From a virus, in the IMG/VR virus record IMGVR_UViG_3300032093_000562, positions 1-31,202 of that record: 31,202 nucleotides of DNA, one strand, 5' to 3'. Both the position numbers and the translations under genes were made by a program. The notes beneath the pieces were generated by a model. The model saw nothing but the letters and a program-made list of their open reading frames with translations, was not told the DNA's origin and searched no databases. Position 1 is the first letter of the stretch. Each line of letters opens with the position of its first letter. Below, piece by piece: positions 1-31,202 of the stretch.

Positions 1-684
1 GGGCAGGATAGCCGTCTGCATGTACACAACAGTGCCGACGTTAGCGTTATAAAACTCATGCGCCGTGTAGAACGCCCCGGCTATGACAAACCCACACTTG
101 ACGATGCCAACGCCCAACCACTCCAGATTGATAAACAGAATCTGCGTCTTGGTTAGATCAAGTGTGACGCCGCTAGGGCCGGTGCCGTTGAAAGGGTCTA
201 CGTTCCAGCTAGCTTGAGCAACGCTCCGGGAGTTGTCTACGGAACCACCCGTGTATGTGCGAATAACGAACGATACCGTGGAACCAGCTCGCTCCAGATA
301 AACACCGTTGTTGGTGTTAAACAGCCCGACTCGCTGCGTCAGGTTGGTCTGCGCCGCAGCCATTGTAAAGGTCTGCATGGTAAGAAAACTCTTACCGGGC
401 TGATAAGCAAACGACCTAAAAGTCTGTGTACGCGCTGTAGAGCCAGACGATGTAGTGACTGCTAACGCCAAAGCACTTTGGTTGGTGACAAAGGTTACCG
501 TGCCGCCCGTTGCTGTCTCAGTGTCATACGCCGCGTCTTTCGCGTAGCGGTTCTGGCTATCAAACAACGTAAACGGCTCACTGACACGTAGCCGCCCAAA
601 CGAGTCAACAGTATTGCCACCAAACGCGGTATAAGACGGAGTAGAGGACGTATCCCCCCGTGCCGGGTAAAGAGTGATACTCAC
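1..684 (-). CDS. Conserved phage virion protein, 3' end cut off by the window edge
   Basis: An open frame of 228 codons runs from a GTG at 684 to the left edge with no stop, so the C-terminus is missing. The GTG overlaps the stop of the upstream gene (GTGA, 4 bases), which supports translational coupling and this start. The protein is rich in Thr, Ser, Gly and aromatic residues, as expected for beta structure. The stretch FGRLRVSEPFTLFDSQ at residues 29-44, the later AYQPGKSFLTMQTF and the segment ending EWLGVG-VKCGFVI match, from memory, a protein common in uncultured aquatic phages. Its place at the end of the tail module suggests a virion or tail component. Exact function is unknown; the identity as a conserved phage protein is fairly secure. 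Confidence 0.82.
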   Translation of the reverse strand, partial: MSITLYPARGDTSSTPSYTAFGGNTVDSFGRLRVSEPFTLFDSQNRYAKDAAYDTETATGGTVTFVTNQSALALAVTTSSGSTARTQTFRSFAYQPGKSFLTMQTFTMAAAQTNLTQRVGLFNTNNGVYLERAGSTVSFVIRTYTGGSVDNSRSVAQASWNVDPFNGTGPSGVTLDLTKTQILFINLEWLGVGIVKCGFVIAGAFYTAHEFYNANVGTVVYMQTAILP

Positions 685-1019
685 TGCGCCTCACCCCCGG
701 TGATAGTGATGGTGCAGCCTGTTGCAGAGGCCTTAGCCTGAATTGTGCCGCCTGCGTTGATCACTTGAGCGCCGCACCACTGCAACGTGCTATACGCCGG
801 GATAATCGCGTTAAACAAAATAGCGTTAGATGCGCCAGCAGTGCCGCTAATGGGCACGAACGAGACGTAGACATTTAAAGTTCCCGCTGTCGTGTTGCAG
901 ATATCGAACTGCTTGATGTACGTGCGGTAGTTCACAGGCACGGTGTACAGCGTGGCATAAGAGGTAGTGAGTGCCCCCTGTCCAAGCTGCCAGCCGATAA
1001 TGTTTTGGAAGTTCGCCAT
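681..1019 (-). CDS. Small beta-rich virion protein (hypothetical)
   Basis: The 112-residue protein starts MANFQNIIGWQLGQGAL. I chose the ATG at 1019 because it overlaps the preceding stop as ATGA; the longer frame back to 1046 runs into the neighbour and has no better ribosome site. The pattern TLYTVPVNYRTYIKQFDICN followed by alternating hydrophobic strands and a C-terminal TITITGGEAQ resembles small beta-sandwich virion proteins that sit beside tail genes in aquatic phages. No enzymatic motif, signal peptide or membrane segment is seen. It is probably a minor virion component; the exact role is inferred from context only. Confidence 0.75.
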   Translation of the reverse strand: MANFQNIIGWQLGQGALTTSYATLYTVPVNYRTYIKQFDICNTTAGTLNVYVSFVPISGTAGASNAILFNAIIPAYSTLQWCGAQVINAGGTIQAKASATGCTITITGGEAQ

Positions 1020-1210
1020 CAGCAGCCATCTCCCAGCCCGAGCCAACTACGCACGTTTAGACTGCCTACCTCTTCTATAAGCTGATAGATGTCGTTGTCT
1101 ACCTGTGCAAAGTAGAGACGAAGCTGGCTGTAGAACGCTTGCTGCTGGCGAGGGTCATACTCGACGGTCGGGAGATTTAAGTTAGGCCCTTTGGTAGGGA
1201 TGATCTCCAT
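1019..1210 (-). CDS. 63-aa hypothetical protein of the tail module
   Basis: A short protein starting MEIIPTKGPNLNLPTVEYDP. Its ATG overlaps the stop of the gp10-like gene as TAATG, and its own stop overlaps the next start as ATGA, so it is coupled on both sides, good evidence that it is translated. Residues 17-48 (YDPRQQQAFYSQLRLYFAQVDN and the following helix) look alpha-helical; short proteins with an LRLYF-Q-DN motif recur next to tail genes in related phages as I recall them. It could be a small assembly or neck accessory protein. Function unknown. Confidence 0.72.
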   Translation of the reverse strand: MEIIPTKGPNLNLPTVEYDPRQQQAFYSQLRLYFAQVDNDIYQLIEEVGSLNVRSWLGLGDGC

Positions 1211-3156
1211 TACCCTCTCCTGCCGTCAGGCCGTACATCGAAGTGCGGAACACCCAACTGCCACTGCGTACCCAGCGTGTCAGACGACACACTCAAGCGA
1301 ACGTGCCTGCCACGTAGGCGCGGATAAACCTGATCAGTGAACCGCTGCACTGTGTAGTTACGCTGTGATGTATAGTTGTTGTCGCTTATGACATCTTCAG
1401 GTGTGTCAGACCCATAAGCAGAACCGGGGAACCTACGCGGGGTCAGGGTGAACATGACCTCTGGCGCAGCATTTTCAGAACCATCGAACGTAACGTCCGG
1501 GATCATCCGCCACACAAAGCCGTAGTTGTATCCGTCAGAGACAGACATATCCGCAGACTTGATATACGCCTGAATAGGCGCAGCCGGGAAAACAGCCCCG
1601 TCATCTACTCCGCTCTCATGGTAGATGATCTTGCCATCGTATCCGGCGGCGTTGGGGAAATGACGAAGCCCGCTGTCTATCCACGCGGTACGTGCCATCG
1701 TCCCGTAGTACCAGATACGCTCAAGATAGTTATAGATGACGTAGCGATCTATCGTGGTTGAATTAGCAGAGCAATAGAACCACCAGATTTCGTTAAAGCC
1801 TTCGTTTGTACTGGAGAAAAACTGCGCTGACTGATCTGTGTTTATATCCCCGAAGATGTACTGTCGGAGAGTGCAGGGCAGGGTTTCGATCCGGCCAGAG
1901 TACGTATAGAACTTGTCTTGGCCCATCCAGTAGACGACGTTGTTTGCTGTCGAGACGACGTTCTGCCCCATGATGGAGATGTTATCTCCCATGATATTGA
2001 ACCCCCACGTATAGGGGGGTCCGAGGTACTGCATGGAGTACAACGCCTGATCAGTAAAGATCAGAATTTCTTGTCGCGTCTGAAGCGCCGCTATGATCTC
2101 AGAACCGTGGCTGAGTCGATAACCGCCAGCTTGGTTGGTTACTTGTGGATACCATGTGGCGTAGGATTCTTGGTCCGACCAACGAACCAACATGGGGTCT
2201 AGTTCTACCGTACCTAGCTCATTGCATCCCATTGCAATGACGATACGAGATGCGTCTGACACCATGATGATGTTGCAGACAGAAGGGCAGTAAGCATCCG
2301 TGGTATAAGGGGACGGGCTTGTAGAAGAAAGCACTACAGCACGGTCTATTGGAATGATCGCGGGCTGTGGGATGTACATATAAATCGGGCCACCGCGCCG
2401 GTTCATCAGCAGGTAGTCGCCGTAATTGTAGAAGCTCCACAAACCAATTGCGTAGGAGCCAGAAGATACACCCCACCCTGTGAGAGTTCCCCCGGTACCG
2501 ACACCGCCCCAGCCGCCAGCACCCCATCCAACAGTCGGTATGTTAACTTCGGCAGCGGTGTTTATCTGGTACGCCGCGACAACAGCCGCACCGCCATTAC
2601 CCACATCGCCAGCACTAGCCGTAGCCGTAGCAGTGACCGTATAGCTGTTTGCGCTTAAAACGGTAACGATTCTGAATTCAGTATTGAGCACCGCTGCGGT
2701 GATGTTGCCGCCGAGGCTCACAGCCCCGGAGAACGTAACGAAGTCTCCTTCGTAGGCCCCATGCGCGGTGTCCGTAACCGTAAGAGTGGATGACCCTGCT
2801 GTGGCGGCAAATGTGGCCCCGCCAGCGGCGGTAGTCTCACGTAGAGGAGTAATGTCGTAGTAGTCACCGTTAACACTACTCTGTACCGTGACTTTCAGGT
2901 TAGAGCCGATCCCCAGCAGGTTAAACCCTGTGGTCGTGACCCATGTCCAGAGTGCGCGAGCAACGCCCCAGTACACCCCTGCCGGCGGAGGTAACGCGCC
3001 TTGGTAAAACCCCTGATCTTGCTTCCAGCCACCGATCTTCTCCGGGAATCCAGAACGAAAGCGCACTTTGTCGCTCTCGTACCACCCGCCTTCGTTGGCA
3101 AAAGTGGTGGATTCCCGGTTTACTCCGGGACGAAGTTGGAGTTTCTGAAGTGCCAC
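1210..3156 (-). CDS. Tail/DNA-stabilisation protein, P22 gp10-like
   Basis: The 648-residue protein starts at GTG 3156 (MALQKLQLRPGVNRESTTF). The N-terminus with GVNRESTTFANEGGWYESDK, the motif VRFRSGFPEKIGGW and the long beta-rich body with many Trp/Tyr (for example DQALYSMQYLGPPYTWGF) match my recollection of the P22 gp10 / phage stabilisation family, which forms the tail hub that caps packaged DNA in short-tailed phages. Residues about 110-200 form a Ser/Thr/Ala-rich insert (TFAATAGSSTLTVTDTAHG) typical of Ig-like or fibre-type inserts. The ribosome site is weak (GAAG about 7 bases upstream). It lies directly downstream of the lysis cassette. Family assignment is by pattern, not by search. 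Confidence 0.82.
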   Translation of the reverse strand: MALQKLQLRPGVNRESTTFANEGGWYESDKVRFRSGFPEKIGGWKQDQGFYQGALPPPAGVYWGVARALWTWVTTTGFNLLGIGSNLKVTVQSSVNGDYYDITPLRETTAAGGATFAATAGSSTLTVTDTAHGAYEGDFVTFSGAVSLGGNITAAVLNTEFRIVTVLSANSYTVTATATASAGDVGNGGAAVVAAYQINTAAEVNIPTVGWGAGGWGGVGTGGTLTGWGVSSGSYAIGLWSFYNYGDYLLMNRRGGPIYMYIPQPAIIPIDRAVVLSSTSPSPYTTDAYCPSVCNIIMVSDASRIVIAMGCNELGTVELDPMLVRWSDQESYATWYPQVTNQAGGYRLSHGSEIIAALQTRQEILIFTDQALYSMQYLGPPYTWGFNIMGDNISIMGQNVVSTANNVVYWMGQDKFYTYSGRIETLPCTLRQYIFGDINTDQSAQFFSSTNEGFNEIWWFYCSANSTTIDRYVIYNYLERIWYYGTMARTAWIDSGLRHFPNAAGYDGKIIYHESGVDDGAVFPAAPIQAYIKSADMSVSDGYNYGFVWRMIPDVTFDGSENAAPEVMFTLTPRRFPGSAYGSDTPEDVISDNNYTSQRNYTVQRFTDQVYPRLRGRHVRLSVSSDTLGTQWQLGVPHFDVRPDGRRG

Positions 3157-3160
3157 GGCA

Positions 3161-3346
3161 TCACTTCTTCCAGAAGTTGTTAACCGCCAGATTCAGGATA
3201 CCGCCAAGCAAGCCTACTTTGGCTGCAAGAACGGGATCAACTGCGCCCGACGCACCGCCTGACGCTATGATGGTCAGGGTGCCGGTCATAAACGACACGA
3301 TCTTGTTACGTTGCGAACGCTTAGCAGCTTTAATTTGCTCGCTCAT
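3161..3346 (-). CDS. Small membrane protein, probable holin
   Basis: A 61-residue protein with a basic N-terminus (MSEQIKAAKRSQRNK), a hydrophobic stretch at about 17-36 (VSFMTGTLTIIASGGASGAV) and a second at about 39-55 (VLAAKVGLLGGILNLAV), ending NNFWKK. Two short membrane spans with a charged end fit a small holin that opens the inner membrane for the endolysin. Its ATG overlaps the endolysin stop as ATGA, so the two are translationally coupled. Holins are too variable for sequence proof. The 82-aa membrane/coiled-coil protein upstream of the endolysin could be the holin instead, with this one as antiholin or helper. Confidence 0.7.
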   Translation of the reverse strand: MSEQIKAAKRSQRNKIVSFMTGTLTIIASGGASGAVDPVLAAKVGLLGGILNLAVNNFWKK

Positions 3347-3684
3347 TTTTTACCCTCATGTTCCAGTGAGTAGTGATTACCGTCGCGGAATCGCCCGCCC
3401 CAAGTACCGCCAATGGATTCCCAGTACTCCCCAAGCGGGAGATGGTCATCTGAGGACGACAGATACTTGTCGTTTTTAAACAGATTGAAGTCTACCGCCA
3501 ACCGCACTTTGTGGTTGGAGTAGGGGTGCCCGTAACCACGGGTTTCTCCCATGATACCGTGCACGCGAGGATCACGATACGCGTCCCCAAACGACAGTTC
3601 ATAGCCGTTGTCATAGGCCCAGATAATCAGGTCTGCGACCATCCGGGTGAACCGGCGTTGCTTATCTCCCAAGGACTCAGCCAC
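3343..3684 (-). CDS. Endolysin, peptidase M15 family (zinc peptidase)
   Basis: The 113-residue protein starts at GTG 3684, overlapping the upstream stop as TAGTG. It carries the M15 (VanY / L-Ala-D-Glu or D-Ala-D-Ala peptidase) signature: SNHKVRLAVDFN at residues 56-67 supplies His58 and Asp65 as zinc ligands, and WGGRFRDGNHYSLEH at 95-109 supplies the third ligand, most likely His104, and a nearby acidic residue. FGDAYRDPR at 32-40 matches the conserved start of the fold. There is no signal peptide or separate wall-binding domain, so the enzyme is a minimal single-domain lysin that needs a holin for export. The length fits small phage M15 lysins. The substrate is inferred to be peptidoglycan stem peptide. 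Confidence 0.9.
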   Translation of the reverse strand: MAESLGDKQRRFTRMVADLIIWAYDNGYELSFGDAYRDPRVHGIMGETRGYGHPYSNHKVRLAVDFNLFKNDKYLSSSDDHLPLGEYWESIGGTWGGRFRDGNHYSLEHEGKK

Positions 3685-3932
3685 TAATGCCCCTTGTCTG
3701 CTTTGCCGTCAAGTTTGTCTTCGATCCGGTCGAGCTTACGAAAGATCGCGTCTGACAGGTCTCTGAAGTCTGATTTATGTACGCGGTCGTTGGCTATCTC
3801 TTCGCGCAGGTTAGACAGGTCTTTTTTAAGAGACCCGACCGCATCCCATAGTTGGCGGGCTAGCCAGCCAAATACCGAAGAGATAACCGCAAACCCCGTA
3901 TTTATCAGCCACTGAAGGTCGCTGTCATTCAC
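3684..3932 (-). CDS. Membrane-anchored coiled-coil lysis protein (holin/XhlA-like)
   Basis: An 82-residue protein starting at GTG 3932 (MNDSDLQWLINTGF). Residues 8-25 (WLINTGFAVISSVFGWLA) form one membrane span. The rest is a charged amphipathic helix with heptad spacing (LKKDLSNLREEI ... FRKLDRIEDKLDGKADKG), so a coiled coil is likely. One span plus a coiled coil, directly before a coupled endolysin, fits XhlA-like lysis accessory proteins or a holin. It ends one base into the endolysin start (TAGTG). No good ribosome site is visible before the GTG. An ATG at 3928 is in another frame and does not compete. The lysis role is inferred from context. Confidence 0.75.
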   Translation of the reverse strand: MNDSDLQWLINTGFAVISSVFGWLARQLWDAVGSLKKDLSNLREEIANDRVHKSDFRDLSDAIFRKLDRIEDKLDGKADKGH

Positions 3933-3936
3933 AGAG

Positions 3937-4266
3937 CTACACCCAAGGAACTTCGCGGGGAACTACTTTGGGAGCAGCGCGGCGTTGAACTTCTCCGGCA
4001 ACGGCATCTTCAATCTCTTTGACTCCAGACTCCCCCAGAGTATCTTTCACCCACTGAATCACTGTGTTTTTGGTAAGGTCTTCGTAAGGAATGAAGTCCT
4101 CTTCGGTGCTCGTCTGATTGAGTCCAGTAGCACCGGCCAATTCAACAAGAACATTACCTTCTTGCCCAGCCAGTTTCCAATGAACCGTGCAGAGCGCGTC
4201 AACTTTACCGTCCAAGGACGGGTAGGTCTCCAGTTGCACGATGTCCCACGTATACGTAACAGCCAT
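3937..4266 (-). CDS. 109-aa phage protein of unknown function next to the fibre gene
   Basis: The protein starts MAVTYTWDIVQLETYPSLDG with a clear AGGAG six bases before the ATG. The first half is beta-like (VTYTWDIVQLE, ALCTVHWKLAG, NVLVELAGATG). It then has the acidic motif EDFIPYEDLT at about residues 56-65 and a helix KNTVIQWVKDTLGESGVKEIED, and ends APKVVPREVPWV. This arrangement (MAVTYTW at the start, FxPYEDLTxxxVIxWV in the middle, PW at the end) is a conserved small phage family as I recall (possibly DUF7936; the name is uncertain). It sits between the 1317-aa fibre and the lysis genes and may be a fibre-associated or assembly protein. No enzymatic motif is visible. Confidence 0.8.
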   Translation of the reverse strand: MAVTYTWDIVQLETYPSLDGKVDALCTVHWKLAGQEGNVLVELAGATGLNQTSTEEDFIPYEDLTKNTVIQWVKDTLGESGVKEIEDAVAGEVQRRAAPKVVPREVPWV

Positions 4267-4276
4267 GATAGTCTCC

Positions 4277-7200
4277 TTATGCAGCGACGGCTTTGATTAC
4301 CGCGAAGTTAAACACAGGTTGCTCAGTCGTTGTACCACCCGTGGTGGCAAAAGTGATTTGGAAAGACCCCGCAGCAACCGCAGTCACCATCGTGATGTAC
4401 TTATCCGTACCACTTTTCTGGTTCACGATCACAACGTCAGTCGCCGCAACGGCTGAGTTGGTCACAGTGAAAGTCTGGTAGGCAGTGCTACCCGCAGCCG
4501 ACACCAACGTGATGGCACCGGATACGTTGTTAAGGGTTACACCTGTCGTCCGAGAGGTCAACTGGGTGACCGCGCCACCCGCGCCAGCAGCATAACCAAC
4601 CCCGGACGTAGCTCCAGTAGAGAGAATAGAGGTCGTAGCGGCTACGTTGCCCGTGACATCAACCGTAGCAACGGGAGCGGTTAGGCCACCAAACCGGCTG
4701 TTACCCCTGAAAGCGTTGTTGGCGGTACCTTGACCGTAAAAGTTCCACCTACTCGACCCGGAAGTTAGGTTTGAATAAACCCCGTAGTTGTTTGTTGCGC
4801 CGGAAATATCATCAATTTGGATACCATATTGATTGGTTATCGTACTGCCACCGCCGGGAATAAGACCACTTACATGGTAATGAATTAAGTTCCCTAAAGT
4901 AGCGGAGGCTTGAGTTTGAACAAGACTCTCAAACGTGTACGCGTTGCTTGTCACATCAGACAATACAGTGTACGAGCAAACTACTTGGCTATTTGATGCC
5001 GCCCCGGTAAGGTTTCTATTAACCGCCAAGCTAGCTGTAGAAGAAGTGGTGCCGATTCCCAATGCCCCCGCCAAATAGTTTTTAGCGGTACCACTTGAAT
5101 ATATATTCCAGTTGTTAGCCCCAGAAGCAATAGACGATCCAAATCCGTAGTTGTTTGTCGCTACCTCTAGGCCACTAGCAGCAAGAAACGCATATTGATT
5201 TGTTATAGTGCTCCCTGCACCTACACCGGGAACTTCAGCTACAAAGTGATAGAGGCTACCCAGAGTAAACGCAGTAGCTTGTGTCGAAGGTGCGCTCTGG
5301 AATGTCCGTGCGCCAGATACGTCTGATTGAACAGTGTAGTTAGCGGATACTTGGTAAGAAACAACCGCTCCAGTAAGGTTTTTACCCACTCGCAGACCGT
5401 AGCCTGTCAGCGATGTCGAGCCAATTCCCAGTGAACCCGCTATGTAGTTGTTGGCGGTGCCATTAATATAAAGGTTCCAGCGGTTTGCAGCGGCGGCTAA
5501 ACTGGAGACAAAACCAAAGTTATTGGTGGCGCTTGTCATTGCCGAAATAACGGCAAATCCTGATTGGTTGGTAATCGTACTCCCCGCACCAGCGGTTCCA
5601 CCTTCTACAGCATAATGAAAAAGATCAGGCAGGGTGAAAGCTGTGGCTTGAGTACTTATGAATGACCTATATCCATACGCAGCCAAGGTAACGTCAGACT
5701 GAATCACGAAACCATTAGAAATACTGGTAGCGTTAGTAGCGCCCGTAAGGTTCCGTGAAATTCGCAGGTTAAATCCAGTAAGGCTAGTTTGCCCAATTCC
5801 CAACGCGCCTGCCATGTAGTTGGGGGCGGTGCCATTGGCGTAGAAGTTCCAATTGCTAGAACCGGAAGCAGTGACGTTACCGTAGAATCCATAGTTGTTG
5901 GTGGCTTGGCTTAACGTACTCTGAGCATTAAACCCGTATTGAAAAGTAAGTGTATTACTAGCGCCTTTAGTACCTCCTGCCGCCGTAAAATGCGTAAGGT
6001 TTGCCAGCGTATAAACAGCATCTTGTGTGTTTATAAGAGAATAAATGCCGTGTACGTTTGTGGTTACGTCCGAAAGCGCCGTAAAGTCGTTTGAAAAGCT
6101 AGAGCCATTGACTCCACCAGTAAGGTTCCGGGATATACGGAAGTTATAACCCCCTACCACCGTGGTTCCGATACCCAGCGCGCCTGCCATGTAGTTGGGG
6201 GCAGCGCCAAGAGCATAGAAATTCCAGTTATTTGCGCCAGAGGGGGTAGCGCCATAAAAACCAAAATTACTGGTCGCACCCGTCATTCCCGAAGTAGCAG
6301 CAAACCCGTATTGGTTATTTACTGAACTGCCAGCCCCAATGTTGGGGGAGCTAGCTAGAAAATGATAAAGATTACCTAGAGTGAACGCAGTGGCCTGCGT
6401 ACTTGGTGTTGAAACAAATGAAGCTCCATCAACAGTTACAGATGAGTCATAGGTTACGTTTACAATAAGCGAGTTAAAACTTGTTCCAGTAGACGATGCT
6501 GTGCCGCCGATCCGCAATTTATTGTTAGTAAGCGTCGTGGCCCCAATCCCCAACGCGCCTGCCAAGTAGTTGTTAGCGGTGCCGTTGGCGTAGAGGTTCC
6601 AGTTATTTGCGGTGGACGGAACAGAAGAATAGACCCCGAAATTATTGGTTGCGGTGTTTAAGCCCGACTCTACAAGGTATCCATACTGGTTCGTTAGTGT
6701 ACTTCCAGCGCCTATAGTAGCGCCCCGCGCAGAATAGATATAAAGATTGGGCAGCGTAAACGCGGCAGCTTGTGTAGATGGGGCTATTAAATTTAAATAA
6801 ACCGCGGTAGTTACATCCGACTGAATTTCTGGACTTTGACTAATACCAAAAGCCGTAGTAGCGCCAGTTATTTGGCGATTTATACGGAGGTTATGCCCCG
6901 TCAGCGCTGTCGAGCCGATACCCAGCGCGCCTGCCATGTAGTTGTTGGCGGCGCCTTGACCGTAGAAGTTCCAGTTATTGTTAGGACTAGAAGGGACACT
7001 GCTATAAATAGCGTAGTTGTTAGTTCCTGTTGTGAAAGTAGAACCTACAATAAATCCTAATTGGTTAGTTACGGTACTGCCAGCACCTATAGTTGCACCT
7101 GTTATAGAATAATTATAAAGATTATTTACAGTGAATGCGGCAGCTTGGGTAGAAACCTGACTCTGATAAACATACGCTTCAGCTACATCTGAAAGAATAG

Positions 7201-8230
7201 TGAAACCGCTACGTAAACTAACTGACGTAGTAGCGCCAGTTAGTGAGCGGGCGATAACAAGGTTATTCCCTGTCAGTGCGGTAATCCCGATACCCAACGC
7301 ACCCGCCATGTAGTTGTTGGCGGTGCCGGGGAGGTACAAGTTCCAGTTGTTTGCCGCTGCCGGAAGAATTGAATAAAACCCGTAGTTACTCGTCGCACCC
7401 GCAGCCGTAGAATTTACGTTGAATGCTCGCTGATCTGTAACAGTACTCCCAGCCCCTAAAGTTAAAGTTGTAGCGCTGTAGTGTACTAAAAAAGGAAGCG
7501 TAAACGCGGTGGCTTGAGTAGTGACATCAGAACGGTAAGAAGAAGCAGACCCGGTAACGTCTGACGCAACTGTGTAATCAAGGTAAACGCTAGCGCCGCT
7601 AGTGCCGCCGGTAAGTGTCCGGCTAATTCTGAGGTTACTGACACCCGGAGTAGTCGTACCGATTGAAACTCGTCCGGTTGAGTCTATCTGGAACCGGGAG
7701 GAGTCAGGGTTAGCCTCGTCCTCGACAACCAGCGCGTTACCGCTGCCAAGCTGCGTGATACGAAGAGCATCACTTGCGGAGTTAGCCGACAGAACTGTTG
7801 TACCCAGCGTCAAACCATCATTAAAGTTGTTGTTAGCCACAACGACATCTGTGCCGTTGTTGTAGACCGTCATGGTCGAGCCGTTCGGGATAACCACACC
7901 TGTCATGCCGGTTACTTTGGCAATGACAGAAAAACCGCCGGTCGTAGAATTCTTGATGATGTAGGCTTTTTGGATCGCCGGGAGTTCAAGCGTGGCCGTA
8001 CCGCCCGGAGTGCCGGTCAGGTTCAGATACAGTGCACGGGCGTCCTGTGCCGCGTTGGTGTTAGTCAGCGTGAGGGTCTTGGTCAGGCCGGTGAATGCGA
8101 CGGATACATAGCCGCCGATAGCCTGTTCAAGTGCGGTGCCAAGGTTAGTGTTGGTCGTAGTGCCCCACGTTCCAGCCTGTTCCCCCGTACCGATAAGCTC
8201 AATCTTGTAGCTGGAGTATGTGCTGGACAT
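4277..8230 (-). CDS. Large modular tail fibre, eight ~123-residue repeats
   Basis: A 1317-residue fibre. Residues 1-150 form a typical fibre N-terminus: YKIELIGTGEQAGTWGTTTNTN is the virion-attachment type domain seen in many aquatic phage fibres. From about residue 200 to 1170 there are eight divergent modules of about 123 residues. Each has an LRISR-LTG strand, a SDVT stretch, STQATAFTL, an IGAGSTxTNQYGF motif, ATNNYGFYSS and a module end NNWNxYxxGTANNYMAGALGIG. The C-terminal domain (GVGYAAGAGGAVTQLTSRTTGVTLNN onward, with AVAATDVVIV and VNFAVI-type strands) matches a widespread fibre C-terminus and is the best candidate for receptor contact. The start at ATG 8230 has GAGG only two bases upstream and AGG nine bases upstream. 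Trimeric assembly is inferred. Confidence 0.88.
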   Translation of the reverse strand: MSSTYSSYKIELIGTGEQAGTWGTTTNTNLGTALEQAIGGYVSVAFTGLTKTLTLTNTNAAQDARALYLNLTGTPGGTATLELPAIQKAYIIKNSTTGGFSVIAKVTGMTGVVIPNGSTMTVYNNGTDVVVANNNFNDGLTLGTTVLSANSASDALRITQLGSGNALVVEDEANPDSSRFQIDSTGRVSIGTTTPGVSNLRISRTLTGGTSGASVYLDYTVASDVTGSASSYRSDVTTQATAFTLPFLVHYSATTLTLGAGSTVTDQRAFNVNSTAAGATSNYGFYSILPAAANNWNLYLPGTANNYMAGALGIGITALTGNNLVIARSLTGATTSVSLRSGFTILSDVAEAYVYQSQVSTQAAAFTVNNLYNYSITGATIGAGSTVTNQLGFIVGSTFTTGTNNYAIYSSVPSSPNNNWNFYGQGAANNYMAGALGIGSTALTGHNLRINRQITGATTAFGISQSPEIQSDVTTAVYLNLIAPSTQAAAFTLPNLYIYSARGATIGAGSTLTNQYGYLVESGLNTATNNFGVYSSVPSTANNWNLYANGTANNYLAGALGIGATTLTNNKLRIGGTASSTGTSFNSLIVNVTYDSSVTVDGASFVSTPSTQATAFTLGNLYHFLASSPNIGAGSSVNNQYGFAATSGMTGATSNFGFYGATPSGANNWNFYALGAAPNYMAGALGIGTTVVGGYNFRISRNLTGGVNGSSFSNDFTALSDVTTNVHGIYSLINTQDAVYTLANLTHFTAAGGTKGASNTLTFQYGFNAQSTLSQATNNYGFYGNVTASGSSNWNFYANGTAPNYMAGALGIGQTSLTGFNLRISRNLTGATNATSISNGFVIQSDVTLAAYGYRSFISTQATAFTLPDLFHYAVEGGTAGAGSTITNQSGFAVISAMTSATNNFGFVSSLAAAANRWNLYINGTANNYIAGSLGIGSTSLTGYGLRVGKNLTGAVVSYQVSANYTVQSDVSGARTFQSAPSTQATAFTLGSLYHFVAEVPGVGAGSTITNQYAFLAASGLEVATNNYGFGSSIASGANNWNIYSSGTAKNYLAGALGIGTTSSTASLAVNRNLTGAASNSQVVCSYTVLSDVTSNAYTFESLVQTQASATLGNLIHYHVSGLIPGGGSTITNQYGIQIDDISGATNNYGVYSNLTSGSSRWNFYGQGTANNAFRGNSRFGGLTAPVATVDVTGNVAATTSILSTGATSGVGYAAGAGGAVTQLTSRTTGVTLNNVSGAITLVSAAGSTAYQTFTVTNSAVAATDVVIVNQKSGTDKYITMVTAVAAGSFQITFATTGGTTTEQPVFNFAVIKAVAA
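4720..7640 (-). repeat. Protein-level tandem modules in the 1317-aa fibre
   Basis: Eight coding modules with a period of about 370-378 bases. The most conserved DNA is the NYMAGALGIG segment, read on the plus strand as CCTGCCATGTAGTTG or close variants near 5806, 6184, 6906-6945 and 7310, with diverged copies near 5066, 5434 and 6560. Between these signatures the modules are much diverged, so the duplications are old. Boundaries are approximate. Confidence 0.8.
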
Positions 8231-8240
8231 AGCCTCGTAC

Positions 8241-8489
8241 CTATATTGGAGTCCATGTGATAGCGGGTGGAGTGACTATTGGACTCCACCCACCGATCTG
8301 GCTGTTGTTTATGTTACCCCAGCCGGGAGTCTGTGTGTCATTGACGCTCGCCCATATAACACTATAGACGATCTGGAACGCGTCATTCTGGAAAGCACTA
8401 GCCTGAAACGCACTGTCTCCGCTAGTGGCGTCAGTGGGAATGATACTCCAGTTTGGAACTTGTGCATCATTTATAACAGTCCAGACCAC
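8241..8489 (-). CDS. 82-aa Trp-repeat phage protein
   Basis: The protein starts at GTG 8489 (MVWTVINDAQVPNWSII), two bases after the methyltransferase stop. It is built from short repeats of the form W-x-x-[IV]-N-[DN]-[AST]-Q-x-x-x-W: VWTVINDAQVPNWSI, IWASVNDTQTPGWGNI and NNSQIGGWSPI, with an inner three-fold AFQ run (SAFQASAFQNDAFQ). Such Trp repeats recur in small proteins beside fibre genes of aquatic phages. They look like a beta-hairpin or prism repeat that may bind the fibre or a host polysaccharide. It ends ten bases before the 1317-aa fibre start. Function is not established. Confidence 0.78.
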   Translation of the reverse strand: MVWTVINDAQVPNWSIIPTDATSGDSAFQASAFQNDAFQIVYSVIWASVNDTQTPGWGNINNSQIGGWSPIVTPPAITWTPI

Positions 8490-8490
8490 G

Positions 8491-9033
8491 CTACTTCTCC
8501 GGCTTGGTCAACGTCGCGTGAATGTCGTGGATAGCTTCTTTAAACCATGCCATAGCAAACTGCTGGAAGTCAGAGCTACGCTGAACAATAGCAGGGTGCA
8601 TGCCGTTTCCCCACACTGCGATGAAATTGCAGTCATATCCATGCGGGTTTACCTCCTTATCGGTGTGGGGAGCGTTAACCATCCGCCACTCCTTGGACAA
8701 GTAGTAGAAGCCCATCTCTGAGAAAGGTTCTTTGTGGGTGGGGTCACCGTAGTACCGGGTGGACGCCCAGTGGGGGAGGATCAGGCTGCACTTGGCACCG
8801 GGAGCCATGACGCGGAACAACTCGTTGAAGAAGTGAGTACGCTCCCACTTATCGTTCAAGTTGGTCAGATGCTCCAGAAAGTGGCTGCAATGCGCCTCTT
8901 CAACAGAGTTATCCTCCCACGGCCATACCTCAGTCCCGATATCCAGCACGACATCTACGCCCTCCATCGGATACTGATCGACGCCGATAAAGCCTTCTTT
9001 CTTGTTCTTACCGCAACCCAGATCAATTTTCAT
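8491..9033 (-). CDS. SAM-dependent methyltransferase, class I fold
   Basis: The 180-residue protein opens directly with the nucleotide-binding motif DLGCG (residues 4-8), followed by GFIGVD with Asp19 as the ribose-binding acid, VVLDIG at 28-33 and SHFLEHL at 50-56, where HFLEHL is the usual post-motif II pattern of methyltransferase type 11 proteins. FNELFRVMAPGAKCSLILPH at about 68-87 is the strand/helix of motif III. The ribosome site AGGA lies five bases before ATG 9033 and overlaps the preceding stop. It follows a glycosyltransferase gene, so a role in sugar or surface-glycan methylation is more likely than DNA methylation: there is no target-recognition domain and no DPPY or PC motif. 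The substrate is unknown. Confidence 0.88.
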   Translation of the reverse strand: MKIDLGCGKNKKEGFIGVDQYPMEGVDVVLDIGTEVWPWEDNSVEEAHCSHFLEHLTNLNDKWERTHFFNELFRVMAPGAKCSLILPHWASTRYYGDPTHKEPFSEMGFYYLSKEWRMVNAPHTDKEVNPHGYDCNFIAVWGNGMHPAIVQRSSDFQQFAMAWFKEAIHDIHATLTKPEK

Positions 9034-9042
9034 AACTATCCT

Positions 9043-9774
9043 TTACCAAGTGAAATCTTGAATGCCGAAGGCTCCGGTCATGTCGTAATGACCTACCTTC
9101 ACTGAGCAATCTATCGCGCAACGATAACCATACTTCCGCGCATCAGACCAAAAATGCAAATCTTGGGTTCCGACCCCTTCCGCCCCTGCAATCGTCTTGA
9201 ACCACGGACGGCGCAGGCGCTCATCTTTGAACATGGACAACCGCCACAAATTGAACCCCATCCCGGTGCCACAGCACTCAACCAGACCACCATTCGGATC
9301 AGGGGGCTGCGGACGGAAGTTAAGAACAGGGTCTTTAGGATCACCCCAGATTTGTGGTTGACCTCCCGGCCCCTTCGTCCAATAAAGTCCCCCAATACAA
9401 GAGAACTCAGGATGAAGCTCCATCTGGTGGATCAGCTTTACCAGACCATCTGAAGGTGGGATGTTGTCGTGTTCGATGGTCAGCAGGTACTCCCACTGAC
9501 TGAGATCAGGGTGCGCCAGAATCTCTTGGATAGAGTTGGAGAACGCCTCGCCTACCTCCATCCCGATAGCCGCCATGCGGTGAGCCGCTTGGTTCGGGGG
9601 GAAGATCAAGCCACAGTGAGAGAGGTAGACCTTGGTCGGGATCGTCTCCCCGGCGGGGATCAGCATGACGGTGCGCTGTTTCTTCCAACTGCCTCCTTGA
9701 ATAACACGTTGTGTCGCGGCGGGAAGGTCTTGGTTATGGTGTCCGCCGTCCAACGAGACTATCTGAGGCTTCAT
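9043..9774 (-). CDS. Glycosyltransferase, GT-A fold (family 2-like)
   Basis: A 243-residue protein. IPAGETIP-KVYLSHCGLI at 39-57 opens the nucleotide-sugar fold. YLLTIEHDNIPP at 96-107 holds a DxD-type metal site in the variant form HDN (102-104). CIGGLYWTKG at 126-135 and ECCGTGMGFNLWR at 166-178 match the acceptor-side motifs of phage-encoded family 2-like enzymes, and GTQDLHFW at 202-209 carries the putative catalytic acid Asp205. No membrane segment is seen. It lies between two long fibres and is followed by a methyltransferase, which suggests that the pair modifies a virion glycoprotein or a host surface glycan. ATG 9774 was chosen; GGTGG lies about ten bases upstream. Confidence 0.85.
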   Translation of the reverse strand: MKPQIVSLDGGHHNQDLPAATQRVIQGGSWKKQRTVMLIPAGETIPTKVYLSHCGLIFPPNQAAHRMAAIGMEVGEAFSNSIQEILAHPDLSQWEYLLTIEHDNIPPSDGLVKLIHQMELHPEFSCIGGLYWTKGPGGQPQIWGDPKDPVLNFRPQPPDPNGGLVECCGTGMGFNLWRLSMFKDERLRRPWFKTIAGAEGVGTQDLHFWSDARKYGYRCAIDCSVKVGHYDMTGAFGIQDFTW

Positions 9775-9780
9775 AGACTA

Positions 9781-9909
9781 TTAACCACCATAGTAAACAA
9801 GATATGTCTTCGCAGGGAGGGGATCTGCGGGGTCCACAACAATATAGTACCCTGAACTTATAGAATAGCAAACCAACCAGTCTTTTCCGTCTATGGTAAT
9901 GATGTACAT
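9781..9909 (-). CDS. 42-aa hypothetical protein between fibre and glycosyltransferase
   Basis: A short frame fills the gap between the 1209-aa fibre stop (9912) and the glycosyltransferase start (9774). It begins MYIITIDGKDWLVCYSISSG and ends with VYYGG. The residue pattern (alternating hydrophobic strands, a DPADPLP turn) looks like a small beta hairpin domain, not random translation, and the spacing to both neighbours is only a few bases. No ribosome site is visible before the ATG, so it may depend on coupling to the fibre stop. Function unknown; it may not be expressed. Confidence 0.5.
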   Translation of the reverse strand: MYIITIDGKDWLVCYSISSGYYIVVDPADPLPAKTYLVYYGG

Positions 9910-9911
9910 AA

Positions 9912-12900
9912 TTAGGCAATATCTGATTGAAAAATGACGACGGGAGGACGGAACGCGTCAGCGTTGGTCCCTCGTATTTGCGAAAAGCCTATTGAGGCTG
10001 GGAAAGCCGTCGTGGTCTGGCTGTAAACCCCCATACCTAAATACAACTGGTTAGACGCAGCTTGAGCAACGCCAAACAAACCGTTGTAGTTGGAGTTAAG
10101 CGCAGACTGTCTACACTGGTTAAAAGTAGCGTTTGCGCCTGCGGAAGACGAACTTGAAACCACACCCAAGAAGTACTCACCCCGCGATAGCGTGGTTGTG
10201 TAAGGTATCGTTACTTGCCTTATACCAGAGTACAGAGAATAGCTTCCTACCGTACCGCTTAACGTAGCAGCTACAGAGGTAGAAGTACTTCCAAGAAGGG
10301 ACATAGTGGACCCGTTCTGTGTGTACAACCCTACCGACATAGACACGGTATGAGAGCCGGTCGAGTTAGTGGCATTGCTGATAAGAAGTATTACACCATA
10401 TTTATTAAACTGAACCGGGTTCTCAAGGTCTATATGGTCGAATATCAAAGAACCCTGACCAACAGTGCCCGCTGAATATATAGCGTCGTTGTAGTGGTTA
10501 TAGCCAGAAAGAGTATAGTCGCCATGAACACTCGCCGTGATGGTCGAACCACTCAGGCCAAACGACACTCCGTTAGAGTTGCTAAATACAACCGTCTGAA
10601 GGTTGTTAGAAGTGGTTCCGGCTGAGAAGTTGACCGCGCCGCCGCCACCCGGAGCAGCTACGGATATAGCCAAACCATTGGAGTTAAGAGTAATGGAGGC
10701 GTTGGTAGCCGAAGTGCCTGTACCAGCAACAGTAACGGAACCAGACGAACCGTTGACCTGTGCAACGATGGACGTAGGAACAGTATAAGAAGCTACTACT
10801 GATCCCCCGGAGTTAGAGAACGTCACGCCATTGGAGTTGGCGAAGTTCAATGTCTGGAACGTGCTTGATCCGCCACTTGCGGAAAACGCTTGGTTGGATT
10901 GCGAGGTCAGATAGTTAGCGTTAGCCGACTGCAACGCCGTCGTGATGTTGCTGGCGAGTCCGAAGGTAATGGACGACCCGGCGGTTGAAGACGACAGACT
11001 TGAGCCTACATTAAGGCTTATCTGACCAGACGATCCGTTGACATTGGAAACGTAGGAAGTGGGGACGGTCGGGACTGTATAGCTAGCCGTGATTTGGCTG
11101 CTACCAGACATTCCAAACGTAATGCCGTTGGAGTTGACGAAGTTTATCGTGCCGCTTGTTGCAGTCTGCGTACCCGCCGCCGCTGCTATACCCCCACCGC
11201 CAGCAGCGGCAGTTAAGTAAGCGGGTACAGCTAGACTCAACCCGTTAGTAGAAAGAGTGCCCTGTACATCTGTGCCTGTAACAGTGGTAGAAGTGAATCC
11301 TGTACCGGCAAAACCTGTGGTAGCTGGGACGGTATAAGAAGCTACTACTGATCCCCCGGAGTTGGAGAACGTCACGCCATTAGAGTTGGCGAAGTTCAAT
11401 GTCTGGAACGTGCTTGATCCGCCACTTGCGGAAAACGCTTGGTTGGACTGCGTGTAGCTAGCCGTGATCTGGTTACTACCAGACATCCCAAACGTGATGC
11501 CGTTGGAGTTGACGAAGTTTATCGTGCCGCTTGTTGCAGTCTGAGTGCTCGCGCCGATTGCCACTGCTTGAGCCAGTACACTGATCGTACTACCGTTAGT
11601 ACTCAGGCTAATGTTGTTTCCAGCAATCAACGCGGAAGTAGCTGGAGCGGAAATAGCAATCTGGGAACCGTTAGTACCGGACAACGTGATGTTGATACCG
11701 GATAGGTTGATCGTGCTACCTGAAGCGGTCGTGTTTCCTGATGTAGCGCCAGAGAGGTTGAAGTTACCCGCACCGCCACCAGCGGCAGCGGTGAGATAGG
11801 CAGGGATAGCCATATTGAGGCCATTGGTTCCCAACGCCGCCGTAATCGCCGTACCCGCCGTGGTGGTAGAGGTAAAGCCCGTACCTGCTATAGCTCCAGA
11901 GGCTTGGGTCTGAACAGACTGCGTAGTCAAATAAGCAGGTATGCCGAGGCTCAAACCAGACGTATTCAATGTTCCTACAACAGCCGTACCCGTTGTAGTC
12001 GTGCTGGTGAAGCCGGTACGAGCTATGTTCCCGGAGGCTTGGGTCTGAACAGACTGCGTAGTCAGATAAGCAGGTACACCAAGGCTCAAACCTGCGCTGT
12101 TTTGAGTTCCTACAATGGCAGTGCCAGCAGTTGTCGTGCTGGTGAAGCCTGAGCCAACGATATTCCCGGAGGCTTGGGTCTGAACAGACTGAGAAAAGCT
12201 AGCCGTGATTTGGCTGCTACCAGACATCCCAAACGTAATGCCATTTGAATTGGCGAAGTTAACTGTGCCGGATGTCGCTGTTTGAGTGCCTGCCGCTGCG
12301 GCAATGCCCCCGCCGCCACCGCCCGTTTGATTGATAGAAATTGTTGCACCGTTTGCGTCGGTGGATTGGCTAAGCGATATGTTGTTTGTACCAACGAAGA
12401 CAATCCGCGTACCGGTGATACCAGTGGAACCCGCCGTGTTACCAAGGTTGGATACACCAATAGAATAATTAGCTGCACCGGGAGCAGCGACAGACAGAGA
12501 AAGACCGTTGGAGTTAAGTGTGCCAGTGGCATTAGCTCCAGTGAAGCCTGAGCCAGCGATATTCCCGGAGGCTTGGGTCTGAACAGACTGCGTAGTCAGA
12601 TAGGCGGGTACACCAAGGCTTAGACCTGACGTATTCAGCGTACCTACAATGGCAGTGCCAGCGGTTGTTGTGCTGGTAAAGCCTGTACGAGCTATGTTCC
12701 CGGAGGCCTGAGTCTGAACAGACTGCGTAGTCAGATAGGCGGGTACACCAAGACTCAAACCCGCACTGTTTTGAGTTCCTACAACAGCCGTACCCGTTGT
12801 AGTCGTACTGGTGAAGCCTGAGCCAACGATATTTCCTGAAGCCTGCGTCTGAACAGACTGAGAAAAGCTAGCCGTGATCTGGCTGCTACCAGACATCCCG

Positions 12901-13541
12901 AACGTAATGTTGTTGGAATTAGCAAAGTTAACTGTGCCGCTAGTTGCCGTTTGAGTGCCTGCCGCTGCGGCTACCGCCTGCGCTGAGATACCGACGCTTG
13001 AGCCAGTATTTGAGATAGTAATGTTATTGCCGTTGGACAGTGCGGAGACTGCGTAGCTAGCCGTAATCTGGTTACTACCAGACATCCCGAACGAGATACC
13101 GTTGGAATTGGCAAAGTTAACAGTACCAGAAGTCGCGGTTTGAGTACTCGCCCCGATTGCTACACCGCCACCCCCCGCGCTTGTGACAAACGCCGGTACA
13201 CCCAAACTCAATCCGAGACTATTCTGCGTCCCGACAATCGCCGTACCCGTAGTTGTCGTACTGGTGAATCCTGTCCCTGCAATTCCTCCTGAAGCCTGCG
13301 TCTGAACAGACTGCGTACCGCCGCCCGTAGCATATAGAACGATGGTCTGACCTGTACCCGACAGGCTTACGTTACCCGAACCCTGAAAAACGACATTGGT
13401 CCCGCTGACCGTGCTTGCACCCAGCGTGTTGCCAGACAGGGTGTAGTACTGATTATGAGCTGAGTTCCAGTCAGACGGACGAACGATATTGGTGTTCGTC
13501 CCATCTGGGATAGCGTTTGAAAATGCGTGTGATATAGCCAT
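9912..13541 (-). CDS. Large repetitive tail fibre (1209 aa) with C-terminal globular domain
   Basis: The N-terminus AISHAFSNAIPDGTNTNIV followed by RPSDWNSAHN is a common phage fibre start. Residues about 30-1000 are Ser/Thr/Gly/Ala-rich and built from three repeated units: one starting SVQTQASGNI (seven clear copies plus one lacking that start), one of the form QTATSGTVNFANSNGITFG (five copies) and one starting SNQAFSASGGSSTFQTLNF (two copies). The last ~200 residues (from GDYTLSGYNHYNDAIYSAGT to PPVVIFQSDIA) are not repetitive, contain aromatic and charged residues and one Cys, and are the likely receptor-binding head. The ribosome site is poor (GGGG 11 bases upstream). With the 1317-aa fibre, the phage carries two different long fibres. 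Receptor unknown. Confidence 0.88.
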   Translation of the reverse strand: MAISHAFSNAIPDGTNTNIVRPSDWNSAHNQYYTLSGNTLGASTVSGTNVVFQGSGNVSLSGTGQTIVLYATGGGTQSVQTQASGGIAGTGFTSTTTTGTAIVGTQNSLGLSLGVPAFVTSAGGGGVAIGASTQTATSGTVNFANSNGISFGMSGSNQITASYAVSALSNGNNITISNTGSSVGISAQAVAAAAGTQTATSGTVNFANSNNITFGMSGSSQITASFSQSVQTQASGNIVGSGFTSTTTTGTAVVGTQNSAGLSLGVPAYLTTQSVQTQASGNIARTGFTSTTTAGTAIVGTLNTSGLSLGVPAYLTTQSVQTQASGNIAGSGFTGANATGTLNSNGLSLSVAAPGAANYSIGVSNLGNTAGSTGITGTRIVFVGTNNISLSQSTDANGATISINQTGGGGGGIAAAAGTQTATSGTVNFANSNGITFGMSGSSQITASFSQSVQTQASGNIVGSGFTSTTTAGTAIVGTQNSAGLSLGVPAYLTTQSVQTQASGNIARTGFTSTTTTGTAVVGTLNTSGLSLGIPAYLTTQSVQTQASGAIAGTGFTSTTTAGTAITAALGTNGLNMAIPAYLTAAAGGGAGNFNLSGATSGNTTASGSTINLSGINITLSGTNGSQIAISAPATSALIAGNNISLSTNGSTISVLAQAVAIGASTQTATSGTINFVNSNGITFGMSGSNQITASYTQSNQAFSASGGSSTFQTLNFANSNGVTFSNSGGSVVASYTVPATTGFAGTGFTSTTVTGTDVQGTLSTNGLSLAVPAYLTAAAGGGGIAAAAGTQTATSGTINFVNSNGITFGMSGSSQITASYTVPTVPTSYVSNVNGSSGQISLNVGSSLSSSTAGSSITFGLASNITTALQSANANYLTSQSNQAFSASGGSSTFQTLNFANSNGVTFSNSGGSVVASYTVPTSIVAQVNGSSGSVTVAGTGTSATNASITLNSNGLAISVAAPGGGGAVNFSAGTTSNNLQTVVFSNSNGVSFGLSGSTITASVHGDYTLSGYNHYNDAIYSAGTVGQGSLIFDHIDLENPVQFNKYGVILLISNATNSTGSHTVSMSVGLYTQNGSTMSLLGSTSTSVAATLSGTVGSYSLYSGIRQVTIPYTTTLSRGEYFLGVVSSSSSAGANATFNQCRQSALNSNYNGLFGVAQAASNQLYLGMGVYSQTTTAFPASIGFSQIRGTNADAFRPPVVIFQSDIA
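10783..10898 (-). repeat. 116-base direct repeat in fibre gene, copy 1
   Basis: This segment recurs at 11332-11447 with two visible base differences. The offset is 549 bases, exactly 183 codons, so the duplication is in frame. It encodes the SNQAF...NFANSNGVTF repeat unit. Confidence 0.9.
11332..11447 (-). repeat. 116-base direct repeat in fibre gene, copy 2
   Basis: Second copy of the segment at 10783-10898, in the same reading frame and nearly identical. The low divergence points to recent duplication or gene conversion within the fibre. Confidence 0.9.
12020..12241 (-). repeat. ~222-base direct repeat in fibre gene, copy 1
   Basis: This block, encoding two SVQTQASG units and the following QTATSG unit end, recurs at 12689-12910. 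The offset is 669 bases (223 codons, in frame). Copies differ at scattered, mostly synonymous positions. Borders are approximate. Confidence 0.8.
12689..12910 (-). repeat. ~222-base direct repeat in fibre gene, copy 2
   Basis: Partner of the block at 12020-12241. It is more diverged than the 116-base pair, which suggests several rounds of in-frame duplication of different age. Confidence 0.8.
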
Positions 13542-13547
13542 GAAACA

Positions 13548-14195
13548 TTATACCCCGGTCCAACCAACAGGTACTTCGTAATAAGGCTCAATAGCAGCAG
13601 CCACGCTAGCCATAGCATTGTTTACCAGTCTTGTATACCTTAACGTAAGATTAGTTACGTTGTAACTTGCAGCATGCGCTGCACTGCCAGTATCTGTGGT
13701 GGCTAAAATATCTACCTGATTCGCTCCGGGGGTAAGTACCGCAGTGGAACTTTGGTCCACAAAACCTATTATTGCAACGGAGTTTGCATCAGCTACTAAA
13801 TTAAAAGCTGGAGGATTTACCCCCGGAAAACCGCTCTGAGCACTGGGGCAAGCACAGCTAATTTGCTTAGCCCCCGAGCAGGATAAAACAGATAACGCTG
13901 CGTTACTGCCATTAACAGCCCATGAGACAGTGTATGTCCCGCTTGTTGCGGGAAGATTTGTATCGTTCCACTCAAAAAGCGAAACGCGTAAAGCTGAACT
14001 AGATTCTGTACGCACTAATACCCCACTAACTCCATTTAGTGTCGGTACAACAGTCTGTGTGGGTACCCGCTCTTCCGTGATAAAGACAATGACTTTCCGG
14101 TTATTCCCCGCACCGTCTGTAACAACTATCGAGCAATCAATCGGATCGGTTTCGTCCGTTGTCTGGTTGGCGGTGGTTATATTTGTGATAGCCAT
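13548..14195 (-). CDS. Beta-rich virion/fibre-associated protein (hypothetical)
   Basis: A 215-residue protein starting MAITNITTANQTTDETDP with GGGG six bases upstream of the ATG. It reads as a string of beta strands (RKVIVFITEERV, TVSWAVNG, SVAIIGFVDQS, NLTLRYTRLV) with Thr/Ser/Asn-rich loops and three clustered cysteines at about 106-115 (SCSGAKQISCACP) that could form a disulphide or metal site. The MAI start is shared with the downstream 1209-aa fibre, as is the strand-rich make-up. It ends six bases before the fibre start. It is probably a fibre-tip, adaptor or baseplate-like component. No family was recognised with certainty. Confidence 0.78.
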   Translation of the reverse strand: MAITNITTANQTTDETDPIDCSIVVTDGAGNNRKVIVFITEERVPTQTVVPTLNGVSGVLVRTESSSALRVSLFEWNDTNLPATSGTYTVSWAVNGSNAALSVLSCSGAKQISCACPSAQSGFPGVNPPAFNLVADANSVAIIGFVDQSSTAVLTPGANQVDILATTDTGSAAHAASYNVTNLTLRYTRLVNNAMASVAAAIEPYYEVPVGWTGV

Positions 14196-14209
14196 TTACG
14201 TCCCCGCCA

Positions 14210-15091
14210 TCAGCCGACATCCTCCGCCGTGGCGTCGGGGTGAATGAAATACCGTCCACCAGAATCTTGCGTTGTCGGCGCTCCGTACCCCGGATAGTCC
14301 GTAGCGACGATCATATCGTCCACCCAAAACATGTCAGTGCGTGACACATCGCCATCCGTCCACGGCACGCCGTTCCAATACGACCCAATGCCCCACTCCT
14401 TGAGCTTGTAAGCGCTGTTCGCCAGTGTTTTCTTTGAGTGCTGCCCGAGATAGGTGTCGTTCATCCATCCCCGTATGAATCCACCATTTGTGACGGAACT
14501 CAAGTAAATATGAACCTGTAGGCAGAACCACTCGTCACGAGGAATAACGAGCGTCGTGTTTATGTAGTCTCCTTCGGTTTGCTGGGCTTCAGATATGAGG
14601 TGATAGCCGTTGTTCAAGCCCATTGCGCGACGAGGCATTCGCAGATTCATATAAAGCCTTGCTGTGCCAGTATCTGGAGCCATTACCATCCATTTTGTAT
14701 GGCCCGGCCCGTCAGCGGACTTTCCGCACGTTGCGGCATCTGCGTCATCACTACCACTAAAGCAGTAGCCCATCGGCATGGTGGACGGCAGGTAAAAATA
14801 GGCGCGATACCAGACGTTGTATCCCTCGGGGATCAGTGTCGGGAGAGTCAGGCGGCCACCAAACTCATGCGCGCCCCCACACGTTCCGGGCGGCTGGCCT
14901 AGCGACAATTGAATTCTGCCGCTTTTCGTCCCCGTCCGCGCCCGCGTGTCACTGTATGTCCAGCGTGTTTTCCCTTGGTAGGTATTCCCTACCGATCCAC
15001 TGCTGAAGCTCTCTGCGACAAGAGCGGGACCATCCAAATATGCGCCGCCGCCTGCCGCCAATCCCCATCCCGGTAAAAGTATCAGGGCCAC
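14210..15091 (-). CDS. Concanavalin-fold protein, polysaccharide-lyase-like
   Basis: The 293-residue protein starts at GTG 15091, with GGGG about eight bases upstream. It has a hydrophobic N-terminus (MALILLPGWGLAAGGG) without the basic residues of a true signal peptide. The core shows jelly-roll motifs typical of lectin/glucanase folds such as the heparin-lyase-I and alginate-lyase-like families: YNVWYRAYFYLPS at about 91-103, GHTKWMVMAPDTG, RDEWFCLQVHIYL, GFIRGWMNDTYLG and the closing strand MFWVDDMIVATDYPG. In a tail module such a domain is likely to bind or cleave a capsular or extracellular polysaccharide. Catalytic residues cannot be assigned by eye. An alternative is a non-enzymatic lectin. 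The five cysteines are unusual for a cytoplasmically made virion protein. Confidence 0.75.
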   Translation of the reverse strand: MALILLPGWGLAAGGGAYLDGPALVAESFSSGSVGNTYQGKTRWTYSDTRARTGTKSGRIQLSLGQPPGTCGGAHEFGGRLTLPTLIPEGYNVWYRAYFYLPSTMPMGYCFSGSDDADAATCGKSADGPGHTKWMVMAPDTGTARLYMNLRMPRRAMGLNNGYHLISEAQQTEGDYINTTLVIPRDEWFCLQVHIYLSSVTNGGFIRGWMNDTYLGQHSKKTLANSAYKLKEWGIGSYWNGVPWTDGDVSRTDMFWVDDMIVATDYPGYGAPTTQDSGGRYFIHPDATAEDVG

Positions 15092-15094
15092 GGG

Positions 15095-15499
15095 TTAGCC
15101 CCGTACTACTCTGAGGATCGCCGTAGTAGATGTCGCTGCGGGGAACTGCACGGTGAACGTATTCGTCGCCGTTTTGTCTGCACCGAAGTCCAGCACGGCA
15201 ACTGCCTGATTGCTCTGCGCCGTGTTGTAGATGAGACCGCCGCGAGCGGTGAAAGACGCGGGCGACCAGACAGCGTTGTTAAACGAAATGTAGGTCGTTC
15301 CGTCTGTAGTAGTCGGGCCTACCGATAAAGTAAGAGCCACGCCACCAGCCGTGTAGCCACCACCAGACACTTCGTCCGTAGTCGTGTACACAGTTGTAGA
15401 ACTGTTCAGTGTTGCTGAACTTGTATATAGCGCCAGATAAAACGTCCCGGTCAGGGCTTGGGCTTGGAACGCATCTGTGGTGGTCTGTGAGATCGCCAT
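15095..15499 (-). CDS. Small beta-rich virion protein (hypothetical)
   Basis: A 134-residue protein starting MAISQTTTDAFQAQALTGTF. The early strand FYLALYTSSATLNSSTTVY followed by DEVSGGGYTAGGVALTL is a recurrent pattern of small phage virion proteins of the tail module. It ends with a strand-turn-strand (FTVQFPAATSTTAILRVVRG). The ATG is one base after the adaptor stop. No catalytic motif or membrane segment is visible. The role is probably structural, perhaps tail tip or neck decoration. I recognise the type but not a named family. Confidence 0.8.
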   Translation of the reverse strand: MAISQTTTDAFQAQALTGTFYLALYTSSATLNSSTTVYTTTDEVSGGGYTAGGVALTLSVGPTTTDGTTYISFNNAVWSPASFTARGGLIYNTAQSNQAVAVLDFGADKTATNTFTVQFPAATSTTAILRVVRG

Positions 15500-15500
15500 G

Positions 15501-16163
15501 TCAGTTCACCGGCTGCCGGAACTGCCCAGACCGGTAAGCATCCTGACGCTCCATACCATCTCCAAGGCGTTTCGCCATAGTGAGGGCTTCTTTGTACTTC
15601 CCGTCATAGAGTTGCAGGAGGTCAGGCTCACCCTTCAGATAGGTATACGCCTCAACAAGAGAGCCATACAGGAGAACAGGATCAAAGTTGTCACCCAGCC
15701 ATGTCTGCCCAGAAGCCGCCGTAGTGATCGACTCCGGGTAGAAGAAGTAGTGAAGCTCCATCGTGTAGCCCGACCCCGGTGTGGGACCAAGGATAAACGA
15801 CAGTTCCGTAGGTGCCGCAGACTGCGGGCCGAACAGCGCATAGAACTTCGGCAGGCCCGTGGTAGCGGGTGAGGTATAAGCCTCACGTATGAAGTTCACA
15901 TCCTTATTAAGGAGGTACGAATACTGCCCCGTACCGTCAATAACAGCGAGTGAATACACCGCCAGAAAGTCATCTGGGCAACTGAGGTATGCGTTGCCTG
16001 ATGTGACCGTGCCGGTCACGTTCTTCCGCAAAGAAGGAAACTGCACCGAGTTGAAGATGCGAGTTTCCGCCTGCCGAATGAACAGCGGTATTTGCGCGGC
16101 GAACGTCGCATCTGGGTTCTCGACGTAGCCTGCTATCGCAGCCTGCAATTGCGCGTAGTTCAT
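15501..16163 (-). CDS. Head-tail adaptor-like protein (second gp4-like copy)
   Basis: A 220-residue protein starting MNYAQLQAAIAGYVENPDATF. IPLFIRQAETRIFNSVQFPSLR at about 25-46 forms the N-terminal helices. LSCPDDFLAVYSLAVIDG is a conserved strand pair, LLNKDVNFIREAYTSPATTG the middle, and LLYGSLVEAYTYLKGEPDLLQLYDGKY the C-terminal helices, ending RQDAYRSGQFRQPVN. This pattern is frequent in aquatic phages and resembles gp4-type or tail-tube-A-type adaptors. It shares the helix / LP(D/V)D / late-helix plan with the 227-aa gene at 16872-17555, so the two may be distant paralogues stacked in the neck. No clear ribosome site precedes ATG 16163. Function is inferred. Confidence 0.8.
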   Translation of the reverse strand: MNYAQLQAAIAGYVENPDATFAAQIPLFIRQAETRIFNSVQFPSLRKNVTGTVTSGNAYLSCPDDFLAVYSLAVIDGTGQYSYLLNKDVNFIREAYTSPATTGLPKFYALFGPQSAAPTELSFILGPTPGSGYTMELHYFFYPESITTAASGQTWLGDNFDPVLLYGSLVEAYTYLKGEPDLLQLYDGKYKEALTMAKRLGDGMERQDAYRSGQFRQPVN

Positions 16164-16169
16164 AAGAAC

Positions 16170-16322
16170 TTACGCCATAGGGCCGCGAGCGGTAGTGCCC
16201 TTGGTAGCTGCGCCATTGCCGCGAGTCTTAACCCCAGTGGTCTTGATACCCTTCTGCGGGTAACCGTTTTGACCAAGGGAGTTTTTGTTCGGCTTGGGCT
16301 GGCTATAGGTTGTGGTAGCCAT
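16170..16322 (-). CDS. 50-aa basic protein with RGNG-type C-terminal tail
   Basis: A small protein, starting MATTTYSQPKPNKNSLGQNG and ending KTRGNGAATKGTTARGPMA. The ATG at 16322 is preferred over a longer frame from 16358 because GGGGAGG lies five bases upstream, inside the end of the preceding gene. It is free of hydrophobic segments and rich in Lys, Thr and Gly, so it is probably disordered and nucleic-acid or capsid-binding. The tail can be aligned with those of the 78-aa and 261-aa genes (RG-x-G-x2-TKG-x-T). Proteins with this C-terminus recur in aquatic phages as I recall. Function unknown. Confidence 0.8.
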   Translation of the reverse strand: MATTTYSQPKPNKNSLGQNGYPQKGIKTTGVKTRGNGAATKGTTARGPMA

Positions 16323-16323
16323 A

Positions 16324-16470
16324 TCAGCCTCCCCGGCGACCAGACTTTCGGGAATCACCTTGATTAGCTATCTTGGCTCGATTACGTCCGAGCATCCGCA
16401 TTTGCAGATTAGTCTTACCGCCAGCAGCGTAGCCTTTCGCCGTTTTGCCGCCACATGCCTTACCTTTCAT
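16324..16470 (-). CDS. 48-aa glycine/lysine-rich protein
   Basis: The ATG at 16470 has AGGAG six bases upstream, which makes translation likely despite the small size. The protein starts MKGKACGGKTAKGYAAGGKT and continues NLQMRMLGRNRAKIANQGD to a basic end (RKSGRRGG). It carries the YAAGGKT variant of the YAKGG motif of nearby genes, but near its N-terminus and followed by a short basic helix. The last codons (Arg-Arg-Gly-Gly) also encode the GGGGAGG ribosome site of the next gene. Function unknown; DNA or capsid binding is plausible from the charge. Confidence 0.72.
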   Translation of the reverse strand: MKGKACGGKTAKGYAAGGKTNLQMRMLGRNRAKIANQGDSRKSGRRGG

Positions 16471-16479
16471 AGTATTCTC

Positions 16480-16869
16480 CTATGTCACCACCACAGTAAC
16501 TGACCCAAGGTGCAGAGTCAGACGAATATAGTTTGGGGTAAGAAGCTGATCTGGGTTGGTGCTCCCCCCAACAGGTGCCCAGCCCCACTGGATAATCCGG
16601 CTACCTTCACCAAGATTTCCATTAGCGAGTGTACCAGAGACTTGGTACGTTGTATCTCGTCGCGGATTCCGCAACGCCTGCGGGTCGTTTACGGGGTACA
16701 TGCCCAACTGCAACTGCGGATGGTCGGGTTCCCAGCACGACGGACAGACCAGAATGTTGACGTTCTTGGTCTTGATAGTCAGGGTCTTGAGTTGCTTCAG
16801 CTTGTAGCGAAACCCACAGCGGTCACACTGTGCTATCGCTCGTTTGCCTGTCGCAAACTGATTAGCCAC
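16480..16869 (-). CDS. Zinc-ribbon phage protein
   Basis: The 129-residue protein starts at GTG 16869 (MANQFATGKRAIAQ). Two CxxC knuckles, C15-DR-C18 and C42-PS-C45, form a zinc ribbon. Between them lies a basic segment (FRYKLKQLKTLTIKTKNVN) and after them the conserved PDHPQLQLGMYPVNDPQALRNPR. The C-terminal half is beta-rich and ends SVTVVVT. As I recall, this family (ribbon, QLQLGM, PVNDPQA) is widespread in aquatic phages next to neck genes, so a structural role, perhaps in the neck, is more likely than transcription control. GGAA about eight bases upstream could be the ribosome site. Exact function unknown. Confidence 0.83.
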   Translation of the reverse strand: MANQFATGKRAIAQCDRCGFRYKLKQLKTLTIKTKNVNILVCPSCWEPDHPQLQLGMYPVNDPQALRNPRRDTTYQVSGTLANGNLGEGSRIIQWGWAPVGGSTNPDQLLTPNYIRLTLHLGSVTVVVT

Positions 16870-16871
16870 GG

Positions 16872-17555
16872 TCAGTTTCCGAACATATAGCGCGGTACAA
16901 ACCGCACTGGGGCCTTCTCGCGATCTTCTTCAGAAGCGGTGTTCCACGCCTCGTCGTACTGCGCTTTGAGTACTTCCATCCGCACCATAGCGTCAGGGAT
17001 TTTCATCGACAGGTAGTACGCAAGCCCACAGACCAACGCGGGAAGGAACCTGAACGGCACATCCATCGTGTTAGTAGCTGACCCGGCATCCTGCATACGC
17101 CGCAGTCGCCAGTACACAAAGGTGTACGGCTGTGAGGTATCCGGTACAGGCCACACGGTAATCTCTGGGGATTCCAACCGCTTGATCCATACTTGGATGG
17201 GCCGTCCCGTAGAGGTTTTCGTAGGGATGCTCGCGTAGGTAGACGAACTGATACGCGAGATAGTGATGTCAGCCTGAGTCGTACCACTACCGGTACGGAT
17301 CACATGATCCAGAAGATCGACAGTATCAACAGGCAGGGCGTAGGTAGCCGTGCCTGCTACAAGTGGAATTGTCCCCTGCTCCAGCGTCCATAGGTTGACG
17401 CCCCGGTTGGCCCAATCCTGAAACAGCAGGTTTAAAGACCGGCGAGCGGTACGAAAGTCATAGCCCGACCGAAGCTCCGCACCACAACGCTCAAACGCCT
17501 CTTCGACTATATCGGAGAGGTCGAGGTTAAATGTAGCGGTGCCTGAAGTGGTCAT
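16872..17555 (-). CDS. Head-tail adaptor, P22 gp4-like
   Basis: A 227-residue protein starting MTTSGTATFNLDLSDIVEEAF. The N-terminal helices (DIVEEAFERCG, FRTARRSLNLLFQDWANRG), the conserved NLWTLEQG, the strand pair TATYALPVDTVDLLDHVIR and late helices (LPALVCGLAYYLSMKIPD, VLKAQYDEAWNTASEEDREKAP) give the usual order of P22 gp4-like tail accessory factors, which bind below the portal and close the neck. It ends FVPRYMFGN. The ATG overlaps the stop of the Gly/Tyr-rich gene as ATGA. With the portal and gp10-like protein it defines a P22-type neck. The assignment is by pattern and gene order. Confidence 0.85.
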   Translation of the reverse strand: MTTSGTATFNLDLSDIVEEAFERCGAELRSGYDFRTARRSLNLLFQDWANRGVNLWTLEQGTIPLVAGTATYALPVDTVDLLDHVIRTGSGTTQADITISRISSSTYASIPTKTSTGRPIQVWIKRLESPEITVWPVPDTSQPYTFVYWRLRRMQDAGSATNTMDVPFRFLPALVCGLAYYLSMKIPDAMVRMEVLKAQYDEAWNTASEEDREKAPVRFVPRYMFGN

Positions 17556-18499
17556 AGCAACATATTCGTCGGTTTAAAAGCCGTCGTAGGCGCGGGGGTC
17601 ACCGCAGGTCTAGGAGCCGTCGTCGTAGGTGAGGGAGCCGTCGCTACAGTTGTAGGTGTAGTCGGAGCTGGCTGAGTAGGCGTTGTCGGAGGCTTATAGT
17701 TTGTCGGTGGTGCGTTGGGGGTCAGGTAACCATACGGCTGCTGACGTTGCATCATGCCTGCGTAGCCACCCATCCGTTCAGCCATACCGCCGTAGCCACT
17801 CATACCGCCCATCATACCGCCCATCATACCGCCCATCATACCGCCCATCATACCGCCACCCATCTGGCGAGGCTGCATCATGCCCATGTAACCACCCATC
17901 TGGCGGGGCTGCATCATGCCCATATAACCACCGCCGTAGCCACCATAGCCACCATAGCCACCGTAGTCTCCGTAGCTGGGCATTCCGCCGTACATACTCG
18001 CCGGACTCATATATCCGCCGCCGTAGCCACCGCCCATACCACCGTAGCCACCCATACCACCGTAGCTAGGCATGGCAGCATAACCATAACCACCGTAGCC
18101 ACCACCGTAGCTTTGCGGACTAGCGTAACCATAACCACCATAACCGCCGTAACTAGGCATACCGGCATAGCCGCCCATAGCGCCGTAACCGCCGTAGCTA
18201 GGCATAGCAGCATAACCTTGAGCCATCATGGGCTGTGTACCTGTTTGAGTAGGTGGAGCCGCTGACGCAGAAGCTGCGGCAGGAGAAGAAATAGACTTAC
18301 CGGTAATACCTCCGCTACCGCCACCGTTAGTTGGGGCTTCTACTAGCTCGCCCGTAATCGGATTGTAGTAAGAGTTACCGCCGTCACGAGGATTAGTTTG
18401 CTTTGGAGCTATGTAAGCGTAGTCGATGCCGTACTTAGGTGACGAATAGCTTCGTCCCATCAGGTAATCAAGCATCATACTCGTGTGAGTATCAGGCAT
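17552..18499 (-). CDS. Gly/Tyr/Met-rich low-complexity protein, 315 aa
   Basis: The N-terminal ~65 residues are ordinary (MPDTHTSMMLDYLMGRSYSS, then YYNPITGELVEAPTN). Residues ~90-265 are almost only Gly, Tyr, Met, Ala, Ser and Pro, in repeats such as MPSYGGYG, GGYGYA, two copies of GYMGMMQPRQMG and a GGMM run. The last ~45 residues are Pro/Thr-rich (TPTQPAPTTPTT). Such sequences are disordered and may self-associate like silk-type or prion-like domains. The ATG at 18499 has GGAT eight bases upstream and lies six bases after the 45-aa gene. It ends by overlapping the gp4-like start. It may be a neck or minor capsid protein with a sticky tail; function unknown. Repeat-driven length variation is likely. 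Confidence 0.82.
   Translation of the reverse strand: MPDTHTSMMLDYLMGRSYSSPKYGIDYAYIAPKQTNPRDGGNSYYNPITGELVEAPTNGGGSGGITGKSISSPAAASASAAPPTQTGTQPMMAQGYAAMPSYGGYGAMGGYAGMPSYGGYGGYGYASPQSYGGGYGGYGYAAMPSYGGMGGYGGMGGGYGGGYMSPASMYGGMPSYGDYGGYGGYGGYGGGYMGMMQPRQMGGYMGMMQPRQMGGGMMGGMMGGMMGGMMGGMSGYGGMAERMGGYAGMMQRQQPYGYLTPNAPPTNYKPPTTPTQPAPTTPTTVATAPSPTTTAPRPAVTPAPTTAFKPTNMLL
17801..17857 (-). repeat. 12-base tandem repeat encoding Met-Gly-Gly-Met
   Basis: Four perfect copies of CATACCGCCCAT (plus strand) and a partial fifth, inside the Gly/Tyr-rich gene. They encode the M-M-G-G run. Being a multiple of three, copy changes keep the frame. Confidence 0.95.
17861..17932 (-). repeat. 36-base tandem repeat, two copies
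   Basis: Two copies of a 36-base unit at 17861-17896 and 17897-17932, with two or three base differences, encode the doubled GYMGMMQPRQMG peptide in the Gly/Tyr-rich protein. Confidence 0.92.
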
Positions 18500-18504
18500 A
18501 GCCG

Positions 18505-18642
18505 TTATCCTTTTTTGCGAGGACGGCAGGGACCGCCTTTAGCGTAAACGTCTACTATCTGAGGCGAGTCTTTCCGACTCACGCGGGTCTTGCGTGGCTT
18601 TTTGTTTTGGGCGATATCGCCCATACCACGACAAGGACGCAT
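18505..18642 (-). CDS. 45-aa basic protein with YAKGG motif
   Basis: A tiny gene tied to both neighbours: its ATG overlaps the preceding stop as TAATG and it ends six bases before the Gly/Tyr-rich gene. It starts MRPCRGMGDIAQNKKPRKTR and ends VYAKGGPCRPRKKG. Thirteen of 45 residues are Lys or Arg, with Cys at 4 and 39. The YAKGG near the C-terminus is the same motif as in the 78-, 89- and 261-aa proteins just upstream, but the RGDG part that follows there is replaced by PCRPRKKG. Disordered, probably nucleic-acid or capsid-binding. Function unknown. Confidence 0.75.
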   Translation of the reverse strand: MRPCRGMGDIAQNKKPRKTRVSRKDSPQIVDVYAKGGPCRPRKKG

Positions 18643-18911
18643 TACTTCATCCTGATCATTTTGCAAGCGGTCTTACCCTTACGGGCAATGCCATCGACTT
18701 TACCGCCTTTGGCGTAGCCCATCTCCTTATGCTCCTTCTTCTCGTACTCCCGCAGTTTCTTGGGAGCACCTTTTAGAGCACGTTCTTCTTTCTTGGCGAT
18801 CTTGCGGGTGTCTTTCTCTTTCCCCGCAGCCTCGCGCTTCTCATGCTTGGCAAGGCCTTTCTCGCCTTTCTTGGCGAAGTACGCCGCCATCTCGCCCGAC
18901 ATCTTACCCAT
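18642..18911 (-). CDS. 89-aa highly charged helical protein with YAKGGKV tail
   Basis: The protein starts MGKMSGEMAAYFAKKGEKGL and continues as a Lys/Glu-rich helix (AKHEKREAAGKEKDTRKIAKKEERAL, then APKKLREYEKKEHKEMG). It ends YAKGGKVDGIARKGKTACKM plus IRMK. The pattern KKGEKGLAKHEKREAAGKE-DT---AKKE is one I recall from many aquatic phages, usually near head or neck genes. The ATG overlaps the upstream stop as TAATG. The tail is a variant of the neighbours' tails: AKGGKV, then KGKT and a basic end. Probably a small virion or assembly protein; no known enzymatic role. Confidence 0.82.
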   Translation of the reverse strand: MGKMSGEMAAYFAKKGEKGLAKHEKREAAGKEKDTRKIAKKEERALKGAPKKLREYEKKEHKEMGYAKGGKVDGIARKGKTACKMIRMK

Positions 18912-19696
18912 TAGATGATCCTCCCACGGGTTTTGCCTTTCTTGGCACAGCCGTCAGCTTTTACGTGACCGCCTTTGGCGAAGCCACGTTCGCGCAACCG
19001 CTTAAATACCTCGTTATCTGGATTCCGTGACCCCAAATCAGCCATGAACTCCTTCATGCGATCTACTTTCGGTTTAGGAGCGGCTTTTGGTGCGGCTTTA
19101 GTCGGAGCATCCGCTACAGGCATAACTCGTTTCCGAGCAGTCACGCTCATCTCAGGAAGTTCTTTGTCCTGAAACTTCTTGAGTGCATTAGCAGAAACTT
19201 GACTCATGTAGTCAGGCTTACCTGCATCCCGCTTGGCTTCACCACGCTTACGCGCAGCTTCCATAGCGGCTTTGTCAGCCTGCTCCTGCTTGTACTCCGT
19301 GCGCCGGTTAAGGAAGCCAGCCACTTTGTCGCGGGCTGCTAGCGCGGGCTTTGTGTCTTTCAGTGCGTCACCAAGCTCATACGCGCCGTATATTGCGCCA
19401 GCAGGGCCAGCAAACCGTGCTGCGGTGCCAAGTGCTCCGCGACCAGCCATGCTAGCGGCGCTACGAGCAGCTTGACGTTTTGCAGCTTCGCGTGAGGCTG
19501 CTTGAGCTTCGCCTTCTACTGCGGAACTAAACGGAGCGGAAGGTTTTGGAGTGGGCTTAGGCTTAGGCTTAGGCTTGGATTTTTTCTCCTCCATGCCACT
19601 AGCGTAGTCTCCACCTCTAGGAGTACCCCCACGCATTTTTTCGCGGGGTTTACCACGTTTCTTTTCTTCCATCCCGCTTGAATAGTCACCAGCCAT
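18911..19696 (-). CDS. 261-aa Ala/Lys-rich protein with AKGG-type tail
   Basis: The ATG at 19696 has AGGAG seven bases upstream. The N-terminus holds a duplicated motif, GDYSSGMEEKKRGKPREK and GDYASGMEEKKSKPKPK, followed by a Lys-Pro run. Residues about 60-150 are Ala-rich helix with an apolar patch (GALGTAARFAGPAGAIYGAY) too weak for a sure membrane span. RTEYKQEQADKAAMEAARKR follows, then a Pro/Ala linker, and DRMKEFMADLGSRNPDNEVF. It ends FAKGGHVKADGCAKKGKTRG plus RII, the same tail as the 78-aa protein. The histone-like Lys/Ala composition suggests binding to DNA or to the inner capsid; an internal virion protein is possible. Function unknown. Confidence 0.78.
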   Translation of the reverse strand: MAGDYSSGMEEKKRGKPREKMRGGTPRGGDYASGMEEKKSKPKPKPKPTPKPSAPFSSAVEGEAQAASREAAKRQAARSAASMAGRGALGTAARFAGPAGAIYGAYELGDALKDTKPALAARDKVAGFLNRRTEYKQEQADKAAMEAARKRGEAKRDAGKPDYMSQVSANALKKFQDKELPEMSVTARKRVMPVADAPTKAAPKAAPKPKVDRMKEFMADLGSRNPDNEVFKRLRERGFAKGGHVKADGCAKKGKTRGRII

Positions 19697-19707
19697 TGCC
19701 GTTCTCC

Positions 19708-19944
19708 TTAAATCATCCGGCCTTTCGTGTGGCCTTTCGTGCAGCAGCCGTCGCCGCGAACTTTGCCACCCTTCGCCATTTTCTTAGGCGGGACTTTTTT
19801 AGGTGGAGGAGCCTTGGGTTTAGGTGCGGCGGCTTTGGGTTCAGTTTCTTTAAGAACCTTGCTAGCCTCTGCTTCGCTTTCCCCGCCCGCAATTTCATCC
19901 TCAGTGAGATCGCTCATTTTGATATCGTAGGGATTCTTAGGCAT
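19708..19944 (-). CDS. 78-aa protein with acidic N-terminus and KVRGDG tail
   Basis: It starts MPKNPYDIKMSDLTEDEIAG: the first 35 residues are acidic, then a Pro/Lys linker (PKPKAPPPKKVPPKK), then the C-terminus MAKGGKVRGDGCCTKGHTKG plus RMI. The ATG overlaps the upstream stop as TAATG. The tail is the clearest form of the motif shared by the neighbouring genes. The Cys pair in the tail (GDGCCTKG) is replaced by CA or AA in others. The three-part build (acidic body, flexible arm, basic tag) suggests an adaptor or tagged small virion protein. Function unknown. Confidence 0.8.
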   Translation of the reverse strand: MPKNPYDIKMSDLTEDEIAGGESEAEASKVLKETEPKAAAPKPKAPPPKKVPPKKMAKGGKVRGDGCCTKGHTKGRMI

Positions 19945-20174
19945 TACTTTTTCCTTTTCCCGCTAGGTGTAACAGGCCAGCTTTGTCTGGCTGGCCCCGT
20001 TTTCTTCGCTGCCATCGTAGCTTTCTGCTTCGATGACATCTTCGCTGCCGCTGCCTTGGGCCTGCAAGCGGGGTAGCCGCGTTTGTCGCTGGCCCCTGAC
20101 CGGCCACATTCTTTGCCAGTCTTTACATCAACCCACTGCTCACCGAACCATTTGCCAAGGCCGCCCTTAGCCAC
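19944..20174 (-). CDS. 76-aa basic phage protein (GKWFGEQWVD family)
   Basis: It starts at GTG 20174; the GTGGCTAA overlap with the stop of the 57-aa gene supports coupling. MAKGGLGKWFGEQWVDVKTG, then ECGRSGASDKRGYPACRPKA with two Cys, then KMSSKQKATMAAKKTG, gives the order GKWF-E-WVD / CGRS / YP-C-P / KMS, which I know from a family of small phage and algal-virus proteins (possibly DUF5872; the name is uncertain). The Cys pair could bind metal. Its basic charge and place among other basic proteins suggest a virion or DNA-binding role. No function is established. Confidence 0.83.
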   Translation of the reverse strand: MAKGGLGKWFGEQWVDVKTGKECGRSGASDKRGYPACRPKAAAAKMSSKQKATMAAKKTGPARQSWPVTPSGKRKK

Positions 20175-20340
20175 CTTTCTTCACCCGGTTGTCAGGGCCA
20201 GCCCATGACCCACCGCGCTTTTTGTACTCCTTGGACGCCCATGCGTTGGAATACGCGCTAGGGTGAACATCAAACTTGGCCTTAGCCGCCGCTTGAACAC
20301 GCGACCAAAGCGCAGAATTCTTCGGCTTTGGTGAGGCCAT
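20167..20340 (-). CDS. 57-aa conserved basic phage protein
   Basis: A gene of 57 codons plus stop, easily missed by length filters. It starts MASPKPKNSALWSRVQAAAK, continues AKFDVHPSAYSNAWASKEYK and ends with KRGGSWAGPDNRVKKGG. The core K-FDVHPSAYSNAWASKEYKKRGG-W is a recognisable conserved motif in small aquatic phage proteins. The ATG lies one base after the stop of the 84-aa gene, and its own stop overlaps the next GTG by eight bases (GTGGCTAA). This double coupling argues strongly that it is translated. Function unknown. Confidence 0.82.
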   Translation of the reverse strand: MASPKPKNSALWSRVQAAAKAKFDVHPSAYSNAWASKEYKKRGGSWAGPDNRVKKGG

Positions 20341-20341
20341 G

Positions 20342-20596
20342 TCAGCAGTTCCACGCCCGAAGCGACTTATTGATCCGTGAATTCGGATCGTTTGCCGTCT
20401 TTGAGCTAGTGTTTTTCTTTTTCATGCCTTTCATCCGAGCACAAAAAGAGTCACGGCGAGGGCCACCTTCAGGCTGCGGAGCCTTCAGCCCCGGCTTACC
20501 GGGGTTGGCCTTGTTGTACGAAGCCCTGCCTTTGGCGTTCAAACCGCCAGCAGGGTTCTTACCTTCTTTGCGAGTCCAAGCGGGTGTCTTAGGCAT
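20342..20596 (-). CDS. 84-aa conserved basic phage protein (DSFCARM motif)
   Basis: It starts MPKTPAWTRKEGKNPAGGLN. The segments AKGRASYNKANPG, LKAPQPEGGPRRDSFCARMK and SSKTANDPNSRINKSLRAWN-C form a continuous conserved block: AWTRKEGKNP-GGLN at the start, DSFCARMKGMKK in the middle and NDP-SRINK-LRAWNC at the end. I recall this as a widespread phage family (possibly DUF6321; the name is uncertain). The two Cys (FCARM and the C-terminal Cys) are conserved features. Its ATG overlaps the upstream stop by eight bases (ATGCCTAA). Function is unknown; the location suggests a minor virion or assembly protein. Confidence 0.87.
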   Translation of the reverse strand: MPKTPAWTRKEGKNPAGGLNAKGRASYNKANPGKPGLKAPQPEGGPRRDSFCARMKGMKKKNTSSKTANDPNSRINKSLRAWNC

Positions 20597-20879
20597 AGAA
20601 CGCAGTCACCGTGCAGCCAGACAATGTAGCGTGTACGTCTGTTTCAAACAGAATTCCGTTGTCCGGGATATAGATGGTGTTAGTCGCACCCGTACCCGCA
20701 GCCGACGCTGCTATGTCCATTTGAAGCTCAACGGTGCCAGAAGCCCCACCGTCTCGTAGAATGATACTACCTGCCGCAGCGCCAGATACAACAACGAGAC
20801 TTCTGATACGCGTCCGATAGCTGACAAGTGTCCCCGTCGTACCGAGATAGACACTTTTTATGTCGGTTTGCATGCTCAT
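20589..20879 (-). CDS. 96-aa beta-rich virion protein
   Basis: It starts MSMQTDIKSVYLGTTGTLVS, with GGAG seven bases before the ATG. The body alternates strands and short turns (RIRSLVVVSGAAAGSIILRD, GTVELQMDIAASAAGTG) and ends TIYIPDNGILFETDVHATLS-GCTVTAFYA. The IPDNGILF-TDVHATL-G-tVT end is a common close of small phage beta-sandwich proteins that decorate heads or tails. It follows the 159-aa gene and precedes the basic-protein run. Structural role inferred. Confidence 0.82.
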   Translation of the reverse strand: MSMQTDIKSVYLGTTGTLVSYRTRIRSLVVVSGAAAGSIILRDGGASGTVELQMDIAASAAGTGATNTIYIPDNGILFETDVHATLSGCTVTAFYA

Positions 20880-20901
20880 AGCGTTACTCCCTGTTTAGCT
20901 A

Positions 20902-21381
20902 TTAGGCGCTAACGGGGTTTGAGCTACCGTCATCAGCACGCTGAACGTACTGCACGTTAATGACAGCGCGGCCAACACCAGCCGCTACACCGACCGTATA
21001 ACGCGCCCAAAGCTGGGTATCTGCGCTAGTGGACAGCGTAGCCCATGCCAGTACGTTCGCAATTGCCGTGGTCGAGAATCGGCCACCAGCCGTCGTTGCC
21101 GTAGCGGGGAAGAGTTGTGCGCCACCCGAAGCCGTACCGACAGAGATCGTGGAGGTCGAGCTACCGCCGGGAACGACGATCTGGTCAACAACGATGTTAA
21201 TGATAGCCGCGCCTTTCGGGATGTTGCCGAACTGAACATCGACGTTACCCGCGCCAGCCGTCACGACACCAGTGTCGTAGGACTGAGTAAGAACGACAAG
21301 ACCAGTATTACGGCCCTGAGCTACGGTGCCTTCGCGGATGGTGCCAGAACGAACAGGGCCGGAGAAAGTCGAAAAAGACAT
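20902..21381 (-). CDS. 159-aa structural protein, first gene after the capsid terminator
   Basis: It starts MSFSTFSGPVRSGTIREGTV with GAGGA about six bases before the ATG. The N-terminal FSGPVRSGTIREG is a frequent start of phage head- or tail-associated proteins. The body has strands such as GLVVLTQSYDTGVV, GAAIINIVVDQIVV, STISVGTASGGAQLF and RAVINVQYVQRADDG. No cysteine or enzymatic motif is present. It is the first gene behind the terminator and a candidate promoter, so it may be made at a level different from the capsid protein. Possibly a head-decoration or tail component; function inferred. Confidence 0.82.
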   Translation of the reverse strand: MSFSTFSGPVRSGTIREGTVAQGRNTGLVVLTQSYDTGVVTAGAGNVDVQFGNIPKGAAIINIVVDQIVVPGGSSTSTISVGTASGGAQLFPATATTAGGRFSTTAIANVLAWATLSTSADTQLWARYTVGVAAGVGRAVINVQYVQRADDGSSNPVSA

Positions 21382-21468
21382 GATGGTTCCTCATATGCGA
21401 GTTCCCCATCCATCTGCATATAGTCTGCCGGGACAGTGCGGATGGGGCTATTTCCCCGGAGTAGGATT
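21382..21468 (-). promoter_or_regulatory. Leader with 8-bp inverted repeat before the 159-aa gene
   Basis: About 87 bases of untranslated leader follow the candidate promoter. CCCCATCC at 21404-21411 and GGATGGGG at 21440-21447 are perfect inverted repeats, so the transcript can form a stem with a 28-base loop, ending about 20 bases before the start codon. It has no T-run, so it is not a terminator; an mRNA-stability or translation-control element is possible. Confidence 0.5.
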
Positions 21469-21497
21469 TTTATAACACGAAGAAGTAGACGATGCAA
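21469..21497 (-). promoter_or_regulatory. Candidate sigma70-type promoter downstream of the capsid gene
   Basis: On the minus strand TTGCAT (21497-21492) and TATAAA (21474-21469) are separated by 17 bases. The -10 box matches five of six consensus bases, the -35 only three. Its location just after the capsid terminator and before the 159-aa gene makes function plausible, since genes behind the terminator would otherwise depend on read-through. Confidence 0.45.
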
Positions 21498-21508
21498 CAA
21501 CTGTAAAT

Positions 21509-21533
21509 AAAAAAAGCCCCCACGAGGGGGGCT
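21509..21533 (-). terminator. Rho-independent terminator after the major capsid gene
   Basis: On the minus strand AGCCCCC (21533-21527), a five-base loop and GGGGGCT (21521-21515) form a perfect 7-bp GC stem followed directly by seven T (21515-21509). It begins 46 bases past the capsid stop. Confidence 0.9.
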
Positions 21534-21578
21534 AAAGGTGGGAGGGAAGGACAGGAACCCCGCCCACAGGAGGACCAC

Positions 21579-22511
21579 TCAGGTCGAACCGGGCGAACCC
21601 CAGATACCCAGCGGATCGGACCAGCCGAAGCTGTAACGCTCGCGGGCCTTGTACCGGACGTTGCCGGTGTCGAAGTCGCCGTCCATCGAAGTGCTCATGG
21701 GAGCACGGACGAAGTGCTTCAGGCCGTTGGGTACGTCAGTGGTGAGGAACCACGCGTTGGTGTCGGTCAGGAAGTGGTTGACCGTGTAGCCTTCCGGGAT
21801 TGCACCCATCTGCTTCAGCGCGTTGATGTCGTTGTCGGTCGTGCTGACGCGGAGTTCCGTGTCGAGCAGTCGCTTGGCGACGAACATCAGTGCCGGAGGA
21901 ATGACGAGTTTACGCGGCTTGGCTGCGATCAGCAGACCACGCTCATCGGTCCACGCTGCGATCTGGATAACCGCTGCTTCCAGAGCCGTTTCGTTCAGGT
22001 CAACACCGGTCGAGGGGCTGTTGTAGTTAACAGCACCGCTAACCAGCGGGTGACCGACGCGGCTACCGCCAGAGTTGTTACCAAACAGGGTGGTACCGTC
22101 ACCGCCAAGGTAGTTGCCGTTGAACCCGTTGTTCAGGATCGACGCAGCTTTTACCTGCTTGGTGTACGCCATCGCACGGGCCAGAGCCTTGGTGTAGCGA
22201 GCCGACAGACTGTCGTAGAGGTTGTCTTCTACGGCTTCTTCGGTGATCGCAAAGCCAAGAGCAATAGTCTCGTGGGTGTAGCGAGCGGTCCACGCCTCTT
22301 GCGCGTTGTCATACGCGATAGCGGAGCCTTCCGTCTTGACCGGTGCAGCCGCGAAGCCGGAGAGTTTCGTCTCCTCTTCAAAGCTACGCTCGGACGTTTC
22401 GGTGTCATAAACTTCCTTGTGCTCTTCGCCGTAGCGCGAATACTCCATGCCGAAGAGGGCGTTGAGGCCGGGAAGAAGCTCTTTAAGGAGCTGGGAACGT
22501 GAAATAGCCAT
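21579..22511 (-). CDS. Major capsid protein
   Basis: A 310-residue protein starting MAISRSQLLKELLPGLNALF with AGGAG nine bases upstream. The N-terminal arm (GMEYSRYGEEHKEVYDTETS, ERSFEEETKLSGFAAAP) is followed by the E-loop/P-domain region (ARYTHETIALGFAITEEAVE, DNLYDSLSARYTKALARAMA) and the A-domain-like C-terminus (RKLVIPPALMFVAKRLLDTE, ending WSDPLGIWGSPG). This is the HK97-type capsid family of many uncultured aquatic phages as I recall. It lies after scaffold and decoration genes, as expected, and is followed by a strong terminator, consistent with high expression. No separate maturation protease is seen. Confidence 0.92.
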   Translation of the reverse strand: MAISRSQLLKELLPGLNALFGMEYSRYGEEHKEVYDTETSERSFEEETKLSGFAAAPVKTEGSAIAYDNAQEAWTARYTHETIALGFAITEEAVEDNLYDSLSARYTKALARAMAYTKQVKAASILNNGFNGNYLGGDGTTLFGNNSGGSRVGHPLVSGAVNYNSPSTGVDLNETALEAAVIQIAAWTDERGLLIAAKPRKLVIPPALMFVAKRLLDTELRVSTTDNDINALKQMGAIPEGYTVNHFLTDTNAWFLTTDVPNGLKHFVRAPMSTSMDGDFDTGNVRYKARERYSFGWSDPLGIWGSPGST

Positions 22512-22524
22512 TGTTCGTTACTCC

Positions 22525-23166
22525 TTATACGCCGAGCGGGTTGAGGTAGGAATGAACACCTTGGTTGAACTTAACCAGAACTTCTGGGTAAGCGTCATCC
22601 GGGGTGATGATGTCCACAATCCGCATAGCCAGCGTAGTGGTCGATGCACAGGTAGCCCAGTTAGTGCCAGTATCCAGTGCGGTGTTAGCCAGACCGGTAG
22701 TGGTGCTACCAGAGAAACCCGACAGGGGTGCGTTCTGACCGATTGCACCGCGAGCGCCGTTGGTCTTGGAACCAACAACCGTCGCAGCTTGGATCGAGTA
22801 AAGCTGATCGGGATCGTCGCACACCCGGATATAGATGTCGCGGTAGCCAGCCGTGTACGCGCCGGTAGGCAGGTACTGACCGAATACCGTGTACTTCAGG
22901 GTCGGGTCGGTGTAACGAACACCTACGCAGACGCCCAGAATACCCGCCGTACCGTCAGAAGAGGTAGCCGTGTATTTTGGAGCCACGGGGGTAGCCGTGA
23001 TTGCCGTGGGAACACCGTTGGTGTTCATGTAAATGACAGAACCCGTGAAGTACGCCGCAGCTACGTTGCTGGGGAGAAGATACTCACGGATTGCGCCACC
23101 GTTAAAGGCCTGTCCACCGATCAGGTTGACCGGCTTCAAGCCAAAAGGCGTTGCAGATGAAGCCAT
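22525..23166 (-). CDS. Capsid-associated (decoration-like) protein, 213 aa
   Basis: It starts MASSATPFGLKPVNLIGGQA with GGAG eight bases upstream. The opening SSATPFGLKPVNLIGGQAF with GAIREYLLPSNVAAAYFTGS is a recurrent start of phage head proteins encoded directly before the capsid protein. The rest is beta-rich with a VCVGVRYTDP strand and a YRDIYIRVCDDPDQLYSIQA segment. The C-terminal region has AMRIVDIITPDDAYPEVLVK. Position between scaffold-related genes and the capsid gene suggests a capsid cement or stabilising protein. That role is inferred. Confidence 0.82.
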   Translation of the reverse strand: MASSATPFGLKPVNLIGGQAFNGGAIREYLLPSNVAAAYFTGSVIYMNTNGVPTAITATPVAPKYTATSSDGTAGILGVCVGVRYTDPTLKYTVFGQYLPTGAYTAGYRDIYIRVCDDPDQLYSIQAATVVGSKTNGARGAIGQNAPLSGFSGSTTTGLANTALDTGTNWATCASTTTLAMRIVDIITPDDAYPEVLVKFNQGVHSYLNPLGV

Positions 23167-23180
23167 GTAAAAGTCTCCAG

Positions 23181-23636
23181 TTAGGTTCCGTTACCAAACC
23201 CGGTTCCGCGAGTTGTTGACGTTTTACGGTCAGAGAACAGCGGCATACGCGGGTCATTGTTACGCATAAAGTGGTTATCCACCGAATCCATTTGCCCCTG
23301 TGCTTGAGTTGCGTAGTACTCATCACGGGATTGGATCATTTCAATCGGGGCCTTGCAGAGCATGAGGCCACCGATCTCCACGTTTCCAGTAGCGGCATTC
23401 CCAAAGAGCATAAGCTCGGGATGATCCACTGCCTTCACCGGTTCCCATCCTTCCCGCAGCTTGCGCGATACGTTCGACGGATCAGCTTGCCCAAGTACAT
23501 GGGTGGCTACCCACCGATAACCGTACCCCGGCTGGGGAGTTGGGTCAGGAAGCGTGCTCGGTGGTGTGTACACCATACGAACAGGCCTCTTTTCGCGTGA
23601 TTCTAGTTCACGAGCCATTCTGGATTGGTCAGCCAT
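23181..23636 (-). CDS. Conserved 151-aa phage head-module protein
   Basis: I place the start at ATG 23636 (MADQSRMARELESREKRPV), because GGAGAG lies five bases upstream and the start overlaps the scaffold stop by eight bases. A longer frame from 23669 lies inside the scaffold gene. After a basic N-terminus come YTPPSTLPDPTPQPGYGYRW, KLREGWEPVKAVDHPELM, NVEIGGLMLCKAPIEMI and SRDEYYATQAQGQMDSVDNH, ending in a Gly/Thr-rich tail. This arrangement (YRW, GWE-V, the IGGLML-K-P-E helix, QMD-VDN) is a family I recall from many aquatic phages, always near the capsid gene. It may be a head-assembly or completion protein; function unknown. Confidence 0.83.
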   Translation of the reverse strand: MADQSRMARELESREKRPVRMVYTPPSTLPDPTPQPGYGYRWVATHVLGQADPSNVSRKLREGWEPVKAVDHPELMLFGNAATGNVEIGGLMLCKAPIEMIQSRDEYYATQAQGQMDSVDNHFMRNNDPRMPLFSDRKTSTTRGTGFGNGT

Positions 23637-24567
23637 TGCTTCTCTCCATTTTTGCCACTGCTTCAGCATATTGCTGCGGAGTCAAACCAAGACGTTTTGC
23701 TAGCGTAAGCTGCGACGTATTCAGTCTGATCTTTTTAGCTCCCGTGGAACGTGTCCCCGGTGCCACTACCGTCGCGGGCTTTTTGGAGCCATCACCAGAC
23801 GGCGATCTCGTTTCTGACTCCCCAAAGAAGTCTCGAAACGTCGATCTCAAGCGGGCGTTAAGGTGCCCGAAGTATTCATCAGTGCGGGGGTCTACCCCCG
23901 AATTCACTAGCTTTTGATGCAGCCCTAGTGCAAAGCTGGTCATTTCCTCATGGCCGGGAGTCCCGAACCACTGATTCTGCGCCTGCCACCGAAGAGTCTT
24001 TTCATCGACTTGCGGTGTTTGCGGAGTCTCTTGAGGTATATTTACAGGATAATCATCAACCTGTAAAGCGATTGGATTGAAATTTCTTGCCGATTGAGCG
24101 CGGAGTTGTGCATCGGTAAGCAATTGTTGTGCTTCAAGGATCGCGTCTGTATCCCCAAGCTCATATGCTTCCTTGTACTTTTTCTTCGCCATCTCAAGCG
24201 AAGTTTCCGCAGCGGTACGTGCCGTTTCAGCAAATTGCTTGCTGCCGGTATTTACCACTTCTTTAAGCTGGCGGTTCTCACTAATAAGCTGTTGCGCGAG
24301 GCGCTCAAGCTCAAGTTTCTCCCGCATCGTGGACTCTTTTGCCCGACGCTCATCATGCCGTGCGTGAGTAAGCTCCTTGATGCGTTTCTTCACACCCTCG
24401 GAGTAATTCTCAAGCTCGTCATCAGACGGCTCTTCCACCGGACGCGCAAGCGGCTTACGCCCCCTGTCTACCTCCGGGGTATCGTCAACAATCTCCAATT
24501 CAATCTCTTCACCCGCAGCCTCGGAAGGCCGCTCTGTCTCGTCAGGAAACTTGTAGTCGTCAGCCAT
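23629..24567 (-). CDS. Capsid scaffolding protein
   Basis: A 312-residue protein starting MADDYKFPDETERPSEAAGE with GGAG six bases before the ATG. The first 60 residues are strongly acidic (EEIELEIVDDTPE). ENYSEGVKKRIKELTHARHD at about 53-72 begins a long charged coiled coil that runs to about residue 155 (LERLAQQLISENRQLKEVVN, AAETSLEMAKKKYKEAYELG). The middle is Pro/Gln-rich, and the C-terminus is a basic helical segment (KKIRLNTSQLTLAKRLGLTP-QQYAEAVAKMER) that could bind the capsid protein. An acidic, mostly helical protein with a basic C-terminal helix, encoded just upstream of the capsid genes, is the usual build of scaffolds. No protease triad is visible. Confidence 0.86.
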   Translation of the reverse strand: MADDYKFPDETERPSEAAGEEIELEIVDDTPEVDRGRKPLARPVEEPSDDELENYSEGVKKRIKELTHARHDERRAKESTMREKLELERLAQQLISENRQLKEVVNTGSKQFAETARTAAETSLEMAKKKYKEAYELGDTDAILEAQQLLTDAQLRAQSARNFNPIALQVDDYPVNIPQETPQTPQVDEKTLRWQAQNQWFGTPGHEEMTSFALGLHQKLVNSGVDPRTDEYFGHLNARLRSTFRDFFGESETRSPSGDGSKKPATVVAPGTRSTGAKKIRLNTSQLTLAKRLGLTPQQYAEAVAKMERSNG

Positions 24568-24597
24568 ACATCACTCCATGCGCCATAGGCGGTTTAG

Positions 24598-25032
24598 TTA
24601 CACAGCAACGCGGGTTATTCCGCGAGGATCAAGTACTACGGCCTCGACCTGATCATCATTGATGACCCGGAACTCTTTGCCGTAAATCTTGAAACGCGTA
24701 CCGGTGTAGTTACGCACCAGCACGAAATCGCCCACCTTGCACCACGGCCCGGTAGGGAACTTGGTCTGATCCTTATAGGCGTCAGAACCCATCTTGAGGA
24801 CAAACAACACCGACGTTGCGTGCTCTTCAGCCCGCATTGCAGATGAGGCTTTCAACAGCGATGTACCGTCGAATTTCTCCGATACATCCGGCACGACACA
24901 CAGCAGCTTCCAACCCGTGGGGTCTGGCAGCATTGTCGCCCGTTGCTCTTCTGTTTCCGTGTCATCGGGCGTATCACGCTCAATGATCGGCTTCGGCATT
25001 GTCACGCCGTGAGGCAAGATAAAATCAGTCAT
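24598..25032 (-). CDS. GroES-like co-chaperonin
   Basis: The 144-residue protein starts at ATG 25032 (MTDFILPHGVTMPKPIIERD), with GGAG seven bases upstream; ATG 25035 is the alternative and a longer frame from 25053 is less likely. After a ~40-residue acidic extension the GroES fold begins: GWKLLCVVPD (40-49), a lid-like loop with EKFDGTSLLKAS (52-63), HATSVLFVLKMGSDAYKD and the hallmark GDFVLVRNYTGTRFKIYGKE (101-120) followed by FRVINDDQVEAVV (121-133). These correspond to GD-VL---Y-GTE-KI-GEEY-IL---DILAV in GroES. It overlaps the 64-aa gene by eight bases. It probably teams with the host GroEL to fold capsid protein, as T4 gp31 does; this role is inferred. Confidence 0.9.
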   Translation of the reverse strand: MTDFILPHGVTMPKPIIERDTPDDTETEEQRATMLPDPTGWKLLCVVPDVSEKFDGTSLLKASSAMRAEEHATSVLFVLKMGSDAYKDQTKFPTGPWCKVGDFVLVRNYTGTRFKIYGKEFRVINDDQVEAVVLDPRGITRVAV

Positions 25033-25219
25033 CATCAGTCTCCAGTTTCTCAAGCAGGTCCATCAAGTGTCGCTCTGCCAACGCTAGGCCCTGAATCACG
25101 CCGCAGAGGTGTTTGTACGCTTCAAAAGACTGACACTGACCGGTAGCAGCGTCGTCCGCGAAGTTGTTCATATCAGCGCGTATTTTGTCTCGCAATACGC
25201 GGGCGAAGTCATTCACCAT
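25025..25219 (-). CDS. 64-aa helical protein (hypothetical)
   Basis: It starts MVNDFARVLRDKIRADMNNF and runs as helices through SFEAYKHLCGVIQGLALAER to HLMDLLEKLETDDD. It is fully alpha-helical by composition, with Cys at 29 and 39 and an acidic end. The ATG lies three bases after the portal stop and its end overlaps the GroES-like start by eight bases, so it is coupled. Short helical proteins at this site between portal and scaffold genes are frequent in related phages as I recall. Possibly a head-assembly helper; function unknown. Confidence 0.78.
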   Translation of the reverse strand: MVNDFARVLRDKIRADMNNFADDAATGQCQSFEAYKHLCGVIQGLALAERHLMDLLEKLETDDD

Positions 25220-25222
25220 ACA

Positions 25223-27811
25223 TCAGTCCTTTTTAGCGGGGGGTTTCTTCTTGTCGGGACTCTCGGAACTCCCCGGCTCCGATTTATTGCGACTGGACTC
25301 CATGCCCAACCGCAGCCCTTCACGCATCTGGTTAGCGTCGTCCCTCTCTTTCTGGAGGCCCAACTTCAACCCTTCGCGTGTCTGATTAGCATCCTCACGT
25401 TCCTTGTCGAGGCCAAGTTTCAGTCCTTCACGGGCAAACTTGCCCTCCATCTCATCCTTTTTAAGCTCCATCGTGAGCATGGACTTCTCATACTCATGCT
25501 GCATCTGCTCACGCCGCAGCGCGAAGTCCTGCTCCATCTGCTCTCGCTTCAACTGAAGCTCCTCCATCGACCGCTGCATATCGGCCTGAACCCGCTGCCC
25601 TTGAATCTGAACCTCCTGCTGTTTGATCTGAAGCTCTTGCTGCTGCATCTGCACCACAGGGTCTTGCGCTTGCTGTTGCGCCTGCATCATCTGAGCCTGT
25701 TGTTGTGACTGCTGCAACTGCTGCTGGCTTGCTTGTGCCAGCATGGTCGAGAGAGCGACCTCCACCTCCGGCGTAAGCTGCTCCTCCTCGGGGGGCAGGG
25801 GCAGGCCAAGCTGACTCTCGATCTGCTGGCGATACTCAAACCCAACGTGGGCGGCGATGTGATCCTGCAACGCAGCCATGATCTGCTGAGCTTTCGGATT
25901 CTGCCCCATCTTCTGCTGGATCATGGGGTCTTGCATCATGGAGTTATGCACGGCGAGGTGTGCCGCGTGGTCCTGATGCCGGAACGCTTTTATCGGCTCA
26001 CTCATCAACGCTCGCGCATTCTCCGTCACGGGGTCCATCGGCTTGAGGTCATTCTTCAACGGCACCAGCTTGGCTGCGTTCTTTATCCCTAGAACGTCCA
26101 GCATTCCCCGGTGAAGCTCCGGTAGGTCGTAAATATCCGGGGCCATCTGAGCCATCTGAATAACGGCCTGATACTGCACGATCCGCTGGGCCATAGTAGC
26201 CGCGTTGGGATCGGACACCGGCAGGATGTCCACGTGCTCATAGTCTTCTTTCTTCGCCTTGGGCGTACCCGTCTCAGGCTCGTAGTTGTAGGAGTCCTCC
26301 GTGTAGTCACGGATGATCTCAGCGAGGAGCTTCAACTCCTGCTTCAACGTGTAGTGAATCCGCGCCTGAACAGCGGAGAGCGGTTTAAGCTGCCGCTCCA
26401 GAATCGCCAGCGTCGTACCAACCGGGGCTTGTGACCCCATGTCACTGATCTTCACATCTGCCGTAGCGGCGAAGCGGCGACCATCCTCAATGATAGTCCC
26501 CAGCAACTGGAGCAGAGTCTGGCTAGGCTCCTTATAAGGAAGGGGCAGAATGCTATCCCGGATAGTCCCGGACCCTACGTCCACATCCCTGAACTCACCG
26601 GGGGAGATCGGCGTGTCATCTCCCTTGATCCGCAGGCTACGTGATTTGAGTCCTCCGGGGAGGTTAGCCAGCGTACCGGCGTCCACAAGCTGACGGGTCA
26701 GCGACGTAGCCGACTTGGCGAAGTTACCGATCAAGTGGAACAGGCCGAAGCCATATGAGCCAAAGCCGGGGATGTACTGATAGTGGACGAAGTGCTGACG
26801 CTTCAAGTTCAAGTCGTCTTCTTCCCGCCAGTTGCGGCGGATAGCCAGTACGTCATTAGACCCTTTGATCAGGGTGACCACATACGGCAGGGCAACGTCG
26901 TTCTCGTCCCCGTCGAGGTTCAGGTCCGCATGTGCCTCGTACAGCGTGTACCGCTCATCGTGGATGTCGCTGAACCCCGTCTCGCTGTCCTTCGCCTTCT
27001 TTATATCACTGCGGGTCTTGTCTGGGTCTGGGAGGTCAATGTCCCGGTAGAAGCCAGCCTGCTGTAACCGCTTGATTTCATTCTTGGTTTTACGCATCAC
27101 GTGGGTGACGCGGTGGCACATATAGATGTCAGACACGCCGTATGGCAGCACGACATCCTCTGCCGGGATGAACACAGCGATCTGGCGACCCAGACTTGGG
27201 TCGTAATAGATTTTCTTGAACGCGGAACCCGTCGCGGGCAGGTTCCACAGCATCTTCTCATGCTCCGGGCGGTACTCGATCATCCGCTCCGTAAGCTGAT
27301 AGTTCATGTCTTCTTTGACGCGGTGGGCAGCCTCTAGCTTCTCAGAGGTTTCCTTGCCAATGATCTTCGTCATCACCGGCCCGCTCGACGGGAATGTCTC
27401 CATCACCGTCTCGGCTTGGAACCTGACCACAGCCTCTGTGATCATGGGGTGGACGACGCCACAGGCCCCGCTCCACGGCTCCATCCGCTCCTCGTATTTG
27501 AGGCCCATCAACTTCAGGCCTTCAACATACGTCTCTTCCCAGTCTTTGCGACTGGCAAGATCATTCTCAATATCGCCAGCAAGTTCTTCAGCCATTGACT
27601 GAAGCGCCGACTCGTCCATTGTCTCAGCCAAGTTATCGCTGAACCCGCCACCCAGACCGTCTGCACCGGGTTCGATCTCGATCTCCATACCGTCTGCGTT
27701 TATCCGCACGGCTTCCGGGTCTTCAATCTCAATCTCCAACGCCGGGGTATCTTCGCCCAACAGATCGGCCAGCCCGGACGGGGCACGGTTCAACGCCTTG
27801 TCGATGCTCAT
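25223..27811 (-). CDS. Portal protein, 862 aa with repeated C-terminal coiled coil
   Basis: It follows the terminase genes. After an acidic N-terminal ~85 residues the portal core begins (LASRKDWEETYVEGLKLMGL, then EPWSGACGVVHPMITEAVVR, FQAETVMETFPSSGPVMTKI) with a wing/stem-like segment (GSYGFGLFHLIGNFAKSATS, then LTRQLVDAGTLANLPGGLKS). From about residue 690 the protein is Gln/Glu-rich coiled coil (LAQASQQQLQQSQQQAQMMQ), and residues 794-847 hold nearly three copies of an 18-residue unit, REGLKLGLDKEREDANQT. The length exceeds P22-type portals of about 725 residues; the extra is this tail, which could form a barrel or contact packaged DNA. It starts by TAATG overlap with the 89-aa gene. The portal assignment is firm by context and motifs, the exact family less so. 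Confidence 0.9.
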   Translation of the reverse strand: MSIDKALNRAPSGLADLLGEDTPALEIEIEDPEAVRINADGMEIEIEPGADGLGGGFSDNLAETMDESALQSMAEELAGDIENDLASRKDWEETYVEGLKLMGLKYEERMEPWSGACGVVHPMITEAVVRFQAETVMETFPSSGPVMTKIIGKETSEKLEAAHRVKEDMNYQLTERMIEYRPEHEKMLWNLPATGSAFKKIYYDPSLGRQIAVFIPAEDVVLPYGVSDIYMCHRVTHVMRKTKNEIKRLQQAGFYRDIDLPDPDKTRSDIKKAKDSETGFSDIHDERYTLYEAHADLNLDGDENDVALPYVVTLIKGSNDVLAIRRNWREEDDLNLKRQHFVHYQYIPGFGSYGFGLFHLIGNFAKSATSLTRQLVDAGTLANLPGGLKSRSLRIKGDDTPISPGEFRDVDVGSGTIRDSILPLPYKEPSQTLLQLLGTIIEDGRRFAATADVKISDMGSQAPVGTTLAILERQLKPLSAVQARIHYTLKQELKLLAEIIRDYTEDSYNYEPETGTPKAKKEDYEHVDILPVSDPNAATMAQRIVQYQAVIQMAQMAPDIYDLPELHRGMLDVLGIKNAAKLVPLKNDLKPMDPVTENARALMSEPIKAFRHQDHAAHLAVHNSMMQDPMIQQKMGQNPKAQQIMAALQDHIAAHVGFEYRQQIESQLGLPLPPEEEQLTPEVEVALSTMLAQASQQQLQQSQQQAQMMQAQQQAQDPVVQMQQQELQIKQQEVQIQGQRVQADMQRSMEELQLKREQMEQDFALRREQMQHEYEKSMLTMELKKDEMEGKFAREGLKLGLDKEREDANQTREGLKLGLQKERDDANQMREGLRLGMESSRNKSEPGSSESPDKKKPPAKKD
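25271..25432 (-). repeat. 54-base coding repeats in the portal C-terminus
   Basis: Nearly three tandem copies of a 54-base unit encoding REGLKLGLDKEREDANQT and its variants. The third copy is truncated and diverged. The DNA copies differ mostly at third codon positions, so the repeat is conserved at protein level. Confidence 0.8.
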
Positions 27812-28080
27812 TATCGGCTCCTCAATCTCGCCCGGTTTGTGGCGGGATTATATACATAATCTTTAACTTTTCCTCCCTTGCTCAGTTTGACAGCGCGATC
27901 TTTCGCTCGCTCTTCTGCTGTCATGCTGTCTCGGGAAGCGCCTTCAGCGGTCAGCGTACCATCTTCGCGCATATGGCCCCGCTGTATAAGAATCTTTTTA
28001 GCCATCTCCTCATCCCCGCCGACTTGTGCAGTGAGGCGTTTGAGCAGGCTGTATCGACCCATGTGCTGCTGAGTAACCAT
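27811..28080 (-). CDS. 89-aa basic protein between terminase and portal
   Basis: It starts MVTQQHMGRYSLLKRLTAQV and continues GGDEEMAKKILIQRGHMRED, TLTAEGASRDSMTAEERAKD and RAVKLSKGGKVKDYVYNPAT, ending NRARLRSR. Its ATG overlaps the terminase stop as ATGA, and its stop overlaps the portal start as TAATG. The SKGGKVKDYVYNPATNRA block is recurrent in related phages as I recall, and its KGGKV core also occurs in the tails of the basic-protein run near 19 kb. Mainly helical N-terminus with a charged end. Perhaps a packaging or head-completion factor; function unknown. Confidence 0.8.
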   Translation of the reverse strand: MVTQQHMGRYSLLKRLTAQVGGDEEMAKKILIQRGHMREDGTLTAEGASRDSMTAEERAKDRAVKLSKGGKVKDYVYNPATNRARLRSR

Positions 28081-29603
28081 CAGTAATACGCTGCCTTTCT
28101 GGGAGCATACTGGTAAGGCAAGTCTACCTCATCTGATGGGAGAGTAATAAACCCACCTTGTCTAAACCGCATAAGGGCAAGTGTGGTGGAGTCCACCAAG
28201 TCGTCGTTTCTCCCCGCCGGGAAGTCGTTACACTCCTCCATAACCTCTCGTGCCCAGCGCCGGTCAGGTGCCCACACGATCCCTGCGGAGAACAAATCAG
28301 CCACGGCATTGACCCGACTGATCTTGTCCTGACCCTTACCCGGAGTGAACTCCCCCAGCGGTACGCCCATCCGCCGCATCTCTTGATACAGCGCGGCACC
28401 GTTGGATTTCTTCTCCACAATGAAGGCATCCGGTTCCCACTCCTTATACTCCTCCAACACCATTCTCTTTAGCTCTGGAAACTCCATACGCTTCTTTATG
28501 GCGTTTAGAAGTATTATGTTGTGGTTGTTTGTTTCTTCATTGAAGAATATCCCCCACGTAGTAAGGGCGTTGTAGTCAGCCCGGTTGGATGTCTCCTGTG
28601 CAGCATCCAGAGCCATAATAATGAAGTCACACTGAGGCGGGTCGTCCTTCTCCCATATCTGCCACCACTCCCTCTTTATTAACGCACCTTCTTCCGCCGT
28701 GGGCTGCTGCATATACTGGGCTTGCCAGTACCGGGGGTCCATGCCCGCCCGCTTCGCCATCAACTCCTCCATCGGCCAGAAATCCGGCCACAGAGGCTTA
28801 TCGTTCAAGATGGCAGGGAATTCGACTACCTCCCACTCATCTGCGTCATCATTCCTCGTCATGTGGTCGATGATCTGCCCGGTCAGGTCAAGTTTTGACC
28901 ACCGCGTCATCACCACGATGATGGCACCACCCGGCATCAGTCGCTGTATGGGGCCTGACTGGAACCACTCCCATGCGGGGATGAAGACATCTGGTCTTCC
29001 TTGCTTGGCTTCCTGCTCTGAGTGAGGATCATCAATAATAAATAAGTCAGCGCCGCGCCCAGCGAGAGCACCGCCCACACCAATAGCAAAATACTCCCCG
29101 TTAAAGTTAGTACCCCATCGGCTAGCCGACTTACTGTCTGCTTGAAGCTCAACTTGCGGAAAAACCTCACTGTACAGGTCGCTCCCTACCAGATTTCGTA
29201 CTCGTCTACCGAAGTTCACCGCCAGATCGGCAGTGTGCGAGGCCATGATGATCTTCTTCTGAGGGAACTTCCCCAGAAACCATGCTGGGGCAAGGTAGGA
29301 AATCATCTCCGACTTGCCATGTCGGGGGGCAATGTTGACGATCACCCGCTTTTTCTTACCTGATGCAATTTCTTCAAAGATTCGGGCCAGTTTTCTGTGG
29401 TGTGGCCCCACCATATAGCCCGGATACACATGCTGAATGAAGTCCAGAAAGGACTCGCGGCTCTTCAACTGTGTAATTTGCGCCTGATACTGCTTCAAAA
29501 GCTCCGCTACACGCCGTTTTTCCTTGTCCGGGAGGGTGGGCAGGGCGTTTTTCAGCTTCTGAATGTCAGAAAGTGACAGTTTTGGGCCGATTTGGGTCGT
29601 CAT
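28080..29603 (-). CDS. terL: Terminase large subunit
   Basis: A 507-residue ATPase/nuclease that pumps DNA into the procapsid through the portal. Walker A is APRHGKSE (92-99), Walker B with catalytic acid LFIIDDPH (187-194), and the coupling motif VVMTRW (230-235). The RNase H-like nuclease has Asp333 (IIMALDAA), Glu397 (FIVEKKSNG) and Asp468/Asp471 (NDDLVDS). The length and motifs are those of a full-length enzyme. The ATG overlaps the small-subunit stop as ATGA, and its own stop overlaps the next ATG as ATGA. Headful or cos packaging cannot be told from this sequence. Confidence 0.95.
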   Translation of the reverse strand: MTTQIGPKLSLSDIQKLKNALPTLPDKEKRRVAELLKQYQAQITQLKSRESFLDFIQHVYPGYMVGPHHRKLARIFEEIASGKKKRVIVNIAPRHGKSEMISYLAPAWFLGKFPQKKIIMASHTADLAVNFGRRVRNLVGSDLYSEVFPQVELQADSKSASRWGTNFNGEYFAIGVGGALAGRGADLFIIDDPHSEQEAKQGRPDVFIPAWEWFQSGPIQRLMPGGAIIVVMTRWSKLDLTGQIIDHMTRNDDADEWEVVEFPAILNDKPLWPDFWPMEELMAKRAGMDPRYWQAQYMQQPTAEEGALIKREWWQIWEKDDPPQCDFIIMALDAAQETSNRADYNALTTWGIFFNEETNNHNIILLNAIKKRMEFPELKRMVLEEYKEWEPDAFIVEKKSNGAALYQEMRRMGVPLGEFTPGKGQDKISRVNAVADLFSAGIVWAPDRRWAREVMEECNDFPAGRNDDLVDSTTLALMRFRQGGFITLPSDEVDLPYQYAPRKAAYY

Positions 29604-30151
29604 TGTAGAAGATTTTGCGAACTTTCAGGTTCCACGGCGTATTCGATGTTCTCAAGCACCGACAAAAGCTCTTTCTCGACCTCTTCTATAGGCTTTATCT
29701 GGATCGTCATCTCTGTGCGCTTCTTGAAGGCATCTACGCCATCGATCTCCCCGAGCTTTGTCAGGGCTGCGATGCGATCTTTGGGCATCTGGGCGTGTTC
29801 TACTTCTTGCACCAGCTTATTAATGACGTACAACTTCAACTCAGATAGCTCATCGACCAACATACATTTGGTCTGAGCAACCATTCCGGCCAGATACGCC
29901 ATTGTCTCGTTGGGGTAGCGGTTGTAATCCGGGCGATGTTTGGGGTTCTGCATCATCTGCTGCGCCAGATCGTGAGCTTCCATCCTGTGTTGGCTGCCGG
30001 GGACTACGGGCACGCCTGTGAGATCGGACAATAGCTTGATTGTCCTCACCCGCATTTCCAATTCTTCGTTCGGTGTTAACTCTGGAAAGGCTTCCGACGC
30101 TTTCTTGGGCAGCGGAATATCGTCTTCGATGTCTGGAATTAACATATCCAT
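29600..30151 (-). CDS. terS: Terminase small subunit (probable)
   Basis: A 183-residue protein starting MDMLIPDIEDDIPLPKKASE. LTPNEELEMRVRTIKLLSDL begins a helical N-terminal region. NETMAYLAGMVAQTKCMLVD continues the helices, and RIAALTKLGEIDGVDAFKKR followed by TEMTIQIKPIEEVEKELLSV is the typical small-terminase end (ALxKLGExxGVDAFxxRTEx). It lies directly before, and overlaps as ATGA, the large terminase, as expected. No good ribosome site precedes ATG 30151; an in-frame ATG at 30145 is an alternative. It would bind the packaging site and deliver DNA to the large subunit. Assigned by position and pattern. Confidence 0.82.
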   Translation of the reverse strand: MDMLIPDIEDDIPLPKKASEAFPELTPNEELEMRVRTIKLLSDLTGVPVVPGSQHRMEAHDLAQQMMQNPKHRPDYNRYPNETMAYLAGMVAQTKCMLVDELSELKLYVINKLVQEVEHAQMPKDRIAALTKLGEIDGVDAFKKRTEMTIQIKPIEEVEKELLSVLENIEYAVEPESSQNLLQ

Positions 30152-30188
30152 AGGCGAAGTATACGTCCGAATTTGGAAAGTGAAAATA

Positions 30189-30218
30189 AATATACAACGA
30201 AAAATGGCATGGTACCAA
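30189..30218 (-). promoter_or_regulatory. Candidate sigma70-type promoter for the structural genes
   Basis: On the minus strand TTGGTA (30218-30213) and TATATT (30194-30189) are 18 bases apart, matching four and five of six consensus bases. The start of transcription would lie about 30 bases before the small-terminase ATG. The surrounding DNA is AT-rich, unlike the rest of the window. Confidence 0.5.
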
Positions 30219-30315
30219 ATCGATGACCGGGGGGTGTTTCCAGATTTGAAAAATTGTGGGGTGGTTTATGCAAATTAAAGCGTAGCGGCGCGGGCGGGAC
30301 TCCGAAGCTGACATC

Positions 30316-30337
30316 GGGGGGTGGGGGGTGGGTGGGG
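30316..30337 (+). other. G-quadruplex-forming G tract
   Basis: Four runs of 6, 6, 3 and 4 G are separated by single T residues. Four runs of at least three G with one-base loops are the most stable class of predicted quadruplex. Confidence 0.75.
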
Positions 30338-30388
30338 TTTGCCTAGCCAAACTCGACAAATACGGCGACAGCGCCCATAGTTCACCCA

Positions 30389-30411
30389 TCGCCTAGCACA
30401 CTGCTAGGCGA
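30389..30411. repeat. Perfect 10-bp inverted repeat, 3-base spacer
   Basis: TCGCCTAGCA and TGCTAGGCGA are exact inverted copies around CAC, about 46 bases before the plus-strand ATG. There is no T-run, so a terminator is unlikely; an operator or an RNA hairpin is possible. Confidence 0.85.
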
Positions 30412-30412
30412 C

Positions 30413-30441
30413 GGCTCACCGTTAGCCTTCCTAACGGTAAC
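30413..30441 (+). repeat. Flanking direct repeat, upstream copy
   Basis: This 29-base segment matches 31138-31166 at 23 of 29 positions. The mismatches are mainly in the hairpin centre, while the arms GGCT, ACCGTTAG, CCTAACG and TAAC are kept. Confidence 0.75.
30418..30438. repeat. Perfect 8-bp inverted repeat in the leader of the plus-strand gene
   Basis: ACCGTTAG and CTAACGGT flank CCTTC. The repeat ends five bases before the GGAG ribosome site (30444-30447) of the gene at 30457, so a hairpin there could affect translation. It is also part of the direct repeat at 30413-30441. Confidence 0.85.
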
Positions 30442-30456
30442 TTGGAGAATGGACAG

Positions 30457-31143
30457 ATGAATCAGATCAAAGTTACTACGTATGAAACCGCCGCCGCCAT
30501 GTATTCGGCAGCTGGAAGGGTATTGGAGGTGATTGTGATGTTTCTCATCACACAAGGCATGTACTTCCGCCTCCCGCAGCCCGGAGAGACTCGGGCGGAA
30601 TTCGGACAGAACTTCGCAGAATGGGAGAAAAACGAAAAGGCGAAGGCGAAGCGGCAGGAATCTGAGGCGAAATATAAAGAGGCAAGGTTACCGCTACTCG
30701 CCGCTGACTATGACAGTCGGCACAATGGTAAGGCGGCAACTAAAAGTCTTCCGCTAGATCGGAAGGCAATCCGCGCCCTAGCGGAGAACAGCCCGATCAA
30801 GATTGCCCGCGGCGCGATCCTCAATAATGCTCGACAGGATTGTTGGGCGCTCCGGCAAGAATGGAATCGCCTAGTGGAGCGCACCTACACAAGGCGTGAC
30901 GAGTCTCTGACGACGGAAGAGAAAAAGGCCGCTGATCCGAAACCGACGAAAACGGTACGCGAGACCTTCGATGATTTCGCAAAAACCGTAGTCAGTCGGA
31001 ATCAAAAAACGGAAGAGTTGAACGCAGGCGATCTGGCGGCATGGGTATCCAAGACTCGTGAGAGTCTGGTAGCAATGTTTCCGGCGCCGCTAGACCTGCC
31101 GGACACGGCGAAGGCGAAGGCGAAGGCGAAGGCGAAAGGCTAA
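30457..31143 (+). CDS. Only plus-strand gene: 228-aa Lys/Ala-rich protein, unknown
   Basis: I chose ATG 30457 (MNQIKVTTYETAAAMYSAAG) because GGAG lies nine bases upstream; a frame from TTG 30442 would include that ribosome site. Residues about 22-37 (VLEVIVMFLITQGMYF) are apolar and could be a membrane or core helix. The rest is charged, mostly helical: EWEKNEKAKAKRQESEAKYK, RKAIRALAENSPIKIARGAI, LNNARQDCWALRQEWNRLVE, RETFDDFAKTVVSR and DLAAWVSKTRESLVAMF, ending TAKAKAKAKAKG. No catalytic motif or known family was recognised. A basic, helical protein with its own terminator could be a DNA- or RNA-binding regulator or an accessory (moron-type) gene; this is a guess. Confidence 0.85.
   Translation: MNQIKVTTYETAAAMYSAAGRVLEVIVMFLITQGMYFRLPQPGETRAEFGQNFAEWEKNEKAKAKRQESEAKYKEARLPLLAADYDSRHNGKAATKSLPLDRKAIRALAENSPIKIARGAILNNARQDCWALRQEWNRLVERTYTRRDESLTTEEKKAADPKPTKTVRETFDDFAKTVVSRNQKTEELNAGDLAAWVSKTRESLVAMFPAPLDLPDTAKAKAKAKAKG
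31108..31137 (+). repeat. Hexanucleotide repeat encoding Ala-Lys
   Basis: Four perfect GCGAAG units and one GCGAAA code for the AKAKAKAKAK end of the plus-strand protein. A similar shorter run occurs near 30640 (KAKAKR). Copy-number change here would alter tail length without a frameshift. Confidence 0.92.
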
Positions 31144-31166
31144 CCGTTAGGTAACCTAACGCTAAC
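31138..31166 (+). repeat. Flanking direct repeat, downstream copy
   Basis: Partner of 30413-30441. It overlaps the stop codon of the plus-strand gene and contains the inverted repeat CGTTAGGT-A-ACCTAACG at 31145-31161. Confidence 0.75.
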
Positions 31167-31170
31167 CAAT

Positions 31171-31202
31171 GGGGCGGGCCGCGAGGCTCGCCCCTTTTTT
31201 TT
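31171..31202 (+). terminator. Rho-independent terminator with GNRA tetraloop
   Basis: GGGGCGGGCC (31171-31180) pairs with GGCTCGCCCC (31185-31194) with one G-T wobble around the tetraloop GCGA, followed by eight T up to the window end. It lies 27 bases after the stop of the plus-strand gene. Confidence 0.95.

What the first reader, a model, noticed from the sequence alone, without database searches (positions are those of the whole stretch)
16170..19944. A shared C-terminal peptide tag in a run of small basic phage proteins
Several neighbouring genes, otherwise unlike each other, end in related tails: AKGGKVRGDGCCTKGHTKG-RMI (78 aa), AKGGHVKADGCAKKGKTRG-RII (261 aa), AKGGKVDGIARKGKTACK (89 aa), KTRGNGAATKGTTARGPMA (50 aa) and a short YAKGG form (45 aa). 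The KGGKV core also occurs in the 89-aa gene next to the portal. The bodies differ (acidic, Ala-rich, Lys/Glu helix), so the tail looks like a transferable tag. It could target proteins to the capsid interior, bind DNA or a common partner, or be removed by proteolysis. I know of no described function.
Basis: partly seen in the sequence, partly recalled or inferred. Interest (0 to 1): 0.8.

Follow-up and report, generated by a model that had tools for sequence, protein, structure and literature searches.

The report
Swappable C-terminal tag on phage proteins
A large group of aquatic phages attaches the same roughly 20-residue tail to the very end of many otherwise unrelated small basic proteins made beside the capsid genes, and related phages swap the rest of the protein while keeping the tail, so it is probably an address label that a conserved part of the virus particle reads.

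Summary
Three genes (78, 261 and 89 aa) end in a common tag, and a fourth (50 aa) in a related form; the 45/53-aa gene and the portal-side 89-aa gene do not carry it. A profile of the tails finds 176 C-terminal and 4 internal matches in related loci, with none on the other strand. The bodies of 161 tagged genes fall into 69 groups. In an alignment of 500 tags made without a motif filter, three glycines are almost invariant. A related form, RGxGAAxRGxxFxG, searched as DNA without a stop codon, ends exactly two residues before the stop in 80 of 81 hits. Between the window and close relatives, homology resumes at the tag: bodies are replaced and the tag is kept. Two unrelated genes in L052 share their last 97 bases exactly. 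DUF6321 occurs with and without the tag. Class A tags lie downstream of the major capsid gene. Best explanation, inferred: a C-terminal loading or docking signal read by a conserved head component, working like the N-terminal capsid targeting sequence of T4 internal proteins. Virion location, reader and cleavage are untested. I found no prior description in the libraries and papers searched.

The parts
19708..19944 (-). 78-aa tagged gene; acidic/Ala-Pro-rich body
   Evidence: ORF; tag alignment; body replaced in L084 and L086
19711..19776 (-). tag AKGGKVRGDGCCTKGHTKGRMI
   Evidence: sequence; HMM hit; homology with L084 resumes at 19785 and with L086 at 19766
18911..19696 (-). 261-aa tagged gene
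18914..18979 (-). tag AKGGHVKADGCAKKGKTRGRII
   Evidence: homology with L091 resumes at 18985, the start of the tag
18642..18911 (-). 89-aa tagged gene; Lys/Glu-rich body
   Evidence: body cluster 4, five loci
18645..18713 (-). tag AKGGKVDGIARKGKTACKMIRMK (form extended past the core)
16170..16322 (-). 50-aa gene with the class C tail KTRGNGAATKGTTARGPMA; single copy per genome
16173..16229 (-). class C tag
20342..20596 (-). DUF6321 gene, untagged here; tagged homologues add the tag directly after the same ...AWNC end
19944..20340 (-). two DUF5872-like untagged genes (57 and 76 aa); by eye the 57-aa one resembles the KxYPSAYANAYA-type domain of tagged marine proteins L361, L364 and L407
21579..22511 (-). 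major capsid protein, reference point: class A tags in relatives lie downstream of it

Best explanation
The tail is a modular C-terminal peptide signal about 20 residues long: a flexible KGG linker, then R-[AG]-x-G-x-A-x-[KR]-G and a short basic stretch ending at the free carboxylate. A conserved part of the head or its portal vertex reads it. It brings a variable set of small, mostly basic, probably disordered proteins into or onto the assembling particle, where they may condense DNA or be delivered with it. Shown: the tag exists, is modular, sits at a fixed place relative to the stop, is kept by selection on the protein while bodies are swapped, and maps to the head gene module.
For: Position: 176 C-terminal versus 4 internal hits at 10 bits or more, none on the other strand, 2 in reversed decoys. 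The marine form was searched as DNA without a stop codon, and 80 of 81 hits end exactly 2 residues before the stop. Conservation: 479/479, 497/499 and 497/499 glycines in 500 tags aligned by HMM without a motif filter. Selection on protein: in a regex-filtered subset, tags on non-homologous bodies in one genome are 66% identical in amino acids (63% between genomes), but third bases at shared residues only 47% (43%). Modularity: 69 body groups; a 97-base exact shared end between two unrelated genes in L052; DUF6321 tagged or untagged, needing 3 changes on its tree; homology resuming at the tag, 1382 of 2212 ends within -50 to +40 nt against 625 expected. About five body types carry the class A tag in one set of phages and the RGxGAA form in another. 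Location: 217 class A tags, none upstream of the capsid gene, median 2.6 kb downstream. Bodies are basic (median pI 10.0) with 0.1% Cys and 0.2% Trp; the AF2 tag region has pLDDT below 50 throughout. [quoted passage not shown]
Against: No mass spectrometry or structure places any tagged protein in a virion. No reader was identified: the candidates (capsid, portal, adaptor and the conserved 312-, 162- and 213-aa proteins) cannot be told apart by phyletic pattern. The conserved proteins upstream of the capsid gene carry no class A tail. Within-genome tag similarity is only slightly above between-genome similarity. Four of 46 loci whose capsid protein is at least 71% identical show no class A tag.
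Confidence: 0.5

Rival explanations
1. The tag is an assembly anchor rather than a cargo signal: tagged proteins and the single-copy class C protein plug into the same groove of portal, adaptor or capsid as structural or cement parts on the particle.
For: The class C gene is exactly one per locus, lies between the adaptor-side genes and the 220-aa virion structural/tail protein, and shares the R-x-x-G-x-A-x-K-G core.
Against: Class A bodies vary in number (0-5 per locus) and identity, which is unlike a structural part; most look disordered by composition.
Confidence: 0.2
2. The tail is a generic basic nucleic-acid binding tail and the proteins are protamine-like condensers; no specific reader exists.
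For: Tag median pI 10.5 and body median pI 10.0.
Against: Fixed Gly and strongly conserved Thr and Asp positions and a fixed distance to the stop codon are not needed for charge alone; about 10% of bodies are acidic.
Confidence: 0.12
3. The tag is a C-terminal degron or regulatory signal read by a host AAA+ protease or chaperone, comparable to the basic-hydrophobic end of MuA read by ClpX (own knowledge).
For: The free C-terminus is part of the motif and ends in a basic-hydrophobic pattern such as GRMV, GRII or GVF.
Against: Conservation extends about 16 residues from the end; the extended form ends ...GGKAC; confinement to the head module is not expected for a general degron.
Confidence: 0.08
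4. The repeated tails are a by-product of recombination: short homologous DNA at gene ends promotes cassette exchange, and the peptide has no function.
For: Homology resumes at tags; L052 copies are identical over 52-97 bases.
Against: Third bases at shared residues have diverged widely while the peptide is kept; only 3 of 287 within-genome pairs are DNA-identical, so most tags are poor homologous DNA.
Confidence: 0.04
5. The tail is removed by a head protease during maturation.
For: T4 internal proteins are processed at their targeting sequence (PMC3012670 and PMC5694885).
Against: No protease recognised among the head-module proteins scanned against PHROGs.
Confidence: 0.06

Closest known systems
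Capsid targeting sequence (CTS) of T4 internal proteins
   Same: One short conserved peptide on diverse small head proteins (PMC3012670).
   Different: The T4 sequence is an N-terminal propeptide of 10-20 residues (PMC5694885). This tag is C-terminal, has no recognised protease, and its presence in the virion is unproven.
DUF6321 (PF19846)
   Same: A basic C-terminal module in the same cassette. In S-SCSM1 it forms the last 79 residues of a 517-aa protein annotated as a virion protein, in a genome whose authors report a mass-spectrometry virion proteome, and it ends several PHROG profiles.
   Different: It is a domain of about 80 aa with predicted helices; the tag is a separate 20-residue element added after it.
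Encapsulin cargo-loading peptides (own knowledge)
   Same: C-terminal peptides that load unrelated proteins into an HK97-fold shell.
   Different: No sequence comparison made; different particle and context.

Membership tests
T4-type capsid targeting sequence | short conserved peptide on non-homologous bodies | tested here: met
T4-type capsid targeting sequence | N-terminal position | tested here: not met
   tags are C-terminal
T4-type capsid targeting sequence | cleaved by a prohead protease | tested here: inconclusive
   no protease recognised by PHROGs in the head genes scanned; cleavage itself not testable
T4-type capsid targeting sequence | proteins located in the capsid | not testable with these tools
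   no virion proteome of a tag-bearing phage was found
Full-length paralogue family | homologous bodies | tested here: not met
   69 body groups for 161 genes, 52 singletons
DUF6321 (PF19846) | match above gathering score | tested here: not met
   tagged window genes have no Pfam match; only the 84-aa neighbour does
Walker A P-loop (GxxxxGK[ST]) | invariant Lys and Ser/Thr in the loop | tested here: not met
   Lys in 322 of 497 tags, otherwise His, Thr, Val and others; Thr in 399 of 496 (class C included)
Known Pfam, NCBIfam or PHROG family for the tag | significant profile match | tested here: not met

The most novel reading that the evidence does not exclude
A clade of aquatic podovirus-like phages runs a general C-terminal address system with interchangeable dialects (RADGxAxKGKTKGRMV and RGxGAAxRGxxFxGVF). 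It loads a fast-changing cargo of disordered basic proteins into the virion, so new cargo is recruited simply by recombining behind the tag.
Probability: 0.4. Interest if true: 0.85.

Novelty: new variant of a known kind. Interest (0 to 1): 0.72.

Why it matters
If the tag is a loading signal, it would predict directly from sequence which of the many unknown small proteins of abundant aquatic phages are virion proteins, explain how these phages change cargo without changing assembly, and give a compact C-terminal handle for putting proteins into such particles. Even without a function, it defines a recognisable signal on hundreds of unannotated proteins.

Tried and rejected
An ejection/pilot role from Gly/Ala-rich transmembrane-like helices: only 8 of 358 tagged bodies have a strongly hydrophobic stretch. 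P-loop reading of GxxxxGKT: Lys not conserved. Searching the tail in INPHARED by tblastn: too short for significance; only Pag-Yong1 and two records with the same tagged gene appeared, at E = 3. PDB: chance matches only, such as trypsin loops. Partner by phyletic profile: most head genes are conserved in tagged and untagged relatives alike, so no discrimination. AF2 of the capsid protein: pLDDT 40, unusable. Foldseek of DUF6321: no match. Vibrio NO16 and Pseudoalteromonas Pq0 matches to class C: E = 3 and 10, ignored. L258 (membrane acyltransferase-like ORF ending in the tag, Patulibacter bin): probably an assembly chimera, as the tag lies about 160 bases from a contig end. The regex used fixes two glycines by construction, so conservation is quoted instead.

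Full report
WHAT IS IN THE WINDOW. The window is a 31.2-kb IMG/VR virus record with head and tail genes on the minus strand: terminase, portal, a GroES-like gene, major capsid protein, then small genes, then structural and tail genes. Three genes downstream of the capsid gene end in a common tail: 78 aa (19708-19944), 261 aa (18911-19696) and 89 aa (18642-18911). C-terminal alignment scores of 84, 70 and 50 exceed all 12,600 shuffled pairs (maximum 38); the 50-aa gene (16170-16322) scores 47 with the 78-aa gene. The 45/53-aa gene has only YAKGG, and the portal-side KGGKV is within chance.

IT IS WIDESPREAD AND C-TERMINAL. A four-sequence profile searched over six-frame translations of related loci, then rebuilt, gave 176 C-terminal and 4 internal hits at 10 bits or more, none on the other strand, and 2 in reversed decoys. 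The 161 distinct tagged genes fall into 69 body groups by BLAST, 52 of them single. In a larger set of 339 loci, 500 distinct tags aligned by HMM without a motif filter show glycine in 479/479, 497/499 and 497/499 cases at three positions, Lys or Arg in 492 of 499 and 475 of 495 cases at two more, and Ala in 83% at another. In a regex-filtered subset, 232 of 362 class A tags end one residue after the 14-residue core, and a second form continues about 10 residues, often to ...GGKAC. The 50-aa class C tail is exactly one per locus in 147 loci.

A SECOND DIALECT. HTVC023P, an isolated Pelagibacter phage whose capsid protein is 62% identical, has two proteins ending in RGxGAAxRGxxFxGxx. A DNA pattern for that motif, with no stop codon in it, found 81 translated hits in IMG/VR; 80 end exactly two residues before the stop and one ends at the stop. 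Of the 80 loci, 78 carry homologues of the window's head genes, and the bodies form 22 groups. Nine of these bodies have homologues among class A-tagged bodies (about five body types, the last match weak at E = 9e-4), for example PDLTGDGKVTRADVLKGRG and the VTKEELxxSGxSLRDFLNKERGLT body: the same body, a different dialect. Aligned by eye from the conserved Arg, both forms are 16 residues long to the carboxyl end. I call this form 'marine' after HTVC023P; the habitats of the individual contigs were not checked.

BODIES ARE SWAPPED, TAG KEPT. Compared with L084 and L086 (capsid protein 98% identical), DNA homology stops near the start of the 78-aa gene (19944-19956) and resumes at 19785 or 19766, the start of its tag; with L091 it resumes at 18985, the start of the tag of the 261-aa gene. 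Across all pairs, 1382 of 2212 homology starts inside tagged genes fall within -50 to +40 nt of the tag start, against 625 expected if uniform; homology ends do not cluster there (pairs are not independent, and conserved tags themselves help extend matches). In L052, two genes with unrelated bodies share their last 97 bases exactly and a third shares 52. DUF6321 ends in the same ...AWNC with or without the tag appended; on its tree the tagged state needs 3 changes (few columns, many forks unresolved).

SELECTION. Among within-genome tag pairs on non-homologous bodies, amino acid identity is 66% (between genomes 63%, 0 of 300 permutations as high), but third-base identity at shared residues is only 47% (43%) and 3 of 287 pairs are DNA-identical. 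The tags are therefore old and held by selection on the peptide, with occasional recent copying. These identities come from a motif-filtered set, which raises the absolute values but affects both groups alike.

PLACE. In 52 loci with the capsid gene and at least 5.5 kb downstream, 42 have a class A tag: 42 of the 46 with capsid identity of 71% or more, and none of the 6 at 62% or less. All 217 class A tags with a capsid gene in the same locus lie downstream of it, median 2.6 kb. Tagged bodies are mostly basic (median pI 10.0), K/A/G/P-rich, with 0.1% Cys and 0.2% Trp; the median length of the whole protein is 118 aa. AF2 gives the DUF6321 body moderate confidence and the attached tag (residues 87-107) pLDDT below 50.

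INTERPRETATION. A peptide held at a fixed distance from the free C-terminus, moved between unrelated bodies and confined to the head module, is best read as a recognition signal. [quoted passage not shown] Membership in that family is not claimed: this tag is C-terminal and virion location is untested. Indirect support for a virion context: DUF6321, a carrier of the tag here, lies beside or close to the capsid gene in T7-like cyanophages and a pelagiphage, and ends a protein annotated as a virion protein in S-SCSM1, whose authors report a mass-spectrometry virion proteome. I assign 0.5 to the loading/docking signal, with assembly anchor, generic DNA binding, degron, cleavage and recombination by-product as rivals.

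LIMITS. The paper library is open-access only. No virion proteome of a tagged phage was found.

Noticed in passing
window 16324-16470; L314 7636-7821; also L031, L081: A second conserved small-protein end, roughly GG[KP]T(N/D)xxMxxxGxNxxxxxNQ, just upstream of the class C gene; it shares KGG but not the tag.
   Followed up: partly
L126, L378, L405, L423, L223: Several tagged bodies contain a dockerin/EF-hand-like loop, PDLTGDGKVTRADVLKGRG.
   Followed up: no
23 of 358 tagged proteins, e.g. L052_12214, L042_2712: An N-terminal motif such as M-K-K-K-R-[FY]-x-[DE]-G-G recurs on otherwise different tagged proteins and may be a second tag.
   Followed up: no
L174 (phage DSL-LC04) 8601-9242: Two adjacent genes after the portal gene share a KGG/SGG stretch and the end KKT[KR]I[CY], perhaps another dialect.
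   Followed up: no
L341 (S-SCSM1) 4687-6240; PHROG profiles 3477, 727, 30733, 10346: DUF6321 sits at the C-terminal end of longer proteins, so it may itself be a transferable C-terminal module.
   Followed up: partly
window 24598-25053: A GroES-like co-chaperonin is part of the head module in many members of this phage group.
   Followed up: no
window 17552-18499: Gly/Tyr/Met-rich repetitive 315-aa protein; few detectable relatives although its neighbours are conserved.
   Followed up: no
L258 4135-6104: A membrane acyltransferase-like ORF in a Patulibacter bin ends in a clear tag close to the contig end; probably an assembly chimera.
   Followed up: partly
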